Shown piece by piece: positions 1-64,000 of a stretch of 64,000 nt of DNA. Position 1 is the stretch's first letter; the number at the start of each line of letters is the position of its first letter. Under the pieces are notes generated by a model. It worked only from the letters and a program-made list of their open reading frames with translations, did not search any database and was not told the origin of the DNA. The position numbers and the translations under genes are program-made. Source of the DNA: Lachnospiraceae bacterium A4. Its GTDB lineage: Bacteria > Bacillota > Clostridia > Lachnospirales > Lachnospiraceae. The stretch spans positions 596,440-660,439 of the forward strand of contig KE159538.1 of the NCBI GenBank assembly GCA_000403215.2, in the 5' to 3' direction.

Positions 1-3
1 AGT

Positions 4-43
4 CGAGGGATATGGAAAATATGTATAGCTTCCATATCCCTCG
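4..43. terminator. Perfect 14-bp inverted repeat at the window edge, probable terminator downstream of proS
   Basis: Positions 4-17 and 30-43 are exact reverse complements, separated by a 12-nt loop. The structure lies about 65 nt beyond the proS stop codon, so it could end the proS transcript. On the minus strand no U-tract is visible before the window ends; on the plus strand a short A-rich stretch follows. Whether it is a terminator for a gene outside the window cannot be decided here. Confidence 0.5.
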
Positions 44-108
44 TAAAAATGCCGTGTCTATTAGTTTCAATTATTCTTCGTGAAACAACCCTGATAGATT
101 CCATGTTC

Positions 109-1833
109 CTATGTCAACTCCTGATACAACCTCTCCCTCAGCTTCATTATATATGTCAGACTCTCAGAAACCTCCACAACTGCATGAACCGATTTATCCC
201 TTGTCGAAACTTCAATTTTCTCATCTTTTAAATTTCGTGGACTGACAATCACGCGAATCGGCACGCCGATTAAGTCCGCGTCCGCAAACATCTGCCCGCC
301 CCGGACTCCCTCCCTGTCGTCATAGAGCACTTCGACCTTTTGTTTCGTCAGTTCTTCATACAAGTGGTCAGCGGCGCTCTTTGTCTCCAGATCATCAGGG
401 CGTATACAGCAAATATGAACCTCCCATGGTGCAATGCTAATCGGAAAGATTGGTCCGTACTCATCATGTCTTGCCTCGCACACGGAAGCCGCAAGACGCC
501 CAATGCCGATTCCATAACAGCCCATTATTGGATAATGCATCGTCCCGTCCTTGTCCGCAAACTGCATGTGCATACTCTCGGTGTACTTCGTGCCAAGCTG
601 AAAAATATTCCCAACCTCAATGCCTCTTTGTATGGTCAATGCTGGCTTTTTGCAGCAGGGGCAGATGCCGCCCGCCTTCACTTTTGCAAGATCGACATAA
701 TCAATCTCTCCAAGATCTCTCTCCAGATTCAGACCTTTCAGATGAAATCCTTCTCTGTTTGCACCTGCCACAAGGCTATCCATTCCTTTTAAGGATAAAT
801 CACAGTAATATGCGACCTGTTTGGAAAGCCCATAAGGTCCAATATATCCTGCTGTTAATGGTGTATCCGCCGTAATTTCCGCCACATGCAGTTCATCGCC
901 GACAAGATTGCTCAGTTTTGTCTCATTCACTTCATAATCCCCGCGCACAAATGCCACCACAAACGTATTATCCGCATTTTTCTGATAGACTACCGCCTTG
1001 CACGATGCGGAAATATCTGTCTTGAAAAAATCGCAGACCTCCTCAATGGTCTTGCAGTCCAGTGTCGCGACATATTCAAGCGGCGCAGTCGCACCGTTTG
1101 AGACATTCTCCACAATGTTTGCGGCTGCTTCCATATTTGCCCTGTAATCACATTCCGCGCATAACACAATGGAGTCCTCACCCACCTCGTTTAGCAGCAT
1201 ATACTCGTGCGAGAGATTGCCGCCCATCATTCCGGCGTCCGATGCGACGGTCACAACCTCCGGGATTCCCACACGTCTAAAAATGCGTTGGTATGCTTCA
1301 TAACATTTCTGATAGTACTGGTCCAAGTCCTCCTGTGAGGTATGAAACGAATACGCATCTTTCATCGTAAACTCTCGCACCCGAATCATACCTGCCCGCG
1401 GTCTGGCCTCATCTCTGAATTTTCGCTGGATTTGATAAATCATAAAAGGGTACTGCTGATACGACTGCCCATATTCCCGCACCAGATGAACGGCAGCTTC
1501 CTCATGTGTCATGCCAAGCACCAATTTGGACTGATTTCTGTCCTGAAAACGCACCAGCTCATTTGCAATGCTGTCATAACGCCCTGATTCCTGCCAAAGC
1601 TCTGCCGGCATCACAATGGGAAACAAAACCTCCTGCCCGTCAATCGCGTTCATTTCCTCCCTGATGATTGCCTCTATTTTGGAAGTCACTCTGCGCAATG
1701 CCGGCAGTTCCGAATAGATACCATTGGCGACATATTTCATATATCCGCCGCGTATCATGAGTGCATGGCTGTCAATGAGACAGTCCGCTGGACGCTCCTT
1801 AAAGCGCTGACTTACTAAATTTTTTAGTTTCAT
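109..1833 (-). CDS. proS: Prolyl-tRNA synthetase, bacterial (editing-domain) type
   Basis: This class II aminoacyl-tRNA synthetase attaches proline to tRNA-Pro in the cytoplasm. Its roughly 574 residues match the bacterial type. The class II core with motif 2 (FRDEARPRAGMIRVREF) lies in the N-terminal third, the insertion (INS) editing domain spans about residues 220-405, the motif 3 region (CYGIGIGRLAASVCE) follows, and a C-terminal anticodon-binding domain begins with APWEVHICCI. The ATG at 1833 is preferred because AGGAGG lies 10 nt upstream; the ATG at 1842 would sit only 1 nt from that site. A T-box leader lies immediately upstream, which ties expression to uncharged tRNA-Pro. Family assignment is secure. 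Confidence 0.97.
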   Translation of the reverse strand: MKLKNLVSQRFKERPADCLIDSHALMIRGGYMKYVANGIYSELPALRRVTSKIEAIIREEMNAIDGQEVLFPIVMPAELWQESGRYDSIANELVRFQDRNQSKLVLGMTHEEAAVHLVREYGQSYQQYPFMIYQIQRKFRDEARPRAGMIRVREFTMKDAYSFHTSQEDLDQYYQKCYEAYQRIFRRVGIPEVVTVASDAGMMGGNLSHEYMLLNEVGEDSIVLCAECDYRANMEAAANIVENVSNGATAPLEYVATLDCKTIEEVCDFFKTDISASCKAVVYQKNADNTFVVAFVRGDYEVNETKLSNLVGDELHVAEITADTPLTAGYIGPYGLSKQVAYYCDLSLKGMDSLVAGANREGFHLKGLNLERDLGEIDYVDLAKVKAGGICPCCKKPALTIQRGIEVGNIFQLGTKYTESMHMQFADKDGTMHYPIMGCYGIGIGRLAASVCEARHDEYGPIFPISIAPWEVHICCIRPDDLETKSAADHLYEELTKQKVEVLYDDREGVRGGQMFADADLIGVPIRVIVSPRNLKDEKIEVSTRDKSVHAVVEVSESLTYIMKLRERLYQELT

Positions 1834-1884
1834 CTGCTTCATTCCTCCTGTATGTTTCTATAAACAACCTACGATTACAAAACG

Positions 1885-2152
1885 CAAAAAAGTCCCAAGT
1901 ATATCAAAATATACTTAGGACGAAATAAATCCGCGTTACCACCTAAATTCAGATTTCTCTGCACTCACTGCAAGCTATCACTCGCATGTCTCTGATAACG
2001 GTGACTTCCGGCAGAAGTTTCTGAACAACCCTCAGCTTTGACTCCTGCTGCTCCCAGACCGGTTCGATACACAATTTCCAAAAGTCTCGCACCAGCCGAC
2101 TTCTCTCTGATGGATTTGAATATCTACTCATTCTGTTCTTTGCATTTTCATC
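1885..2152 (-). promoter_or_regulatory. T-box leader of proS, likely tRNA-Pro responsive
   Basis: Read on the minus strand, the leader contains the T-box antiterminator sequence AGGTGGTAACGCGG (1931-1944). A terminator follows: stem 1892-1904/1909-1921, pairing fully in RNA with one G-U wobble, then a U-run at 1885-1891. Stem I carries the AGTA bulge and an AGAGAG motif. In the expected specifier position GAA is followed by CCG (2060-2062), a proline codon, which fits the downstream gene. Uncharged tRNA-Pro would pair with the specifier and the T-box bulge and favour read-through. The T-box itself is certain; the exact specifier triplet is inferred. Confidence 0.93.
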
Positions 2153-2181
2153 ATTTAACCACACATTTTTGGAAAAGTCAA
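2153..2181 (-). promoter_or_regulatory. Sigma-A promoter of the T-box/proS transcript
   Basis: On the minus strand TTGACT (2176-2181) is separated by 17 nt from TTAAAT (2153-2158), directly upstream of the T-box stem I sequence. Confidence 0.7.
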
Positions 2182-2293
2182 TTACATTTTTTAATCAGTT
2201 TTTAATGACCTCCTCCCTCCTCTGTGTTATACTTTCAGATAGAAGCACTTTTATTTTCGCCGCCAAAAGCGACATAAGGAGATGAACAAGCCA

Positions 2294-2797
2294 ATGAAAT
2301 TAATCATCACAGACATTGAACCATCAAACGCCCAAGCCTTTCCGATCGGCATAGACGGCGACTATCAAATCATCCAGCCGCATGGTCCCATCAAGCCCTG
2401 TACTGGCTGTTTTGGCTGCTGGGTCAAAACGCCGGGGCGCTGCGTCATTCATGACGGTTACGAGAACACGGGAATCCAACTGGGCAAATGTACCGAGTTA
2501 ATTCTCATCAGTCAATGCTGCTACGGAAGTGTAAGTCCTTTTGTCAAAGCCGTTCTGGACAGGGCAATCTCCTACGTCCACCCGGACTTTGTGCTGCGCA
2601 AAGGTCAAATGCACCACAAGCGCCGCTATCAGAATGTCATCACATTGTCCGCATATTTTTATGGAGAGCACATCACAGAATCTGAAAAGAAAACCGCACG
2701 GAAACTGCTCCAATCAAACGCAGTCAATTACGATGGTGCGGTAAAAGAAATCTGTTTTTATCAAAAAATAAAAGAATTGGAGCGCATTTGTCTATGA
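2294..2797 (+). CDS. Flavodoxin-like / NAD(P)H-dependent FMN reductase family protein, first of a pair
   Basis: About 167 residues with flavodoxin-family features. A CxxC-containing segment (CTGCFGCW) is followed by a short lysine-rich stretch and RCVIHD, as in iron-sulfur flavoprotein-like oxidoreductases, and YGSVSPFVKAVLDR is the usual conserved helix. The N-terminal phosphate-binding loop (GSPR-like) normally found after the first strand is missing here, while the next gene has it. AGGAG at 2277-2281 touches an ATG at 2282, so the ATG at 2294 (12 nt spacing) is the more workable start; neither is ideal. The gene overlaps its neighbour by 4 nt (ATGA), indicating translational coupling. The physiological electron acceptor cannot be read from sequence. 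Confidence 0.75.
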   Translation: MKLIITDIEPSNAQAFPIGIDGDYQIIQPHGPIKPCTGCFGCWVKTPGRCVIHDGYENTGIQLGKCTELILISQCCYGSVSPFVKAVLDRAISYVHPDFVLRKGQMHHKRRYQNVITLSAYFYGEHITESEKKTARKLLQSNAVNYDGAVKEICFYQKIKELERICL

Positions 2798-3423
2798 ACA
2801 TCGCATTGATTAACGGAAGTCCCAAAATAAAAAACAGCGCCAGCGGCATTCTGCTGACAGGATTGAAACAACAAATCGCAAACACTGCCTCAGTCATTGA
2901 CATAGGCTTCCATACCATGACCGTCTCTGAGCAAAACCTAGAGGCACTGCACAGCGCTGCGGTCTGGGTGTTTGCAGCCCCTCTCTATGTAGACGGCATA
3001 CCGTCACACCTCCTGTCCTGCCTGATGCAGTTAGAAAAAATTACATGGCAGCAACCAATCCGCGTTTATGGTATCATGAACTGTGGCTTTTATGAAGGGA
3101 TCCAAGCCGAACTGGCTCTGCAAATTTTGCAGAACTGGTGTGAAAAATCCGGTTTTACATGGAGTGGCGGCATCGGAGTGGGCGGCGGAGGCGCGCTTTC
3201 CCAACTGCCGGACGTGCCAAACGGACACGGACCCAAAGCGCTTGTAGATAAGACCATACAGATCATGGCAGACAATCTCCTTCAAAACAAGCCGCAGGAA
3301 AATAGCTATGTCTCCATCTCATTTCCACGATTTCTGTACCAAATGGCGGCTCAGACGGGCTGGCGCCGCCTAATCCGGGCAAATGGCGGCAAAGCTAAGG
3401 ATTTGGGAATAAAGCCGGAATGA
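2794..3423 (+). CDS. Flavodoxin-like / NADPH-dependent FMN reductase family protein, second of a pair
   Basis: About 209 residues. It begins with a strand followed by INGSPKIKNSASG, the flavin phosphate-binding loop, and carries FAAPLYVDGIPSHLLSCLMQLE, typical of NAD(P)H-dependent FMN reductases. It has no CxxC segment, so it complements the preceding protein. The ATG at 2794 overlaps the upstream stop as ATGA; a TTG at 2788 lies closer to the GGAG (2779-2782) and is a possible alternative. The two products probably act as one oxidoreductase unit, which is inference from overlap and complementary motifs. Substrate unknown. Confidence 0.75.
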   Translation: MNIALINGSPKIKNSASGILLTGLKQQIANTASVIDIGFHTMTVSEQNLEALHSAAVWVFAAPLYVDGIPSHLLSCLMQLEKITWQQPIRVYGIMNCGFYEGIQAELALQILQNWCEKSGFTWSGGIGVGGGGALSQLPDVPNGHGPKALVDKTIQIMADNLLQNKPQENSYVSISFPRFLYQMAAQTGWRRLIRANGGKAKDLGIKPE

Positions 3424-3447
3424 ACAATTAGAAAGGAATGAAAACCG

Positions 3448-4596
3448 ATGAAAATGCAATGGAAAAAATTATTCACCTGCCTGCTCTCAGGCATCTTACT
3501 ATTCTCCCTGCTCATGGCGGCGCCTGCAAACCAACTCTCTGTCAAGGCTGCCCCCGCCATCAACAATGCAAACAAAAAAGCCTGCTGGATTTCCTTTTTG
3601 GATATCGAAGAACGCTTACAGGACAAGACAGAAAAAGCATTTCGAACTACAGTTTCTGCCATGTATGACAATGTTCTCGCCTACGGCATGAACACCGTCA
3701 TCGTGCACGTGCGCGCTATGGGGGACGCCCTATATCCCTCCGACTATTTTCCGTGGTCCGAGTACCTCACTAGCGACAGGCGTGATCCCGGCTATGATCC
3801 CTTGCAGATCATGCTTGAGCTTGCCCATGCCAAAAATCTGCAATTCGAGGCATGGCTCAACCCATACCGCCTCTCGCGCGACAATGAATCAACCGTCAGC
3901 TTCAAAGCCACGTCACAGTACACCCGCTTTCTGCCCTACACAATCGAGTACAAAGCACCGGGCGGACAGACTTGTCTGTCGCTCGACCCAGCGCGAAGGG
4001 AAACAAAGGATTTAATTGTCAATGGCATCCGTGAAATCGTGAGCCGCTATGACGTGGACGGCATTCATTTTGACGATTACTTCTATGTATCGGGCATGGC
4101 GGACCAGCTTGATATCGTGTCGCGCAAAAACAATGTAAATGCGCTGGTATCTCAGGTATACAGCACAATCAAATCCATCAAACCCGACTGTACCTTTGGC
4201 ATCAGCCCCGCAGGAAATCCAGACAACGCGCGCAGTCAGGGCGCAGATATTGACACATGGCTCTCCACGCCGGGATACATTGACTACATCATGCCGCAGA
4301 TCTATTGGACCGATGTCTATATGACAGGAGGCGTTGCGACGCGCATGTTCACAAACCGCTGCAACGCATGGCAGGCGCTCAACAAGCAACAGCTTCCAAT
4401 GTATGTAGGACTGGCGCTCTACCGCGTCGGAACCAGCTCTAAGACAGATCTGGGCTGGGCGTCGAGCGATACCAATCTCGCTTATCAATATGTCACTGCA
4501 AAACAGCTCGGTTATGACGGTTATGCGCTGTTTCGCTATATGTGGCTCGAGAAGGACATTGCCGCCGCTGAACTGAATTATTTAAAAGCATATTAA
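3448..4596 (+). CDS. Secreted glycosyl hydrolase-like 10 (GHL10/DUF187) family protein
   Basis: 382 residues beginning with a signal peptide: lysines at 2-7, a hydrophobic core at about 8-25 and an Ala-rich cleavage region near residues 32-35. The mature part follows the GHL10 (YngK-like) pattern with HVRAMGDALYPSDYFPWSEYL, EAWLNPYR, the acidic DGIHFDDYFY motif, ISPAGN and MPQIYWTD, all expected of a TIM-barrel glycosidase-like fold. Members are extracellular and thought to act on bacterial surface or dietary glycans, but few have defined substrates. A GAAAGGA site precedes the start. The gene follows the flavodoxin pair by 24 nt and is followed by a bidirectional terminator. Confidence 0.88.
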   Translation: MKMQWKKLFTCLLSGILLFSLLMAAPANQLSVKAAPAINNANKKACWISFLDIEERLQDKTEKAFRTTVSAMYDNVLAYGMNTVIVHVRAMGDALYPSDYFPWSEYLTSDRRDPGYDPLQIMLELAHAKNLQFEAWLNPYRLSRDNESTVSFKATSQYTRFLPYTIEYKAPGGQTCLSLDPARRETKDLIVNGIREIVSRYDVDGIHFDDYFYVSGMADQLDIVSRKNNVNALVSQVYSTIKSIKPDCTFGISPAGNPDNARSQGADIDTWLSTPGYIDYIMPQIYWTDVYMTGGVATRMFTNRCNAWQALNKQQLPMYVGLALYRVGTSSKTDLGWASSDTNLAYQYVTAKQLGYDGYALFRYMWLEKDIAAAELNYLKAY

Positions 4597-4603
4597 AATG
4601 CAA

Positions 4604-4639
4604 CAGCCCCACAGGTATCACTCCTGCGGAGCCGTTTTT
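4604..4639. terminator. Terminator between the GHL10 gene and pgi
   Basis: An imperfect GC-rich stem (4604-4615 with 4623-4634) is followed by TTTTT on the plus strand. It lies between two convergent genes and probably serves the GHL10 transcript, possibly both. Confidence 0.7.
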
Positions 4640-4650
4640 ATGCTTATTGC

Positions 4651-5997
4651 TTATAATCTTTTTAACAGTTCCTCTCTTGCCGCCTCATAGCCGGGCTTTC
4701 CAAGAAGTGCGAACATATTCTTCTTATAGCTCTCTACACCGGGCTGGTTAAACGGATTTACACCGAGCAGATATCCGCTCAGACCGCAGGCAAACTCGAA
4801 GAAATAAAACAGCTCGCCCAGATAAAATTCACTGACCTCCGGCATATTTACCATCAGGTTCGGAACCTGTCCATCTGTGTGCGCAAGCACAGTACCGTTC
4901 ATTGCGCTCTTGTTGACAAAGTCCACCGTCTTGCCTGCCAGATAGTTCAGTCCGTCAAGATCTACAGGCTCTGTGCCGATTGTGATTTCCTCTCTTGCCT
5001 TCTCAATGTTGAGGACTGTCTCAAACATCACTCTTGCGCCGTCCTGTATAAACTGTCCCATCGAATGAAGGTCTGTCGTGAGATCCACGCTTGCCGGGAA
5101 CAAACCTTTTTGATCCTTGCCCTCTGACTCGCCAAAGAGCTGTTTCCACCACTCTGATACATAGTGTGCACTCGGCTCATAGTTGCAGAGGATCTCAACT
5201 GCTTTGCCTTTTCTCAGAAGGATATTTCTGACTGCCGCATACTTCATGGCATCATTTTCTTCAAACGGAAGCTCCAAAGCGCTCTTTCTGCCGCTTGCTG
5301 CACCCTCCATCAGCTTGTCAATATCCGCGCCGCTCACTGCGATCGGCAGCAAGCCAACTGCTGTCAACACAGAGAAACGGCCGCCCACATCGTCAGGAAC
5401 GACGAACGTCTCATAGCCTTCCTCTGTCGCAAGATTCTTTAAAGAACCCTTCGCCTTGTCTGTCGTTGCATAGATACGCTTCGCAGCGCCCTCTTTGCCG
5501 TATTTCTTTTCCATCATTTCTTTAAATACACGGAACGCAATTGCCGGCTCTGTCGTCGTGCCAGACTTGCTGATCATATTGATCGAAAAATCCCTGTCTC
5601 CGATGACATCTGTCAAATGCTTGATATAGGTCGAACTAATTGAATTTCCCACAAAATAAATTTCTGGTGTCTTTCGGATACTCTTGTCCACCATGTTGTA
5701 GAAACCGTGGCGCAAGAACTCGATCGCCGCACGCGCGCCCAGATAAGAGCCGCCGATGCCGATCACCAGCAATACCTCGCTGTCGCCCTGAATCCTTTTT
5801 GCCGCTTCTTTGATTCGTGCAAACTCTTCCTTGTCGTAATCTACAGGCAGATCAATCCAGCCCAAAAAGTCATTGCCTGCGCCTGTCTTGTTCACAAGAA
5901 CTTCCTTCGCGTCAAGCGTGAGTTTTTTCATGTACTCGACCTCATGGTCACTGATAAACTGTGCTGCCTTTGAATAATCAAACGTTATCTTACTCAT
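4651..5997 (-). CDS. pgi: Glucose-6-phosphate isomerase
   Basis: Interconverts glucose 6-phosphate and fructose 6-phosphate in glycolysis and gluconeogenesis. The 448 residues are the usual length of Firmicutes Pgi. The SIS domains contain [33 protein letters not shown] (sugar-phosphate binding) and the signature region [19 protein letters not shown], followed by [10 protein letters not shown]. The start is set by AGGAG upstream. It appears to be monocistronic, convergent with the GHL10 gene. Identity is secure. Confidence 0.97.
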
Positions 5998-6110
5998 CTG
6001 CTTTCTCCTTTACAATTAGTATCATTTCATCGTTCCATGCTTTTTATTTTAGCAAAATTTCCCAAAGAAATCAATTGTAAGACAAAAGTTTTCCCAAAAA
6101 TGACGAAGGT

Positions 6111-6848
6111 TTACACCCGGTTTCCAATAATCGTCCGCAGCAGCTCCTCCAGCTCGTGCGCCTCCTCCTGCGAAAATACAGGTGCTTTTTTCTCGGATAC
6201 ATCCTCGAAGTCTGACACCGCTCCAGACGCCTCCTGCTCTGGCAGCTCCTCCGCAGCCCGAATCTCGGATTTCGCACGCCGTTCTGCCTTGGCGTTCTTC
6301 TCCTGCGCCAACTCCCACAACAGCTTTTCCTTCTCCACAATGCCGTGTTCAAGCCGCTGTGCGACGGTATTTTCCAGATAATCCGTCAGGTTTGTCTTGA
6401 GCATCTGGCGGCGCCCCGGCATGTCCACGATGGAGAGCGCGCTCAAATACAGATAAATCCCAAACAGACTAATGATGTAAAACGGCAGCAGGTCCACAAA
6501 CCGGCGCCCCTCGACGATGCCGCTAAACACGCCAAAACCCGCGACAAAGACACCTGCAAGCATGAGCTGTCCTGATAAATGTTTCATGAAATTGATGCTC
6601 ATTCCCAATATGCGGATGCGGTTGATGTACTTGTCCACAAATACTGATATGTTTGCCACGCCGCCGTTGAGCTTGTAGCAGTTGATAAAGCGCTCCTTGC
6701 ACTGATTGAGCAGTTTGTTGTCCATACCCGAGAGGGTGTCCGCCTGCTGTATCATTCTTTGGTAAATCACACCAATCGCCACCTGATATAAGATACCGAT
6801 TGCCATAAAGACAAGAGTCAGTAACATCGTAGTCGTTTCTTTTGACAT
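6111..6848 (-). CDS. Membrane protein of unknown function with charged C-terminal tail
   Basis: 245 residues that I do not recognise as a named family. Hydrophobic segments at about residues 8-29, 92-112 and 119-140 suggest three membrane helices with a conserved-looking soluble loop (30-90) between the first two. Residues 150-245 are strongly charged, Glu/Ala/Lys rich, and look like an extended or coiled-coil cytoplasmic tail. An AAAGGGGG site precedes the ATG at 6848. It stands alone between pgi and the BrnT/BrnA pair. No function can be assigned. Confidence 0.65.
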   Translation of the reverse strand: MSKETTTMLLTLVFMAIGILYQVAIGVIYQRMIQQADTLSGMDNKLLNQCKERFINCYKLNGGVANISVFVDKYINRIRILGMSINFMKHLSGQLMLAGVFVAGFGVFSGIVEGRRFVDLLPFYIISLFGIYLYLSALSIVDMPGRRQMLKTNLTDYLENTVAQRLEHGIVEKEKLLWELAQEKNAKAERRAKSEIRAAEELPEQEASGAVSDFEDVSEKKAPVFSQEEAHELEELLRTIIGNRV

Positions 6849-7023
6849 GATAAAATGTCCCCCTTTTCATTCAATAAAAAATCTCGCCCACTGTGATTCT
6901 AAGTATAATCATTTCCATGCAGAACCACAAGACGTTTGGCGGGAGAATCGTTCGACAAATTCATACAATACCTGCGCTGCGCTGACCAAAAATACCGTTT
7001 CATTACAGGATTTTATCTTTCAC

Positions 7024-7239
7024 TCACTTCCATGAAAGCTGTAACTGTCTGCGCTGCTTGGCACAGTCTGTGAGATATAGATTGATGAGTGTCTGGTAAG
7101 GAATCCCCGTCTCTTCACTCTGTTCTTTAAAGAACTCAATCGTGTCATTGTTAATATGAATCGTCACTTGTCTTTTTATATTTTTAGCATACGGATTCTT
7201 TCTTGGATTTAGATTTTCTATATCATATTCTGCTCTCAT
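7024..7239 (-). CDS. brnA: BrnA-family antitoxin
   Basis: 71 residues with a ribbon-helix-helix-like C-terminal half (KRQVTIHINNDTIEFF, then ETGIPYQTLINLYLTDC), as in BrnA antitoxins. It overlaps the upstream toxin gene by 4 nt, the standard BrnT-BrnA order with the toxin first. BrnA proteins bind and neutralise BrnT and, as dimers, repress their own promoter. The N-terminal 20 residues (NLNPRKNPY) match the segment that wraps the toxin in this family. Confident from the pairing and size. Confidence 0.85.
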   Translation of the reverse strand: MRAEYDIENLNPRKNPYAKNIKRQVTIHINNDTIEFFKEQSEETGIPYQTLINLYLTDCAKQRRQLQLSWK

Positions 7240-7541
7240 AATCTGCCACCTCCTGCAAATCGAATATATGTTTTTGTTTCATTTTTCGTTGCTTTTCTTG
7301 CTGAAATAATTCTAATGATATTGTCCTCACCACGATAGCAGTGACTCACAATACAAAGCTTATCATGTTCAGTAATTCCAAGTATCAAAAATCGTTCTTC
7401 CTCCAAAGAATGATCTGGATCATCAAACAGGATTGCATCATCGTCATAAAAGACTGTCTTGGCTTCCTCAAAATCAATTCTATGCTTCACTTTATTCAGT
7501 TGGTTTTTGTTCTCATCCCACTCAAAAATAATCTCTTTCAT
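7236..7541 (-). CDS. brnT: BrnT-family RNase toxin
   Basis: 101 residues with the BrnT hallmark start FEWDENKNQLNKVKHRIDFEEA, then the DPDHSLEEERFLILG segment and the C-terminal IIRIISARKATKNE, all typical of the RelE-like ribosome-independent ribonuclease BrnT. It is the first gene of a two-gene operon with brnA. No Shine-Dalgarno sequence precedes the ATG at 7541, and a strong promoter (7548-7576) places the transcript start at about the ATG itself, so translation may be leaderless. Toxin activity is inferred from family membership. Confidence 0.88.
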   Translation of the reverse strand: MKEIIFEWDENKNQLNKVKHRIDFEEAKTVFYDDDAILFDDPDHSLEEERFLILGITEHDKLCIVSHCYRGEDNIIRIISARKATKNETKTYIRFAGGGRL

Positions 7542-7547
7542 ATTTAT

Positions 7548-7576
7548 ATTATACTTATTTTATAATTATATTTCAA
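7548..7576 (-). promoter_or_regulatory. Promoter of the brnT-brnA operon
   Basis: On the minus strand TTGAAA (7571-7576) is separated by 17 nt from TATAAT (7548-7553). The start codon of brnT begins at 7541, 6 nt after the -10 box, so transcription should begin at or within 1-2 nt of the ATG. BrnA autorepression would act here; no clear operator dyad was identified beyond the AT-rich promoter itself. Confidence 0.75.
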
Positions 7577-7808
7577 TATATGCAGTAAAAAACAGGATTT
7601 TTGTTCCTGTTACAGCTATTCAGGATTGGGGGAACACGCAGTATTGCAATTTAACGGCAAAGTCACTATACTATTTCTATACAGTGCCCAAACAGTTGAC
7701 CAATCACATAAAGAAAGCACGCATAAAACAATGGAAAGCAGCTCAAAGCAAAAAGTATATTCTCAGCAGGACAATACCATTTGTATACCAAATGAAAGGA
7801 GCCTTACA

Positions 7809-9383
7809 ATGAACAATTTATCCGAAAACTCTGACAAAACCTTCACCATCAACGGCGAACCCGTCACAAACATTGCCCAGCTAAAACAGGTATTAGCCAA
7901 TCTGACCGGACAGCATACTGCTTCGTGTGAGCAGCGTGAATATGTGGCAGACACGGGAAGGCCCGGGCAAAAAGGCTGTCAGGAGGCGCCTCTTTATGAA
8001 GAGCGGGACTATGCCCGTCTGGGTACAGAATTTATCGAGCGGCTCAGCCAAATCGCAAACGGTTCTGACCACCCTGACACCAACCACTCCGATGCGCGGC
8101 GTCTTACCTGCGCCGCAGACAACTTCACGCTCGAAATCCAGTATTTTCCAGAGGGAACTGCGCTGATTGGCTGGGTGGACACTTCGTATGGACTCATTTA
8201 CCTTTATCATAATGACAAGAGAGACCGGTGCGCTGCGAGTCACCCTGTTTCAGATCAGCGGCAGGACGAGCAGCCCCAAGACATCTGTTTGGGAAAAGAG
8301 CTGTTGTGCCGAAACAAAGAGACGCTTCAGGACATTCTCCTTTATTTTTATGAGACAGCCGAACAAAATCCGAATTATCGCTGGATTGAGGATTTCTCCT
8401 ACACGGGCAGCGGCGGCTGGCACCGGGACTGGATGAAAAACTCGCTGAAACGCCTCACAATCCCTGAGGAGCAGGATCAAGCATTCAAAAAGCGGCGCAA
8501 AGCACAGGAAAACGGCGAATGGCAGTGGGGAACGCCTTGGCAGCGCAAGGATTACTGGCGCGGTGCTGTCTGCTGGGAAAATCCTGAACAGATGGCGCAG
8601 CTAGAGCAGCTAACCTATTTGGAGGCTGCTGACTCTGCTAGTTCGCAGGAGCTGTCTAGTGTTGATGTTCGTTCCACCCCTGTAAGCCCGGAGAATACGG
8701 TTCAAGCGCCAGCCAGCGTCTCTTCTGTGCAGCGGGAACATGACATACTCATGAGACAGACGGCATCACGCCTCATGAAAGAAAAAGAGTTCACCCAGCG
8801 CGGATCGGGTATTCGAGACCTCTGTTTTCTGCGCAATTGCGGACATCTGCGCAGGTTAGATCTGCGCCGTAACGACGTGGAGGACCTCTCTCCCATCGCC
8901 TCACTCCACCAGCTAAAAGAGCTGACGCTGGACTACAATCTCATCTCCGACCTGTCTCCGCTCGAAGGTCTCGAGCAGCTGCGGCAGCTTTGGCTAATGG
9001 GAAACAAGGTCCGTAGCCTAGAGCCGCTGCGCGGGCTTCACAATCTAAATTTGCTGCATTTGCAAGGCAATCCTTTAGAGTCAGGCACACTGGCAGCGCT
9101 GCGCAAATGCAAACGCCTAGGCTCACTGGACCTGTCCCACACAGGTATACAGGATATTTCAGACTTGGAATACTGCCGCGCATGGTCCTTAAACCTATAT
9201 GGTAATCCCGGTCTGACCGGACTAGAAGTCATCGCGACCATGAAGAACCTTAGCTGCCTAGATTTGGACTGGGAAACCGCCCGTCGGTACGACATCACGG
9301 CGCTTGTCCCCCGCCTTACAGAACATGCGCGCTATGGGGATCATGTCCAATATGTCTGGCCGAAAAAATATTTTGATGAATAA
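7809..9383 (+). CDS. Cytoplasmic leucine-rich-repeat protein
   Basis: About 524 residues from the ATG at 7809, chosen because AGGAG lies 7 nt upstream; the frame is open back to 7626 but has no ribosome site there. The N-terminal two thirds contain no domain I recognise, with an aromatic-rich stretch (SYTGSGGWHRDWMKNSLKRL). The C-terminal part, from about residue 330, holds at least five 22-residue leucine-rich repeats of the LxxLxLxxNxIxDLSPLxxL type, similar to internalin-like repeats. No signal peptide, membrane helix or sorting motif is visible, so it is probably intracellular. Such repeats usually bind proteins. Partner and function unknown. Confidence 0.75.
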   Translation: MNNLSENSDKTFTINGEPVTNIAQLKQVLANLTGQHTASCEQREYVADTGRPGQKGCQEAPLYEERDYARLGTEFIERLSQIANGSDHPDTNHSDARRLTCAADNFTLEIQYFPEGTALIGWVDTSYGLIYLYHNDKRDRCAASHPVSDQRQDEQPQDICLGKELLCRNKETLQDILLYFYETAEQNPNYRWIEDFSYTGSGGWHRDWMKNSLKRLTIPEEQDQAFKKRRKAQENGEWQWGTPWQRKDYWRGAVCWENPEQMAQLEQLTYLEAADSASSQELSSVDVRSTPVSPENTVQAPASVSSVQREHDILMRQTASRLMKEKEFTQRGSGIRDLCFLRNCGHLRRLDLRRNDVEDLSPIASLHQLKELTLDYNLISDLSPLEGLEQLRQLWLMGNKVRSLEPLRGLHNLNLLHLQGNPLESGTLAALRKCKRLGSLDLSHTGIQDISDLEYCRAWSLNLYGNPGLTGLEVIATMKNLSCLDLDWETARRYDITALVPRLTEHARYGDHVQYVWPKKYFDE

Positions 9384-9437
9384 CCCGCATGGAGGGATTT
9401 TTATGTGTAAAACCGAAATAAAAAATCATGTATACAG

Positions 9438-9458
9438 TTGATAAAAAGTTGAAAATTC
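9438..9458 (+). promoter_or_regulatory. Candidate operator upstream of the response regulator, direct repeat of TTGAWAA
   Basis: Two TTGA(T/A)AA half-sites 11 bp apart (starting 9438 and 9449), an arrangement suited to OmpR-family dimers. The first 17 nt match positions 11453-11469, upstream of the ABC genes of the same locus, with one difference. Likely the binding site of the response regulator at 9552; this is inference. Confidence 0.55.
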
Positions 9459-9461
9459 GGC

Positions 9462-9529
9462 GTTAGGAACTGTGATGAAATTACTTGTGACAAGTAATTG
9501 TCATGAGTAATTTCATCACAGTTCCTAAC
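9462..9529. repeat. 68-nt palindromic element, hairpin with GUAA tetraloop
   Basis: Positions 9462-9485 and 9506-9529 are perfect 24-nt inverted repeats. The 20-nt interior folds further: TGACAA (9488-9493) pairs with TTGTCA (9498-9503) around a GTAA loop, and the two intervening pairs are G-U in RNA, giving a nearly continuous 32-bp stem. It lies just after the candidate operator and ends 22 nt before the response-regulator ATG. Eleven bases of its end (TTAGGAACTGT) recur at 48313-48323 beside a truncated TetR gene, which favours a mobile palindromic or transposon-derived element over a simple terminator. No target duplication is evident. Confidence 0.85.
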
Positions 9530-9551
9530 ACTGATACGGGAGGCGAAAATA

Positions 9552-10232
9552 ATGCGGGAAAAACTACTGGTTGCAGACGATGAGCCGGATATCGTCACGA
9601 TGCTGAAAAACTATTTTGAACTAAACGGCTATGATGTGCTGACCGCCGCAAACGGTCTGGAGGCTGTCGCGCAGGCGGAAAAGCAGCCCGATTTGATTCT
9701 GCTGGACATCAACATGCCAGACCTTGACGGCATGGAGGTATGCCTGCGCATACGGGATTTCGTCTGCTGCCCGATTCTGTTTCTGACTGCCAGAATTGAC
9801 GACGCCGATAAAATCAAGGGCTTTGGCGTCGGGGCGGACGACTACATCGTAAAACCATTTTCGATGGACGAGCTCGGCGCGCGGGTCGCGGCACATCTCA
9901 GACGTGAACGCCGCCAGCAAAAGGCAGCCAAAGTCCGCTTTGACGACAATCTGGCAATCGACTACACAGAGCGCTGTCTCTATTATGATGGCAGTCCGGT
10001 CGCGCTTGTCAAAAAAGAATTTGACATTATCGAACTGCTGTCGCAGCACCGAGGACAGGTTTTCAGCAAAGAACGCATCTATGAGCTGGTGTGGGATTAC
10101 GACAGCGAGGGCGACGCGTCCGTCGTCGCCGAGCATATCCGCCGTATCCGCATGAAATTCAAGGACGCGGGCATGAAACCATATATCGAAACAGTCTGGG
10201 GGATTGGCTACCGATGGGCAAAAAACCTGTAA
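9552..10232 (+). CDS. OmpR/PhoB-family response regulator
   Basis: 226 residues. The receiver domain (1-115) has the acidic pocket at DDE (9-11), the phospho-acceptor Asp52 in LLLDINMPD and Lys101 in VKPF. A winged-helix DNA-binding domain (about 130-226) ends in the typical ETVWGIGYRW. The ATG at 9552 follows GGAGGCG. Its 3' end overlaps the kinase gene by 19 nt. It presumably controls its own operon and the adjacent ABC exporter through the TTGAWAA repeats at 9438 and 11453. The signal is unknown, but this gene order is common for peptide-antibiotic or lantibiotic self-protection systems. Confidence 0.93.
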   Translation: MREKLLVADDEPDIVTMLKNYFELNGYDVLTAANGLEAVAQAEKQPDLILLDINMPDLDGMEVCLRIRDFVCCPILFLTARIDDADKIKGFGVGADDYIVKPFSMDELGARVAAHLRRERRQQKAAKVRFDDNLAIDYTERCLYYDGSPVALVKKEFDIIELLSQHRGQVFSKERIYELVWDYDSEGDASVVAEHIRRIRMKFKDAGMKPYIETVWGIGYRWAKNL

Positions 10233-11416
10233 ATAAATCCATTAAAAAAGACTTTGCAGTCTATATCATTTTGTATATTTTATTGTCGCTGCTTCTGGGC
10301 TTTCTCACTTCGGGCTTTTTCCAGTGGAAACAGCAGCAAATCCGCGAGAAGTACGAGACAGAATATAAAAAAACCATGGAAAGTCTCGAGGGACAAAAGG
10401 GCACTCTCTACAGGGACGACATTCAAGTGGAAGTACATTACACGGTGAATATCATCACATTTTTTACGCCCTATGACCTGCTAAAATATGATATTTTTGG
10501 CATACTCAGCGGCGCTGTTTTTCCAGCCAGTTTTATCGTATGCCTCGCTGTAACGAGCCTTCTTTTTTATAAAAAAATCTTTCAAAAGCCACTAGAACTT
10601 CTCGGCAGTGCGGCGGACAAAATCGCAGACAACGACCTTGATTTTGAAATTCATTATGACCGTCAGGACGAGCTGGGACGGCTCTGCCTGTCATTTGAAA
10701 AAATGCGGCGCGCGCTGCGAGACAACAATCTTGAGCTGTGGCGCCAGCTCGAGGAACGCAGGCGGCTCAATGCCGCTTTTGCGCACGATTTGAGAACACC
10801 GCTCACAGTGCTCAAGGGCCAGAGTGAAATGCTGATAAAATATACACCCGCACTGCCAGCGGAAAAAATCATCGAGACCGCAGAGATGATGCAGCGCCAC
10901 ATTGCAAGGCTTGAAAATTATGTCAATACCATGAACACGTTGCAGCGTCTGGAGGATATTGAGCTTCACCGCAAGGCTGTGGACAAGACCTGTCTGTACA
11001 GGCAGCTAAAGGAGACAGGCGCCTGCATCTGCACGGATAAGACCTTTTTATTTGAAGAAAAGCAGCAATGCCAAAACGAACCTGTGCAGCTCACTTTAGA
11101 TGTGTCTGTCATCTTGCAGGTCTATGAAAATCTGCTGTCCAATGCCCTGCGCTATGCGCAGGGACAAATCACGGCATCTGTTTGTATCGCTGACGGCTTT
11201 TTACAAATCACAGTGTCTGACGATGGCAGAGGTTTTTCTGATAAAGACCTCTGCGAAGCCACAAAACCTTTTTATAAAGCACCAGAATCCGCCGCTCAGG
11301 AACACCTTGGCATGGGCCTCAATATCTGCAAAGTGCTCTGTGAAAAACATGGCGGCTTCCTAACGCTCAAAAACAAGGGCGGTGCCGCTGTCACTGCGGC
11401 ATTTCGGGCTGTATAG
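10214..11416 (+). CDS. Sensor histidine kinase partner of the preceding regulator
   Basis: 400 residues from the ATG at 10214, inside the end of the regulator gene; the frame is open further upstream but that part is a shadow of the regulator. Membrane helices at about 14-36 and 94-119 flank a roughly 58-residue extracytoplasmic loop. HAMP follows (about 120-172), then the dimerisation/phosphorylation site with His191 in FAHDLRTPLTVL, and an ATPase domain with the N-box NLLSNALRYA, DDGRGFSD and GMGLNICKVLCEKHGG. A classical HPK with a small external sensor domain. It phosphorylates the regulator at 9552 by inference from overlap. Confidence 0.93.
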   Translation: MGKKPVNKSIKKDFAVYIILYILLSLLLGFLTSGFFQWKQQQIREKYETEYKKTMESLEGQKGTLYRDDIQVEVHYTVNIITFFTPYDLLKYDIFGILSGAVFPASFIVCLAVTSLLFYKKIFQKPLELLGSAADKIADNDLDFEIHYDRQDELGRLCLSFEKMRRALRDNNLELWRQLEERRRLNAAFAHDLRTPLTVLKGQSEMLIKYTPALPAEKIIETAEMMQRHIARLENYVNTMNTLQRLEDIELHRKAVDKTCLYRQLKETGACICTDKTFLFEEKQQCQNEPVQLTLDVSVILQVYENLLSNALRYAQGQITASVCIADGFLQITVSDDGRGFSDKDLCEATKPFYKAPESAAQEHLGMGLNICKVLCEKHGGFLTLKNKGGAAVTAAFRAV

Positions 11417-11452
11417 GTTCTGAAAACTGCTTGATATAATTTTTTGAAAATA

Positions 11453-11484
11453 TTGATAAAAAATTGAAATTCTCCCTTTATGAT
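11453..11484 (+). promoter_or_regulatory. Promoter and candidate operator of the ABC exporter operon
   Basis: Repeats TTGATAAAA and TTGAAATTC (starting 11453 and 11464) cover the place where a -35 box would sit. A -10-like TATGAT (11479-11484) follows. There is no good -35 hexamer, as expected for an activator-dependent promoter. Sequence nearly identical to the site at 9438. Confidence 0.55.
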
Positions 11485-11521
11485 AAATTTATCAGCGAAA
11501 AACATGAAAGGAGTATTTCAA

Positions 11522-12424
11522 GTGAACAACACAATCGAAATCAAAAATCTCAATAAATTCTATGGAAAAAAGCAGGCGCTATGCGATGTAACGCTGTCCA
11601 TCGAGCAGGGAATGTTTGGTCTGTTGGGGCGAAACGGCGCGGGGAAAACGACGCTCATGCGGACGCTTGCCACCCTTCTGCCAAAACGCAGCGGCACAGT
11701 GTCCGTCTGCGGGATTCCCATTGAAAAAGACCAAGAAATCCGCAAAATTACCGGCTATCTGCCGCAGGAATTTTCCATGTACCCGTCCATGAATGTCATG
11801 GAGGCGATGGATTACCTCGCACTTTTGTCCGGCTTGGAGAAATCAGCGCGCAAAGAACGCATAGAACTGCTTTTGCAAAAAGTGAATTTAACCGAGCACT
11901 GTAAGAAAAAAGTAAAGGCATTGTCCGGCGGAATGAAACGCAGGCTTGGCATTGCGCAGGCGCTCTTAAACAATCCCAAAGTACTGATTGTTGACGAGCC
12001 AACCGCAGGGCTTGACCCCGAAGAGCGCATTCGTTTCCGCAATCTCTTGTCAGAAGTCGCCGAGAAACGAACTGTTATTCTATCGACGCACATTGCCGGA
12101 GATATCGAAGCCACCTGTGAAAATCTTGCGATTCTGGACAGCGGAAGGGTCTTGTATCAAGGCACGGTCAACCGCCTGCTCGCAGAGGCAGACGGCAGCG
12201 TGTACACCATCATCGCAGACAGGGCAGAACTGCCGTCTCTCAAAAAAGACTTATTGATCACAAGTATGCACACGCAGGGCAGAAACGTATCCATACGGTT
12301 TCTGTCAGAGAACGCAGTGCCCAACGCCCACGCCTGTGCGCCAAATATTGAGGATGCCTATATGTACTACCTAAAGAAAAGCGGTGTAGAACAGGAGGTG
12401 CGTGAACATGCTGTTTTGGCGTGA
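11522..12424 (+). CDS. ABC transporter ATP-binding protein, ABC-2 exporter type
   Basis: About 300 residues. The nucleotide-binding domain has Walker A GLLGRNGAGKTTLM, the signature LSGGMKRRLGIAQALL, Walker B VLIVDEPTAGLDPEE and the H-loop STHIAGD. A roughly 80-residue C-terminal extension follows, common in exporter ATPases of this type. The GTG at 11522 is chosen because AAAGGAG lies 8 nt upstream; an ATG at 11504 lacks a site. It overlaps the next gene by 17 nt. With the two permeases downstream it forms an exporter resembling bacteriocin-immunity (LanFEG-like) transporters; the exported compound is not known. Confidence 0.93.
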   Translation: MNNTIEIKNLNKFYGKKQALCDVTLSIEQGMFGLLGRNGAGKTTLMRTLATLLPKRSGTVSVCGIPIEKDQEIRKITGYLPQEFSMYPSMNVMEAMDYLALLSGLEKSARKERIELLLQKVNLTEHCKKKVKALSGGMKRRLGIAQALLNNPKVLIVDEPTAGLDPEERIRFRNLLSEVAEKRTVILSTHIAGDIEATCENLAILDSGRVLYQGTVNRLLAEADGSVYTIIADRAELPSLKKDLLITSMHTQGRNVSIRFLSENAVPNAHACAPNIEDAYMYYLKKSGVEQEVREHAVLA

Positions 12425-13586
12425 ATTTAAGAAAACGGTCGCCGGGATTCCGTATATCCTCTTTGTCGCCGTCATCGTCGTCGCGCTCAATTCTCAGGGT
12501 GTGCTGGACTTTCAGAATGAAGTTGTCACCGAGCCAGTTCAAGACGCCAGCCAGAACTACGGGTCAAAAACTGCGGAAATACCAGAGGTTATTATGCCTG
12601 CCGCACTGGAAGCACTCTACGCGGAATTTCTTGAAAACAAGTACCAGACCTATCCGATTGGCTTTGTAAAATATGTGAAGTTAGACGGGAATAACCAGCG
12701 CAAAATTGCGCAAATCCTCTCTGAAATCTCCGGCGTAAATGCGGCGGCTTTGCCTGATGAAAACAATATACAAAATGAACCTGACCTTTCTGTCAGGAAA
12801 GATATTTCCTACGCGGAATTTAAATCGCTGATGCAGACTGCCGACGACATTTTAGGCGGCGGCTCAGACTATGCCTCGGACTCTTTAATCCATTATGGGC
12901 GCGTGCCTGTCACGTATGAGGAGGCCGTCACGCGGTATGAGCTTGTGAAAACATTGGACCAGTTTACAGGCGGATATGCGCGGCTTTTCAGCGATTATGC
13001 CGTGGCGATGGCGCTTTCGATACTCCCTGTCTTTCCGGCGGTCATCATGGGCATGAGAGACCGGAGGGCGAAAATGTCTGAGCTTGTCTATATCCGTAAG
13101 ACCTCGGGTGCAAAGCTCATCGCTGTGCGCTATCTCGCCGTCCTTACGGCAGTCATGCTTCCTGTTTTTATATTATCCTATCTTTCGAATTGCAGTATGT
13201 GGCACATGTATCCGGGAATGAAGCTGGACTATCTCGCACCGCTCAAATATGATTTGGGCTGGCTGATGCCCTCGGCAATGATGGTCATCGCGCTCAGCAT
13301 GTGTCTTACCGAACTGACCAATACCCCCATCGCTGTTGCGGTGTGCGGTCTCTGGTGGTTTATTGATACCAATTTGGGCATGAAATCTGTCACGGCGTCG
13401 TATTCGCTGCTGCGGCTGGCACCAAGGCATAATTCCGGCGCATTGTCTTATTTCAGGGCACAGGATTTTGCAGACAATTTCACGCGGCTTGCTGCAAACC
13501 GCCTGCTTTTTGCAGGTGTATCTATCCTGCTCGTCCTTGTAACAATTGTCATATATGAAGCCAAACGAAAAGGAAAACTTGCGTGA
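12408..13586 (+). CDS. ABC-2 type permease, large subunit with extracytoplasmic domain
   Basis: About 392 residues. A first membrane helix (about 13-31) is followed by a roughly 170-residue hydrophilic external region, then five hydrophobic segments from about residue 196 to the C-terminus. This is the ABC-2/NatB-like layout of one helix, a large outer loop and five helices. GGAGG lies upstream of the ATG at 12408. The gene sits within the translationally coupled exporter operon. The external loop is a candidate substrate-contacting part. Specific substrate cannot be assigned. Confidence 0.85.
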   Translation: MLFWREFKKTVAGIPYILFVAVIVVALNSQGVLDFQNEVVTEPVQDASQNYGSKTAEIPEVIMPAALEALYAEFLENKYQTYPIGFVKYVKLDGNNQRKIAQILSEISGVNAAALPDENNIQNEPDLSVRKDISYAEFKSLMQTADDILGGGSDYASDSLIHYGRVPVTYEEAVTRYELVKTLDQFTGGYARLFSDYAVAMALSILPVFPAVIMGMRDRRAKMSELVYIRKTSGAKLIAVRYLAVLTAVMLPVFILSYLSNCSMWHMYPGMKLDYLAPLKYDLGWLMPSAMMVIALSMCLTELTNTPIAVAVCGLWWFIDTNLGMKSVTASYSLLRLAPRHNSGALSYFRAQDFADNFTRLAANRLLFAGVSILLVLVTIVIYEAKRKGKLA

Positions 13587-13604
13587 GGCGGTATGGAGAT
13601 TCAC

Positions 13605-14222
13605 ATGGAAAAAATCATTTCAATCACAGCATATAATCTAAAGCACCAGTCCATTTTGTCCATTCTTGTGGCTGCCATTGCTCTTTTCATCACGCCAATT
13701 CTGTTTGGCACTGCACAGTTAAGTCTGACAGAGGCAGCGGTTCCGCTTGAACTGTTTGTCTCCCTGATTGGGATTGTCCTGCTCACGCCCGTTTTTGAGC
13801 CGGAACAGGACGAAGCCATTCACGACGTGGCGGCGTCCAAATATATCAGCACAAACTACGTCTATGGCATCAGAACAGTCTATGGCGTTATCCTGATCAT
13901 GATATTTACCGGCTTATTTACCAGCTTTCTATCTCTGCGGCAGTGCGATGTAACTCTCTGGCTGTATCTGGGAACGGTTGCAAATGCAATATTTCTCGGC
14001 GCGCTCGGCATGATGGCTGCCGCGCTGACAAACAACACTGTCATTGCGTACATGATCCCGCTGATCTATTACGCGCTCAATTACGGTGCGGGTGCCAAGC
14101 TTGGCAATTACTTTTTATTTTCAATGCGGATACCTGACTTTACACCGAAACTGTGGCTTGGAATCACAGGCGGACTGCTTATTCTAGGTGCCTTGATTTT
14201 CCAATTGAGCAGGGGAAGATAA
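13605..14222 (+). CDS. Second membrane subunit of the ABC exporter
   Basis: About 205 residues with five or six hydrophobic segments spread over the whole length and no large soluble domain. It resembles the half-size permease partners of ABC-2 exporters. The ATG at 13605 has GGAG 6 nt upstream; the ATG at 13593 with GAGG 4 nt upstream is also possible and would add four residues. It is the last gene of the operon, followed at once by a symmetrical terminator. Its role in the complex is inferred from position and topology. Confidence 0.78.
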   Translation: MEKIISITAYNLKHQSILSILVAAIALFITPILFGTAQLSLTEAAVPLELFVSLIGIVLLTPVFEPEQDEAIHDVAASKYISTNYVYGIRTVYGVILIMIFTGLFTSFLSLRQCDVTLWLYLGTVANAIFLGALGMMAAALTNNTVIAYMIPLIYYALNYGAGAKLGNYFLFSMRIPDFTPKLWLGITGGLLILGALIFQLSRGR

Positions 14223-14233
14223 ATCTTCCCCTG
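14210..14233. terminator. Symmetrical terminator after the exporter operon
   Basis: An 11-bp perfect inverted repeat (14210-14220/14223-14233) overlaps the permease stop codon and also lies 2 nt beyond the convergent lipoprotein gene. A weak T-run follows on the plus strand. It may serve both transcripts. Confidence 0.7.
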
Positions 14234-14234
14234 T

Positions 14235-14471
14235 TTAATCCTCAATTTCTATCGCTTTTTCGACTTGATCAAGGATATATTGTGCAAACATATCTTCCGA
14301 AAAATCCTCCTCCTTTTCGAGTTCATTTCGATGTTCCTCGAAAATCTCCCGCACTTCTTCCTGTTCTTCGGGTGTCATGTCGTCCCAGCTCTTGTTGTTG
14401 GCATAAGTACAGCCGCCCAGTGTCATAGCCATCAAGCCAAATATGACAATATTTCTTTTTATTAGCCCCAT
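14235..14471 (-). CDS. Small acidic lipoprotein of unknown function
   Basis: 78 residues. The N-terminus is a lipoprotein signal: lysine/arginine at 5-6, a hydrophobic core and the lipobox LGGC with Cys21. The mature 57 residues are mostly Glu/Asp and look helical. GGGAGG precedes the ATG. It lies directly downstream of a damaged XRE regulator gene, with which it probably formed an operon. No family recognised. Confidence 0.65.
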   Translation of the reverse strand: MGLIKRNIVIFGLMAMTLGGCTYANNKSWDDMTPEEQEEVREIFEEHRNELEKEEDFSEDMFAQYILDQVEKAIEIED

Positions 14472-14484
14472 TCTTTTTTCCTCC

Positions 14485-14749
14485 CTAAATTCCGAACCGC
14501 GAAAGCAAGCCTAACGCAGTAATAAATAGTACTGTTACAACTGCCATGCCCGCTATGATGATAACGGTGGCGATTGCTTTTTGTATGATAGACTTCTGTG
14601 AGTTTCACAATGTTGTCAACATCTGGCTTTCCCTGTCCGCTCTCCCATTTGGAGACGGCCTGTCTTGAAAGTCCCAGAAGTTCGGCAACCTGCTCCTGCG
14701 AATAGCCTGCTCTCTTCCGCAATTCCTGAAGCCTTTGTGCTATGTCCAT
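14485..14749 (-). pseudogene. XRE-type regulator with C-terminal membrane helix, frameshifted
   Basis: The first 55 residues form a clear XRE helix-turn-helix (LGLSRQAVSKWESGQGKPD). After KLTEVYHT the frame encodes low-quality His/Arg/Ser-rich sequence, while the -1 frame, entered at the A-run near 14585, encodes KAIATVIIIAGMAVVTVLF, a good membrane helix, ending at a stop at 14485-14487. XRE regulators with a terminal membrane helix normally have a linker (DYLLLG-like) at this point, which is missing here. A small deletion with frameshift fits best. A functional truncated DNA-binding protein of about 95 residues remains possible. Confidence 0.65.
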
Positions 14750-15002
14750 ATCATCACCTCCAATAAGAAAATACTACAAGGTACTGGTTGCATGCTACCA
14801 ACAACGATAGAAATGGCGGCAACTTTCCGTTGCGGCGCTGTAAAAATAAGTTACACAGGGCTAATATCCTCTATTGTAACACGATTTTATCTCGGTATAA
14901 ATAATATATCTAATATAAATGCTTGGTGCAGCCTGCCAGCAAAATAACTGGCATTGCGCGCGCGCTTATGATATAATAATGACAAAAAAATGAGGTGATC
15001 AG

Positions 15003-15330
15003 ATGCCGGACAGTACAAGACAGACGCAAGTAGTTGATGTGACACGCCGCATATGCAAAGACAGAAATGTTTTAAGAGAATATTTGCTTGACAGGGAAAA
15101 GGAGGTATGGTCTGCATAGCAGACCTTGGACAATTATGATGAGTTTGTTTGATGAAGAGCAGATTATGAAAATGTATGCGAATGATATTGAAAAAGAGAC
15201 GGACAGAAAAACAGCCGAAAGAATGATAAAAAAAGGGAAAATGACCCTTGAAGAAATTGCAGATTGTGTATCTTTACTGTCATTGGAGGAATTAAAGGAA
15301 CTTGAAGCCGAGATGACGGAGCTGGTGTAA
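15003..15330 (+). pseudogene. Remnant of an Rpn/PD-(D/E)XK transposase-like protein, C-terminal part
   Basis: The frame at 15003-15120 encodes TRRICKDRNVLREYLLDREK and stops. A second frame from about 15136 encodes MSLFDEEQIMKMYANDIEKE and then a helical tail with KKGKMTLEEIADCVSLLSLE. Together they match the C-terminal portion of Rpn-like proteins common in Lachnospiraceae; the nuclease domain is absent. The frame break coincides with a perfect 7-bp palindrome (15109-15115/15119-15125). The second piece has its own ATGs at 15136 and 15139 and could still be translated as about 64 residues. Confidence 0.55.
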
Positions 15331-15359
15331 TCAATAAAAAACGAAAAGGAGTCTCCCCC

Positions 15360-16478
15360 ATGCCCGCAAAATATCTCCAGCTTGCCAGCCAGCTCAAAAA
15401 CTTAATCCAGCAGAACCAGCAGAAAGATTTCTACGAAAACAATTCCGGCGCTGCCTACCAGCTTCCGACGGAAGCCGCGCTCTGCCAGATGTACCATGTC
15501 AGCCGCCAGACGATTCGAAAAGCGCTCTCGGTCTTAGAGGACGAGCATCTTATCCAAAAGCGTCAGGGCAGCGGCTCGTATGCTGTCCCAAACCTGCGCC
15601 AAAAAGGGGCAAACCAGATTGCCATTCTAGTCCATTCCAACACAGAATACATTTATCCGCGGCTGCTTGCTGACTTGTGCGGCACGCTGCAAAAGCACGG
15701 GTTTTCGTGGACAATCTATGTGACGGAAAATCAAATTTCGAAGGAGCGCGAAATCCTTCAGTTTTTGCTGGAAAATCAAGAAACGCCGGTGCGCGGAATT
15801 GTGAGCGAGGGCTGCAAGACCAGCTTTCCGACGCCAAACTATGACTTATACCAGCGACTCATGCAAAAGGGCACTGCGCTGTTGTTTTTCCGCGGAGGAT
15901 ACAGCAATCTGCCCGACGTTCCCACTCTCAAAGATGACAACTACAACGGCGGCTATTCGCTGGGAATATATCTTGCATCGCTGGGACACCAGAAAATCGG
16001 CGGGATTTTCAATACAGATGATCTACAGAGCACCGAACAGCGTTTTGGGTTGTTGTCTGCTCTGCGGGAAGCGCAGCTTTTGCCGTGCGAGGAATACCTC
16101 TGCGGTTTTGACTCGCGCCAGCTTACCGCATTGCAGAAACGGCAGGATACCGGCTTTCTGTCCGGGTTTTTGTCCAGACAGCTCAAAGCGGTCACTGCCA
16201 TTGTGTGCTGCAATGACGAGATTGCCTACTGGCTGGTGAAGGAATTGTCTTACAGAAATGTGCGCGTTCCAGAAGATGTGAGTGTGGTCTGTTTTGACTG
16301 TTCTTATCTTAGTGATTTGTCCGCAGTGCAGATGACATGCTACGCCCAGCAGACGCACGGGCTGGGCACTGCCGCCGCCGAGTCTGTCATCAGTTTAATG
16401 AAGGGGGCTTCTGTCCTTCCGCAAAATTCCCCTTGGCAGCTTGTGATCAAACGCAGTGCCGCGCCGCCAGCCATTTAA
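15360..16478 (+). CDS. GntR/LacI-hybrid transcriptional regulator (AraR-like)
   Basis: 372 residues. The N-terminal winged helix (about 1-75) is of GntR type, with LPTEAALCQMYHVSRQTIRK and KRQGSGSYAV. The rest (about 85-370) is a LacI/periplasmic-binding-protein-like sensor starting at NQIAILVHSNTEYIYPRLL. This combination defines AraR-type repressors that release DNA upon binding a sugar. AAAAGGAG precedes the ATG. It converges on the YesN/YesM/mgl block, so it may regulate sugar genes there, though no operator was identified. A palindromic AAATAAATGTTTATTT just past its end is the only terminator-like sequence. Confidence 0.88.
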   Translation: MPAKYLQLASQLKNLIQQNQQKDFYENNSGAAYQLPTEAALCQMYHVSRQTIRKALSVLEDEHLIQKRQGSGSYAVPNLRQKGANQIAILVHSNTEYIYPRLLADLCGTLQKHGFSWTIYVTENQISKEREILQFLLENQETPVRGIVSEGCKTSFPTPNYDLYQRLMQKGTALLFFRGGYSNLPDVPTLKDDNYNGGYSLGIYLASLGHQKIGGIFNTDDLQSTEQRFGLLSALREAQLLPCEEYLCGFDSRQLTALQKRQDTGFLSGFLSRQLKAVTAIVCCNDEIAYWLVKELSYRNVRVPEDVSVVCFDCSYLSDLSAVQMTCYAQQTHGLGTAAAESVISLMKGASVLPQNSPWQLVIKRSAAPPAI

Positions 16479-16494
16479 TAGTCTAAATAAATGT

Positions 16495-18114
16495 TTATTT
16501 TCCATTCCGATATTCTCTCGGTGTACAGCCCACTGTTTTCTTGAATACAAAGCTGAAATAATGCGGATCTTTATACCCTACCTCCCCGGCAATCTCGCTG
16601 GAGTGCAGCTGTGTCTGGACTAGGAGTTTCTTCGCCTTCTCCATGCGCTTTTTGGTGACGTATTCAATAAAGGTCATCTGCATTTCCTGACTGAATATGC
16701 TGCTGAAATAGTTGCCGCTGACGCCGATGGCGCCCGCCACGCTGTTTAGGGACAGTGACTCATCACAGAACTTTTCCTCAATGTATTTCAATCCATTTTT
16801 AAGCACATGTTTCCCTTGGTTTTCACTCTCTCTGTCGCGTAGCGCGAGCGCGCGCTCTAACAGCTCCTGCATGTACGTGTCGATACTGCCGCCGCTGCCA
16901 GATGCCTCACGCACCTTGGCATCATCGTCCTGCGGCAAGAAATCCTGCTGGCTCACGCCGAGGCTTCCCATGTAATGTATCGTGGTAAACCGTATGTTTA
17001 AGAGCAGGTAATCGCGGAACAAGCGCGATTCCAGCGCATCTTTGACACCGGCGAGATACCCGCTTACAAAATCCTTGATTTCCGCCTGTTTTCCTTCCCG
17101 CAAAAATCCATGAATGATATCTGGACTGACCTTCGCGCTGTCCACCGACGCAAAACTCTTCAAGTCTTTTCCCGGCAAAAGCCCGTCCGTGTCCTTCTCC
17201 GTGAGAATATGGCACTTGGGACTGAAAAAACGGTGCGCGAGGATATGGTTTACCTTCGCATAACACGCTGGCAGCAGGGACAGACGCTCTACAGGCTCTC
17301 CCACCGCCGCATACCACTCCATTGAAAATGCCTCCTGCAAACAGATTTTTTCAATATTTTCGACACACTGCCCGCGCAGCCGTTCCATCTGGTCTGCCTC
17401 ACCTTTTATCAGAATGCAATACAAACTGATGTTCCATTGGAATATCAGATATTCTGGAAACCGCATAAAATACCGGAACAGCGCTTCGCGCACCTGCCCG
17501 ACACCCTCCGGCTCAAGCATTGCATGTTCCGGGCTCTGCCGTTTTACCTGCAGATTAAGCAGTACGAGATTGTAGCAGGGGCCGTCCAAGTCCAGTGAAA
17601 GCTTTGCCGCCTCCTCATAGATCTGCTGCACGGTAAACACACCGCCAAACACTTTTTCCAGAAAACTGCGGCGCGCATAATTTTCATACTCCTTCATCTC
17701 ATTCTGGAAGGTTTCCAGATAATTTTTTTGCTCCTGCTCCGTCTCAATCTTTTCCCGAAGCTCGAGCAGCACCTTTTTGAGCGTGTTTTTTGTGATGGGT
17801 TTTAAGAGATACTGCTCGACGCCCAGACGGATTGCCTGCTGCGCGTACTCAAACTCGTCGTAGCCGCTGATAATGACAATCTTCATCTCTGGAATTTCCT
17901 GCGTCACGATCTGGCTCAGCGCAAGCCCGTCCATAAACGGCATTTTGATATCCGTGAGGAGAACATCAGGACGGATTTTGCGAAGCATGGGCAGCGCCAT
18001 CTCCCCGTCGCTCGCCTCCCCGGTAAACTGATAGCCGTATTCCTGCCACGGAATATTGTTTTTCAGCCCTTCACGGACGATGCTTTCGTCCTCCACCAAA
18101 AATACTTTTAACAT
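16495..18114 (-). CDS. YesN-type response regulator, AraC output domain
   Basis: 539 residues. The receiver domain (1-120) carries phospho-acceptor Asp55 in LLTDIKMPFMDG and Lys105 in LLKPI. A poorly conserved middle region (about 130-420) follows, then a C-terminal AraC/XylS double helix-turn-helix (about 435-539) with IAGEVGYKDPHYFSFVFKK and GCTPREYR. It is the last gene of a three-gene unit with a sugar-binding protein and a YesM kinase. The expected role is to activate a sugar uptake operon, most likely the adjacent mglBAC. Confidence 0.93.
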   Translation of the reverse strand: MLKVFLVEDESIVREGLKNNIPWQEYGYQFTGEASDGEMALPMLRKIRPDVLLTDIKMPFMDGLALSQIVTQEIPEMKIVIISGYDEFEYAQQAIRLGVEQYLLKPITKNTLKKVLLELREKIETEQEQKNYLETFQNEMKEYENYARRSFLEKVFGGVFTVQQIYEEAAKLSLDLDGPCYNLVLLNLQVKRQSPEHAMLEPEGVGQVREALFRYFMRFPEYLIFQWNISLYCILIKGEADQMERLRGQCVENIEKICLQEAFSMEWYAAVGEPVERLSLLPACYAKVNHILAHRFFSPKCHILTEKDTDGLLPGKDLKSFASVDSAKVSPDIIHGFLREGKQAEIKDFVSGYLAGVKDALESRLFRDYLLLNIRFTTIHYMGSLGVSQQDFLPQDDDAKVREASGSGGSIDTYMQELLERALALRDRESENQGKHVLKNGLKYIEEKFCDESLSLNSVAGAIGVSGNYFSSIFSQEMQMTFIEYVTKKRMEKAKKLLVQTQLHSSEIAGEVGYKDPHYFSFVFKKTVGCTPREYRNGK

Positions 18115-18146
18115 TTGTTTTCCCTCTTTTTTCTATTTTGGCCCAG

Positions 18147-19214
18147 TCAATATTTCCGGTGTTCCAGAAATTCTTCGGCATTTTCTCTCGTAAAGACCTT
18201 TTCCTCCACGACATAGTGTTTCTGTACAGTTTCGCCTTTTTCCAGTTTTTGAATGGTTTCACCGACATAGGCGCCCTGCACTGGATTGCACTCCACATCT
18301 ACATTGATTCGTCCCTCCTGAATCAGCTCTAGCGCATCGCGTGTGGCATCGAAGGAGATGACCGTCACGTCACCGCCCTCCCCAAATCGGATGCCTGCCT
18401 CCTCCATCGCCTCGATGGCGCCCATCGTCATGTCGTCATTCTGCGAGATCAGCACATTCATCTCGGGATAGCGCCGCAGCATACTGCGCATCACTTCCTT
18501 TGCCTTGTTTGCCGTAAATTCTGCCGTGACGGATTCGAGTATGTGCCAGTTGTCATGCTGTGCGGCAATCTCACCAAAGCCTTTTGTTCTGCCGATTTCC
18601 GCTGTAGAGCCAACGGTGCCCTTCAAAACGACAATGTTGACTTCCTCCGGCTGGCGGCGCTTTTGTCCAAGATACGTCTCCAGCCATCTGCCCGCCTTTT
18701 TTCCCTCCTCTTTGGCATCTGTGCCAATCCATGCCGTGTAGAGTGAATCGTCCTGCACATTGACCATACGGTCTGTGACAATCACTGGAATGCCCGCGCT
18801 TTTCGCCTCCAAAAGCACAGTGTCCCACCCGTCCTCTATCACCGGCGCAAACACGATATAGTCAACGCGCTGGGAGATAAAACTGCGTATTGCCTTAATT
18901 TGGTTTTCCTGCATCTGACGGGCATTGTTATAAATCAAAAAATATCCCGCGTCCTTTGTCAGCGCCTGCTGTATCGACGCCGTGTGCGCTGTGCGCCAGC
19001 CGGATTCGCTTCCTAGCTGGGAAAAGCCGACTACGATCAAATCCTCCTCCTCTGTATCAGCGGACATTTGTTCTATTTTAATGTCAAAGCCCCGGAAAAA
19101 ACTGTGCCCGATAAAAAGCACGGGGAGAATGCACAATATGATAATACATGCGCCTACGTGGCCAAAAATCAGCTTTTTGCATGTAACTGACAGCTTTTCT
19201 GAAAGTCTTTTCAT
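18147..19214 (-). CDS. Membrane-anchored sugar-binding protein of a three-component sensor
   Basis: 355 residues. An uncleaved-looking N-terminal anchor (about 18-40) precedes a type I periplasmic-binding-protein fold of the RbsB/YtfQ kind: VGFSQLGSESGWRTAHTASI, then VDYIVFAPVIEDGW, then NVLISQNDDMTMGAIEAMEEAG, and a Pro/Val-rich end. YtfQ-like proteins bind galactofuranose and related sugars. The gene overlaps the YesM kinase by 4 nt and sits between kinase and regulator, so it should deliver the sugar signal to the kinase rather than serve transport. AGGAGGAG precedes the ATG. Confidence 0.88.
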   Translation of the reverse strand: MKRLSEKLSVTCKKLIFGHVGACIIILCILPVLFIGHSFFRGFDIKIEQMSADTEEEDLIVVGFSQLGSESGWRTAHTASIQQALTKDAGYFLIYNNARQMQENQIKAIRSFISQRVDYIVFAPVIEDGWDTVLLEAKSAGIPVIVTDRMVNVQDDSLYTAWIGTDAKEEGKKAGRWLETYLGQKRRQPEEVNIVVLKGTVGSTAEIGRTKGFGEIAAQHDNWHILESVTAEFTANKAKEVMRSMLRRYPEMNVLISQNDDMTMGAIEAMEEAGIRFGEGGDVTVISFDATRDALELIQEGRINVDVECNPVQGAYVGETIQKLEKGETVQKHYVVEEKVFTRENAEEFLEHRKY

Positions 19215-20737
19215 ACGCTCTCCTCCTGTCCGCCTTCCCGCAGCAATTCCCCTGCCGGCGGGTCACTGAGCTTCACGGCAGGGATCACAATGCTGACTTT
19301 TGTGCCCGCACCTTTTTGGGACTCTATTGTTATGCCGTACTCCATACCAAAATTCATGCGGAGACGCTCGTTCACATTTGCCAGCCCAAATCCTTTTTCG
19401 GTTTCTTTACAGGGTTTTGCAATCTCCGCCTGAAGCCGTTTCACCTCGTTGGCCTCCATTCCAATCCCATTGTCCTGCACGCACAGCAGTATCGTATCCT
19501 CCCTGGGCGATGCACCGCGCTGCAGCACGCCTGTAACCCAGATTTTCCCTTTTGCGCGCTTGTACTTAATCCCATGGTACAGAGAATTTTCAACAAGCGG
19601 CTGCAAAGTCAGCTTTAAGATTTTATACGCATACAACTCTGGCGGAATGGCAATCTCATAGTCGAGAATGTCCTGATAGCGCACCTGCTGGATTTCCAGA
19701 TAGCCGCGAATATGCTCTTTTTCCTCGCGAATCGAGATGGTTTCCTTCCCTTTGCTCAACACCAGACGGAAAAATTCCGAGAGCGCCACGACAACATCCA
19801 CTGCCTTGTCGGGGTCGTCGCCCTCAATCAGCCAGACAATCGTGTCGAGCGTGTTGTACAGAAAGTGCGGATTAATCTGCTCTTGCAGCAGACGCAGCTC
19901 TGCATAGCGCATCTTGCGCTCGTCCTCCTTAATCTGGTTTACCATCACCTCCAGATTTTCTGACATGTCATTCACACTGTCTGAGAGCACTTCAAGTTCA
20001 TCTTCGGTCTGCACCCGCACGCGGTCTGAGAAATTGCCCTCCGCAATCCTGCTCGTAATCCCGCACAACTCCTGAATTGGCTTTGTGATGCTGTTAAGAA
20101 TCGCGCTGGTAATCAAAATGACCGCCGCCACAATACAGCCGCCCAGCAGAATACTGATGATGATGACGCGCTCGACTTCTTTATTTAACTGTATTTTTAA
20201 CTGCTCAATGCTCTTGGTCTGATAGTAAATATAATACTGGATATCGTCCTGTATCAGCTCTGTGAGGATATAGATATCATTGTACAGCATGTCAATATTT
20301 TTATCATACTGCCCCTCTGCTTCCTGATTTGCCTTGATATCGTCCACGCGGTCCTCCAGCGTATCGACATTGCGCAGGAGGCTTTGCAGCCAGACACGGC
20401 TCTCGCGGTCGGTTGTCATGCCAAGGAGGTGGTTGCTCTCTGTGCGCAGCGCATCAATGAGACTGTAAGGGTCCTTGAGTGTCCCGTCCTCCTCGATGGT
20501 GCCAAATGTGACATTGCTGACGACTAATTTGTAGAGACTCTCGTCCATCTCCTCCTTGAAGTTGATGTTGTACGCGTTGGCAAGCAGCATACTGTTTACA
20601 ATCTGGTCGTAGGCGCGGCTGTAATTTACAAGCGCCAGAATCAGATAGATTGCCACATAGAGAATCGGCACCATCGCGACCAGCACCAGAACGATTAATT
20701 TATTTTTCAGGGGGTATTTGATTTTTTCTGTTTTCAT
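19211..20737 (-). CDS. YesM-type sensor histidine kinase
   Basis: 508 residues. Helix 1 (about 13-37) and helix 2 (about 190-214) flank a roughly 150-residue extracytoplasmic sensor region. HAMP follows, then the LytS/YesM phosphorylation motif NPHFLYNTLDTIVWLI and an ATPase domain with LVENSLYHGIKY, VQDNGIGME and KGFGLANVNERLRMNFG. Coupled by 4-nt overlap to the binding protein and then to the YesN regulator. It probably senses sugar through the binding protein at its outer face. Confidence 0.93.
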   Translation of the reverse strand: MKTEKIKYPLKNKLIVLVLVAMVPILYVAIYLILALVNYSRAYDQIVNSMLLANAYNINFKEEMDESLYKLVVSNVTFGTIEEDGTLKDPYSLIDALRTESNHLLGMTTDRESRVWLQSLLRNVDTLEDRVDDIKANQEAEGQYDKNIDMLYNDIYILTELIQDDIQYYIYYQTKSIEQLKIQLNKEVERVIIISILLGGCIVAAVILITSAILNSITKPIQELCGITSRIAEGNFSDRVRVQTEDELEVLSDSVNDMSENLEVMVNQIKEDERKMRYAELRLLQEQINPHFLYNTLDTIVWLIEGDDPDKAVDVVVALSEFFRLVLSKGKETISIREEKEHIRGYLEIQQVRYQDILDYEIAIPPELYAYKILKLTLQPLVENSLYHGIKYKRAKGKIWVTGVLQRGASPREDTILLCVQDNGIGMEANEVKRLQAEIAKPCKETEKGFGLANVNERLRMNFGMEYGITIESQKGAGTKVSIVIPAVKLSDPPAGELLREGGQEESV

Positions 20738-20841
20738 CGCGGATTCCTTTTATAATCTATGGCTTGTTTTATACTATATACCATAAAATGTGGATTTTCA
20801 ACTTTCTTTGCTGCTTATTTCCTTACTGCGTCTGTGTGCAT

Positions 20842-20889
20842 AAAAAAACATAATCCATCTTGCGGTATCCAACGCCAGACGGATTATGT
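20842..20889 (-). terminator. Rho-independent terminator of the mgl operon
   Basis: On the minus strand a long stem (outer 9 bp 20881-20889/20848-20856, continuing with mismatches) is followed by seven U residues (20842-20848). It begins 4 nt after the stop codon of the small membrane protein gene, so that gene is the end of the mgl transcript. Confidence 0.88.
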
Positions 20890-20893
20890 ATTT

Positions 20894-21292
20894 TTATAAA
20901 ATATGCCACCCCGCATACAGTGTCATTGACTCTGTGACAGTGTCCTTTTCCAGATTCCACGGTCTAGTCGTATTGATATCCAGATACCAGCCATCAAAAG
21001 AATAGCCCTCCCGCGTGGGCGGGCTGGGTGCCTCGAGCAGTTCTCCGTACTGACGCTTCTGGCTTTCTACCGTTGTCCCGCCCAGAGAATCAAACTGGAC
21101 CGTAAAACCTGCGTTGGACACGCCGACTACCATGCAGAGAATGAGCGCCGCCGCGAGAACCACGATAATGATATTCAGGGATTTGACGGAGATATTAACC
21201 TTGGAATACAGCCCCCGCAACTGACGCTGGGGCACTGTATTTTTCTGGTCCTGTTTTTGTTGTTCTATAGTATTCATCGTCTGACCTGCCAT
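20894..21292 (-). CDS. Small membrane protein with one InlB/Listeria-Bacteroides repeat, in the mgl operon
   Basis: 132 residues. A hydrophilic, Gln/Lys-rich N-terminus (1-37) is followed by one membrane helix (about 38-60) and an outside domain of about 70 residues. That domain matches a single InlB B-repeat-like unit: TVQFDSLGGTTVESQ, YGELLEAPSPPTREGYSFDGWYLD and MTLYAGW. It starts 3 nt after mglC and precedes the operon terminator, so it is co-expressed with the galactose importer. Known MglBAC systems have no such subunit. It may help position the binding protein or contact the wall; this is inference. An internal ATG at 21277 is an alternative start. Confidence 0.75.
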   Translation of the reverse strand: MAGQTMNTIEQQKQDQKNTVPQRQLRGLYSKVNISVKSLNIIIVVLAAALILCMVVGVSNAGFTVQFDSLGGTTVESQKRQYGELLEAPSPPTREGYSFDGWYLDINTTRPWNLEKDTVTESMTLYAGWHIL

Positions 21293-21295
21293 CGC

Positions 21296-22312
21296 TTATT
21301 TGCGCACCAGATACTTGCGCATGTCGATTGCGCAGGCGATCAGGATTATCAAACCTTTGATGATATAGAGCATGTTGGCGTCCACGGCAAGGAAATTCAG
21401 TCCTGTAAAAATAATCTGCAAAAGCAGTACGCCCACCACAATACCGCTGATGCGTCCAATTCCGCCGACAAAGGACACGCCGCCGATTACACATGCCGCA
21501 ATCGCGTCACACTCATAGTTTAAACCAGTGTTTGCGTTCGCAGATGCGATGCGGGCGCCATCAAGAAATCCTGTGATGCCGTACATCATGCCTGCAAGCA
21601 TGAACACCATGATAATTGTGCGCATTACATTGACGCCGGAAACGTTTGCTGCCTCCTCGTTTGAGCCGACTGCAAACATATTTTTTCCAAACGTTGTCTT
21701 ATTCCAGATTATCCACATAATAATGGTAAGAATCAGGGAGTAGAGCACATATTTGGGAACTGCCACACCGCCGATGCTAAACAAGGTGCCTGTGATAAAG
21801 GAACGGTAATTGTCCGCCAGCCCGCTCAGCGTCTGGCCGTTGTTTACGCCCCGCATCAGGTACATCAAAATAGCGCCGTACACAATCAACTGTGTTGACA
21901 GTGTAACGATAAACGGGTGCAGTTTAAACTTTGCCACGCTAAAACCATTTACGAAGCCAACAAGCGCGCCCACACCGATTACCAGCAGCAGTACCAGCGG
22001 CAGCGGCGCGGCGTTTGACATATCGGGAAATACTTTAAAAACTGTTGTCAGCAGCGAGGCAGAGATACACGCTGTCAGACCGACTACACGGCCTGCGGAG
22101 ATATCCGTTCCGGTCAGCACGATACATCCGCCGATTCCCAGTGCGATTGGCAGCTTTGCTGCCGTCAGGGACAATATATTTACGATTGAGGGGATTCCCA
22201 AAAATGAGGGGCGCATAATCGTGATGTACACGACTGCCAGTGCGATAATGATGTACATGGCATTATTGAGCAGCAGATCCCCGATTTTTTTTAAATTATC
22301 TTTTTCAGCCAC
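21296..22312 (-). CDS. mglC: Galactose/methyl-galactoside ABC transporter permease
   Basis: 338 residues, highly hydrophobic with about ten membrane segments, as in RbsC/MglC permeases. Recognisable motifs are GIGGCIVLTGTDISAGRVVGLTA near the N-terminal half and NANTGLNYECDAIAACVIGGVSF near the C-terminus. The start is a GTG with AGGAGG 8 nt upstream. It lies between mglA and the InlB-like small protein in one operon. It forms the transmembrane channel of the galactose importer. Assignment to galactose rather than ribose rests on the MglB and MglA neighbours. Confidence 0.92.
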   Translation of the reverse strand: MAEKDNLKKIGDLLLNNAMYIIIALAVVYITIMRPSFLGIPSIVNILSLTAAKLPIALGIGGCIVLTGTDISAGRVVGLTACISASLLTTVFKVFPDMSNAAPLPLVLLLVIGVGALVGFVNGFSVAKFKLHPFIVTLSTQLIVYGAILMYLMRGVNNGQTLSGLADNYRSFITGTLFSIGGVAVPKYVLYSLILTIIMWIIWNKTTFGKNMFAVGSNEEAANVSGVNVMRTIIMVFMLAGMMYGITGFLDGARIASANANTGLNYECDAIAACVIGGVSFVGGIGRISGIVVGVLLLQIIFTGLNFLAVDANMLYIIKGLIILIACAIDMRKYLVRK

Positions 22313-22352
22313 AGTTCATACCTCCTGTCTATCGAAGAATTTTTGTGATCTA

Positions 22353-23882
22353 TCACGCATATTTTGCAGCCAGAGTCATAATCTCCTCCTGCGTCGCGGT
22401 CTTTGCATCTACCTCCCCGGCAAGCTGCCCACCGGACATGACTAGAATCCGGTCACACACACCCAAAAGCTCTGGCATCTCGGAGGATACCATGATGACG
22501 GTCTTGCCCTCTTTTGCCAGATTTAAAATGAGCTGGTAAATCTCATACTTCGCGCCTACGTCAATTCCGCGGGTCGGTTCGTCGAGCAGCAGCACCTCTG
22601 GGTCGGTGAGCAGCCAGCGCGCCAGAATCACCTTCTGCTGGTTACCGCCGGACAGTGAACGAATCTGCGTTTTCTGGGTCGGCGTTTTGGTGCGCATTGC
22701 ATTGATTCCCCACTCTGTCACTTCTGTGAGCTTCTTGTTGTTGAGAAGCGGAAATCCTTTATAATAGTATTTGCGCAGACTAGAGATCGTGGTGTTTGCC
22801 TGAATATCACGAATGGCAAAGATTCCTGTCGCACGCCGCTCTTCTGTGAGCAGTGCAAATTTGTTTGCGATTGATTCCCGCGCATTGCGGTTCATCACGC
22901 GTTTTCCGTGGAGATAAATCTCGCCGCCCTTGCGCGTTGCGATGCCAAATATATTTTCCAAAAGCTCTGTCCGCCCTGAGCTGTCCAGACCTGCGACGCC
23001 CAGAACCTCTCCCTTTTTGGCTACAAAGGATACGTCTTTGAGCTTGGAGTACATCGCTGTGAGGGATTTGACCTCTAGCAGCGGGCTGCCTACTACGTTG
23101 TCCTTCTCTGGATAGCGGTTTGTCAGCTCGCGCCCAACCATTAATTTAATAATCTCATTCATGGTGAGTGTCTTTGCATCGCGGGTCGCAATCCACTGGC
23201 CGTCGCGCATGATTGTCACTTCATCGGAGATACGCAGAATCTCTTCCATTTTATGAGAAATATAAATAATACCGCAGCCACGGTCACGCAGCATATTGAT
23301 AATTCTGAACAAATGTTCTACTTCTTCTTCTGTCAGGGAAGAAGTCGGCTCGTCAAACACGATAATCTTGGATTGATACGAAACCGCCTTGGCAATCTCC
23401 ACCATCTGCCGCTGGGATACAGGCATGGTGCTCATCACCCGCTTGGGGTCCACATTGATTTCCAAATCTTCGAAGAGCTTCTTCGTCTCCTCATACATCT
23501 TTTTCTCGCTGGTGAGCGGACACCAGCTTGCAATCCGCGGAAAACGCCCCAGCCACATATTGTCCATCACATTGCGCTTGAGTGCCTGATTCAACTCCTG
23601 ATGCACCATCGCCACGCCGTTCTCGAGCGCCTCTTTGGAGTTCTTGAACTCTACCTTTCTGCCCTCCAGATATACGTCGCCGCTGTCCTTTGAATACACG
23701 CCGAACAGACATTTCATCAGTGTGGATTTGCCGGCTCCGTTCTCTCCCATCAGCGCGTGGACGGTTCCCGCCTTCACGGTCAGATGGACGTTGTCGAGCG
23801 CCTTGACACCGGGAAATTCTTTGCAAATTCCCTCCATCTTTAGGAGGACATTTGCGGAAGCATTTGTCTCCTGCATCTTCAT
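22353..23882 (-). CDS. mglA: Galactose/methyl-galactoside ABC transporter ATPase, tandem nucleotide-binding domains
   Basis: About 509 residues with two fused ABC domains. The first has Walker A GENGAGKSTLMK and Walker B IIVFDEPTSSLTEEE. The second has the degenerate Walker A-like GLDSSGRTELLENIFG, the signature LSGGNQQKVILARWLL and LLLDEPTRGIDVGAKYEIYQ. This asymmetry is typical of sugar importers of the RbsA/MglA class. The ATG at 23882 is chosen with AGGAGG 5 nt upstream. A UUCG hairpin separates it from mglB. It powers import through MglC. Confidence 0.93.
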   Translation of the reverse strand: MKMQETNASANVLLKMEGICKEFPGVKALDNVHLTVKAGTVHALMGENGAGKSTLMKCLFGVYSKDSGDVYLEGRKVEFKNSKEALENGVAMVHQELNQALKRNVMDNMWLGRFPRIASWCPLTSEKKMYEETKKLFEDLEINVDPKRVMSTMPVSQRQMVEIAKAVSYQSKIIVFDEPTSSLTEEEVEHLFRIINMLRDRGCGIIYISHKMEEILRISDEVTIMRDGQWIATRDAKTLTMNEIIKLMVGRELTNRYPEKDNVVGSPLLEVKSLTAMYSKLKDVSFVAKKGEVLGVAGLDSSGRTELLENIFGIATRKGGEIYLHGKRVMNRNARESIANKFALLTEERRATGIFAIRDIQANTTISSLRKYYYKGFPLLNNKKLTEVTEWGINAMRTKTPTQKTQIRSLSGGNQQKVILARWLLTDPEVLLLDEPTRGIDVGAKYEIYQLILNLAKEGKTVIMVSSEMPELLGVCDRILVMSGGQLAGEVDAKTATQEEIMTLAAKYA

Positions 23883-23907
23883 TCTCACCTCCTGCTTGAA
23901 TTAGCAA

Positions 23908-23929
23908 CAGCCGCACCGAAGTGCGGCTG
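23908..23929 (-). promoter_or_regulatory. mglB-mglA intercistronic UUCG hairpin
   Basis: A perfect 9-bp stem (23908-23916/23921-23929) closes on the extra-stable loop UUCG when read on the minus strand. There is no U-tract. In binding-protein operons such hairpins protect the upstream message or slow read-through, giving more binding protein than ATPase. Role inferred. Confidence 0.75.
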
Positions 23930-23951
23930 CATCGTCGATGACTGATGTTGA

Positions 23952-25133
23952 TTAGTTGCCTGTATATGTAGCATACGGAATGTTGACACGCCATGTACCA
24001 ACCACATTTGCGGAATCTACGCCGTCAAATGCTTCCTTGCCGTCCATATAATTCGCTGTGATGCTTGCGATGGTATTTGCCATACCTTCTGCGTCCTGTT
24101 TGATCGTGCCGATCATAGAGCCTGCTGCGATGGCATCTTTTGCTGCATCTGTCGCGTCCACGCCAAATACAGGAATCACTGTAGCGCCCTCTTTATTGTA
24201 GCCTGCATTCTGCAATGCGGTAATGGCGCCGATTGCCATCTCGTCATTGTTTGCGATCACGAGCTCAACCATGTTGTTGTTTGCCTCGCTGTACTGTGAC
24301 ATGATTGTCTGCATATACTCTGTCGCTGCTGCGGAGGACCATGCGCCCGCCTGATCTACCAGATACTTGTTGCTGTTTGCGCTGTCATAGAAGCTCAGTG
24401 CCGGCTTGCCTGCGCCTGTCAGAATCGCGTCTGCGTCCTCCTGACCGTACTGTGTTCTCGCATCTGCCTCTGCGTTGCCCTCCTGACCCTTGAACATTAC
24501 GTAAGAGATTGTGCCGTCGCCGTTCAAATCCAGTGTGTCATAGTTTTCCAACAGATAGTTTCCGATCATCTCGCCCTGCATATGTCCAGCCATCTCATAG
24601 TCTGTGCCGACAAAGACGCACTTGTCTGAGCTTGTCACTGCTTCCTCGCTCACAGAGCGGTTGAAGAAAATAACTGGAACGCCGTTTGCCTGTGTGATGA
24701 TGTTCTTTGCCGCGTCATCGGAACCTGTGTCTACCAGATTGACTACAAGTACTGTCGCGCCCTGTGTAAGCGCTGTCGTCACCTGCTCGGACTGGGTTGT
24801 CTGGCTGTTGTTGCTGTCATAATCCTGATACTTGATGCCCGCTGCGTCGAGTGCGGAATCCAATGCTGCGCGCACACTTGAAATGTATGTATCACCATAG
24901 GTATAGTAGAATACTGCCACACTTCCATCTTTGGAAGCCGGCGCTTCTGTGTCCGCTGGCGCTGCGGTATCTGTGTCCGCCGCCGCTGGTGTGTCTGTCT
25001 TTGCATCTGAGTTAGAAGCTGTGTTTGAATTTGATGCCGGTGCACTGTCGCTCTTGCCGCCGCACGCTGTCATAAATACCAGCATTGAGACAGAGAGCAA
25101 TGTGCACAAAAATTTTTTGTTGAATTTTTTCAT
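23952..25133 (-). CDS. mglB: Galactose-binding lipoprotein of the Mgl importer
   Basis: 393 residues. The lipoprotein signal ends at TACGG (Cys24), followed by a Ser/Thr/Ala/Asp-rich linker (about 27-67). The RbsB-type fold begins at VAVFYYTYGDTYISSVRAAL. A calcium-site loop DLNGDGTISY matches the EF-hand-like site characteristic of MglB, and NNDEMAIGAITALQNAG is the conserved hinge region. These features point to glucose/galactose binding. It is the first gene of the operon behind a consensus promoter and an AGGGAGGT ribosome site. The protein sits on the outer face of the membrane and feeds MglC. Confidence 0.93.
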   Translation of the reverse strand: MKKFNKKFLCTLLSVSMLVFMTACGGKSDSAPASNSNTASNSDAKTDTPAAADTDTAAPADTEAPASKDGSVAVFYYTYGDTYISSVRAALDSALDAAGIKYQDYDSNNSQTTQSEQVTTALTQGATVLVVNLVDTGSDDAAKNIITQANGVPVIFFNRSVSEEAVTSSDKCVFVGTDYEMAGHMQGEMIGNYLLENYDTLDLNGDGTISYVMFKGQEGNAEADARTQYGQEDADAILTGAGKPALSFYDSANSNKYLVDQAGAWSSAAATEYMQTIMSQYSEANNNMVELVIANNDEMAIGAITALQNAGYNKEGATVIPVFGVDATDAAKDAIAAGSMIGTIKQDAEGMANTIASITANYMDGKEAFDGVDSANVVGTWRVNIPYATYTGN

Positions 25134-25188
25134 AGTCGTTTACCTCCCTTTCCGGTCGTAGGTGAATTTAGTAATATTGTATAACGGG

Positions 25189-25217
25189 ATTATAACTTAT
25201 ATTTTCACCATTGTAAA
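25189..25217 (-). promoter_or_regulatory. Promoter of the mglBAC operon
   Basis: On the minus strand TTTACA (25212-25217) is followed after 17 nt by TATAAT (25189-25194), 56 nt upstream of the mglB start. The rest of the 373-nt gap to the divergent regulator gene is AT-rich and holds the other promoter (25360-25411). No catabolite-response element was identified with confidence. Confidence 0.8.
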
Positions 25218-25359
25218 GACTTGTTAATTATTATTTTGATTTTTTCGTATTTTTAGTATAAATGACGATTTATTTTGTGCATAAAGCCAGAATTAATTGT
25301 ATATATTATTATATTTCGCAATCTTTTTGCACATATTCAGCAGTTTATTGCAGCTATAT

Positions 25360-25411
25360 TGACACTTCTGTCATTTTTGTAGTAGTGCTCCCTAAAAAAA
25401 TGCGCTATAAT
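25360..25411 (+). promoter_or_regulatory. Operator and promoter of the second two-component system
   Basis: The inverted repeat TGACA-N4-TGTCA (25360-25373) resembles the BceR-type consensus TNACA-N4-TGTNA. A perfect -10 TATAAT lies at 25406-25411, with no recognisable -35. From operator centre to the -10 start is 39.5 nt, almost identical to the ABC promoter at 27520. This suggests positive autoregulation by the regulator at 25507. Confidence 0.65.
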
Positions 25412-25506
25412 ACAATAAACTCCCACCGCCGTATAGCTGCGCAAAACCAGCGGCAGGCGCAAGAGAGATTCCGAGAGACAATTTATGCCAAAAGGAGGCT
25501 TGTCCC

Positions 25507-26187
25507 ATGACCAGAATATTATTATTGGAGGACGATGCCAGTCTGATTGACGGGCTGGAATACGCCCTTGGAAAAAATGGGTTCGATGTAGAAACCGTGC
25601 GCACCGTGAGCGGGGCAATGGCGTGTATGCGCCAGTCTGCGCCCTATGATTTGCTGCTTCTCGATGTCACCCTGCCCGACGGCACAGGCTTTGAGGTCTG
25701 TGAGAAGCTGCGGGCAGACGGCAGCCAGCTCCCCATTATATTTCTCACAGCCTCCGACGAGGAGGTGAATGTTATCCGCGGTCTGGACAGCGGCGCAGAC
25801 GACTATATCACAAAGCCCTTTAAGCTCGGAGAGCTGTGCTCCCGAATCCGTGCGCTGCTGCGGCGGACAAACTACACTGCCGAGCCTGTGCTCTCCTCCG
25901 GTGCCCTCTCGATGGACTTTGCCGCAAACCGTGTGACGGTGGACGGCGCCGCCGTGGAACTGACACGGGCAGAATACCGCCTGCTCAGCCTGCTTGTGCG
26001 GAACGCAGACCACGTTGTCACAAGAGAGACGATCTTGGACGCACTCTGGGACAATACAGGGGATTTTGTGGACGACAATACTTTGTCCGTGTACATACGG
26101 CGGCTTCGCGAGAAGGTTGAGCCTGACCCGTCACAGCCACAGCATTTGATTACGGTGCGCGGATTTGGATACCGTTGGATGCCATAA
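25507..26187 (+). CDS. OmpR-family response regulator of a peptide-resistance-type system
   Basis: 226 residues. The receiver has EDD at 8-10, phospho-acceptor Asp53 in LLLDVTLPD and Lys103 in ITKPF. The winged-helix output domain (about 128-226) ends in LITVRGFGYRWMP. AAAAGGAG precedes the ATG at 25507. It is transcribed with the kinase 21 nt downstream and is followed by an ABC transporter of MacB/FtsX type. Matching inverted repeats upstream of both units suggest that this regulator controls both. The layout resembles Bce-like bacitracin or host-peptide response modules. Confidence 0.92.
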   Translation: MTRILLLEDDASLIDGLEYALGKNGFDVETVRTVSGAMACMRQSAPYDLLLLDVTLPDGTGFEVCEKLRADGSQLPIIFLTASDEEVNVIRGLDSGADDYITKPFKLGELCSRIRALLRRTNYTAEPVLSSGALSMDFAANRVTVDGAAVELTRAEYRLLSLLVRNADHVVTRETILDALWDNTGDFVDDNTLSVYIRRLREKVEPDPSQPQHLITVRGFGYRWMP

Positions 26188-26208
26188 TAAGATGAAAAGG
26201 AGATGCAC

Positions 26209-27516
26209 ATGACTATGGACACAAGACTGATGCAGGACCAGCAAGTACGGCGGTATTTTCTCTTTCTGAGTGCACTGTCGCTTTTTCTGCTGCTCGCCGC
26301 AATGCTATTATGCCGCGGTGCGGCACAGGAGGCAAAAACAATGCTTCTGCGCCATGATACATCAATCGCTGCCTCGCTCAGCGCACAGGGGGTTCCTGAG
26401 ATCGTGATCGCGCGGGCGCTCACTGACACCAGTGTCAGTTTTGGCGGCACCGGCAGTCAAATGCAGGCAGGCGAAAGGCTTCTGACAAAAATCGGCGTCC
26501 GTCCAGCACTGGAGACACAGTTTCTTCCACAGCTCCAGAACTTTCAAATAAATACAGGCAGGCGCGCCCTGACGCTGGTGCTTCCAGCCTGTCTCATCCT
26601 CCTTGGCGCCAGCCTGCGATTTTTTTTGAAACGGGACGCGCTTTACCAGCGCGCCGCCGCTATGATTGACAGCTATGCGATCGGATGTTTTTCCTGCCGC
26701 CTGCCGCAGATGGGCGAAGGTTCTCTCTATCAGATGTTCTCCGCCGTGGACAGGTTAGCAACCATGCTTCAGGCTCAGAATGACACCGAGCGCGCATCAA
26801 AGATTTTCCTGCGAAATACCATCTCCGATATTTCCCATCAGCTAAAGACACCTTTGGCTGCACTGTCCATGTATCAGGAAATTATGGAAAATGAGCCTGA
26901 CCAGCCAGATGTGATACGCCAGTTTGCCGCCAAGACCGGAACTGCACTCAAACGCATGGAGCAGCTCATCCAATCCATGCTTAAGATCACAAGGCTTGAC
27001 GCGGGAAATGTGGTGTTTGAGCGGCAGGAATGCGATCTGTATAAACTAATCTTGCAAGCTATAAGCGAACTGACGACACGCGCCTTAAATGAAGGGAAGA
27101 TATTGATCATGGACAGGACCTCCGCATCGGACTCTTTGGCGGAAACCATCGTGTGTGACCCTGCTTGGACCGTTGAGGCAGTCGGCAATCTCGTCAAAAA
27201 TGCGCTCGATCACACCCACACAAACGGCACCATCCGCATCACATGGGAAACGTCGCCACTGAGTACAATCATTCGAATCGCTGATGATGGGGACGGTATT
27301 GCACCTGAGGATATCCATCATATTTTTAAGCGTTTTTACCGGAGCAGCCAGTCGTCTGACACACCCGGCATCGGACTGGGACTGCCGCTTGCCAAGTCGA
27401 TTGTGGAGGGACAGGGCGGAACGATTACCGTGCAGAGCACACCGCAGCTTGGGACTTGTTTTACAATTTTTTTCCCTAACGCGCTCAAATCCTGCGATAC
27501 TTCTGATGCCTCATAA
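26209..27516 (+). CDS. Sensor histidine kinase of the peptide-resistance-type system
   Basis: About 435 residues from the ATG at 26209, with AAAAGGAG 6 nt upstream. Helix 1 (about 15-36) and helix 2 (about 118-139) enclose an external loop of about 80 residues, so it is not an intramembrane-sensing (BceS) kinase. Then come a HAMP-like linker, the phosphorylation helix ISDISHQLKTPLAAL and an ATPase domain with NLVKNALDHTHTNG, IADDGDGIAPED, FKRFYRS and GIGLGLPLAKSIVEGQGG. All catalytic boxes are intact. Partner of the regulator at 25507. Confidence 0.92.
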   Translation: MTMDTRLMQDQQVRRYFLFLSALSLFLLLAAMLLCRGAAQEAKTMLLRHDTSIAASLSAQGVPEIVIARALTDTSVSFGGTGSQMQAGERLLTKIGVRPALETQFLPQLQNFQINTGRRALTLVLPACLILLGASLRFFLKRDALYQRAAAMIDSYAIGCFSCRLPQMGEGSLYQMFSAVDRLATMLQAQNDTERASKIFLRNTISDISHQLKTPLAALSMYQEIMENEPDQPDVIRQFAAKTGTALKRMEQLIQSMLKITRLDAGNVVFERQECDLYKLILQAISELTTRALNEGKILIMDRTSASDSLAETIVCDPAWTVEAVGNLVKNALDHTHTNGTIRITWETSPLSTIIRIADDGDGIAPEDIHHIFKRFYRSSQSSDTPGIGLGLPLAKSIVEGQGGTITVQSTPQLGTCFTIFFPNALKSCDTSDAS

Positions 27517-27519
27517 AAC

Positions 27520-27573
27520 CTTACAAATCCGTAAGCTAAAATTCACCTCCCTGTAACCTGCATTTGCTATGAT
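27520..27573 (+). promoter_or_regulatory. Operator and promoter of the MacB/FtsX-type ABC transporter
   Basis: The dyad CTTAC-N6-GTAAG (27520-27535) contains TTACA-N4-CGTAA, close to the BceR-like TNACA-N4-TGTNA. A -10 TATGAT (27568-27573) follows, again without a clear -35. The centre-to--10 distance is 40.5 nt, within 1 nt of the site at 25360. Likely activated by the regulator at 25507. Confidence 0.6.
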
Positions 27574-27675
27574 TCATTTACACCAATTCATATATAGGCA
27601 TCATAGAAGCTGATAAAATAAGAAATATTTACGATGCTGCAAATGCCTTACAGAAAGGAGTCTCAAAACAACATT

Positions 27676-28407
27676 ATGGAGATTTTACAAGTAAACAATC
27701 TATGCAAAACCTACGGGAAAGGCGAGACGCAGGTCAATGCCTTAAGAAATGTGTCCTTCTCACTGGAGAAAGGAGCATTCTGCGCAGTGATCGGCGAGTC
27801 CGGCTCTGGCAAGAGCACGCTTTTAAACTGCATCGGCGCACTTGACACTCCCACATCGGGGGAAATCCGCATTGACGGGCACAATCTTTTTACATTGAAG
27901 GAGAAGGAGCGCACGATCTTTCGGCGGCGCAATATTGGCTTTATTTTTCAGTCTTTTCAGCTTGTGGCGGAGCTGACTGTGGAGCAAAATATCATCTTTC
28001 CGCTGCTGCTTGACTATTGTAAGCCGGACCCGGCGGTCGTTGAGGAGATACTAGAAATCCTCGGCTTAGAGAACAGGCGCCGCCATCTGCCGAACCAGCT
28101 CTCCGGCGGACAGCAGCAGCGTGTCGCCATCGGGCGCGCCTTAATCACAAGACCCAAGCTGATTCTGGCTGATGAACCGACAGGCAACCTCGACAGCCGC
28201 AACAGCCAGGAGGTACTTGACCTGCTCGTCAAAGCGTCAAGACAGTATCAGCAGACAATCTTGATGATCACGCACAACAATGCGCTGGCAGCATCCACTG
28301 ACAAGGTGCTGCGCGTGGCAGACGGCTGTCTGTACGATGATTGCCAGTCTAATCCGAAAAATACAACCGGGAAAGGAGCATTGTACAGAGATGAGAAATT
28401 ATCTTGA
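27676..28407 (+). CDS. ABC transporter ATP-binding protein, LolD/MacB/BceA-type
   Basis: 243 residues. Walker [12 protein letters not shown] (about 40-50), Q-loop FIFQSFQLV, signature [15 protein letters not shown], Walker [16 protein letters not shown] and H-loop MITHN place it in the MacB/LolD/BceA ATPase family. The ATG at 27676 begins the conserved [14 protein letters not shown]; the nearest AGGAG (27656-27660) is 15 nt away, longer than usual. It overlaps the permease gene by 17 nt. Together they should move peptides or lipids away from or through the membrane rather than import nutrients. Confidence 0.92.
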
Positions 28408-30772
28408 ACTTGTTGCGCTCTACGCAAAGGCACACCGGAAGCAAAACCGCATGTCCGTCTTTTGCATCTATTTGTCTGTGCTGCTTGTGACAGCCATCTT
28501 TGGCATGGCGGATATGTATATTCAGAGCCAGCTTATTAAGACCAAGCAGGAGGATGGCAACTGGCATATTGCACTCAAATCCATCAGCGATGCGGAAGCT
28601 GAACTGATTGCAGCGCGCCCTGAGGTCCGCGTGCTTTCCTGCTATGGCACATTGAATTATGCTCTTGACAAAGGCTATCAGATTGCGGGCAAGGATGTCG
28701 TCATCTGCGGAAGTGAGGCTTCTTTATTGGATGAAATCTATGCCAATACGATCTCGGAGGGCACATTTCCACAAACGAACCAAGAAGTGCTTGTGAGTGG
28801 CAATATCAAAAAGGAGCTAGGGCTTTCTATTGGCAGCCAGATCGCCATATGCGACAGTGACGGCGCAGAAACCTTTTTCACCATATCTGGCTTTGCCAAT
28901 GACCTGCCCATGATACTGAGCAAGGACATTTATGGTGTCTTTATGAATACTCGTTCCTTCCGCAGCTTTTATCCGAATGTGGAGAACGGCACACCAGATA
29001 ACTACAACAGTTGTTTTCTGGTTCAGTTTCACAACCACCGCACAATACGCCAAACCATCAATGACATCAAGACACAGTTCCAGCTATCAGATACGCAGAT
29101 TGGCGAACAGGCAATGCTGCTGGGACTAATGGGACAGGGCGATGAGGGAAACCAATTTATGATGATGATTTACACTGCTGCCGCCATTCTGTCCGCACTG
29201 GTTCTGCTGGCAGGTGTTCTTATGATTGCAGGAAGCCTTAACAGCAATATCGCCGGACGGACGCAGTTCTTCGGAATGCTCCGCTGTGTGGGCGCGACAC
29301 CGGGACAGATTATGCGCCTCGTCCACAGGGAAGCGCTCAGTCTGTGCACCTTTGCCATCCCTGTAAGCATCCTTTCAGGTACAGTCATCATCTGGGTGCT
29401 GTGCGCGGTTCTTCGTGCACTCAGTCCCATTTATTTTGCCACCATGCCTGTCTTTGCGGTCAGTCTGCCAAGCATTGGCGCCGGCGCTGTCATTGGCATT
29501 TTAACAGTGCTGCTTGCATCGCGCGCACCTGCAAAAAGGGCGTCAAAGGCGTCCCCGCTCACGGCAGTGTCAGGAAACGCCAACCGGCTTATGCCCGTGC
29601 ACCGCGCCGCCAGCACGACATTCTGCAAAATTGAGACCGCACTTGGCATTCATCACGCCAAGGCAAGCCGCAGAAATCTTCTGCTGGTTTCCGCGTCCTT
29701 TGCCTTGAGCATTATCCTCTTTTTGTCCTTCTCCACGACGATTGACTTCATGAAGCACGCCATCAAGGCGCTGAACCCGTGGACACCAGATATCACGATC
29801 ATGCATAGGGAAGACGGCGAAGCCTCATGCACCATCGACCGCTCGCTGCTCACAGCATTGCAGGAAAATCCGGCTGTCAAACGCGCTTACGGCCGCATGT
29901 TTGCATACAATCTTCCGACGCTGTCAAACGGCAGAGAAAATACCGCTGTCCTAATCTCCTATGACGCACAACAGTTTCAGTGGGCCAAAAAATACCTGTT
30001 AAACGGTTCCCTAAATGATGTGCAGACACAGACCAATACAGGTCTTATCGTATCAGCGCCCCAGTACAACAACCAAACGCAGATTCAGACAGGGGACACC
30101 GTAGCGCTCACCATTCATGGTCAGACCGCTGAAATAACGATAACAGGTATGGTGTCTGAAAGTCCCTTTCATGCATCTGACGGCGACATTATTCTGTGCT
30201 CGGAGGAGACATTTCGGCAGATTACAGGTGAGGATGCGTACACCGTCATTGACCTCCAGCTAAACCGCAGGGCTATGGAGGCAGATGTGGATGCTATTCG
30301 TGCACTGGCGGGCACAGACTGCACCATTTCTGACCAGCGCATGAACAATCAGAGTGTGCTTGGCGCAAACTATTCCTTTAAGCTGTTTCTGTATGGGTTT
30401 CTGTTTCTGATAGCCATGGTGACAATCTGCAATATTATGAACTGTGTCGCCATGAGTGTTGAGGCGCGAACGAAGCAGTACGGCGGACTGCGCGCCATCG
30501 GAATGAGTGATGATCAGCTCACGAAGATGATTGTTGCCGAGACAATCACTTATGCGGCAGTGGGCGGAATCAGCGGAACAATACTGGGACTCTTCTTAAA
30601 TAAAAAACTATATGAATTTCTAGTGACCTATCGCTGGAATGACCCATGGCAGCCTCCGGCAGCAGAGCTTTGTATTATCTTTCTGATCGTCGTGATCTCG
30701 ATCATACTGGCAATACACACGCCCGTCAAAAAGCTTCAAAAAATGTCGATTGTGGAGACAATCTCACACTAA
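28391..30772 (+). CDS. FtsX/MacB-type ABC permease
   Basis: 793 residues from the ATG at 28391. A first membrane helix (about 20-40) is followed by a large extracytoplasmic domain (about 45-250), three helices in the first FtsX unit (about 260-390), a second helix/outer-domain pair (about 425-660) and a final three-helix FtsX unit (about 665-790) with RAIGMSDDQLTKMIVAETITY. This duplicated layout fits mechanotransmission-type ABC proteins that handle antimicrobial peptides or lipoproteins. The two big outer domains could contact a peptide or its target. Followed by a bidirectional terminator. Confidence 0.88.
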   Translation: MRNYLELVALYAKAHRKQNRMSVFCIYLSVLLVTAIFGMADMYIQSQLIKTKQEDGNWHIALKSISDAEAELIAARPEVRVLSCYGTLNYALDKGYQIAGKDVVICGSEASLLDEIYANTISEGTFPQTNQEVLVSGNIKKELGLSIGSQIAICDSDGAETFFTISGFANDLPMILSKDIYGVFMNTRSFRSFYPNVENGTPDNYNSCFLVQFHNHRTIRQTINDIKTQFQLSDTQIGEQAMLLGLMGQGDEGNQFMMMIYTAAAILSALVLLAGVLMIAGSLNSNIAGRTQFFGMLRCVGATPGQIMRLVHREALSLCTFAIPVSILSGTVIIWVLCAVLRALSPIYFATMPVFAVSLPSIGAGAVIGILTVLLASRAPAKRASKASPLTAVSGNANRLMPVHRAASTTFCKIETALGIHHAKASRRNLLLVSASFALSIILFLSFSTTIDFMKHAIKALNPWTPDITIMHREDGEASCTIDRSLLTALQENPAVKRAYGRMFAYNLPTLSNGRENTAVLISYDAQQFQWAKKYLLNGSLNDVQTQTNTGLIVSAPQYNNQTQIQTGDTVALTIHGQTAEITITGMVSESPFHASDGDIILCSEETFRQITGEDAYTVIDLQLNRRAMEADVDAIRALAGTDCTISDQRMNNQSVLGANYSFKLFLYGFLFLIAMVTICNIMNCVAMSVEARTKQYGGLRAIGMSDDQLTKMIVAETITYAAVGGISGTILGLFLNKKLYEFLVTYRWNDPWQPPAAELCIIFLIVVISIILAIHTPVKKLQKMSIVETISH

Positions 30773-30810
30773 CCCTCATGTCGTGGTCCTGCCGCGACTC
30801 AAATCCATAT

Positions 30811-30838
30811 GAGAAATGCCGTATTTCAGGCATTTCTC
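30811..30838. terminator. Bidirectional terminator between the FtsX permease and the CUT1 operon
   Basis: A perfect 10-bp stem (30811-30820/30829-30838) with an 8-nt loop is followed by a T-rich stretch on the plus strand, between convergent genes. Confidence 0.75.
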
Positions 30839-30847
30839 GCACTATTT

Positions 30848-32509
30848 TTACTTCTGATACTCCGCGATCATCTCCTCCAGAGACGGCAGAGACTCCAGCT
30901 CGTCCATCATTTTGTTGTAGCCGAGTCTGTCCAGTTCAGTCAGATACTCGTCCCATGTCGCATCTACATCAATCTGTCCCAGGAAAGCCTGCGTCCGGTA
31001 ACTTGCCACATACGCGTCCAGATCGCCCCTGATTTCCTGATAAATCTCTTCATATTTTGTCTCATTTGCCAAGTCCTTCTTATAGGGCCTGTGCTGCCAT
31101 TTCAGCCATGAGCCATTTTCTGACGCTGTCCAGTATTTTCCTCCTGCCTGGAAGAGCGGCTCCTCGCCAACCCATCTTGACACTTCCTCTGTCTGGCCAA
31201 ACTGGCTAAAGCTCCATGTTCCCTTGTCGCCGGAATTTAGATTATTTATCTTAATAGGAGTCTCACCTGTCTCGTCCCACTTCCAGTCTACATCTTTTTC
31301 TCCAAACATCAACTGGGCCGTAACCTCTTTGTCCCCGGCGCCAAAGATAGTATAGTTAAAAAATTCCAAGATCTTAGCAAGTTTTTCATCGTCCACATTG
31401 GCGTTGACAAAGAAGTTTCCATACGCCGGCGTCGGGTCCACAACAGCCCTCACCTCACCGCCGTCGGGTCTGAGACCGGGTGTCGCCAAGATTTTTGCAT
31501 TGGGATCACGATCGAGCAGTGTGAGCGGCGGCCTGTCCATAGCCCAGCTATTGAGTGCGTTGGTCGAACTAATCCAGTATCCTGAGGCACCTGTATTCAC
31601 CTTGTCCCAGCCGAGTGTTCTGTCATTGCTGATAATCTCCGGGTCCAGCAGATTCTTCTTGTACAACTCCTGAAAACCTTTCAGAAATTCCTTGTATTCT
31701 TCCATCGCGTAACACTGCTCTGCCCTGCCGTTTACATCGTTGATTTCCTTCATAAATCCATACGCGCTATAAAACTGCCCAAGCTGCCCCACTCTCCAGT
31801 CAGGCGCTGTCGCCCCAATCGTATCGTTGACGCCATTTCCGTCGGGGTCTTTGTTGACAAACGCGTCCATAATCTCGATAAATTTACTCAACTCGATGCC
31901 GTCAGACGCCACATACAGCCGGTCAGAAACCTGCTCTACCTCGACGCCCAGATCAATGCCCAAGTTCTCGATCCAGTCATAACGATAAAAATCCCCGGGA
32001 AGATAATAATCTACAAATTGAAATGTCACACCCGCCAGATACATAAATTCATCTTCATTTTCTGGATTGAGCACCATCTTATATATCAATGGATTTTCAT
32101 TATAGTACTCTATTATCTGAGGACAATATTTTTCCACCATGGACCTTGGAATCGGGCGGATTAACTCCTGCTCCTGCATCCATTTCGGCGTCTTTTCTTG
32201 TGTCCACATGCAGTCCGGCATCTCCCCCGAAGCCAGCAAAAGATCAATGGTGTCTGTCGTCTCTGCCTTCTCCACGGTGATATTGATATTGAGTGCGTCT
32301 TCGATTAACTTTTCTGCAAAAGAACCATCCTCATAATCAGAATAGCACCAATATCCGGTGTAGGAAATATCATAGGTCTTATCCGGGTCGGGCACTGCCT
32401 CATTGTTGACCGCAGCGTCGTCTCCTGCCGCGCCAGCACACCCTGATACCATAAGCACGGTACACAATGTCAGTGGAAATAACTTTTTCATCACGAACCT
32501 CTTCTTCAT
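30848..32509 (-). CDS. Sugar ABC transporter substrate-binding lipoprotein (family 1, LplA-like)
   Basis: About 553 residues. The ATG at 32507-32509 follows AAGGAGGG; earlier in-frame codons lack a site. The lipoprotein signal ends at VSGC, and the mature protein has the type II binding-protein layout of oligosaccharide-binding LplA-like proteins, with a D-x-D-x-N-G-x-x-D loop (NKDPDGNGVNDTIGA) typical of the long gut Firmicutes members. It is the last gene of the unit permease-permease-enzyme-binding protein. Large size suggests a complex oligosaccharide ligand. The exact glycan is unknown. Confidence 0.88.
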   Translation of the reverse strand: MKKRFVMKKLFPLTLCTVLMVSGCAGAAGDDAAVNNEAVPDPDKTYDISYTGYWCYSDYEDGSFAEKLIEDALNINITVEKAETTDTIDLLLASGEMPDCMWTQEKTPKWMQEQELIRPIPRSMVEKYCPQIIEYYNENPLIYKMVLNPENEDEFMYLAGVTFQFVDYYLPGDFYRYDWIENLGIDLGVEVEQVSDRLYVASDGIELSKFIEIMDAFVNKDPDGNGVNDTIGATAPDWRVGQLGQFYSAYGFMKEINDVNGRAEQCYAMEEYKEFLKGFQELYKKNLLDPEIISNDRTLGWDKVNTGASGYWISSTNALNSWAMDRPPLTLLDRDPNAKILATPGLRPDGGEVRAVVDPTPAYGNFFVNANVDDEKLAKILEFFNYTIFGAGDKEVTAQLMFGEKDVDWKWDETGETPIKINNLNSGDKGTWSFSQFGQTEEVSRWVGEEPLFQAGGKYWTASENGSWLKWQHRPYKKDLANETKYEEIYQEIRGDLDAYVASYRTQAFLGQIDVDATWDEYLTELDRLGYNKMMDELESLPSLEEMIAEYQK

Positions 32510-32537
32510 ATACTTACCCTCCTTAAAATGTTCTATA

Positions 32538-33650
32538 TCATTCAAATGCGTTGCTCAGCTCGTCCCAGCCAATCCTGCGAATGCGTGTTCTGGCCAGACA
32601 GCTTCTGTCCTCAGGCCCTCCGGCATTATATGCCAGCAGCATCGCATCCTCCAAGAAATAAATGGCACAATAGCAATACCCGTGATCTTCTTGTGTCTCA
32701 AATGCCACCTCTCTTGTAAAAGTCTCTCCGTTGTCCCTGCTGACTGCGATTACATACGGCGTGCGTCCCCCTGTGAAGATATCTGTCTTTTTCTCACGTC
32801 CATTGTACTCTGGAATCGGATTCCAGACTGCCCAGATGGCGCCCGTATGATCCCGCTTCATGCTCAATGGGCTGTTTGGTGAAGTAAACCGTGAGGGCTG
32901 TGCAGCCGTCCATGTATTTCCGTTATCCAAGGAGTACATCTCATACTGTCTCCCCAGATCAGTCCTTGCAAATCCCCATAAAATTCCGGGATTTAACTCG
33001 ATTACACCCGGCTCCTGCAATCCCGAGGTGCAGTTTTTCATGCTGGGCATACAGCATTTTCCCTCCGCAGCCTGCCATGTATATCCATCATCATCAGAAT
33101 AAAAGAACACGACTTCCGAACAGTAATCCATAAAATTTTCTTTGGTCTCACCCAGACGTCCAGTCCTGTGCGCGGCAGCCGGAATCAAAATCCTTCCGCT
33201 TTCCAGACGTACCACCCGGTCATTGTTGACCACAAAGAAATCCTCCTGCGGTGTGCACAGCACGCGGTCACTCCATGTCTCGCCCCCATCTTGTGAACGC
33301 CTCATATACATCTGCATCATGGTATACGTATGGCGCACCAGATAAAACAGACCAATATCACCATTTTCCATATCCAGCAAAGACAGTGACATAATATTGA
33401 CTGCGTTTTCCTCCTCGCAGGTCAGAACCGTCCGCTCCTTACCAAAACTTCTTCCGCCGTCTGACGAGATGACTGCACAGATATCAGAGATTCCCCAGTC
33501 CTCACAGCCCTCACCTTTAAAACGGCTGTACACAAACAAGATATTGTCATTTTCCAGCTTGATAAATGCCCCCTCGCTATTGCGCGGATTCTTTTTTTCC
33601 ATTGATGGGATAAACTCCGCCACAACGGTACCAAGTTCTCTTTTTTCCAT
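32538..33650 (-). CDS. Sialidase-fold (BNR repeat) enzyme, probably cytoplasmic
   Basis: 370 residues with five Asp-box-like repeats of S/T-x-D-x-G-x-T-W/F type (SSDGGRSFG, SQDGGETWS, SDDDGYTWQ, SLDNGNTWT, SRDNGETFT), which mark a six-bladed beta-propeller of the sialidase superfamily (PF13088-like). No signal peptide is present, so it should work inside the cell on imported material. The Phe/Tyr-Arg-Ile-Pro motif of true exo-sialidases is not found near the N-terminus; EGAFIKLENDNILFVYSRF takes its place. Function may therefore be another glycan hydrolysis. It lies between the permease genes and the binding protein in the same operon. Confidence 0.82.
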   Translation of the reverse strand: MEKRELGTVVAEFIPSMEKKNPRNSEGAFIKLENDNILFVYSRFKGEGCEDWGISDICAVISSDGGRSFGKERTVLTCEEENAVNIMSLSLLDMENGDIGLFYLVRHTYTMMQMYMRRSQDGGETWSDRVLCTPQEDFFVVNNDRVVRLESGRILIPAAAHRTGRLGETKENFMDYCSEVVFFYSDDDGYTWQAAEGKCCMPSMKNCTSGLQEPGVIELNPGILWGFARTDLGRQYEMYSLDNGNTWTAAQPSRFTSPNSPLSMKRDHTGAIWAVWNPIPEYNGREKKTDIFTGGRTPYVIAVSRDNGETFTREVAFETQEDHGYCYCAIYFLEDAMLLAYNAGGPEDRSCLARTRIRRIGWDELSNAFE

Positions 33651-33673
33651 TTTCTTCTCCTATTCTATCACCA

Positions 33674-34597
33674 CTAACCCTTGACGGCGCCCACCATAAT
33701 GCCCTGCACAAAATATTTCTGCAAGAACGGATACACGATTACAATAGGCAGTACCACCAGAATCGTCGTCGCTGCTTTGATCGTATCTGGATTCGTATCC
33801 ACCATCGTGCCAATCGCTTCCACCCCTGACGCACCTGTTGCGGTTGAAGTTGAGGCTGTCAGACTGTCAAGCATTCTGCGCAGCAGATATTGCAGCGTGG
33901 TCAGGTTTGCCGACCTGCGGCAGTATACCATATTGTCAAACCATGCATTCCACTGTCCAACCATCTGCCACAAAGCCACTGTAGCGATAACCGGCTTGGA
34001 CAAGGGCATGATAATTGATGCAAAAATCCGTACCTGAGACGCCCCGTCAATCGAGGCTGCCTCCTCCATCCCTTTGTCGATGGAAAAGAAATAATTTCGA
34101 ATAATAATCGTATTGTAGATCGAAAATCCTGTCGGCAGTACATACACTAAGAAATTGTTCAAAAGTCCTAATCTCTTCATGTTCAGGTATGCAGGAATCA
34201 TGCCTGCGGAGAAGAACATCGGAATCAAAAGGATTGCTGTGATCACTTTCCGAAAAGGCATCTCTGTCCTTGTCAGGGAATACGCTGCCATACAGCACAC
34301 AATCACATGAATCACAGTACCGACTATTGTTCTCAACACAGAGACGGCGAAAGCCGTGATAATCTCATTGTCCTGAAAACAGTACTTATATGCATCTAGT
34401 GTCCAGACCTTCGGAAACAGATTGATATGCATGTAGGAAATATCCTGCGCTCTGGAGAAGGACCGTACTACAACATCCCAGAATGGCAGAATGATGGTAA
34501 TGCAGAACGCAATCATAAATATCGTGTTGCAAATGTCAAACACACGGCTTCCGACAGACTGTTTCATCTTCATCTTATTCTCTTTCTCACGCGCCAT
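33674..34597 (-). CDS. CUT1 sugar ABC transporter permease, second subunit (MalG/LplC-like)
   Basis: About 307 residues with six membrane segments and the EAA loop EEAASIDGASQVRIFASIIMPLS, which docks the ATPase. The ATG at 34597 has GGAG 9 nt upstream; the ATG at 34603 is too close. It follows the first permease in one operon. No ATPase gene is encoded in the cluster, so it probably shares a general MsmK-like ATPase encoded elsewhere. Confidence 0.92.
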   Translation of the reverse strand: MAREKENKMKMKQSVGSRVFDICNTIFMIAFCITIILPFWDVVVRSFSRAQDISYMHINLFPKVWTLDAYKYCFQDNEIITAFAVSVLRTIVGTVIHVIVCCMAAYSLTRTEMPFRKVITAILLIPMFFSAGMIPAYLNMKRLGLLNNFLVYVLPTGFSIYNTIIIRNYFFSIDKGMEEAASIDGASQVRIFASIIMPLSKPVIATVALWQMVGQWNAWFDNMVYCRRSANLTTLQYLLRRMLDSLTASTSTATGASGVEAIGTMVDTNPDTIKAATTILVVLPIVIVYPFLQKYFVQGIMVGAVKG

Positions 34598-34621
34598 AAC
34601 CATTTTCTCCTTTCAATAGAA

Positions 34622-35560
34622 TTATATAATTTTATACTCTGGATTTGCCTTGCGCGCAAACCAGTTGGCAATGATCACAAGCGCCAGACTGACTACATTT
34701 TGAAACAGACCGATGGCAGTAGAGAAGTCATAGCGGCTCTCAACCATACCTTTTCTGTACACATAGGTCGAAATCACGTCCGCTGTCTGATAAGTCGCAT
34801 CGTTATACAGGTTGAATACGGGGTCAAAGCCTACGCTGATCAGACTTCCGATATTCAGAATCAGCATCGTGCACATTGTGGGGAACATCGCTGGGAGTGT
34901 GATATGCAAAACCCTGTGAAAACGGTTTGCCCCGTCAATCGAAGCCGCCTCGTACATCGAAGTATCTATGCCAGATATGGTCGCCAGATAAATAACAATA
35001 CTGTATCCCGTTGATTTCCACAGATTTGTAATCAGATAAATTGGCAGGAACATATCCTTCTGTGCCATAAAATATATTGGCTTGTCGAGTACTCCCATTC
35101 TGATTAGAATTGCATTTACCACACCGCCTGTAGGAGACAGTAACTGATACACAAAAGTACCTACCACAACCCATGAGAGAAAATGGGGCATATAGGTGAT
35201 GGTCTGTACCACACTCTTAAACCGGCTGTTCAAAATCTCATTGACCAGAAGTGTGAAGATAATCGTAATCGGAAACGTGGTAAGCAAAGTAAAAATACTG
35301 ATTTTCAACGTATTTCCAAGTACTCTGTAAAAATTCGGGTCTGTGAACAACGCCTGAAAATGTTTCAAGCCTACCCAGTCACTGCCTTCGATTCCCCGTG
35401 CCATTCTGTAATCCTTAAATGCTATCATAAGGCCCTCCATAGGCATATAGCAAAACAGAATCACAAGGATAATTGCCGGAAGCAGGAATATGTAAAAAGG
35501 CAGATGTTTTTTCAAATCTTTTTTCAAATTCCCTGTTCCTGATGTCATTGTTTTACCCAT
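34622..35560 (-). CDS. CUT1 sugar ABC transporter permease, first subunit (MalF/LplB-like)
   Basis: 312 residues, about six membrane helices, and the EAA loop YEAASIDGANRFHRVLHITLPAMFP. The Lys-rich N-terminus (LKKDLKKHLPFYIFLLPAIILVILF) is typical of LplB-type subunits. GAAAGGAAGG precedes the ATG, and a promoter lies 32 nt further upstream. It is the first gene of the four-gene import operon. Substrate is unknown; the sialidase-fold enzyme downstream hints at a complex host or microbial glycan. Confidence 0.92.
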   Translation of the reverse strand: MGKTMTSGTGNLKKDLKKHLPFYIFLLPAIILVILFCYMPMEGLMIAFKDYRMARGIEGSDWVGLKHFQALFTDPNFYRVLGNTLKISIFTLLTTFPITIIFTLLVNEILNSRFKSVVQTITYMPHFLSWVVVGTFVYQLLSPTGGVVNAILIRMGVLDKPIYFMAQKDMFLPIYLITNLWKSTGYSIVIYLATISGIDTSMYEAASIDGANRFHRVLHITLPAMFPTMCTMLILNIGSLISVGFDPVFNLYNDATYQTADVISTYVYRKGMVESRYDFSTAIGLFQNVVSLALVIIANWFARKANPEYKII

Positions 35561-35591
35561 CGTATCCTTCCTTTCTTTTAATAATATTTTT

Positions 35592-35619
35592 ATGATAAGA
35601 TAATCTATCCGTATTTCAA
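35592..35619 (-). promoter_or_regulatory. Promoter of the CUT1 operon
   Basis: On the minus strand TTGAAA (35614-35619), a 16-nt spacer and TATCAT (35592-35597). The remaining 235 nt to the divergent hemerythrin gene are AT-rich; the hemerythrin side has an extended -10 (TGG-TATACT, 35783-35791). Confidence 0.6.
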
Positions 35620-35855
35620 TGCGTTCAGGCGTCGTTTCCCGGATTCTGCATGCTCACTGCGCCTTGTTTCAATTGATAGTTTTATTTTATTAAAATTCTG
35701 TAAATTCGTCCATGAACTGTATTGGACAAATTATGCACAAAATGATACCCTTAAAAATAATCCCCACAATTTGAGGGATATGTGGTATACTATACAAAAT
35801 AAAATATGAATTGGGAAGATGATCATAATAAAGATGAAGAAAGGATGATTTCAAC

Positions 35856-36680
35856 ATGGTTTTTGAATTTACACAAGACTGTATCACAGGCATCGACACG
35901 ATAGATGACGAGCACCGCAATCTCTTTGCCCTGCTCTCAAAAGCGTATAATCTCGCCTCTACAGAATACCACAGTGACTATTATCAAGAGGTTAAAAATA
36001 TTCTCGCGGAGCTGGAGGAATATGCGGATACACACTTTACCCACGAGGAGGAATACATGACACAAATCCGCGACCCAGAGATAATCCGCCAGCGCGCACA
36101 GCATACCTTTTTCCGCGACAAGATACGGGAATACGAATTTGTGAATATCGACCATGAGGAGGAACAGCAGCGGGTACTCACAGAGCTGGTCCGCTTTCTT
36201 GCCAAGTGGCTGTACCGCCATATTTTAAGCAGCGATATTCTGATCGGCAAGCTGCCGCCGCTCGAAGAGTGGATGATCCGCGAAAATCCCTGCGAGTTTA
36301 CAGAGGATTACCTGACCGGCATAGCGCTTGTAGACGCAGAGCACAAGGAATTGTTCCACATTGTTGACAAGGCAAACAAGCTCGTGAAATCTTTTGACGA
36401 GCTGTCGGGATATGACAATATCATCGAAATCTTAAATGAATTAAAAGAATACACAAAAGAGCACTTTACCGACGAGGAGGAGTACATGGAAGGCATTCAG
36501 TACGAAGGGCTGAGTGCGCAGAAACGTGCCCATGAGGCATTTATCGACAAACTTGAAAACATTGACCTAGACCAGATTGACGCCAATCCGCAAGAATACT
36601 TACAAGAGCTTCTGGAATTTCTGCTCGGCTGGCTGATTAACCATATCCTGTATACCGACAAGAAAATACCGCTGCACTAA
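35856..36680 (+). CDS. Tandem-domain bacteriohemerythrin
   Basis: 274 residues made of two hemerythrin domains (about 1-135 and 140-274) that bind a di-iron centre and usually carry or sense oxygen. Ligands visible in domain 1 are His20, His60, Glu64, His83, His122 and Asp127; in domain 2 His163, His203, Glu207, His226, His263 and Asp268. The remaining His of the usual HxxxH pair is Gln in both domains (Gln79 and Gln222). A soluble cytoplasmic protein of its own transcription unit, with an extended -10 at 35783-35791 and AGAAAGGATG near the start. In an anaerobe it may scavenge or sense oxygen. Confidence 0.92.
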   Translation: MVFEFTQDCITGIDTIDDEHRNLFALLSKAYNLASTEYHSDYYQEVKNILAELEEYADTHFTHEEEYMTQIRDPEIIRQRAQHTFFRDKIREYEFVNIDHEEEQQRVLTELVRFLAKWLYRHILSSDILIGKLPPLEEWMIRENPCEFTEDYLTGIALVDAEHKELFHIVDKANKLVKSFDELSGYDNIIEILNELKEYTKEHFTDEEEYMEGIQYEGLSAQKRAHEAFIDKLENIDLDQIDANPQEYLQELLEFLLGWLINHILYTDKKIPLH

Positions 36681-36758
36681 AAATTGACTTACATATCCAA
36701 AATGAGCGTTGCCCGCTGTCACAGATGTTTGTGGCGGCGGGCAGCAATCTATATCGTA

Positions 36759-38537
36759 CTATTTAATCTCATTCGCCATCGTATAAAAATGATAATAAAT
36801 CCCTTCCAGTGCCATCAGCTTCTCGTGATTTCCCTCCTCGACAATCCCCTCCTCAGTCAGTACCAATATTCTGTCAGAATTTCGGATACTCGAAAGCCTG
36901 TGTGCGATCGTGAGCGTCGTGCGCCCCTTTGCCAACTCATTTAAGGACTTTGCAACCGCATACTCACTCTCATTGTCCAGCGCCGAGGTCGCCTCATCAA
37001 GTATCAAAATCGGCGGATTCTTCAAAAACACCCGCGCAATGCTGATGCGCTGCTTCTGCCCGCCAGAAAGCTTCACGCCGCGTTCACCGACATACGTGTC
37101 ATATTTATCCTTGAGATTCTGGATAAACTCATCTGCCCCTGCACGCTTTGCCGCCTCCATGACCTCCTCGCGCGCAGCCCCCGGTCTTCCGTATGCGATA
37201 TTATCATACACTGTCCCTGAGAAAAGATACACCTCCTGCTGAACGACACCAATACTCTGCCGCAAGCTCTTTAGCGTCAGCTTTTTAATGTTTTTCCCGT
37301 CCAGTGTGATCTCCCCGCAGGACACATCATAAAAGCGCGGAATCAGATTGCACAGCGTTGTCTTTCCGCCGCCAGACGGACCTACGATCGCCAGCTTCTC
37401 GCCCGCATGAATCTGTAGATTGAGATTTGCAAAAACCTTGTTATGATCATCAGGGTACTCAAAGCTCACATTGCGAAATACAATCTCACCTTTCGGCTGG
37501 ACCAACTCCTGCGCGTCCGGCTCATCAAAAATCTCTATATCAGCATCCATAATCTGCAAGAACCGCTCAATGCCAGTAATTCCGCGCTGAAACTGCTCTG
37601 CAAACTCAATAATCCTGCGGATTGTCGCAATCAGCGTAGACACATACATGACATACGCCACCATATCCCCCGGCAGAATCCTGCCTTCCATCAGGAAAAA
37701 TCCGCCCCCGACAATAATTGTCAGATACATCAATCCATCAAACACTCTGGTGGAAGTGCTAAATATCCCCATCAACATATAGGAATGCTGTTTTACCTTC
37801 AAAAAATCCTGATTGCCCTGCTCGAATTTCTCCGACTCAAGCGCCTCATTGGTAAATGCCTTGACAACCTTCTGCCCTAATAAACTGTCCTCCAGCTTCG
37901 CATTCAGCTCACCAATCTGATGACGCTGCGCACTGAACGTTCTGCGCATCTTTTTGTTAATGATGCGACACACGATCGTCATCACCGGCACAAATACAAA
38001 AATCATCAGCGTGAGCGGCAGATGAATCTGCGCGAGTATGACAAAAGAAATCACAATTTTAATCCCCGCAATAAAAAACTCCTCCGGGCAGTGGTGTGAA
38101 AATTCTGTCACCTCAAACAAATCATTGGTAATGCGCCCCATAATCTGACCAACCTTGGTATTATTAAAATATGTATTGGACAGCAATTGCAAGTGTGCGT
38201 AGGCATCACGGCGCATATCCGTCTCAATCCGCGCACCCATCACATGCCCCATATCCGCCATATAATAATTTGCCAGCGCATCTATAATTCTCAGCACAAA
38301 ATACAGCAAGGCAAGATTAAGAACCATGCGCGTTGTCAAGAGCGCCACATCTTCAAGCGCTGTGTTCGTAATCTGCCGAATGATCAGCGGCAATACGATC
38401 TCACACATTGTCGTCAGCGCCGCGCAGCACAAATCTGCGCATAACGTCCTGCGGTACGGCTGAAAATACGGCAGAAACCGCCTGACCAACATCCCCGTTG
38501 AATACTCTTTATCGTCCATTTTATTATTTTGCTGCAT
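36759..38537 (-). CDS. ABC exporter, fused membrane and ATPase domains (MsbA/LmrA type)
   Basis: 592 residues. Six membrane helices occupy about 30-330 and the nucleotide-binding domain the rest, with Walker A GPSGGGKTTLCNLIPRFY, signature LSGGQKQRISIARVFL, Walker B ILILDEATSALD and H-loop IAHRLSSI. This half-transporter would work as a homodimer exporting lipids, drugs or peptides. GACAGGAGG precedes the ATG. It stands alone; many related genes occur in pairs, but no partner is adjacent here. Confidence 0.92.
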   Translation of the reverse strand: MQQNNKMDDKEYSTGMLVRRFLPYFQPYRRTLCADLCCAALTTMCEIVLPLIIRQITNTALEDVALLTTRMVLNLALLYFVLRIIDALANYYMADMGHVMGARIETDMRRDAYAHLQLLSNTYFNNTKVGQIMGRITNDLFEVTEFSHHCPEEFFIAGIKIVISFVILAQIHLPLTLMIFVFVPVMTIVCRIINKKMRRTFSAQRHQIGELNAKLEDSLLGQKVVKAFTNEALESEKFEQGNQDFLKVKQHSYMLMGIFSTSTRVFDGLMYLTIIVGGGFFLMEGRILPGDMVAYVMYVSTLIATIRRIIEFAEQFQRGITGIERFLQIMDADIEIFDEPDAQELVQPKGEIVFRNVSFEYPDDHNKVFANLNLQIHAGEKLAIVGPSGGGKTTLCNLIPRFYDVSCGEITLDGKNIKKLTLKSLRQSIGVVQQEVYLFSGTVYDNIAYGRPGAAREEVMEAAKRAGADEFIQNLKDKYDTYVGERGVKLSGGQKQRISIARVFLKNPPILILDEATSALDNESEYAVAKSLNELAKGRTTLTIAHRLSSIRNSDRILVLTEEGIVEEGNHEKLMALEGIYYHFYTMANEIK

Positions 38538-38610
38538 AGGTGTCCTCCTGTCATCATGACTGCCATGTTGAGCAATGCTTTCAAATAAAAAAATTTAAGC
38601 AGTCATCGAA

Positions 38611-38970
38611 CTAATATTCTCTGATTGTATCACATTCTACATCAGTATAAGTAATCTTTTCAACATGTACAAATTCTTTGTATTTTTCATACTCCTCAAA
38701 AAAATCACGATCCTCTGCATCAAAAACGAACCAGTCTACCGAATCAGGTTCGGGAATGGTAAATTTTACCCGGGCACAAGCCTGTACTCTCCAGATAAAT
38801 TCGGAATCCAGAACCGTCTGCAAAATAAATTCTATTTCGTATTCAATATGAATCTTATTTCCTGATACGGAATAATTATCCACAAAAGAATTATCGCTGT
38901 CCAGAATCTCACATCTTGTAGTTTTGGCAATCAGTTCCTGCTTATCTCCAGAGCCAGAATACCATGTTCG
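38611..38970 (-). pseudogene. In-frame continuation of the upstream lipoprotein ORF beyond its TGA, or a 5'-truncated gene
   Basis: After the TGA at 38971-38973, the same frame stays open for 119 codons, reading RTWYSGSGDKQELIAKTT and then a regular acidic, Trp-containing sequence to a stop at 38611. The conventional candidate here is a 90-residue product starting with GTG at 38883, which lacks a ribosome site. The open stretch upstream of that GTG suggests that the tail originally belonged to a longer protein. A nonsense mutation in the upstream gene or a fusion of gene fragments would both explain it. No family recognised. Confidence 0.5.
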
Positions 38971-41172
38971 TCATGTAAAAGTGTATTTCTTTTCTGCAAT
39001 CAGCAGATACTGTAGCAGCGGGTGGAGCTGTTCTCCTTCGATCAGACTGACTTCTAGCAGATAATCAGAGGTGTACTCGACTCGTTTGAGATAAAACGTG
39101 TACACTTTCTGGTCAAATTCTTCGAACCATAGCTGAACAGGCACTGTGTCAAATATTTCATCGGAGTCCACGGCAGTACCTGAATGAAAGGGGTCATTAT
39201 AATTATACTTATATGCATTGTCTGAATCAACGAAACATGGAAAACGTACCATTGTTTCGTGTAGATACGAATCATACTCCTTGTAGAAATCAGCGAGCAA
39301 ACAGAGCGTTGTACCTTGGCTGCTTGGATACCAGATTGTTTTACGGACGCATTCTGCATTGCCGTCATTGTCAAAGTCCACGATATGACAAAACTGTTCG
39401 TCGAAGCTGTCGAGAGAGAATGCATCAAGCGGGAAGGTGATATCTGATTCGTGGTAAGGTATTTCTGCATTGCCGTCAATCAGTTCAAAATCGCCGTCGG
39501 AAACTGTTTTTTCCTCCACTTCCCTTTTTCTTGTCTCGATATAATCCATCAGTGTCTGCTCTAGGCGGGCATCAATTTCTTGATTGCGATAAGTTTCAAT
39601 CCAGCGCTTTCGGTTCTCCTTGTCTTCCAAATTAAGACGATACAGCTGTAATGTGCTGTTTGTATCTGCGGTCAGAATGTATAATCCATCTGGTTCACCG
39701 GTATTAAAATCGTATTGATGGGCAACAAAATAGAATGCACCGTCATAGTCCAGCAGTTTTGCATATCCGCGCAGCATAGGAAAGCTGTGTAATAGTTCTG
39801 CTGTCTGGTCCTCCTGCACCTGCCATATATCTATCTGCGCAAATCCTGCGGTGCCGCCGGAATCATAGAACAGCGCCAGCTCTTCACTGCCATTTTGCTC
39901 CAAGTCCACGAGGTATGCGGACAAAATATTTTCTTCCCAGCCGTAATAATATGAGAATTCCTCCCCAAGATATGTCCGTACCTGTTCTGGCGTCACCTGG
40001 TGCGTCTGGTCCTCATAGGCAGCAAGCGCTTCCATATTCCATGCATTATTATAACGCTGTGTGCCAGCCAACACGTCCTTAAAAAGGTTCAGAAGCCCCT
40101 CTGGCAGTATGGTTGTCCTGAGTGCAGCGTCGATTGAACGTTCTTCCTGAAAGGCGATCAGCTGCTCGCGGCGCAGTGCCTGAAATGCTTCGCCTTCCCC
40201 TGTTGCCAGGTTTAAAATGCGACTATGAAAAATATCCTGCCCGTTTGCCTGCTCTATCGTGTCCGCCAGCTTGGTCGTCATGGTCAAGTTCCGCGTTTCG
40301 AGGTGGGAGCAGGTGGATTCTTTGTCATTGGTGGTCACGAGATCGCTGTGTATGACAAATTCTTCGCTGTCGTTCTTCCGCAGAAGGCGGAATGTTACAA
40401 TATCTTCGCCAATTTGTTCAAACCACAATTGCTGTAGTGTGCTCTCCTGCGGGTCTGTATTTTGAAAAACATGCACTAGATCATATTCTGCCACGATCTG
40501 TTTTGACGCATCGTCCGTCTGATAACCTGTTGCGGTAATCCGTTTGTCGGTGCCAATTGCGCGGTAAATGATTTCTTTTTTTCCATCGTTGTTATAATCT
40601 ATCTTTCCGTATCCGCAGTCATAAGCACTGATATTACCCAGAGGATTTACCAGATCCCAGTCTTCTGCATTCCATTCCAGCGCTTCGCGCCCCTCAAAAA
40701 GTTCCGTTGTCTCTTTATGTGCAATTCTCATCAGTGTAAACTGCTTTTCATCTAAGTAATTTGCTAACTCTGTATAATGAGCGTATTCTGCATTGTATTC
40801 TGTTACCGTAGCCTGAATGCCGGTGTATATCAAAATCGGTTCTTCAAGAGAGGTTTCCCCGCCGTTTTCTTCTGCTGTCTCTGCCGTTTCAGCCGAGGAT
40901 TCCAAAGAATGCTCTTCCCAGAGCTGCGCTGCCGAATCCGAAAAGCGTTCCGGCTGTGTATCTTGCTGTGGAACTGACGACTGACAGGCGGCTAGTGAGA
41001 GGATCAGTGCCAGCCCTGTCATATATTTTACTTTCCCAATCATCAATCGATACATGAGCCACATCTTTCTTAGTGTTCTGTCAAACCACTGTCCCCGCAA
41101 TCGCTTTGTTTCTGATGGCAATGCCTTCTGTGTTGAACTATTGTTGTGTCTGTTTATATGTCTCCCCTCCAT
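38971..41172 (-). CDS. Large lipoprotein of unknown function with EF-hand/FG-GAP-like acidic repeats
   Basis: 733 residues as an open frame. A lipobox SLAAC (Cys63) follows a hydrophobic run at about 51-62, so the real start may be Met37 (41064) or Met44; the promoter at 41218-41246 is close to the first ATG, which has GAGGAG 14 nt upstream. The mature part is acidic. Repeated DYNNDGKKEIIYR, DLEQNGSEELALFYD and DFDNDGNAECVRK segments resemble calcium-binding VCBS/FG-GAP loops. Probably anchored outside the membrane. Its frame continues past the stop (see 38611-38970). Function unknown. Confidence 0.7.
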   Translation of the reverse strand: MEGRHINRHNNSSTQKALPSETKRLRGQWFDRTLRKMWLMYRLMIGKVKYMTGLALILSLAACQSSVPQQDTQPERFSDSAAQLWEEHSLESSAETAETAEENGGETSLEEPILIYTGIQATVTEYNAEYAHYTELANYLDEKQFTLMRIAHKETTELFEGREALEWNAEDWDLVNPLGNISAYDCGYGKIDYNNDGKKEIIYRAIGTDKRITATGYQTDDASKQIVAEYDLVHVFQNTDPQESTLQQLWFEQIGEDIVTFRLLRKNDSEEFVIHSDLVTTNDKESTCSHLETRNLTMTTKLADTIEQANGQDIFHSRILNLATGEGEAFQALRREQLIAFQEERSIDAALRTTILPEGLLNLFKDVLAGTQRYNNAWNMEALAAYEDQTHQVTPEQVRTYLGEEFSYYYGWEENILSAYLVDLEQNGSEELALFYDSGGTAGFAQIDIWQVQEDQTAELLHSFPMLRGYAKLLDYDGAFYFVAHQYDFNTGEPDGLYILTADTNSTLQLYRLNLEDKENRKRWIETYRNQEIDARLEQTLMDYIETRKREVEEKTVSDGDFELIDGNAEIPYHESDITFPLDAFSLDSFDEQFCHIVDFDNDGNAECVRKTIWYPSSQGTTLCLLADFYKEYDSYLHETMVRFPCFVDSDNAYKYNYNDPFHSGTAVDSDEIFDTVPVQLWFEEFDQKVYTFYLKRVEYTSDYLLEVSLIEGEQLHPLLQYLLIAEKKYTFT

Positions 41173-41217
41173 TATTGCTAGCTGCGCTCCTCTTTCAAAA
41201 AGTGTTTTTATGCTATC

Positions 41218-41246
41218 ATTATACCTTTACAAATTGTAACCGTCAA
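41218..41246 (-). promoter_or_regulatory. Promoter of the large lipoprotein gene
   Basis: On the minus strand TTGACG (41241-41246), 17-nt spacer, TATAAT (41218-41223). Confidence 0.75.
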
Positions 41247-41394
41247 CTTAATTGCAGTTTGTCAGGCTCAATCATCTGAAATATGAGATTTATCGTATCA
41301 TTTTCCAGCCATTCTACAATCTCATTTCATGTATCCATTCCTGCGAGAACTGCTGTGGCAGCATTGTTGACACGAACAACATTCCATGCATTTC

Positions 41395-41423
41395 TTGACT
41401 GACTGTCACACATACAGTATAAT
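41395..41423 (+). promoter_or_regulatory. Consensus promoter upstream of the isomerase remnant and GNAT gene
   Basis: TTGACT (41395-41400), a 17-nt spacer and TATAAT (41418-41423), about 43 nt before the ATG of the decayed gene. It may still drive the acetyltransferase at 41985. Confidence 0.8.
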
Positions 41424-41465
41424 GAATCAGAACATTGATTTAGTAAGAGAAGGTCTGAGCCACGA

Positions 41466-41955
41466 ATGAATAAAATCCTATGCTCTACCGGCGCATTGCT
41501 GGTATATGGCGGAGACTATCATCTATTAGAACCCCTCTCAGCACAATTGCTGTATGAAGGCTATGAATTTATGCGAGCAATTTGAGCAAAACTGTTATCT
41601 CGCAAAAAGTATCGGCGCTGAGAAAATGGTACTTCATCTGTGGGACGGACGAACTTCCGACACGGCTTTTCACAACAATCTTCATCATTATGCCGCACTC
41701 GATCAAATCGCACATAACTATGACATTGACTTATGTGTGGAAAACGTGGTATGCACCACAGACCACCCGATCAAACATTTTTGTGCGCTGAGACAGCATT
41801 ACCCTAAGATTCACTTTGTCTTTGATACCAAGATGGCTGCCTTTCATCAGCAGCTGGAACTGTTATATGAAAAGGAATATGAATGGCTCTGGAAACATGA
41901 GCACATCCGTCATTACCATCTCAACGATTATGCGGGAGGATTGTTTTCTATTTGA
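41466..41955 (+). pseudogene. Decayed sugar phosphate isomerase/epimerase (xylose isomerase-like TIM barrel)
   Basis: The ATG at 41466 opens MNKILCSTGALLVYGGDYHL and 19 more codons, ending at a TGA at 41583-41585. The +1 frame continues with EQNCYLAKSIGAEKMVLHLW, DLCVENVVC, HFVFDTKMAAFHQQ and HYHLNDYAGG, the standard motifs of this family. It then stops at 41955. Family members are about 270 residues, so roughly 30-40 residues are missing at the frameshift and about 70 at the C-terminus. The locus looks like a recent internal deletion plus truncation behind an intact promoter. Confidence 0.8.
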
Positions 41956-41984
41956 GCCGCCAAGAGGCGGCAGGAAGGATTATT

Positions 41985-42446
41985 ATGAAAATACAAATCA
42001 GAACCGCGTCAATCCATGACTTTCCGGCTGTCGATGCCATCATGCGGCAGGTCCAGCAGCTACATATTGACTGGCGGCCAGACATCTACAGGCAAAGCGC
42101 GACAGTCCTGCCCATAGAAGTCTATGAACAGGCAGTGCGCGACCAGACTTTTTTTGTCGCAGAATATGAGGGACGCGTGGCAGGTATTTTGTTTATCATG
42201 TACCGCCATGTCGAAAGTGCCACGCAGGTCACAAGAGATGTGATCTATGTCGATTCCATGGCAGTGGATCAGCCTTACCGTCAGAAAGGAATCGGACATG
42301 CCTTTTTTGACTTTCTAAAAGAACTCAAGGCACAAAAGGGATTAGACGGAATCGAGCTACAGGTGAACGCCAGAAATGAAGCTGCCTACAAAATGTATAC
42401 AAATTATGGCTTCACGAATAAATCCATCAATATGGAACTGTTATGA
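41985..42446 (+). CDS. GNAT-family N-acetyltransferase
   Basis: 153 residues from the ATG at 41985, with AGGAAGGA just upstream. The acetyl-CoA loop is QPYRQKGIGHAFFDFL, preceded by the strand VIYVDSMAV and followed by IELQVNARNEAAYKMYTNYGF, the usual GNAT C-terminal segment. RimI-like small GNATs acetylate amines on proteins, amino acids or drugs; the substrate is not deducible. Probably transcribed from the promoter at 41395 through the decayed isomerase. Confidence 0.9.
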   Translation: MKIQIRTASIHDFPAVDAIMRQVQQLHIDWRPDIYRQSATVLPIEVYEQAVRDQTFFVAEYEGRVAGILFIMYRHVESATQVTRDVIYVDSMAVDQPYRQKGIGHAFFDFLKELKAQKGLDGIELQVNARNEAAYKMYTNYGFTNKSINMELL

Positions 42447-42474
42447 AAATAGAAACGCAATCAATTCCTCCATG

Positions 42475-43551
42475 CTACTTTTTTAAATCAATTGTTATGG
42501 CATAAGCTTCGAGAATCTCCTCTGAATCCGGTATCATTGCACCATCTGCATCCCACTGCACACGCACAGGAATCAATTTCATTGTCGCGGAGGAAGCATC
42601 AAATCCGACAATCTCCAAATCCTGAGTAAACCGAGTGCATTTGTCCTCCTTGTCATATTCTGGAACAGAGCTGCCGCAAGATCGCATCCATTCCGCATCG
42701 ATGAGTCTTTTTCCAGATGCATCCTCCAAGATATATCCTCCCCACTGTAAAACCTGCACCATATCCTCCTCATAGACTTCCCAGTCAAGGTGCAGATTGA
42801 GAACAGAGGGACTAACTGTCGCAGTATAAGAAACAATTTTACCAAAGTCCAAATCAGATATTGCTCCTTCACACTGTAACGCAGCGTCAAACTTGTCCGC
42901 TTCTATGGTAAAAGAATAGTCATTTTTTTTGTCAGGAGCAGTATAAACACCTACTTTTACGTGAAGGCGGTCTATGTCAGCTTTCTGAAGCGCTGGATTC
43001 ACCACTGAAACCTTGCATTCATAGACACCACTTCCCTCCTCCTTTTCCACCACATATTCCAGACGGCTGTCAATCTCATTGATATAGACATGATCACTCA
43101 AATCAAAAAAATCACTTTGAGATGCGACCCAGAACATCAGCGTGGCTCCATCATAATAAGCATCTGTCACATCAAATGATAAATTCTCCTCATATGATAA
43201 ATTCTCCTGCTCAGCACTGCTTGATGTCTCTGGTTCCATACGAATCTTTTCTGCCGTCTCATCACTATGGATTATCAACTGTTCTGCCGTCTTGGCATTG
43301 ATTCCCAATCCATCGAGCCAGTTTTGAAATACTGGAAGCTGCGCAGCCGCTACAGTACCTCCTGCCAATATCAGACAGGCAGCCGTTGGCAGCAGCACCC
43401 TATGGAGTTTCCATCTTTTTTTTCGTATGATGTTCTTACTATGATTCATCTGTGCACAGACCTCTTGAGATACAATTTGTTGAAATCTCTCCGGCGTTTT
43501 GGGAAAACTCCTGTTCAACTGTGCTGCAAAATCCTTATAGTCCGTTCTCAT
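42475..43551 (-). CDS. Membrane anti-sigma factor (DUF4179-like), partner of the ECF sigma factor
   Basis: About 358 residues from the ATG at 43551, with AAGGAGG upstream. A cytoplasmic N-terminus (about 1-60) precedes one membrane helix (about 50-70: VLLPTAACLILAGGTVAAA) and a long extracytoplasmic domain of about 285 residues with beta-rich sequence (FDVTDAYYDGATLMFWVAS). This is the layout of DUF4179-type anti-sigma factors, in which the outer domain senses and the inner part sequesters the sigma factor. It overlaps the sigma gene by 17 nt. Confidence 0.82.
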   Translation of the reverse strand: MRTDYKDFAAQLNRSFPKTPERFQQIVSQEVCAQMNHSKNIIRKKRWKLHRVLLPTAACLILAGGTVAAAQLPVFQNWLDGLGINAKTAEQLIIHSDETAEKIRMEPETSSSAEQENLSYEENLSFDVTDAYYDGATLMFWVASQSDFFDLSDHVYINEIDSRLEYVVEKEEGSGVYECKVSVVNPALQKADIDRLHVKVGVYTAPDKKNDYSFTIEADKFDAALQCEGAISDLDFGKIVSYTATVSPSVLNLHLDWEVYEEDMVQVLQWGGYILEDASGKRLIDAEWMRSCGSSVPEYDKEDKCTRFTQDLEIVGFDASSATMKLIPVRVQWDADGAMIPDSEEILEAYAITIDLKK

Positions 43552-44035
43552 AATTATCCTCCTTCTCATAAACCTCTCTCTCCATGATACTCCGAAGTCT
43601 TCTGCGCGCACGGCTCAGACGGCTCTTTACAGTTCCAGAAGGAAGCTTCATGAGATCAGCGATCTCCTCGATTGAATATCCTTCCAGATAATAAAGTACG
43701 ATTGTCAGCCGAAATTCCTTTTTGAGCGTGTTTAACGCATCATACAAGTCTGAATAGTCTGAATGAATACATTCCTGATTATCTGGCTCTGCCAGCATGG
43801 CAGCACTTTTTTCCCGCTTTTTCAGCAAGCTGTAACACTCATGAATCAAAATCCTAGTCAGCCATGTCTTAGCATACGCCTCCTGCCGCAAGGTATTTAA
43901 TTTACTAAATCCTGTGGCGATTGCCTCCTGCACTGCATCTTCACAATCCGCATCATTTTTCAATATACTTTTTGAAATACGGTAGAGACTGTCTGTAGAA
44001 GAAAGCACTACACTGGCAAATGCTTCTTTGTTCAT
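43535..44035 (-). CDS. ECF (sigma-70 family) RNA polymerase sigma factor
   Basis: 166 residues. Region 2 includes DCEDAVQEAIATGFSKLNTLRQEAYAKTWLTRILIHECY. Region 4 is YLEGYSIEEIADLMKLPSGTVKSRLSRARRRL with a clear helix-turn-helix. GGAAAGGAGAGG precedes the ATG. The gene is coupled to an anti-sigma factor and diverges from an AraC-type regulator. Such sigma factors direct envelope-stress or antimicrobial responses; the regulon cannot be derived from this window. No promoter with the -35 AAC motif was seen upstream. Confidence 0.93.
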   Translation of the reverse strand: MNKEAFASVVLSSTDSLYRISKSILKNDADCEDAVQEAIATGFSKLNTLRQEAYAKTWLTRILIHECYSLLKKREKSAAMLAEPDNQECIHSDYSDLYDALNTLKKEFRLTIVLYYLEGYSIEEIADLMKLPSGTVKSRLSRARRRLRSIMEREVYEKEDNYENGL

Positions 44036-44217
44036 TATGTCCTCTCCTTTCCTCTTTGGATTCTATTTATTAGAGAAAGAACAGCTTAAAAAGGTTCCCT
44101 TTATTACTCAAAATATCAAACTTCCGCTTCGCCTCTCTGCTATAATAAACTTACGATATCGTAAAACTGCTGCCGGACGCAGTAATTCGTACACGCGCCG
44201 CAGCAAAAGGAGGGTAG

Positions 44218-45018
44218 ATGATGCAGCATATAGAACTTTTAGTGACAGTGCTTGAATATATTGAAATGCATCTGTGTGATGACATCAAAACAGATACGAT
44301 TGCAAGCGCCTGTTTCTGCTCAAAGTCTGCTCTCGAGAAACTATTTCGCAGTGTATATCATATTTCCGTCCATGGATACATTGTCCGCAGGAGAATGATG
44401 CTGGCGGCAAAGAAGCTGTCTATGCAGCCGCAGCGCTCGATTCTGGACATTGCGATTGAATACGGATACAGTACACACGAATCCTTTGCACGTGCATTTG
44501 AACAAGTATGGAACTGTAAACCTTCAGCGTTTCGCAACACAAAATTCACAGAATTATTTCCGAGGTTCATTGTACCTCCCACGAAAGGAGACTATTATAT
44601 GATGAAACGATACCATATTGATCTTGGCGAATTATATGATTTATTTCAGGAGAGAACAGACTGCTTCTTTGTTCTTTGTGACATTAAAGATATGATAACC
44701 ATCAATGATATTGCCAGAAAAGCAGGTGATTTGGCGATATTAGAACAGATGCGCCGCATGACAGAGGCGTCTGGAAAGGAAGATCTTGTGTTCCGCATCG
44801 GCGGTGACGAGTTCTGTATTCTGACAGACAGCAGCGACCCCGCCTACGCAGAACAGATTGCGGCGTCCATCCGAAACAAGAATGGCGATACCTTTTCTTA
44901 TGAAAAGCAGGAGATTCCTCTCAATCTGCATGTGACTACGGTGCGTCTAAAGGATTGTAACCGATGCGAGGAAGTATTCTCTGGACTGCACAATGCCATC
45001 AGAGAAGGAAAAGCATAA
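44218..45018 (+). CDS. AraC-type DNA-binding domain fused to a shortened GGDEF-like domain
   Basis: 266 residues. The N-terminal double helix-turn-helix (about 1-108) includes IASACFCSKSALEKLFR and ILDIAIEYGYSTHESFARAF, with WNCKPSAFR at its end. The C-terminal half (about 145-266) ends in a compact GGDEF-like domain with RIGGDEFCIL (residues 193-202). The segment before it (CDIKDMITINDIARKAGD) lacks the usual FDIDHFKxIND pattern, so cyclase activity is doubtful and the domain may only sense. AGGAGG lies 6 nt upstream of the ATG. The DNA-binding domain at the N-terminus is the reverse of the common arrangement. Confidence 0.82.
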   Translation: MMQHIELLVTVLEYIEMHLCDDIKTDTIASACFCSKSALEKLFRSVYHISVHGYIVRRRMMLAAKKLSMQPQRSILDIAIEYGYSTHESFARAFEQVWNCKPSAFRNTKFTELFPRFIVPPTKGDYYMMKRYHIDLGELYDLFQERTDCFFVLCDIKDMITINDIARKAGDLAILEQMRRMTEASGKEDLVFRIGGDEFCILTDSSDPAYAEQIAASIRNKNGDTFSYEKQEIPLNLHVTTVRLKDCNRCEEVFSGLHNAIREGKA

Positions 45019-45032
45019 AATTCCTGTCATAA

Positions 45033-45058
45033 CGCGGCGGCTTGCCACAGCCGCCGCG
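45033..45058. terminator. GC-rich hairpin between convergent genes
   Basis: A 9-bp perfect stem (45033-45041/45050-45058) with an 8-nt loop between the AraC-GGDEF gene and the convergent hypothetical gene. No U-run follows, so terminator function is probable but not certain. Confidence 0.55.
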
Positions 45059-45078
45059 CCACCAAAGTACAATAACAT

Positions 45079-45678
45079 TCAGCGCACGAGCTGCATCATC
45101 AGCTCACTTCCTGTCATCATTTTATCTTTTGTAATAATGAGTAACCTGTATTTCAAAAAAGGATTGAGCTGCTGCTTTGCCGCCTCACGGTCACAGATCC
45201 CAAACTTCTGCGCTTCCAGATTGGCGTAAGTACAGTTCATCAAAACAAGAATACAGCGGCATCTGGCGTGATATAGCTTTAGATATGCACAGAGATCTTC
45301 GAAATGCTGCGACTTATCCACAATGGACTCTGGATTATCCACCACATCACTGCACATTATATTATTTTTACTGTCCTGTGTCACTTCCTCAAACGCGCGT
45401 CCCATCAAAATAAATGACATTGGTGTCACTTTTGAGGTGATTTTATCGGTGTGCCAGTACACCATATTACTGCGCATATTTTGAAACATTTTGTCATGCG
45501 CCTTGAGCGATGCCACGGCATCTTTGAGTGAACTGCAAATTTCATTCATATCACCTGACATTGGTGTCACAAATGCAATCTCCGGCTGATGCCCATTTGC
45601 AGGCGCATTGGAGGGCGCATGAAAGATTTTGTCCACCCGTTTATTTAACTCAAGCCTCTGTAGTGGTGTCAGTGCCAT
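45079..45678 (-). CDS. Conserved-looking protein of unknown function
   Basis: 199 residues without signal peptide or membrane segments. The opening ALTPLQRLELNKRVDKIF, a central AFVTPMSGDMNEICSSLKDA and the Cys-rich HARCRCILVLMNCTYANLEAQKFG do not match a family I know. TAGGAG precedes the ATG. It stands alone with a hairpin on either side (45033-45058 and 45802-45823). The predicted composition is soluble, mixed alpha/beta. No function assigned. Confidence 0.65.
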   Translation of the reverse strand: MALTPLQRLELNKRVDKIFHAPSNAPANGHQPEIAFVTPMSGDMNEICSSLKDAVASLKAHDKMFQNMRSNMVYWHTDKITSKVTPMSFILMGRAFEEVTQDSKNNIMCSDVVDNPESIVDKSQHFEDLCAYLKLYHARCRCILVLMNCTYANLEAQKFGICDREAAKQQLNPFLKYRLLIITKDKMMTGSELMMQLVR

Positions 45679-45801
45679 TTCTATTTCTCCTAGTATAAAT
45701 TTTCATTTGAACCTCACTGTCATTATACCCTAGTTCTTGCTTTTTAACAAGATATTATACGGATTTGCTACCCGGTCGTACTCCGGCAGAGATAGCAGGG
45801 C

Positions 45802-45823
45802 GGCGGCACTTTTTACTGCCGCC
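45802..45823. terminator. Hairpin downstream of the ABC-2 unit
   Basis: GGCGGCA (45802-45808) pairs perfectly with TGCCGCC (45817-45823), 42 nt past the ABC permease stop on the minus strand. No long U-run follows. Confidence 0.5.
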
Positions 45824-45864
45824 TCTTGCTTACCAACCAGCAAAGACGGACAGGACTGGATTTG

Positions 45865-46578
45865 CTATTTATCAACTCTTCGCAACAGAATATTGCACGT
45901 AACAACAGCTAAGACAAATATCAAAAGGAATGGTAAAAAGTTTTCAGACTTGAAAACACTCTCTGTCATCAGTTTATATCCCCATGAAGCCGGAAATAGT
46001 TTTCCTATTGTTCCAAACGCATTTGGAAGTAGTTCCATAGGGAACATAATTCCAGAAAGCATGGTAGAAGGTATAAAAATAATAATAGAAAACATAGAAG
46101 TTTTTGCCTGGTCTTTTACTGCCAGACCAATGATGCTGGCTATACTAAGAGATACCGCAATAAAAACAGCAAGGCTGATAAAGTACCTCCCCGGATTTTC
46201 TGGTACTTCAGCATGAAAAACAAGCGGTGCGGCAATATATAAAATAATGCTCATAAGGAATAAATGAATATATGCTGAAATATTGGTTAAAGCAAGGCCT
46301 AAGATTAATGGAACACCATTCGCTTTGTAAACCTTTTTAATATCGCTGCTGTAAATTTCAACAAGAGAGGGCGGCAGACCAATCAACGCCCCCATTGTCA
46401 CACCAAATACAGTCATTGACTGAATAAGCGTATATCTCGCTTCCGGCATGACTGATGTAAATATACCGCCCATAATCACAAAGAACAGAAGAGGCACGAT
46501 ATAGCAGGTTATAAGTAACGTCTTACTCCTTATGTCTAACTTCCATTGTAAAGAAACTCCGTATAAAAAAGCTCCCAT
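45865..46578 (-). CDS. ABC-2 type permease of a MerR-controlled transporter
   Basis: 237 residues with six hydrophobic segments covering the protein and the ABC-2 family segment FIPSTMLSGIMFPMELLPNAFG near helix 5. It lies 2 nt after the ATPase gene and belongs to the MerR-ATPase-permease operon. Together they form a small exporter, commonly of antibiotics or peptides in this arrangement. Codon usage is AT-richer than in the blocks to the left. Confidence 0.88.
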   Translation of the reverse strand: MGAFLYGVSLQWKLDIRSKTLLITCYIVPLLFFVIMGGIFTSVMPEARYTLIQSMTVFGVTMGALIGLPPSLVEIYSSDIKKVYKANGVPLILGLALTNISAYIHLFLMSIILYIAAPLVFHAEVPENPGRYFISLAVFIAVSLSIASIIGLAVKDQAKTSMFSIIIFIPSTMLSGIMFPMELLPNAFGTIGKLFPASWGYKLMTESVFKSENFLPFLLIFVLAVVTCNILLRRVDK

Positions 46579-46580
46579 TG

Positions 46581-47390
46581 TTACTCCCCCCTTGCAATTT
46601 TGATAAAGTGCTGTTCTAATGAACCCCGGTCTATCTTAATATCTGTGATGGTTTCTCCTTTTTCCTTATACTGCACGAGCAGAGAAAGCAGAAAATTCCC
46701 GATATTTTCCGATTCATATTTTTCAGCTCCATTATCAGTTTGGATTGTGATATTATAATGCTTCCCGATTGTTTCAACCAGTTGTTCAACAGTCCCGATA
46801 AAGGCAATTTTGCCGCCGGAAAGAATAGCAATTCGGTCACACAAATTTTCAACCTCTGCCATATCATGGCTTGATAATATGATTGTCTTTCCGATTGATT
46901 TTAACTGGCGGATTTGTTCATGTAAAGATATTTGTCCCTCAACGTCAAGTCCTGCTGTTGGTTCATCAAGAAACAAAATATCGGGATTTCGTGTTAAAGC
47001 AAGCGCCAGATGAAGCCGCCGCTTTTGTCCGGTTGATAATTGATAATACGGCTTTTTTGCAAGTTCATAAATACCGAGCGTGTCAAGCGTTGCTCTGTCA
47101 AGAGATGTCTTATTCCATTTAGCAAACAATTTTACAGCTTCCAGTGCTTTCATGTACTTCGGCAAAGAAGCCGACTGTAATTGAATGCCCATGATTCCAT
47201 TTATGGTAATGTTTCCGCTGTCATATTTTCTTAAACCCTCAATACATTCAAGGGATGTGGTCTTGCCCGCACCATTTATGCCGAGCAGGCCAAAGATTTC
47301 TCCTTGCTGTACGCAAAAATTTAAGCCTTTCAGTACAGCGTGAGTTCCATAACTTTTTGTTAAGTTACTGATTTTTATAGCCTCATTCAT
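46581..47390 (-). CDS. ABC transporter ATP-binding protein
   Basis: 269 residues: Walker A GLLGINGAGKTTSLECIEGL, the signature variant LSTGQKRRLHLALAL (Thr in place of the second Gly), Walker B ILFLDEPTAGLD and H-loop LSSHDMAEVENL. It overlaps the MerR gene by 4 nt and precedes the permease by 2 nt. Drives the exporter encoded next to it. Confidence 0.93.
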   Translation of the reverse strand: MNEAIKISNLTKSYGTHAVLKGLNFCVQQGEIFGLLGINGAGKTTSLECIEGLRKYDSGNITINGIMGIQLQSASLPKYMKALEAVKLFAKWNKTSLDRATLDTLGIYELAKKPYYQLSTGQKRRLHLALALTRNPDILFLDEPTAGLDVEGQISLHEQIRQLKSIGKTIILSSHDMAEVENLCDRIAILSGGKIAFIGTVEQLVETIGKHYNITIQTDNGAEKYESENIGNFLLSLLVQYKEKGETITDIKIDRGSLEQHFIKIARGE

Positions 47391-48199
47391 TCTGTTTCCT
47401 CCTCGTTTCCCTCCTGAAATGGGTCAACGCCTAAACGGGAAAAATAGACACCTAATGCTTGTTCAACATATCCGTTAGCAATATCTTGAACCTCTTTCCA
47501 TTTGTGGTCTGTATTTTGAAACTGCCCTAATTCAATAAGTCCGGGAAGCATATCCATATCTCCGCCAGTGAAATCCGTTATCATATTCCAATAGGCTTTT
47601 GCAAAGTTCTGCCCCTCATCACTATCCACAGGAACACCTGCATTTTGAAGTCTTATTGCTTCGCTTTGAAGCTGCATAAAAGTGTTCATAAATGCCATTC
47701 CGCTATCTTTATCAAAATGGCTGCGGATCTGGTCAAGGATCTGGTCATCAAAATGTTTAATCAGCCAATAGAAATCATTTTTCATCTGCAAATTCACAAT
47801 AATATCAGCATATTTTTTGAAATCAACTGACTGCATTTGAAGGACTTCCTCCCGCAGCATTTCCAATTCCCGGAGCAATTCGGACAGGCTTTCTATTTTT
47901 TGTCTGACAGCGGCTGCCTGCTCCATGAGGACATCAGCAATTTCAGCCGGTGTATCAAGCGGAATAAGCCGATTCTTTATATCGTCCAAAGAGAAGCCTA
48001 GATGTTTGAGAGACAAAATCTGATGCAGCTTTACGATGTCTTTATCTGTATATAACCTGCGCCCTCCTTCACTCATGGCAGATGGGGAAAGCAAACCCTC
48101 TCTGTCGTAATGTTGCAATGCCCGTACAGTAACATCCATTTTTCTTGCAATTTCACCAACAGTCATATAACCTTGTGGTATCGCTTTATGTTTATCCAT
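47387..48199 (-). CDS. MerR-family regulator with TipAS-like ligand domain
   Basis: 270 residues. The MerR winged helix (about 10-80) reads MTVGEIARKMDVTVRALQHYDREGLLSPS with SLKHLGFSLDDIKNRL. A coiled coil (about 85-125) follows, and the C-terminal TipAS-like domain (about 140-255) would bind a drug or peptide. It is the first gene of the operon with the ABC exporter. On the minus strand TATACT (48214-48219) and upstream TTGTGA form a promoter with a non-standard spacer in GCGTAATGAG, as is usual for MerR-controlled promoters. Likely an autoregulated drug-responsive switch. Confidence 0.9.
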   Translation of the reverse strand: MDKHKAIPQGYMTVGEIARKMDVTVRALQHYDREGLLSPSAMSEGGRRLYTDKDIVKLHQILSLKHLGFSLDDIKNRLIPLDTPAEIADVLMEQAAAVRQKIESLSELLRELEMLREEVLQMQSVDFKKYADIIVNLQMKNDFYWLIKHFDDQILDQIRSHFDKDSGMAFMNTFMQLQSEAIRLQNAGVPVDSDEGQNFAKAYWNMITDFTGGDMDMLPGLIELGQFQNTDHKWKEVQDIANGYVEQALGVYFSRLGVDPFQEGNEEETE

Positions 48200-48227
48200 G
48201 TCACACCTCCTCGTATAGTATATCTCA

Positions 48228-48653
48228 TTACGCTACGTCACAAGCAAGCACTTTTGCGAAAATTCTTCCCCCGGCGCTTTCGGTGCATACTCTGTTTTCC
48301 CCTGTCTGGTGCTTAGGAACTGTAGAAAAATAACTGACGCATCTTGACTTGGCTATTTCTCCGATTATGCATGCCAAAAAGCCGCGCCGCAGCCCACTAT
48401 GGAAACAAAAAAGCACCTGCATCTCCACGTAGGAAAGCAAATGCTTCAGATAAATGTTTGCAACACCATTTTCATAAAAATTTAATATAAACAATCTGCG
48501 TTCTTCAAAAGCATTTTCTGAGAAAAAATCGACATATGTATTTCTGATGTCCTTGCTCTCACGATAAATGCGGAAAGCCTCAAACAAAGGATTAGATTTC
48601 AGATACATAAACTCGAGATCGTACCAATCCTTTTTGATTGTCTGCCAGAACAG
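48228..48653 (-). pseudogene. TetR-family regulator remnant, C-terminal half only
   Basis: The frame is open from 48653 (a TAA precedes it) and reads LFWQTIKKDWYDLEFMYLKS, then FRIYRESKDIRNTYVDFFSE and a C-terminal helical region typical of TetR effector domains. The N-terminal helix-turn-helix is absent. After GEIAKS the sequence changes to an unrelated tail where TTAGGAACTGT (48313-48323 on the plus strand) matches the end of the palindromic element at 9462. The 3' end therefore seems to have been cut by an inserted element. The remaining 126-residue frame starting at 48608 is unlikely to be functional. Confidence 0.65.
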
Positions 48654-48692
48654 TTATAGATTCAATGTTTTTCCTTTCCGCTTTTTACATCT

Positions 48693-50426
48693 CTATTCTT
48701 CCTTATAAACATACGGAATTTGATTCCGCTTACAATATTTCTCCGCATAGCTTTTTGGCGCCACCACTGCCGTTACATCTTCAGTTTTATGAAAAATCGT
48801 CTGCGGCGCCTGCCCTGAACGCGTATAATTTTTAATTTTCTTGATGGAGGAAGGAAGCTCTATCCATTTTAGCAAAGGACAATCCGAGAACGCAAGCGGT
48901 CCGATCTCAGAAACACCTTCTAGTATCGTTACTTTTTCTAATCCGCAGTTTTGAAATGCCTCTCTGCGGATAATCTCAACAGTTTTGGGAATGGTTACAC
49001 TGCGGAGCGATTGACAGTTCGAAAATGCATACTCCTCAATCTTCGTAATTCCCTCAGGCAGTTCAATGGAAGTTAAGCTCGTACATCTCAAAAACGTACT
49101 CGCACCAATCGCAGTCACACCATGAGGAATATTGACTGTCTCTAATCGTGGACAGCTATCAAATGCACCTTCACCAATTACCTGAATCGTTTCAGGCAGC
49201 GTGATCCGTGTGATATTTTCACGCACATCAATCTGTTCATCTTTCAGTCTTTTAGCATACACCGAAAATGCTTTGTTACCAATTTCAGTCACAATACTGC
49301 TGCCGATTTTCTCAGGCACCTCGACCTTTGTATTGCTGCCTTTATAGCGCGTAATCACAAGCGTGCCGTCCTTGCGCTTCTCATACCCCCAGATTTTTTT
49401 CATTTCAGTGACAGAGTTGGGATTTGCGTTCAGCTCGCGCATCATCTTCTGTTCTGCCTTTTTGCGTTCTGCGGCAAAGTCTGCCGTGCGGTTTTTAAAG
49501 TCCAACAGCCACGCAGAGCATTCTGTTCTGCCGCACTCAGAAGCATACCTGATCATTTCATCGCGCTTTCTTGGCATGTCAAGCCAGCCAGCTTTTGCGC
49601 AGATCTCAAGGCATGCCACACTATTTTGGTCAATTACGCCTTTCATATGTTTTGACTTATTCATCTTCTTTTGATTGAAGTGATCAAGAATAAACTGAAA
49701 AAATTCGGGCTTATACAACCGATACTGCTTACCATACTCATTATAATTTCCCCAATAAATCGAGTTGGTATAGTGAAGCCGCTTTCCATCTAATTCCTTC
49801 GTGATCGTGTCAACAATCTCCATATATTCCTTATCGCCCAGTTTGTCCAGCATATTGCAAAACTCAAACCATTCATAACCCCTGCCATTTTCCGACATAT
49901 TTATGATACGGTTCTTTGAAAATGTTACACCATACTCCTTTAACACCCTGATGATTTGTGTGTTGTTACTTATAATTGCATAGAAAAGCAATTCTCCTGC
50001 ATCAAGACAAACCTCCTCGCGGTGTTCATACAGATACTTAACGATTTCGACGCGCTGTTGCATAGGCAGTACCTTGATATTATTCCCTCTGACTGTGATA
50101 ACGTTTTTAAAACACTCATCGACTTTCTTGATAAAAGTTGCCTGAAGAAGTGTGTCGTTCATCTCCAAAGGGGAGAGCCAGTAGTATACAGAATAGTAAC
50201 CGCTATCTAAGTAAGGTGGTGTGTATGTAAAGTTTGCCCCATTCTCAACAAGCGCCTTGACATGCGCCAATCCGCAGAAACGGCAGGCAAGTCCCAGCGC
50301 CCGCGCAGAACACTCTACCTCTCCAAGCTGCTGGTACAAGATCACAATCTCCTCTGGAGATTTGGTGAGAACTGCGTTTTCCAAAACCATCCTTTTGCTG
50401 TACTGTGAAGCATTTTGGTAATCCAT
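48693..50426 (-). CDS. BspA-like (LRR_5) leucine-rich-repeat protein without a signal peptide
   Basis: 577 residues from the ATG at 50426, with GAAGGAGG upstream. Residues about 1-340 form a helical region with ankyrin-like spacing (LACRFCGLAHVKALVENGANF, HREEVCLDAGELLFYAIISNN). From about 345 a KKIWGYEKRKDGTLVITRYK strand pair leads into five or six LRR_5 repeats of the IxxIGxxAFxxCxxLxxVxIPxxV type, ending in a typical C-terminal APKSYAEKYCKRNQIPYVY. Most BspA-like proteins are secreted; this one has no export signal. Role unknown, perhaps protein binding. Confidence 0.85.
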   Translation of the reverse strand: MDYQNASQYSKRMVLENAVLTKSPEEIVILYQQLGEVECSARALGLACRFCGLAHVKALVENGANFTYTPPYLDSGYYSVYYWLSPLEMNDTLLQATFIKKVDECFKNVITVRGNNIKVLPMQQRVEIVKYLYEHREEVCLDAGELLFYAIISNNTQIIRVLKEYGVTFSKNRIINMSENGRGYEWFEFCNMLDKLGDKEYMEIVDTITKELDGKRLHYTNSIYWGNYNEYGKQYRLYKPEFFQFILDHFNQKKMNKSKHMKGVIDQNSVACLEICAKAGWLDMPRKRDEMIRYASECGRTECSAWLLDFKNRTADFAAERKKAEQKMMRELNANPNSVTEMKKIWGYEKRKDGTLVITRYKGSNTKVEVPEKIGSSIVTEIGNKAFSVYAKRLKDEQIDVRENITRITLPETIQVIGEGAFDSCPRLETVNIPHGVTAIGASTFLRCTSLTSIELPEGITKIEEYAFSNCQSLRSVTIPKTVEIIRREAFQNCGLEKVTILEGVSEIGPLAFSDCPLLKWIELPSSIKKIKNYTRSGQAPQTIFHKTEDVTAVVAPKSYAEKYCKRNQIPYVYKEE

Positions 50427-50577
50427 AATCCATGTTCCTCCTTCAGTATTCGTTCTATCCTTTTTAATTTTTCTTTCTTTTTGTAGAAATATTGCCAGTT
50501 CATAAAGTTCCATTTATAAATTATTTTGTATGCAAACCACATACGCTGCAACTGCTTAGCAGTTCTATAGACTGGAA

Positions 50578-51108
50578 TTAATACATCTCATCTATATTAA
50601 AATTTGAATAATTCCAATATTCAAGCAGTTTTTCATCAATCTTCGCTATTTTTTCTTTTCCCTTTAAATCTCTGTAAAATGCTAATTTTTCAATTTCTTC
50701 TTTATCCGTTCTATACTTGTTTATATACTCCATATAGTCAATAGGCAGACTAATTCCATATAATGCTCCATATTCATCATGCCATTCTGGATGAAAATAG
50801 CCGGGCGCCATATGATAGTACATCAATCCAATATAGGAATAATCTATATTTTTTAATCCCAATTCTTCCTTACATTCACGTTTTATGCAGTCGATGAGTG
50901 TCTCATTTTTCTCCCTGCATCCTCCAAATATTTCCCAATCTTGTCTATACTTGTTCCAGCCAAGTAAATAGTCAGAGCCAACTTTTACAACTGCAAGACA
51001 GTGATTGATTGGTTGATACTTTGTATCTGCTTCTTCTTCTGCAACACGAATGATTTCCAAGAGTTCATTTCCCCTATCGTCCTTTACAATCAATGTATTG
51101 TCCTCCAT
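50578..51108 (-). CDS. Nudix hydrolase
   Basis: About 176 residues from the ATG at 51108 (GGGGGAA upstream; the frame is open to 51177 without a good site). The Nudix box is complete at residues 63-85: G-x5-E-x7-REC-K-EELGL. Nudix enzymes cleave nucleoside diphosphates linked to another group, using divalent metal bound by the Glu pair. The short, Tyr-rich C-terminus gives no hint of a specific substrate; NUDIX proteins of this kind often clean up modified nucleotides or diphosphate sugars. Confidence 0.88.
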   Translation of the reverse strand: MEDNTLIVKDDRGNELLEIIRVAEEEADTKYQPINHCLAVVKVGSDYLLGWNKYRQDWEIFGGCREKNETLIDCIKRECKEELGLKNIDYSYIGLMYYHMAPGYFHPEWHDEYGALYGISLPIDYMEYINKYRTDKEEIEKLAFYRDLKGKEKIAKIDEKLLEYWNYSNFNIDEMY

Positions 51109-51319
51109 CAAATTCCCCCGCTCACCCTTGAAAACACTTCGTTGATCACAGCTGAGCTTTCCCTTCAAGTTTTCCATGTGTTATATCTTGCCACAGGGCA
51201 ATACGACCCCGCTAAACAAAGCTTCGCATCGTGCAAAAATAAGAAAAACATAATCACATAAAATAGTATAACACAAAACACACAGGAATTGGTATACTGA
51301 TTGAAATGCTAATAAAAAA

Positions 51320-51388
51320 TGCAAAAACACTTGACCTTTGTTATCATTGAATTACCACAAAACAACAATACAAAGGCGTGTTTTTGCA
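51320..51388 (-). terminator. Long imperfect palindrome downstream of the XRE gene
   Basis: Arms of 11 bp (51320-51330/51378-51388) and 7 bp (51335-51341/51370-51376) enclose a 28-nt loop. On the minus strand the stem is followed by a T-rich run (ATTTTTTATT). It fits a terminator for the XRE gene but is longer than usual, so a palindromic repeat is the alternative. Confidence 0.6.
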
Positions 51389-51414
51389 AGATTATGTTGA
51401 TTATCTTCGAATTT

Positions 51415-51924
51415 TTACTCTTTCTTTTGTGTTAAGAAAATTCCAATGACTGCACCAATAAATAGAATCGGTGCTACTCTGACAAACAGCCATTCCAATG
51501 AGTGAAATGCCACTCCAAGAACAGCAGTTTCTGGGTCATGATAATCCCATCCCAAGTAAGGACTTTCTAATGTGAATAAGATTGCATAAACAATTACCAT
51601 AATTGCACATAACAAAATAAGTGACCAATGAATCATTTTCCTTCTCGTGTTTTTCCTTTGTGCCAGTTGCATGTTAATCACTTCCAATTTTTCGGAAATG
51701 GCTTTTAATGTATCAACCTCCGTTTCGATAACAGTTTCTCCCAACAGGGTGCTTACAGGTGTTTCAAGTGCTTCCGACAACGAGATTAACAGATCAGCAT
51801 CGGGAACTGAAAGTCCTTGTTCCCATTTAGAAACTGTCTGTCGCACGATGTTCAGCTTGACAGCAAGCTCTTGTTGTGAAAATCCCTTTGATTTTCTGAT
51901 TGCTTTAATATTTTCTTTGAGCAT
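51415..51924 (-). CDS. XRE-family regulator with two membrane helices
   Basis: About 169 residues from the ATG at 51924, with AGGAGG 9 nt upstream. The N-terminal helix-turn-helix (about 1-60) contains SQQELAVKLNIVRQTVSKWEQGLSVPDADLL. Two membrane segments (about 100-122 and 143-163) complete the protein, as in regulators that sense at the membrane. It is intact, unlike the XRE gene at 14485. Target genes are unknown; its own promoter region faces the AAA-ATPase gene. Confidence 0.85.
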   Translation of the reverse strand: MLKENIKAIRKSKGFSQQELAVKLNIVRQTVSKWEQGLSVPDADLLISLSEALETPVSTLLGETVIETEVDTLKAISEKLEVINMQLAQRKNTRRKMIHWSLILLCAIMVIVYAILFTLESPYLGWDYHDPETAVLGVAFHSLEWLFVRVAPILFIGAVIGIFLTQKKE

Positions 51925-52292
51925 TAGGCATAGCCTCCTTTCCTTTGTCACCCATATTGTAAACGAAACTGCCCGTTGCTACAAGCAATGCATGTTAACA
52001 TTTTCAAAATCATCATATCTCGCCCCGCGCAAACAGGTTATCTTTTCCCATACCGCATACAAACGGATTAGCGTCATAATCATGGCAAAAATCCTAAAAG
52101 TCAGATAACTTTTATCTGATTGGGATAAATATACGAAATAGGGGCATCAAAGGTAATCACCAGATCAATTCCTTCGACTTATCTATCATAGACTGCGATA
52201 TATCAAAATGTGTAACCGCATAGCCTTTTTTTGCATTAAAATCTATGATATACTATGACAAACAGAAGTAGAAGATTGAAAGGAGAGGTCAT
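51925..52292. other. 368-nt intergenic region between divergent XRE and AAA-ATPase genes
   Basis: AT-rich with no ORF that looks coding. TATACT (52250-52255) could be the -10 for the AAA-ATPase gene, with a poor T-rich -35 17 nt upstream. Several GATAT/CATA repeats occur but no clear operator dyad was identified. Nothing else recognised. Confidence 0.4.
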
Positions 52293-54002
52293 ATGTCAGC
52301 AAAACTAAAACTCCCCATAGGCATTGAGAATTTTAAAGAAATGCGTACAGAGGGATATTACTACATTGATAAGACAGGGCTAATTAAGACTCTTTTGGAA
52401 AATCTCGGAAAGGTAAACCTGTTTACACGTCCAAGACGTTTCGGCAAAACGCTGAATATGAGTATGTTGAAATACTTTTTAGGAAAAGAAAATGACCCTG
52501 CGCTTTTTGAGGGACTTGAAATCTCCAGAGAATCAAAGCTCTGTCAGGACTATATGGGAAATTTCCCAGTACTCTCGATCACCTTAAAGGGCGCTACAGG
52601 CGAAAACTTTAAAGAAGCCAAAACGATGCTACGCAGAATGATAGGAAACGAGGCGATGAAGTTCCAGTTTTTGATGCACAGTGACAGACTCACAGAGACA
52701 GAGCACTGTCATTATAAGGCTCTTATCAATACAGACAAAACAGGTGCATTTACAATGTCAGATGAGCTTTTGAAGGACAGTTTGCATCTATTGTCACAGC
52801 TTCTGCACAAACATTATGGTCAAAGTGTAGTTATGCTGATTGATGAATATGATGTTCCTCTTGATAAAGCGTGTCAATCAAGATACTATGCTTCTATGCT
52901 GGAATTGATCAGAAGCCTGTTCGGAAATGCATTTAAAACAAACGATAACCTGAATTTTGCAGTATTAACAGGGTGTCTGAGAATATCAAAAGAAAGCATT
53001 TTTACAGGACTTAATAATTTGAATGTATATACGATAAAAGATGTACAATACAATGAATACTTTGGATTTACAGATTTAGAAGTTCGTAAGATGCTTTCTT
53101 ATTATAGCTTTATGGAAAAATATGATACCATCAAGGAGTGGTATGACGGTTATCATTTCGGCAATCTGGACATTTACTGTCCTTGGGATGTGGTCAGTTA
53201 CTGCCATGCATTAAAAATGAATCCTTTGAGCACGCCGCAAAATTACTGGGTCAATACAAGCAGCAACCATATTATCAAACAATTTATCAGCAGGGCAAAA
53301 GGAACCACCAAAAATGAAATAGAACTATTGATGAATGGAGGCAGCGTCAAAAAGAAAATACATCAGGAGTTAACTTACAGGGATTTGTATTCGAAAATTG
53401 ACAATCTATGGAGTGTTCTGTTTACAACGGGATATCTGACTCAATGCGGTGAAGAAGAGCTTGGACGAACAGAGCTTGTAATTCCAAACAAAGAAATCCG
53501 CTGGATATATGCTGAGCAGATACAAGACTGGTTTGAGGAGGAAACCTTAAAGGACAGTCAAAAACTAGAAGCCTTCTGTCATGCATTTGAAGAAAACAAT
53601 GTAACAGCAATAGAAGAAGGCTTTAATGCATACCTTCGAAAAACAATCAGTATCCGGGATACAAATACCAGAAAAGAAATGAAAGAAAATTTTTATCATG
53701 GTATTCTGCTGGGGCTTTTTGGTGCTATGGAGGACTGGGATATTCGGTCAAACGCTGAAGCGGGAGAGGGCTACAGTGATATCAGCATTGAGATAGAAAA
53801 AAAAGGGATTGGTATTATCATTGAACTAAAATATGCCGAAAAAGCAGCATTTGACATCGGATGCCAATATGCCATGCAGCAAATTAAGAATAGAAATTAT
53901 GAAGAAGCGCTGATTGATGACGGTATGAAAACCATTTACCAATATGGAATTGCCTGTTATAAAAAACGGTGCAAAGTGCTTTCTAATAAATCTAATTGGT
54001 GA
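52293..54002 (+). CDS. AAA-ATPase (PF09820) fused to PD-(D/E)XK nuclease-like domain (PF08011)
   Basis: 569 residues. The N-terminal P-loop region has the family's unusual Walker A-like RPRRFGKTLNMSMLKYFL (about 49-66) and Walker B-like VVMLIDEYDVPLDKA (about 180-194). The C-terminal domain (about 440-560) contains SDISIEI, IIIELKYA and QI, a PD-(D/E)XK arrangement with Asp, Glu-x-Lys. Family members occur in many copies per genome in Lachnospiraceae and Bacteroidetes and may be mobile or defensive; the biological role is unproven. AAAGGAGAGG precedes the ATG. A long hairpin follows the stop. Confidence 0.9.
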   Translation: MSAKLKLPIGIENFKEMRTEGYYYIDKTGLIKTLLENLGKVNLFTRPRRFGKTLNMSMLKYFLGKENDPALFEGLEISRESKLCQDYMGNFPVLSITLKGATGENFKEAKTMLRRMIGNEAMKFQFLMHSDRLTETEHCHYKALINTDKTGAFTMSDELLKDSLHLLSQLLHKHYGQSVVMLIDEYDVPLDKACQSRYYASMLELIRSLFGNAFKTNDNLNFAVLTGCLRISKESIFTGLNNLNVYTIKDVQYNEYFGFTDLEVRKMLSYYSFMEKYDTIKEWYDGYHFGNLDIYCPWDVVSYCHALKMNPLSTPQNYWVNTSSNHIIKQFISRAKGTTKNEIELLMNGGSVKKKIHQELTYRDLYSKIDNLWSVLFTTGYLTQCGEEELGRTELVIPNKEIRWIYAEQIQDWFEEETLKDSQKLEAFCHAFEENNVTAIEEGFNAYLRKTISIRDTNTRKEMKENFYHGILLGLFGAMEDWDIRSNAEAGEGYSDISIEIEKKGIGIIIELKYAEKAAFDIGCQYAMQQIKNRNYEEALIDDGMKTIYQYGIACYKKRCKVLSNKSNW

Positions 54003-54005
54003 CAT

Positions 54006-54070
54006 TAGCACGGTCCCATGCATCTCCATACTCCTTATAATCCCTAACAGGCACATGGGAGCCCGTGCTA
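54006..54070. repeat. Hairpin immediately after the AAA-ATPase gene
   Basis: 8-bp (54006-54013/54063-54070) plus 6-bp (54015-54020/54054-54059) arms with a 33-nt loop, separated by a small bulge. No U-run follows. Could be a terminator-like stem or the inverted end of a palindromic element. It starts 3 nt after the stop codon. Confidence 0.6.
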
Positions 54071-54139
54071 GTACAATATTATCTGTATTAATTCGGCGCA
54101 GTCTTTGAATTACGGTTATATCAAGAATATTAGAAAGTT

Positions 54140-54691
54140 CTACACAACACTTTCCCGAAATGGGTCAAGATAATTCAATTGATTCTCCTCAAACTTCTGC
54201 TCTAATGCCTCCAATCCCTTATGTTTTTTATAGTTTCTTTCTGTCTCCGTAATAGGAAGAAGCCACAAAAATTGTATCATTTTTGAATCAATTTGACACT
54301 TTTCAAGGACAGGTCCATCCAGATACGGCAAGGATAATAAACCATATCTTTGAGTTGACGCTGGATACCAAGAACAGCCAAAATTAACGGTATGTCCCCA
54401 TCCCAAATTCCCTCCTGTCACATGATAATGAGCAATAACAGTGAGCAATTCAATCAGAAAATCATGTTCAACAAGTGAGAACATATGGAGTTCAATTGCG
54501 TTTCGCCCTTCATAATCAGACATTCCACAAGTAGCATAAATCCACATGTTCCGTTTACGATTTGGCGAAAATTTCAGGATTGTAATATTATCAGGTAATT
54601 CATTGACAGGTCCTTTGTTGAAATGATATTCTGTAAATTTTCCCAAATAGTTCGTATAATGTTCTTTTATTTCCTGCCGATCTTCTATCAC
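54140..54691 (-). CDS. SUFU (suppressor of fused)-domain protein
   Basis: 183 residues from a GTG at 54691 with GAGG upstream. The sequence fits the bacterial SUFU family: TILKFSPNRKRNMWIYATCGMSD, then NAIELHMFS, HYHVTGGNLGWGHTVNFG and SLPYLDGPVL. Bacterial SUFU proteins are often immunity proteins for polymorphic toxins, but no toxin gene is adjacent. It forms a unit with the 74-residue-frame gene just upstream. Soluble, cytoplasmic. Confidence 0.85.
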   Translation of the reverse strand: MIEDRQEIKEHYTNYLGKFTEYHFNKGPVNELPDNITILKFSPNRKRNMWIYATCGMSDYEGRNAIELHMFSLVEHDFLIELLTVIAHYHVTGGNLGWGHTVNFGCSWYPASTQRYGLLSLPYLDGPVLEKCQIDSKMIQFLWLLPITETERNYKKHKGLEALEQKFEENQLNYLDPFRESVV

Positions 54692-54699
54692 ACTTTACC

Positions 54700-54897
54700 T
54701 CATTTACTCTTCTCTTCCAAATACTGATTCACGGTCTTCTCAATGGATTCCCGCGAGATCGGATAATGAAACTCCTTGATAATCCTGTCCACGGTGTACC
54801 CATGATCGACCAGATGCCTGATTGCACCGCCATAGGCAAAATCTTTCGTGAAATTTGACAATGCTTCCTCAAAATAACCATGATTTTGTTCTTCCAT
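54700..54897 (-). CDS. Small conserved-looking protein of unknown function
   Basis: About 65 residues from the ATG at 54897 with AAAGGAA upstream (ATG at 54924 is an alternative). The sequence includes FAYGGAIRHLVDHGYTVDRI and YPISRESIEKTVNQYLEE, which looks like a helical DNA- or protein-binding module. It lies 8 nt before the SUFU-domain gene and is probably cotranscribed. No family assigned. Confidence 0.6.
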   Translation of the reverse strand: MEEQNHGYFEEALSNFTKDFAYGGAIRHLVDHGYTVDRIIKEFHYPISRESIEKTVNQYLEEKSK

Positions 54898-54927
54898 TCT
54901 GTCACAATTCCTTTCTTCAAACACATT

Positions 54928-55608
54928 CTAAATCTCATCTACAGACAAAACACCCTTTAATTTTTGCAGAACGCCAATATAGTCCTCTCTGTTTGTCTTT
55001 GGCGGAATGCGAAATGTCACCACAATCTGAAAATACTGCCCCTTTGCCTTTGGCTTATCCACATGAAAGCTGTCTACCAAGCAGTTATCCTCTTTGAGCT
55101 GCCTTGACACATGGGTAATTGCCTTGCCGTCCTCAACCTCGATGTAGAGTGTCAGATACCGCGAATACCGATATACTTTACGCTCAATCCATGGCACCAT
55201 ATGCACGCCAAACAACCATACCGCGGTGAGAATGACCGCACCGTCAAGAAAACCAATGCCCACTGCAAGACCAATGCATGCACAGGTCCAGATACTTGCC
55301 GCAGAAGTCAGTCCCTTAATCTGGTGTCCAGAAACCAAGATCGACCCTGCACCCAGAAAACCGACACCGCTGATAACCTGCGCTGCGATTCTCGAAATAT
55401 CTAACCGCTCTGGGTAGAGTGCTTCCAGATACTGCTCCATCAACATCACCATCGCGGCGCCAAGGCATACAGTGATCGTTGTCCGTGCGCCGCCGCCGCG
55501 GCGCTTTGCCCCTCTGTCAATCCCTATCACAATCCCAAGCACCAGCGAAAACACTATCCGCACGAAAATATTCTGCCACGTCCATTCAGAGAACCTCATT
55601 GTAAACAT
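54928..55608 (-). CDS. MgtC/SapB-family membrane protein
   Basis: About 226 residues. The ATG at 55608 is preferred with AAAAGGAGGG 9 nt upstream; the frame is open to 55728. Four to five membrane helices with the MgtC signature RGGGARTTITVCLGAAM, VISGVGFLGAGSIL and GLTSAASIWTCACIGLAVG. A C-terminal soluble ACT-like domain (about 155-226) follows. MgtC-like proteins modulate magnesium homeostasis or ATP synthase during stress. The gene lies 70 nt downstream of dtd. Confidence 0.9.
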   Translation of the reverse strand: MFTMRFSEWTWQNIFVRIVFSLVLGIVIGIDRGAKRRGGGARTTITVCLGAAMVMLMEQYLEALYPERLDISRIAAQVISGVGFLGAGSILVSGHQIKGLTSAASIWTCACIGLAVGIGFLDGAVILTAVWLFGVHMVPWIERKVYRYSRYLTLYIEVEDGKAITHVSRQLKEDNCLVDSFHVDKPKAKGQYFQIVVTFRIPPKTNREDYIGVLQKLKGVLSVDEI

Positions 55609-55678
55609 AACTGCTGCCCTCCTTTTCTTCCCGATGTCCGAATATTGCACCTGCCAATCATCAATGCACTGGTACCTT

Positions 55679-56131
55679 CTACCGCACAATCTCATCTGAG
55701 TCCAACACAATTGTAAACGGTCCGTCATTTAACAGCGATACCTTCATCTCTGCCCCAAAAGAACCATGCTCTGCATGAAACCCTTTTTTCTCAATCTCCT
55801 CAATACAATATTCATACAGCTCATTTGCCTTGTCCGGCTTTCCAGCCAAAGTAAATGATGGCCTGTTTCCCTTCCGGCAGTCTGCATACAGCGTAAATTG
55901 CGAGATAATCAAAAACTCACCCCTCACATCTGCAATTGACAGATTTGTCTTTCCATCTGCATCATCGAAAATGCGCAGCTTCGACAGCTTGTCAATCATC
56001 TTGTCCGCAATCTGCCTGTCGTCGCTGTCAGCCACGCCCACAAAAACCAAAAGCCCATGACCGATTTGCCCAATCACTTTCTGCTCCACAGAGACACTCG
56101 CCTCACGCACCCTCTGAACTACAAAACGCAT
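55679..56131 (-). CDS. dtd: D-aminoacyl-tRNA deacylase
   Basis: 150 residues from the ATG at 56131 with GGAGG upstream, the usual length of Dtd. Signature segments are RVREASVSVEQKVIGQIGHGLLVFVGV, the nucleophile motif SQFTLYADCRKGNRPSF and the Gly-cisPro loop NDGPFTIVLDS. The enzyme removes D-amino acids from mischarged tRNAs. The longer upstream open frame (to 56203) has no site. Identity secure. Confidence 0.95.
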   Translation of the reverse strand: MRFVVQRVREASVSVEQKVIGQIGHGLLVFVGVADSDDRQIADKMIDKLSKLRIFDDADGKTNLSIADVRGEFLIISQFTLYADCRKGNRPSFTLAGKPDKANELYEYCIEEIEKKGFHAEHGSFGAEMKVSLLNDGPFTIVLDSDEIVR

Positions 56132-56214
56132 ATCGTATTCCTCCATCTTCAAAAAGAACTCATGCGGCAGACTTGATAGTATCCTATCCTGTGTCAGCCA
56201 CACAAGTTATCAGT

Positions 56215-56820
56215 TTAAACCAGCAGTTTATTCAACGTCTCACAAGCCTGATCGTAGCTTTCAAAAACAATCCCTTTCATGCCTAGCGCCCGTGCCGCCT
56301 CAACATTTTCTTCGCGATCATCGATAAAGACACACTCCTCGGACCGAAGTCCGTATTCACCCAAAAGATGCTCATAGATGTCTGCATTTGGCTTGACCAT
56401 CTTCACAAACCCAGAGACTACCTTCCCATCCACTTGCTCGAGAAAAGGAAAACATCCGCATTCCGTATGGAGTGCAAAAATCTCCCGCGGATAATTAGAA
56501 AGCAGATACACCTTCAATCCAGCCTGCTTCAACCGCTCAATCCACTGTACCGCGTATGCATAAGGCTCTACCAGCTTGTCGCGGTTGTCCCACACCCGAT
56601 TAAATGCATCAAGATGATCTTGATTGTCCTCTCGAAAATGTTGTAGAATCTCTGCTTCCTCGTAAATGCCATGATCGAGTTCGCCCCACCAAGGACTGCC
56701 AAAGACAGTTTTCTCAAATATTTTTTGCGTCTCCTCTGGAAGCTGCAAATCCTCCATAAGCGCACGCCAGCGGAAATCCACCAGCACATTTCCAATATCA
56801 AACACTACATTCTTTATCAT
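56215..56820 (-). CDS. HAD-superfamily hydrolase, YihX-like sugar phosphatase
   Basis: 201 residues with the HAD motifs: nucleophile in VVFDIGNVLVDF, motif II in YLLSNYP, and motif III/IV in KPNADIYEHLL and VFIDDREENVEAARALGM. The motif DxGNVLxxF(R)W places it with YihX, an alpha-D-glucose-1-phosphate phosphatase of E. coli. The start overlaps the UDP-sugar pyrophosphorylase by 4 nt, so the two are co-translated. A role in glucose-1-phosphate balance is plausible but not shown by sequence. Confidence 0.85.
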   Translation of the reverse strand: MIKNVVFDIGNVLVDFRWRALMEDLQLPEETQKIFEKTVFGSPWWGELDHGIYEEAEILQHFREDNQDHLDAFNRVWDNRDKLVEPYAYAVQWIERLKQAGLKVYLLSNYPREIFALHTECGCFPFLEQVDGKVVSGFVKMVKPNADIYEHLLGEYGLRSEECVFIDDREENVEAARALGMKGIVFESYDQACETLNKLLV

Positions 56821-58043
56821 AATGCCACACCATTTTTCTGTAAAAGCGCTCTTGCGCTCTCCACAGAGTCCACACCTGACTTATTTTTGATCGGTGCAAA
56901 TTCATAGTCGCGCACCACCTCATACGACAGACAATTATCAAACATATGAATCATATCCAGCACCAAAAGCTCAAACTTATAGCCGTTTGGCGACTCTGGT
57001 TTAACCAATACACCCTTTTCATCAATAAAGGGAATCTTTTTCTCGACGACATGCACTGTCATCTTCTGACTTGAAATCTCTTCAAGCTGGTCCACGCGAA
57101 ACAGATAGTTCAAAATCACGCCAAAGTTATACGATAGCTCACCATTTGCCTCCCTTGAATTGATAATTTCCTCTGTCATCTCATAATATTCTACGATCGA
57201 AGGCTTACCATCTTCAAGACAGAGCACACCAATCTTTTCCTCCGGGTCTGCCTTCCTGACAACCTTAGCGCCGCTCACGCACCCTGAGTCGATCGTCGCA
57301 CCCACAAACACAGGGTCAGCAATGCGCTGTAACACGTTATCCACTGCAAAGATATTCAGCCACTCAACGCCTCTTGCCTTGACATCCTTCAAGACACCGG
57401 TGACTTCCATGGAATAAAACCATCCGCCATTTCCATTGGGCGAGAGCGACAGCGAATCCGCCGACTCCATATAGAGCTTTCCCTGAAAATCAACAGAAGG
57501 CGCCATCTCCTGTTTGAAGAATTTGACAAAATCTTTGGGATAACCAAAATAGTTTTTCTCCTCAAAAAAGGCGATGGTCTCGTCATGATTTTTGTCGCTG
57601 GTCATGACATACAGCGGCACAAAACAGCCTGCCTTGTCAGTCACGTCCATTAAATTTCTGATCAGACGCTCGAAGATATAGACTTCCTTCGTCAGACCAA
57701 TATTGTATTTTCCTTTCGGTCCGTCCGAGCCAAGACGGGTTCCCTGACCGCCTGCGAGCAGCACCGCGCCGACTTTGCCTGCCCTGATGGCGCCGAGTCC
57801 GATCTCTTCATATTTTGCCTTGTTCTCTTCAATCTGTGTCACTTCAAGCGCGGACAGCGGTTCGAGTTTTCCCCTCTCCTGCGAAAGCTCCTTGTGCCCT
57901 GCCATCTCGACAATCGACCAGTCAATCCGCTCAATCTGCGCAGCAAGTTTTTCTTTTCCTTTATCGTCGAGCTTTTGATAAGCCTCAAAAATATGCTCTT
58001 GTCCGTGTTCTTTTAGTACGTTTAACAGTTCATTTTCCTTCAT
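56817..58043 (-). CDS. UDPGP-family uridylyltransferase (UDP-sugar pyrophosphorylase)
   Basis: About 408 residues. The nucleotide-binding loop VLLAGGQGTRLGSDGPKGKYNIG is diagnostic of the UDPGP type 1 family, which makes UDP-N-acetylglucosamine or UDP-glucose from sugar 1-phosphate and UTP. Further motifs are PLYVMTSDKNHDETIAFFE and GNGGWFYSM. The ATG at 58043 is favoured over the GTG at 58049; AAGGAAAA is upstream. It is the first gene of an operon that continues with the HAD phosphatase and dtd. Donor sugar specificity cannot be read from sequence. Confidence 0.9.
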   Translation of the reverse strand: MKENELLNVLKEHGQEHIFEAYQKLDDKGKEKLAAQIERIDWSIVEMAGHKELSQERGKLEPLSALEVTQIEENKAKYEEIGLGAIRAGKVGAVLLAGGQGTRLGSDGPKGKYNIGLTKEVYIFERLIRNLMDVTDKAGCFVPLYVMTSDKNHDETIAFFEEKNYFGYPKDFVKFFKQEMAPSVDFQGKLYMESADSLSLSPNGNGGWFYSMEVTGVLKDVKARGVEWLNIFAVDNVLQRIADPVFVGATIDSGCVSGAKVVRKADPEEKIGVLCLEDGKPSIVEYYEMTEEIINSREANGELSYNFGVILNYLFRVDQLEEISSQKMTVHVVEKKIPFIDEKGVLVKPESPNGYKFELLVLDMIHMFDNCLSYEVVRDYEFAPIKNKSGVDSVESARALLQKNGVAL

Positions 58044-58102
58044 GACCACTTTTCCTTAACCTTTCATAAATGCTTCAAAATAATTCCATCGTTCATTACT
58101 TA

Positions 58103-58132
58103 ACAATACTACATTTTATGGTTTCTTGTAAA
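58103..58132 (-). promoter_or_regulatory. Promoter of the UDPGP-HAD-dtd operon
   Basis: On the minus strand TTTACA (58127-58132), an 18-nt spacer and TATTGT (58103-58108). The rest of the gap to 58322 holds the terminator of the helicase gene and nothing else recognised. Confidence 0.6.
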
Positions 58133-58172
58133 CACCTATACGCCAAAAAGTCAATTTCGAATACACGCGTAC

Positions 58173-58206
58173 AAAAAAGGAAGCATATCTCAACAGATAT
58201 GCTTCC
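58173..58206 (-). terminator. Rho-independent terminator of the Lhr helicase transcript
   Basis: Perfect 12-bp stem (58179-58190/58195-58206) with a 4-nt loop and a run of six U residues (58173-58178) on the minus strand, 117 nt after the helicase stop. Confidence 0.9.
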
Positions 58207-58322
58207 TCCTGTGGTCAGAAGGGGCTCTTGTATGTCACAAAATCCCGTTTTTATTATATCATATCCAACTGTAAACGCACTGTCCATTTCTTCGCAAAAT
58301 CTTACCGTTTTTGCACATCAGA

Positions 58323-61300
58323 CTATCGATAGAGCACATAATCCTGCATTTCCCGGAAAAATCCTGCGCGCGTCAGTGCCTCTCCTGCAAAATCAGGATA
58401 ATTCTTGACTACAATGCGCTTGCGTGCCGGAAAGAGCTTTCCTTTTTTATAACACGCTGAAAATTCTGCAAGACATGCCTCCGCCAGTTCTTCCTCAAAC
58501 ACGCGCAGCGTAGCTCCCTGACGCTCTATCACGGCGGCTGGCATTCCTCCACAACAGGCAACCGCAGTGCCCGGCACATTGATGAAGCTGCGCCCCTCCA
58601 TATGAGGCAGAAGCTTCCCCCAGCACTGTACAGGGTCTGCTGCATTTACCCACACAATCTCCTTTGGTATCGTCTGCCCGTTTCTGGCAAGCTGGCGCAC
58701 CACAGCTTCATACTCATTTCCGCGGAGAAACTGTGCACCCGACAGCCCCTCGACAAAATATCCCCGCCTCGCCTGTCCAGTGTACTCCCAGACACGCAGC
58801 ACAGACAGCGCCTCCTGCCATGCAAGCCCGCATACTGCTGCCGTCTCCCGGCACACGATAATATATCGGTCAAAGCACTGTTCCAATGCGGTTTTCAAAG
58901 ACTGCTCGTCAGACTGTGCATCTGTCGCTTGTCTTAATGGACGCACAAGGTCCCATCTCCCGGCGCGCAATGCCTTCACATGCATACTCACACGCTGTTT
59001 TGCAGTCACTTTTTTGGTGTGCTCCTGATTTCGCCACTGCCGCACTGGGACAAAACTATCTGCGCAGACCAGTCCTTTTTCCATCAGAGACATAAGCGTA
59101 TCATACGGAGATTCGCTGCCAAATACATTGTTCAAAGACTGCATAAAGCTGGCGCCGCGCTTTTGCAATGTATGATACAAAAGCTGTTCTTTCTCGCTAA
59201 GTTCACCATCCACCGCGCTCAGCAGACTGTCCGGCGCCGCGTCCCAGTCAATCCCCTCCTGAAGCTCAAAGCGCAGGCCGCCCTTTCCCTGTATGCACCA
59301 GAACACCTCCCCCTCGGCAAGATAAGCGTCCAGCACCGTTTCTTTATATTGCTTTACCCAGCGCGGAAAAAGGATATCCTCCCAATAGGAAACAGGAAGT
59401 GTAGTTCCCGCATAATACTTTAAAACTTCCGTCAGCGCCTCCTTTGCAGGCGCACTGGACTCCATGCGGGACAGCAGCAGTGCCGCATAGGTTTGTGCAG
59501 GGCAGGTCTGGGCTTCATTGCGGCGGTTTTTTAAAGTCTGTATACCGGCGCGGCGGTATAATTCCGCATGATAATATTTGCCGTCCTGTCTGACTGCCTC
59601 CTTGCGGCTGCAAAGCTCTTCTAAGATAGCCTCTGCAAGAGAGAACGGCAATCCATAACGGCTGGCAGTCTGGGCAACATCGGCGGCACCGCGGTAGCGC
59701 AGCATTCGCCGCACAATCTGGAGCTGTGCTTCACAGGGTTTTGCCGCAAAATCTGCGGTGTTATCAGCCAAAACTGCTGTGCCGAGTGCCTCCGCGTATT
59801 TTTCTGTCTCCTCTGCGGCAATCCACAACCCCTGCTCGAGATAACACACCCTGCCATTTTGTGCCAGACTGTCCAGCCACTCCACAGGTACCTCCAGCTC
59901 TCCTGCTGCCAGATCACCTTCTGTCATCAGCAGTGCATGAAGCTGGCGCGCATCTTTTGGCAGTTTTTCCCTGAGTAAGTGATATTCCTGAAGCTGTGAT
60001 AACTCCTGACTCCCCGGTTTTACTGCCTCCTTTAACATATCCTCCACTGCGTTGTGGATTCCACGCGGTGTCGGCGCATAATCATACATCACCGCGGCTT
60101 CCTGTGCCCATTGCAGCGGCAGGGACATTGGGGAAGCCGTCTCCGTATAAATTTCCCGCACCTTTACCGTGCCTGCGCAGATCTCACACAGCAGTTCTCG
60201 CACGCCCTCGGCATCCCACAACTCCTGCATACATTCCTGCCTCGTCTCACGAATCAAGGGATGCCTGTCTTCACGGACTACCTGTTCTAATAATTCCGCG
60301 CTCTTTAACCGCTGCTTCCAGAGAGGCTGACGGCTGTTTTTGCGCACGCCCATCATCAATGCCCTGCCGCAGTTATACCTAAAAGCCATGTTAAAGACTG
60401 GCGCCGCCGGCAGCAATATCTCTAATTTTCTGACACAGGTGTCAGGAGAAATGCTCTGCAAGATGCCTTCTGGCAGTGTTCTGCTTCCATACGAATACAG
60501 TAAAAATCCATCTTCCTCGTCCACGCTGCCAATCTCTATGCCAAGACGTTCCCTTGCTGTCTGGGCAGCCAGCAACGAAAGCGGCGCATTGATCCGCCTG
60601 CCAAACACCGAGTGAAACATCAACTGGCTGTTTCCAGATGAATCCCTGAAATGCTCTACCAGAATGGTCTTGTCGTCCTGCAAGCACCCAAGCGCCTTAA
60701 TCTGCCGTTCTAAATAGCCCGCAGCAAGGGAGACTGCGGTGCTGTCAAGTCCCATCTGATGCAGCGCTTCTGAGAGTTTTCCGTCCTCGTATGCCTGCTG
60801 TAACATATGGAACATGCGCCCAAATGCCTCTCCGGTGTGTCTGTCCCTCCCTTTGATTTCTCCCTTCCAGAAGGGGAGTCGCGCGCCCTCCACATGCGCC
60901 TGCACAACAGTCACAAGATCACGGCTGATGTTCGTGATTTTCCATGCAAACGCGCCGAGAATAAAGCGGTCTCCTCTCTGGGATTCATAGACAAATTCCT
61001 CGTCAACCTCTCCAAGCTTAACGCCATCCTCTGTTTTTACAGTATAAAGTCCCTTGTCGGGAATCGTGCCGCCTGCCGAGACTGCGAGCATTCTGCTGTA
61101 TCCGTCCCCCTCCACGCGCTCATGAAGCCTGTCATAGAGAATCCTTGGACGCACTGGCAGCTCCCGCGCATGTTCATAATCTCCCGCCAGCATACAGAGT
61201 ACCGACTGAACATCCTCCCTTGTAATCTCCCGAAAATTCCATGCACGCGGCAGAATTTCCATCACATCCTCCAATGTATAACTTTGAAACGCCGCCATCG

Positions 61301-62555
61301 AGACAAGATGCTGCGCCAGCACGTCCAAACACTGTACAGGCGGATGAATATGCTCTACACCGCCCTGTCTTGCAAGCTGTGCAGTCATGCCGCAGGAGAC
61401 ACACTCCGCCGCCGTCCTTGGAAACAGGTACATGACGCTTGTCCGCCCCGGATTGTGTCCAGCGCGCCCCAGCCGCTGCATTGTGCTGGATACAGTGCGC
61501 GGACATCCGACTTGCAGTACCTTGTCAATCTCCCCCACATCAATGCCAAGCTCCATCGAGGAGGTGGCACACAAGAGCCGCAGCCTGCCATCGCGCAGCG
61601 CCTCCTCTGTCTCTTTTCGCTGTTCTTTTGAGAGGCTGCCGTGATGCACGCGCGCAAAGTCCTCCCCGCCAATCAGATTCACATAATACGCAAGCTTCTC
61701 CGCGTACCTTCTGCCCTCCACAAAAGCAATCACGCTGCGGCTTCCATGGCAGTACTCATAGACCAGTGCGCTCAGTTCCTCCCAGACTGGGTCCTTTCTT
61801 TTGTTCCGCACAGAATCTGCATACGGTCCCAGGATATCAAGGCGGATTTCTTTTTTCATGGCGGGCGCTGCGATCACAACCTCCTCCGGTGCCAGATATT
61901 CTGCAGCCTCCTCCAAAGGTTCTATCGTGGCAGAAAGCCCAATCCGCTGTAGTGGTGCGCCGCACAGAATATCCAGACGTGCGAGGGAAAGCATCAGATG
62001 TGCACCGCGTTTTGTGTCGATCAATGCATGCAGCTCGTCAATAATCACTGTTTTTGCCGTTGCCAGCACATTTTGTCCTGTCTTGCTGGTCAGCATCAAA
62101 TACAGGGATTCGGGTGTGATAATCAGGATATGGGGCGGCTTTTTAACCATCTGCTGCCTGTCCCTCTGGGGAGTGTCTCCCGTCCGAATGCCAACGGTTA
62201 TCTCCGCCTGTGATCCGGCGCCGCTGCCAATCCCATCCAGCGGACGCCTTAAATTTTCACGGATATCCGCCGCGAGCGACTTTAGCGGTGAGACATAGAT
62301 TAAGCACAGTTCTTGCTGTAATGTCCCCTCCTCAGCCTGCCGCTTCATCTGGTCCAAGAAAACAAGGAACGCAGAAAGTGTCTTTCCCGTTCCTGTAGGC
62401 GCTGATACCAGCACATGTCTTCCTGCTTTGATGCCAGGCCATGCCTCCTTTTGTACTAAAGTAGGTTCGCCAAGCGTGTCTTGAAACCATTTTTGTGTCT
62501 CTTTCTCAAACAGTGTTAATACATTTTCTACTGTATCCAATCTCTGACTCTCCAC
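58323..62555 (-). CDS. Lhr-type large ATP-dependent DEAD/H-box helicase
   Basis: 1410 residues. The N-terminal Lhr core (about 1-870) carries Walker A VSAPTGTGKTLSAFLVF, motif II IDELHALIDTKRGAHL (DELH), motif III LSATIEPLEEA, motif V MELGIDVGEID and motif VI QRLGRAGHNPGR. The long C-terminal part (about 870-1410) is helical and shares the length of full-size Lhr proteins. Lhr proteins unwind 3'-tailed RNA:DNA hybrids and act in repair. A GTG start with a weak site at 62553-62555. Flanked by a TIGR02452 protein and an RNase H gene further left. Confidence 0.9.
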   Translation of the reverse strand: MESQRLDTVENVLTLFEKETQKWFQDTLGEPTLVQKEAWPGIKAGRHVLVSAPTGTGKTLSAFLVFLDQMKRQAEEGTLQQELCLIYVSPLKSLAADIRENLRRPLDGIGSGAGSQAEITVGIRTGDTPQRDRQQMVKKPPHILIITPESLYLMLTSKTGQNVLATAKTVIIDELHALIDTKRGAHLMLSLARLDILCGAPLQRIGLSATIEPLEEAAEYLAPEEVVIAAPAMKKEIRLDILGPYADSVRNKRKDPVWEELSALVYEYCHGSRSVIAFVEGRRYAEKLAYYVNLIGGEDFARVHHGSLSKEQRKETEEALRDGRLRLLCATSSMELGIDVGEIDKVLQVGCPRTVSSTMQRLGRAGHNPGRTSVMYLFPRTAAECVSCGMTAQLARQGGVEHIHPPVQCLDVLAQHLVSMAAFQSYTLEDVMEILPRAWNFREITREDVQSVLCMLAGDYEHARELPVRPRILYDRLHERVEGDGYSRMLAVSAGGTIPDKGLYTVKTEDGVKLGEVDEEFVYESQRGDRFILGAFAWKITNISRDLVTVVQAHVEGARLPFWKGEIKGRDRHTGEAFGRMFHMLQQAYEDGKLSEALHQMGLDSTAVSLAAGYLERQIKALGCLQDDKTILVEHFRDSSGNSQLMFHSVFGRRINAPLSLLAAQTARERLGIEIGSVDEEDGFLLYSYGSRTLPEGILQSISPDTCVRKLEILLPAAPVFNMAFRYNCGRALMMGVRKNSRQPLWKQRLKSAELLEQVVREDRHPLIRETRQECMQELWDAEGVRELLCEICAGTVKVREIYTETASPMSLPLQWAQEAAVMYDYAPTPRGIHNAVEDMLKEAVKPGSQELSQLQEYHLLREKLPKDARQLHALLMTEGDLAAGELEVPVEWLDSLAQNGRVCYLEQGLWIAAEETEKYAEALGTAVLADNTADFAAKPCEAQLQIVRRMLRYRGAADVAQTASRYGLPFSLAEAILEELCSRKEAVRQDGKYYHAELYRRAGIQTLKNRRNEAQTCPAQTYAALLLSRMESSAPAKEALTEVLKYYAGTTLPVSYWEDILFPRWVKQYKETVLDAYLAEGEVFWCIQGKGGLRFELQEGIDWDAAPDSLLSAVDGELSEKEQLLYHTLQKRGASFMQSLNNVFGSESPYDTLMSLMEKGLVCADSFVPVRQWRNQEHTKKVTAKQRVSMHVKALRAGRWDLVRPLRQATDAQSDEQSLKTALEQCFDRYIIVCRETAAVCGLAWQEALSVLRVWEYTGQARRGYFVEGLSGAQFLRGNEYEAVVRQLARNGQTIPKEIVWVNAADPVQCWGKLLPHMEGRSFINVPGTAVACCGGMPAAVIERQGATLRVFEEELAEACLAEFSACYKKGKLFPARKRIVVKNYPDFAGEALTRAGFFREMQDYVLYR

Positions 62556-62614
62556 CTTCTATTCTCAAAAACTGTGAACAAACAACCCGCGCAGTCTCCA
62601 AAAAATTCTGATAT

Positions 62615-63484
62615 CTATGGCTGAAATACGTTGCAGAATGCCTCGTAATTGCGCGCATCGCGCGATCTGCAATAAACTGCAAACTCAATCACACAAAAAT
62701 CATACAAAAACTCTTGTATTATTTCATGAAATGCTTCTGACACAAGCCATGCCGGATTGTGAAAGGCTCCGCAGCCAAATGCGCCAAGTATCAAAATCTC
62801 TTCTTTTTCCTTCTTTGCGATGGACAAAATCCTTCTTAGCCGTTTTTTGTGCAGCTCTTTCAACTGCGCAACAGAAAGCTCTGACACTTTCGTGCCGCTG
62901 CCCGGATTCATCGCATTTGAAGGATTTTCCCGCAAATTGGGTGCCGCACACGTAATCACATCCACACTGTACCATTCTGCTTCACTCATCAGCCTGTATT
63001 GGTCATCGTCTGTCTTAAAAACTACAACGCCCGGCGTAAAAATACAGTCATCATTGTATGTAGCATTCATTTTTCGCTGCTTTATGAGTGTCTTGTGCTG
63101 CTGGTAAAAATCCCTGCGCATTGCTTCTGAGTTCAGATTCGGATAGAGCGTGCTGCACCTGCAAATACATTCCTCCTGCGCAGACGCACCCCTCGCGACT
63201 CCGCCGCCCGGATTTGTCGCGGACGCAAAGTTATGGACACAGATCTTCCTCCCTCTGTACGCCTCATTTCCTGCCGCTTCGAGACTGCGCTTCTTGGAAA
63301 CAATAATTTTTGCAGGGTTCTCATACCGCTTGGTCTGATCCGCTGTATCGTTCATCTCGTCCCGCATTAAATACTGTTTTTGATCTGATGCTGCAACCGC
63401 ATTTTTCAATGTGTCATTTGTCTGGCAAAGCTGCATTGTGTCTTGAAAAATTTCTTTATATGTTTCCCTTTTATCATAGGACAT
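62615..63484 (-). CDS. TIGR02452 family protein (microbial PARG-like macro domain)
   Basis: 289 residues. The loop NPGGGVARGASAQEEC contains GGG-x7-QEE (residues 93-105), the catalytic signature of bacterial-type poly(ADP-ribose) glycohydrolases. The N-terminal helix region and C-terminal GAFGCGAFHNPAWLVSEAF complete the macro-like fold. Such enzymes remove or process ADP-ribose. It has its own promoter at 63522-63550. Located 60 nt upstream of the Lhr helicase gene, in the same direction. Function in ADP-ribose turnover is inferred from the motif. Confidence 0.88.
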   Translation of the reverse strand: MSYDKRETYKEIFQDTMQLCQTNDTLKNAVAASDQKQYLMRDEMNDTADQTKRYENPAKIIVSKKRSLEAAGNEAYRGRKICVHNFASATNPGGGVARGASAQEECICRCSTLYPNLNSEAMRRDFYQQHKTLIKQRKMNATYNDDCIFTPGVVVFKTDDDQYRLMSEAEWYSVDVITCAAPNLRENPSNAMNPGSGTKVSELSVAQLKELHKKRLRRILSIAKKEKEEILILGAFGCGAFHNPAWLVSEAFHEIIQEFLYDFCVIEFAVYCRSRDARNYEAFCNVFQP

Positions 63485-63521
63485 TGCTTTTTCACACTCC
63501 TTTTATCTTATTGTTTATTTG

Positions 63522-63550
63522 ATAATATCATTTTTTAAAAGCAATGTCAA
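63522..63550 (-). promoter_or_regulatory. Promoter of the TIGR02452 gene
   Basis: On the minus strand TTGACA (63545-63550), a 17-nt spacer and TATTAT (63522-63527); an excellent consensus. Confidence 0.85.
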
Positions 63551-63556
63551 GAATAA

Positions 63557-64000
63557 TTATCTTATTTTCTGAATCTTGGGAATCCCTGTTTTTTCAGTCA
63601 ATGCAGCCTTTGCCAGTTTGTCTGCCTCCTCATTATATTTGTCACCGGTGTGCGCAGCGATTTTCTGAAAGGTAATCTGTATCCGGCTGGCGCATCCGCG
63701 CATGAACTCCGCATACTTCTGTGTCAGCTTATTGTTTGTTTTCCAGCCTCCAGTCGCCCACATCTCGATGCCCATATAGTCATAGCAGATTTTTACTGCC
63801 GTATAGCCGTTGACCTCACACCACTTCACCGCATACATCGCCCCCAGCATTTCCCCAGTGACATTGCGCAGTGCCAGCGATTCCGGATTGTCTCCATTTC
63901 CAGATTCGCGGATAATCTCCCCGTCTGGCATCAGAAGAACACAGCCAAAAGAGTATCTGCCAAGCTCTTTGTGAAAACTGCCGTCAACATAGGCGACTAC
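63557..64000 (-). CDS. rnhA: Ribonuclease H (RNase HI type), cut by the window edge
   Basis: The reading frame runs from 63557 to the window end without a start, giving at least 147 residues. Upstream of the first ATG in the window it continues as VVAYVDGSFHKELGRYSFG, the first catalytic Asp of RNase HI. The further catalytic residues are Glu in GEMLGAMYAV, Asp in KICYDYMGI and Asp in EEADKLAK. It cleaves RNA in RNA:DNA hybrids. An N-terminal hybrid-binding domain could lie beyond the edge. Confidence 0.93.
   Translation of the reverse strand, partial: VVAYVDGSFHKELGRYSFGCVLLMPDGEIIRESGNGDNPESLALRNVTGEMLGAMYAVKWCEVNGYTAVKICYDYMGIEMWATGGWKTNNKLTQKYAEFMRGCASRIQITFQKIAAHTGDKYNEEADKLAKAALTEKTGIPKIQKIR

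Follow-up and report, generated by a model that had tools for sequence, protein, structure and literature searches.

The two inverted repeats at 25360 and 27521, upstream of the two halves of a regulator-kinase-transporter module, are probably two unrelated DNA elements that had been wrongly paired. The repeat at 27521 is, in its letters, a real Bce-like operator, which is now defined as a double site. Meanwhile, the repeat at 25360 is one copy of a palindrome, TGACA-N4-TGTCA, which the genus maintains about once every 10-160 kb with little regard for gene boundaries. The window analyzed here, a stretch of 64,000 nucleotides from Lachnospiraceae bacterium A4, belongs to a draft genome of 6.96 Mb in 40 contigs (its own genome, G000), with dnaA about 15 kb away. 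Its named relatives are Lachnospiraceae metagenome-assembled genomes and Acetatifactor.

The module begins with an OmpR-family response regulator consisting of a receiver and a winged helix (25507..26187, + strand). This is followed by a sensor histidine kinase with two hydrophobic segments (26203..27516, +), an ABC ATP-binding protein resembling LolD/MacB (27676..28407, +), and a permease of 793 amino acids that contains two FtsX stretches (28391..30772, +). This gene order, regulator-kinase-ABC-permease, is that of Bce modules, and the operator TNACA-N4-TGTAA is present 5′ of the transporter, with one mismatch each at 27521 and 27543. Bce kinases are intramembrane proteins with a very short loop between their two helices. 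By hydropathy, which is the only basis for this comparison, the hydrophobic segments of our kinase lie at about residues 15-44 and 120-144 and are separated by an external part of about 75 residues. Bce permeases carry a single large external domain in the later part of the protein. The hydropathy profile of our permease displayed seven segments with long soluble gaps at 46-254 and 455-661, and its best PDB matches were MacB, LolF, and YtrF, with PsdB weaker. These features agree with the first-pass annotation, which had described a kinase with a true external domain, a duplicated FtsX-like permease, and a system that is Bce-like in control and not in sensor design. Although control is Bce-like, we did not file the module among Bce modules because its kinase is of a different kind.

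The repeat at 27521 (TTACAAATCCGTAA, 27521..27534, +) belongs to a double operator, of which it forms the upstream half. Its conserved partner, overlooked in the first-pass annotation, is TCACCTCCCTGTAA (27543..27556, +), which follows after a step of 22 bp. The full arrangement is TTAC-N6-GTAA, 8 nt, TCAC-N6-GTAA, 11 nt, and a -10 box TATGAT preceded by TGC (27568..27573, +). The downstream half lies over the -35 position and thereby accounts for the lack of a -35 element. By pattern alone the 27521 site is unremarkable: when one mismatch is allowed, the window contains 46 such matches to TNACA-N4-TGTNA, where shuffling predicts 27.6 and no shuffle reached 46.

Homologous promoters set this site apart. 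We compared loci with homologous kinases, taking the best 80 of 218 named loci plus 30 loci from the 38 genomes of the genus, own genome included, 24 of which had a kinase match. Some modules are present in both locus sets. This combined set (best 80 of 218 named plus genus loci) comprised 109 modules besides that of the window, 104 of them with an ABC gene downstream. TTAC-N6-GTAA occurred 5′ of the ABC gene in 88 of these 104 modules, and the exact tandem TTAC-N6-GTAA-N8-TCA[CT]-N6-GTAA in 84, while mononucleotide shuffles of the 104 upstream regions gave the single repeat 0.4 times on average and three times at most. Removal of duplicates, defined by identical last 60 nt, left 86 distinct upstream regions of the combined set; the first repeat was present in 71 of them and the exact double site in 67. 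All 15 of the closest modules in the combined set (kinase identity of at least 54%) displayed the double site. A -10-like box started 11 nt past the second half in 71 of the 76 double sites scored in the combined set, and the spacing in the window (27556 to 27568) agrees with that of these homologues. The repeat was absent from 16 of the 104 modules of the combined set, 12 of which were among the most distant homologues, with kinase identities of 40-44%.

The first-pass annotation had proposed that one BceR-like activator binds both 25360 and 27521 and controls both promoters. As it described, TGACACTTCTGTCA lies at 25360-25373, between divergent genes, and TTACAAATCCGTAA at 27521-27534; their centers are 39.5 and 40.5 nt from TATAAT (25406-25411) and TATGAT (27568-27573), and a promoter scan detected no paired -35 and -10 elements at either one. 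The reading as a BceR-type site was borne out for 27521, which has the letters of a Bce-type operator; 25360 is a copy of the genus-wide palindrome. Both repeats do match TNACA-N4-TGTNA if a single mismatch is tolerated, and each is followed by a -10 box 40 nt further on. TGACA-N4-TGTCA is also a known OmpR-family operator, described in excerpts from the literature as the CopR/CusR operator of cop promoters (PMC12428095) and as the site before vraFG (PMC3128592). Within the best 80 of 218 named loci plus the genus loci, TTAC-N6-GTAA occurred up to 250 nt before the regulator gene in 7 of 101 modules. The nearest thing to the palindrome in a homologous regulator promoter was a one-mismatch TGAAACAGCTGTCA at -196 in a single orthologue (L025, the same as L107). 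Against these points, none of the 101 modules in the same set had TGACA-N4-TGTCA within 250 nt 5′ of the regulator gene, and none of the 17 close ones had TTAC-N6-GTAA in the regulator promoter. The two closest regulator promoter regions did not align with the window around 25360, and the 14-mer occurs genome-wide (220 copies), mostly within genes. A common activator for the two sites is thus very improbable, and we rejected it on the evidence of homologous promoters and genome counts. The matched spacing, offered as support for it, is best taken as coincidence.

Since the repeat is common 5′ of the ABC gene and rare 5′ of the regulator, the response regulator is most likely an activator of the transporter and not of itself. 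Judging from the conservation and layout of the sites, the regulator would bind as dimers to the tandem sites at 27521 and 27543. The downstream dimer, sitting on the -35 position, would recruit RNA polymerase to the extended -10 at 27568, and this recruitment would switch on the ABC transporter and permease. For a large family of transporter modules, the double operator provides a clean target sequence.

The palindrome represented at 25360 displayed a very different distribution. TGACA-N4-TGTCA occurs 220 times in the own genome, against 14 occurrences of the reversed control, and five times in the window, against 0.08 expected. Besides 25360, the window copies all lie inside genes: TGACACCAGTGTCA in the kinase gene (26424..26437), two copies 141 bp apart in the ORF 45079-45678(-) (45415..45428 and 45556..45569), and one (60431..60444) in the ORF 58323-62555(-), which reads as helicase-like. 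Written out as a probe, the palindrome is TGACACNNGTGTCA. It was the most enriched inverted repeat in both 0.86 Mb of G000 and 0.74 Mb of genome G308 (-log10 p of 39.5 and 49.2) when 5-mers with at least two G/C were ranked at spacers 0-10. Half-sites with one mismatch were much less enriched than the perfect palindrome, the highest variants being TGACA-N4-CGTCA in G000 (13 against 1.6 expected) and TGACA-N4-TCTCA in G308 (3 against 0.5). The enrichment of these two variants indicates that the motif may be looser than stated. Copies in G308 have A/T-rich flanks (AWWWA...TWWWT) and inner bases that favor C and G, trends that are weaker in G000. Among titles and opening lines of abstracts in the open-access literature, no chromosome-wide TGACA-N4-TGTCA motif was found, and matches to the motif string were CopR, GraR, a bceAB consensus, and plant WHIRLY proteins.

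A bias of codons or peptides could create such a motif, and TGACA is indeed among the 40 commonest of 1091 five-letter words counted. Such an origin is barely credible. Across 464 kb, made up of twenty stretches of which five were chosen because they hold copies, TGACA and TGTCA were separated by four bases 30 times against about 1.8 expected. This was a single sharp peak, as every other spacer from 0 to 30 occurred 0 to 5 times, and on the strength of this spacing scan we discarded word or codon bias. Furthermore, copies inside genes fall in two reading frames, others are intergenic, and most mnmE copies retain the ACA and TCA codons while differing in the amino acids encoded by the spacer.

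The palindrome is limited to one lineage. Among the 116 genomes examined, own genome included, all 38 of the genus were raised, with 22-310 copies against 1-14 for controls, and outside the genus G357 (80), G366 (40), G341 (25), and G360 (20) stood out. The 298 other genomes of a phylum sample displayed 0 to 21 copies, including the nine genomes of family f18 with 3-21 (controls 1-8). Another 36 genomes, reached through the named loci, fell into 15 with 50-194 copies, including two Acetatifactor (80 and 50), and 21 with at most 10, such as Hungatella hathewayi (8), Anaerocolumna (9), and a Blautia (6). This set overlaps the 116 genomes, as G439 and G357 share counts and places. The palindrome is over-represented, gene-blind, and clade-limited in the manner of HIP-type palindromes, which raises the question of whether it is a HIP1-like element tied to a methyltransferase or to DNA repair. 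We consider this improbable: the palindrome is a 14-bp split site found once per 10-160 kb, whereas HIP1 is a contiguous 8-mer and far denser, and the copies of G308 are strongly clustered. What the two share is a gene-blind, clade-limited over-representation, as HIP1 is portrayed in passages of PMC4390886.

Copies of the palindrome were not concentrated 5′ of genes. With ORFs called by a simple script, 44 of 47 sampled copies in G000 and 39 of 49 in G308 lay in ORFs, which make up fractions of 0.90 and 0.87 of the sequence, respectively. The G000 count becomes 43 without 25360, which falls in a doubtful ORF of 82 amino acids. With 10 copies outside ORFs, G308 has somewhat more intergenic copies than would be expected from its ORF fraction. 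Copies lie on average near the middle of their ORFs, at mean relative positions of 0.47 in G000 and 0.44 in G308. They occur in polA and, by sequence reading, in dnaN, gyrB, recF, jag, and mnmE.

Codon alignments of 12 ori-proximal genes across species revealed copies kept in place. A copy was found at gyrB codon 367 in 3 of 11 genomes (Acetatifactor G357 included), at recF codon 208 in 3 of 11, and at dnaN codon 210 in 2 of 11. Of 27 genus genomes sampled (28 mnmE loci), 14 carried a perfect copy in an indel-rich loop of mnmE (codons ~349-356) and another 4 a copy with one mismatch; copies at codons 349, 352, and 355, shifted by indels, were counted as one. These copies take the form NTG-ACA-NNN-NTG-TCA, with variable middle codons and surrounding length. 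Codon 228 of jag was perfect in 10 of 23 aligned sequences and had one mismatch in 7. Windows as conserved as these sites made up 1.0% of those in mnmE and 1.5% of those in jag under a simple null, so that neither site is extreme taken singly. Copies also turn over, as the own genome has no mnmE copy and one mismatch in jag. The kinase copy at 26424 recurs at an unchanged codon position in its two nearest orthologues (75% and 69% identity), where the codons of the spacer differ, and the other homologues, of 53-64% identity, lack it. Copies that hold their codon position from species to species, with spacer codons that differ, point to selection on the palindrome at the DNA level.

A global transcription factor of the Crp/Fnr, OmpR, or MerR type, with in-gene copies being weakly selected or regulatory, could also account for the palindrome. 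Its 5-4-5 geometry, set against the operator geometry of these families, and the A/T-rich flanks in G308 resemble such operators. Three copies lie within 119 bp round the start of a fabZ-like gene in G308, where 10 of 49 copies are outside ORFs. However, there is no strong preference for intergenic DNA, with only 3 or 4 of 47 copies in G000 outside genes, and copies are maintained inside mnmE, jag, recF, and gyrB. We thus regard a global regulator as unlikely.

The layout along the chromosome is uneven. Across 400 kb of G308, 14 of 31 adjacent gaps were shorter than 3 kb, against 6.7 at random (P 0.0006), and two blocks of G000 displayed weaker clustering (P 0.034 and 0.139). Near dnaA, 13 stretches from seven genus genomes held 24 copies against about 13.7 expected from genome means (an uneven excess of about 1.8-fold). 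Here G299 had 2 copies in 40 kb, where about 4 were expected, despite having the most copies overall (310). The 260 kb round dnaA in G308 (-140 to +120) held 27 very unevenly placed copies, and 200 kb sampled further right held one. About 143 kb sampled round dnaA in G000 held 14, while three 20-kb stretches far left of dnaA held none. Part of contig C1 of G000 is also dense, and some arms are nearly empty. Given these dense far regions and uneven counts near dnaA, a bias towards ori is likely but not clean.

Judging by this pattern, a dimeric sequence-specific protein would most likely use the copies as chromosome landmarks, to segregate or compact the chromosome or to control division, much as RacA/ram or Noc sites are used. 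We propose, with a little less than even confidence, that the genus, Acetatifactor, and a few neighbors possess a chromosome-wide positional code. This would consist of 20-310 copies of TGACA-N4-TGTCA lying in genes, held in position within lineages over deep divergence, clustered, and read by a putative dimeric organizer or segregator, beside canonical parS. The palindrome is not the canonical parS site TGTTTCACGTGAAACA, of which all 12 genomes examined carry 2-3 exact copies besides. ParB is therefore not the simple answer, and as a reader in this simple sense it was set aside.

The ram sequence of RacA is TGACGCCGNCGTCA, and it was this sequence that brought RacA into consideration. The candidate is a protein with a MerR helix-turn-helix, a long linker, and a charged C-terminal half, found in 36 of the 38 genus genomes, which might bind the palindrome as a centromere-like element. 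In G000 it is encoded at C23:386171-387094, and Acetatifactor has a relative of it. RacA models match the DNA-binding part of 17 and 15 of 18 members, and the protein matches RacA structure 5i41 (E 4e-7). Of the four genomes outside the genus that stood out in copies, the top three (G357, G366, and G341) encode its three best-scoring relatives outside the genus, a parallel for which gyrB kinship is a partial confounder. RacA itself has ram sites that are dense near ori and also spread elsewhere, according to a passage in PMC6593407. On the other side, members of this family are also encoded by genomes that lack the motif (G338, G350, G359, and others), and 400 kb of G359 held no palindrome of comparable strength. 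Conversely, G324 (114 copies, 97% complete) and G334 (117 copies) had no match at 1e-6, and G299 (310 copies) had only a divergent one, 54% over the helix-turn-helix. The member shown scored far below the curated RacA cut-offs (24 against 170 bits, and 22 against 265), so it does not qualify as a RacA equivalog, and ordinary MerR regulators match it better than RacA in PDB. A RacA-like reader is for these reasons doubtful, slightly more so than a global transcription factor. WhiA, which recognizes GACAC, was also considered as a possible reader, on account of the TGACAC preference of G308 copies and with reference to excerpts of PMC10714963.

These findings have implications for the study of bacterial chromosomes. 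To our knowledge, chromosome-marking palindromes are known in few bacteria and have usually been found through their protein. Here the sites were found first, in a gut lineage, and their natural variation from 22 to 310 copies within one genus makes a ready system for finding the reader and testing the function of the sites. Our data also carry a warning, as a promoter-proximal palindrome may match a known operator yet be something else. A genome-wide count and homologous promoters tell an operator from a chromosome-wide palindrome.

Compared with the kinase and permease features of GraRS-VraFG of Staphylococcus aureus, the module differs in having a kinase with a real external part and one 793-aa permease of duplicated FtsX type. 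Its operator also differs in being double, with a 22-bp step, and in overlapping the -35 position. The likeness lies in the regulator-kinase-ABC layout and in an inverted-repeat operator 5′ of the transporter and not of the regulator; excerpts of the S. aureus study describe an inverted repeat before the transporter and none before the regulator, which is not autoregulating (PMC3128592). With Bce modules, the module shares the gene order and the letters of the Bce-type operator TNACA-N4-TGTAA, as given in a passage of PMC9020739. It departs from them in its kinase loop of about 75 residues and in the two large soluble parts of its permease.

As for the palindrome, its many sites near ori and elsewhere are reminiscent of RacA/ram, as outlined in parts of PMC6593407 and PMC4949633. 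Unlike ram, it has 220 copies and is not confined to the ori region. The sequences of Noc and RefZ sites differ from TGACA-N4-TGTCA, and the palindrome further departs from these sites in its turnover between species and its strong clusters. It resembles the former in being spread over the chromosome and the latter in being palindromic and kept in position, Noc sites being described in passages of PMC6657595 as spread over the chromosome, and RefZ motifs as nearly palindromic, with oriC-relative positions kept across the genus. It is clade-limited and over-represented like HIP1 of cyanobacteria, going by excerpts of PMC4390886, but it is longer, split, and far rarer. Finally, its letters are identical to those of the CopR/CusR operator as quoted in part of PMC12428095; that operator belongs to cop promoters, whereas the copies of the palindrome lie mostly inside genes.

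The tandem operator upstream of the ABC gene of the regulator-kinase-ABC-permease module, composed of TTAC-N6-GTAA and TCAC-N6-GTAA (27521 and 27543), has a second counterpart in some homologous loci. In three loci carrying homologous modules, a further tandem operator of the same type occurs about 3.2 kb downstream (L063 10387, L072 10373 and L088 10339, positions within each locus). The presence of this second operator suggests that the regulon of the module regulator may extend past the module itself.

The repeat at 25360, one copy of the genus-wide palindrome TGACA-N4-TGTCA, lies between the regulator gene and a divergent operon on the minus strand (20894-25133), which reads as a sugar-type ABC transporter operon. 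Two further copies of the palindrome, 141 bp apart, are located inside an ORF of 199 amino acids (45079-45678) that had no Pfam match. An ORF of the congeneric genome G308 whose start resembles it by eye (L166 4927-5517) contained no copies of the palindrome. Elsewhere in G308, three copies within 119 bp (L191 17453-17571) surround the start of a gene that reads as fabZ-like.

Only 22 copies were found in G309, against 59-310 in the rest of the genus, possibly reflecting loss of the reader, the putative protein that binds the palindrome. In 464 kb of the A4 genome, the swapped half-site arrangement TGTCA-N13-TGACA occurred nine times, with about 1.8 expected, and may represent a second layout or a repeat.

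The GC skew of the A4 genome turns from minus to plus near 740 kb of contig C1, as at an origin; dnaA, however, is on contig C12, and the turn is perhaps an inversion edge or a misassembly.

The control pattern ACTGT-N4-ACAGT, the palindrome reversed, reached 28 copies in each of G234 and G445 (Anaerocolumna), compared with 0-14 in the other genomes searched. Lineages other than this genus may carry palindromes of their own.
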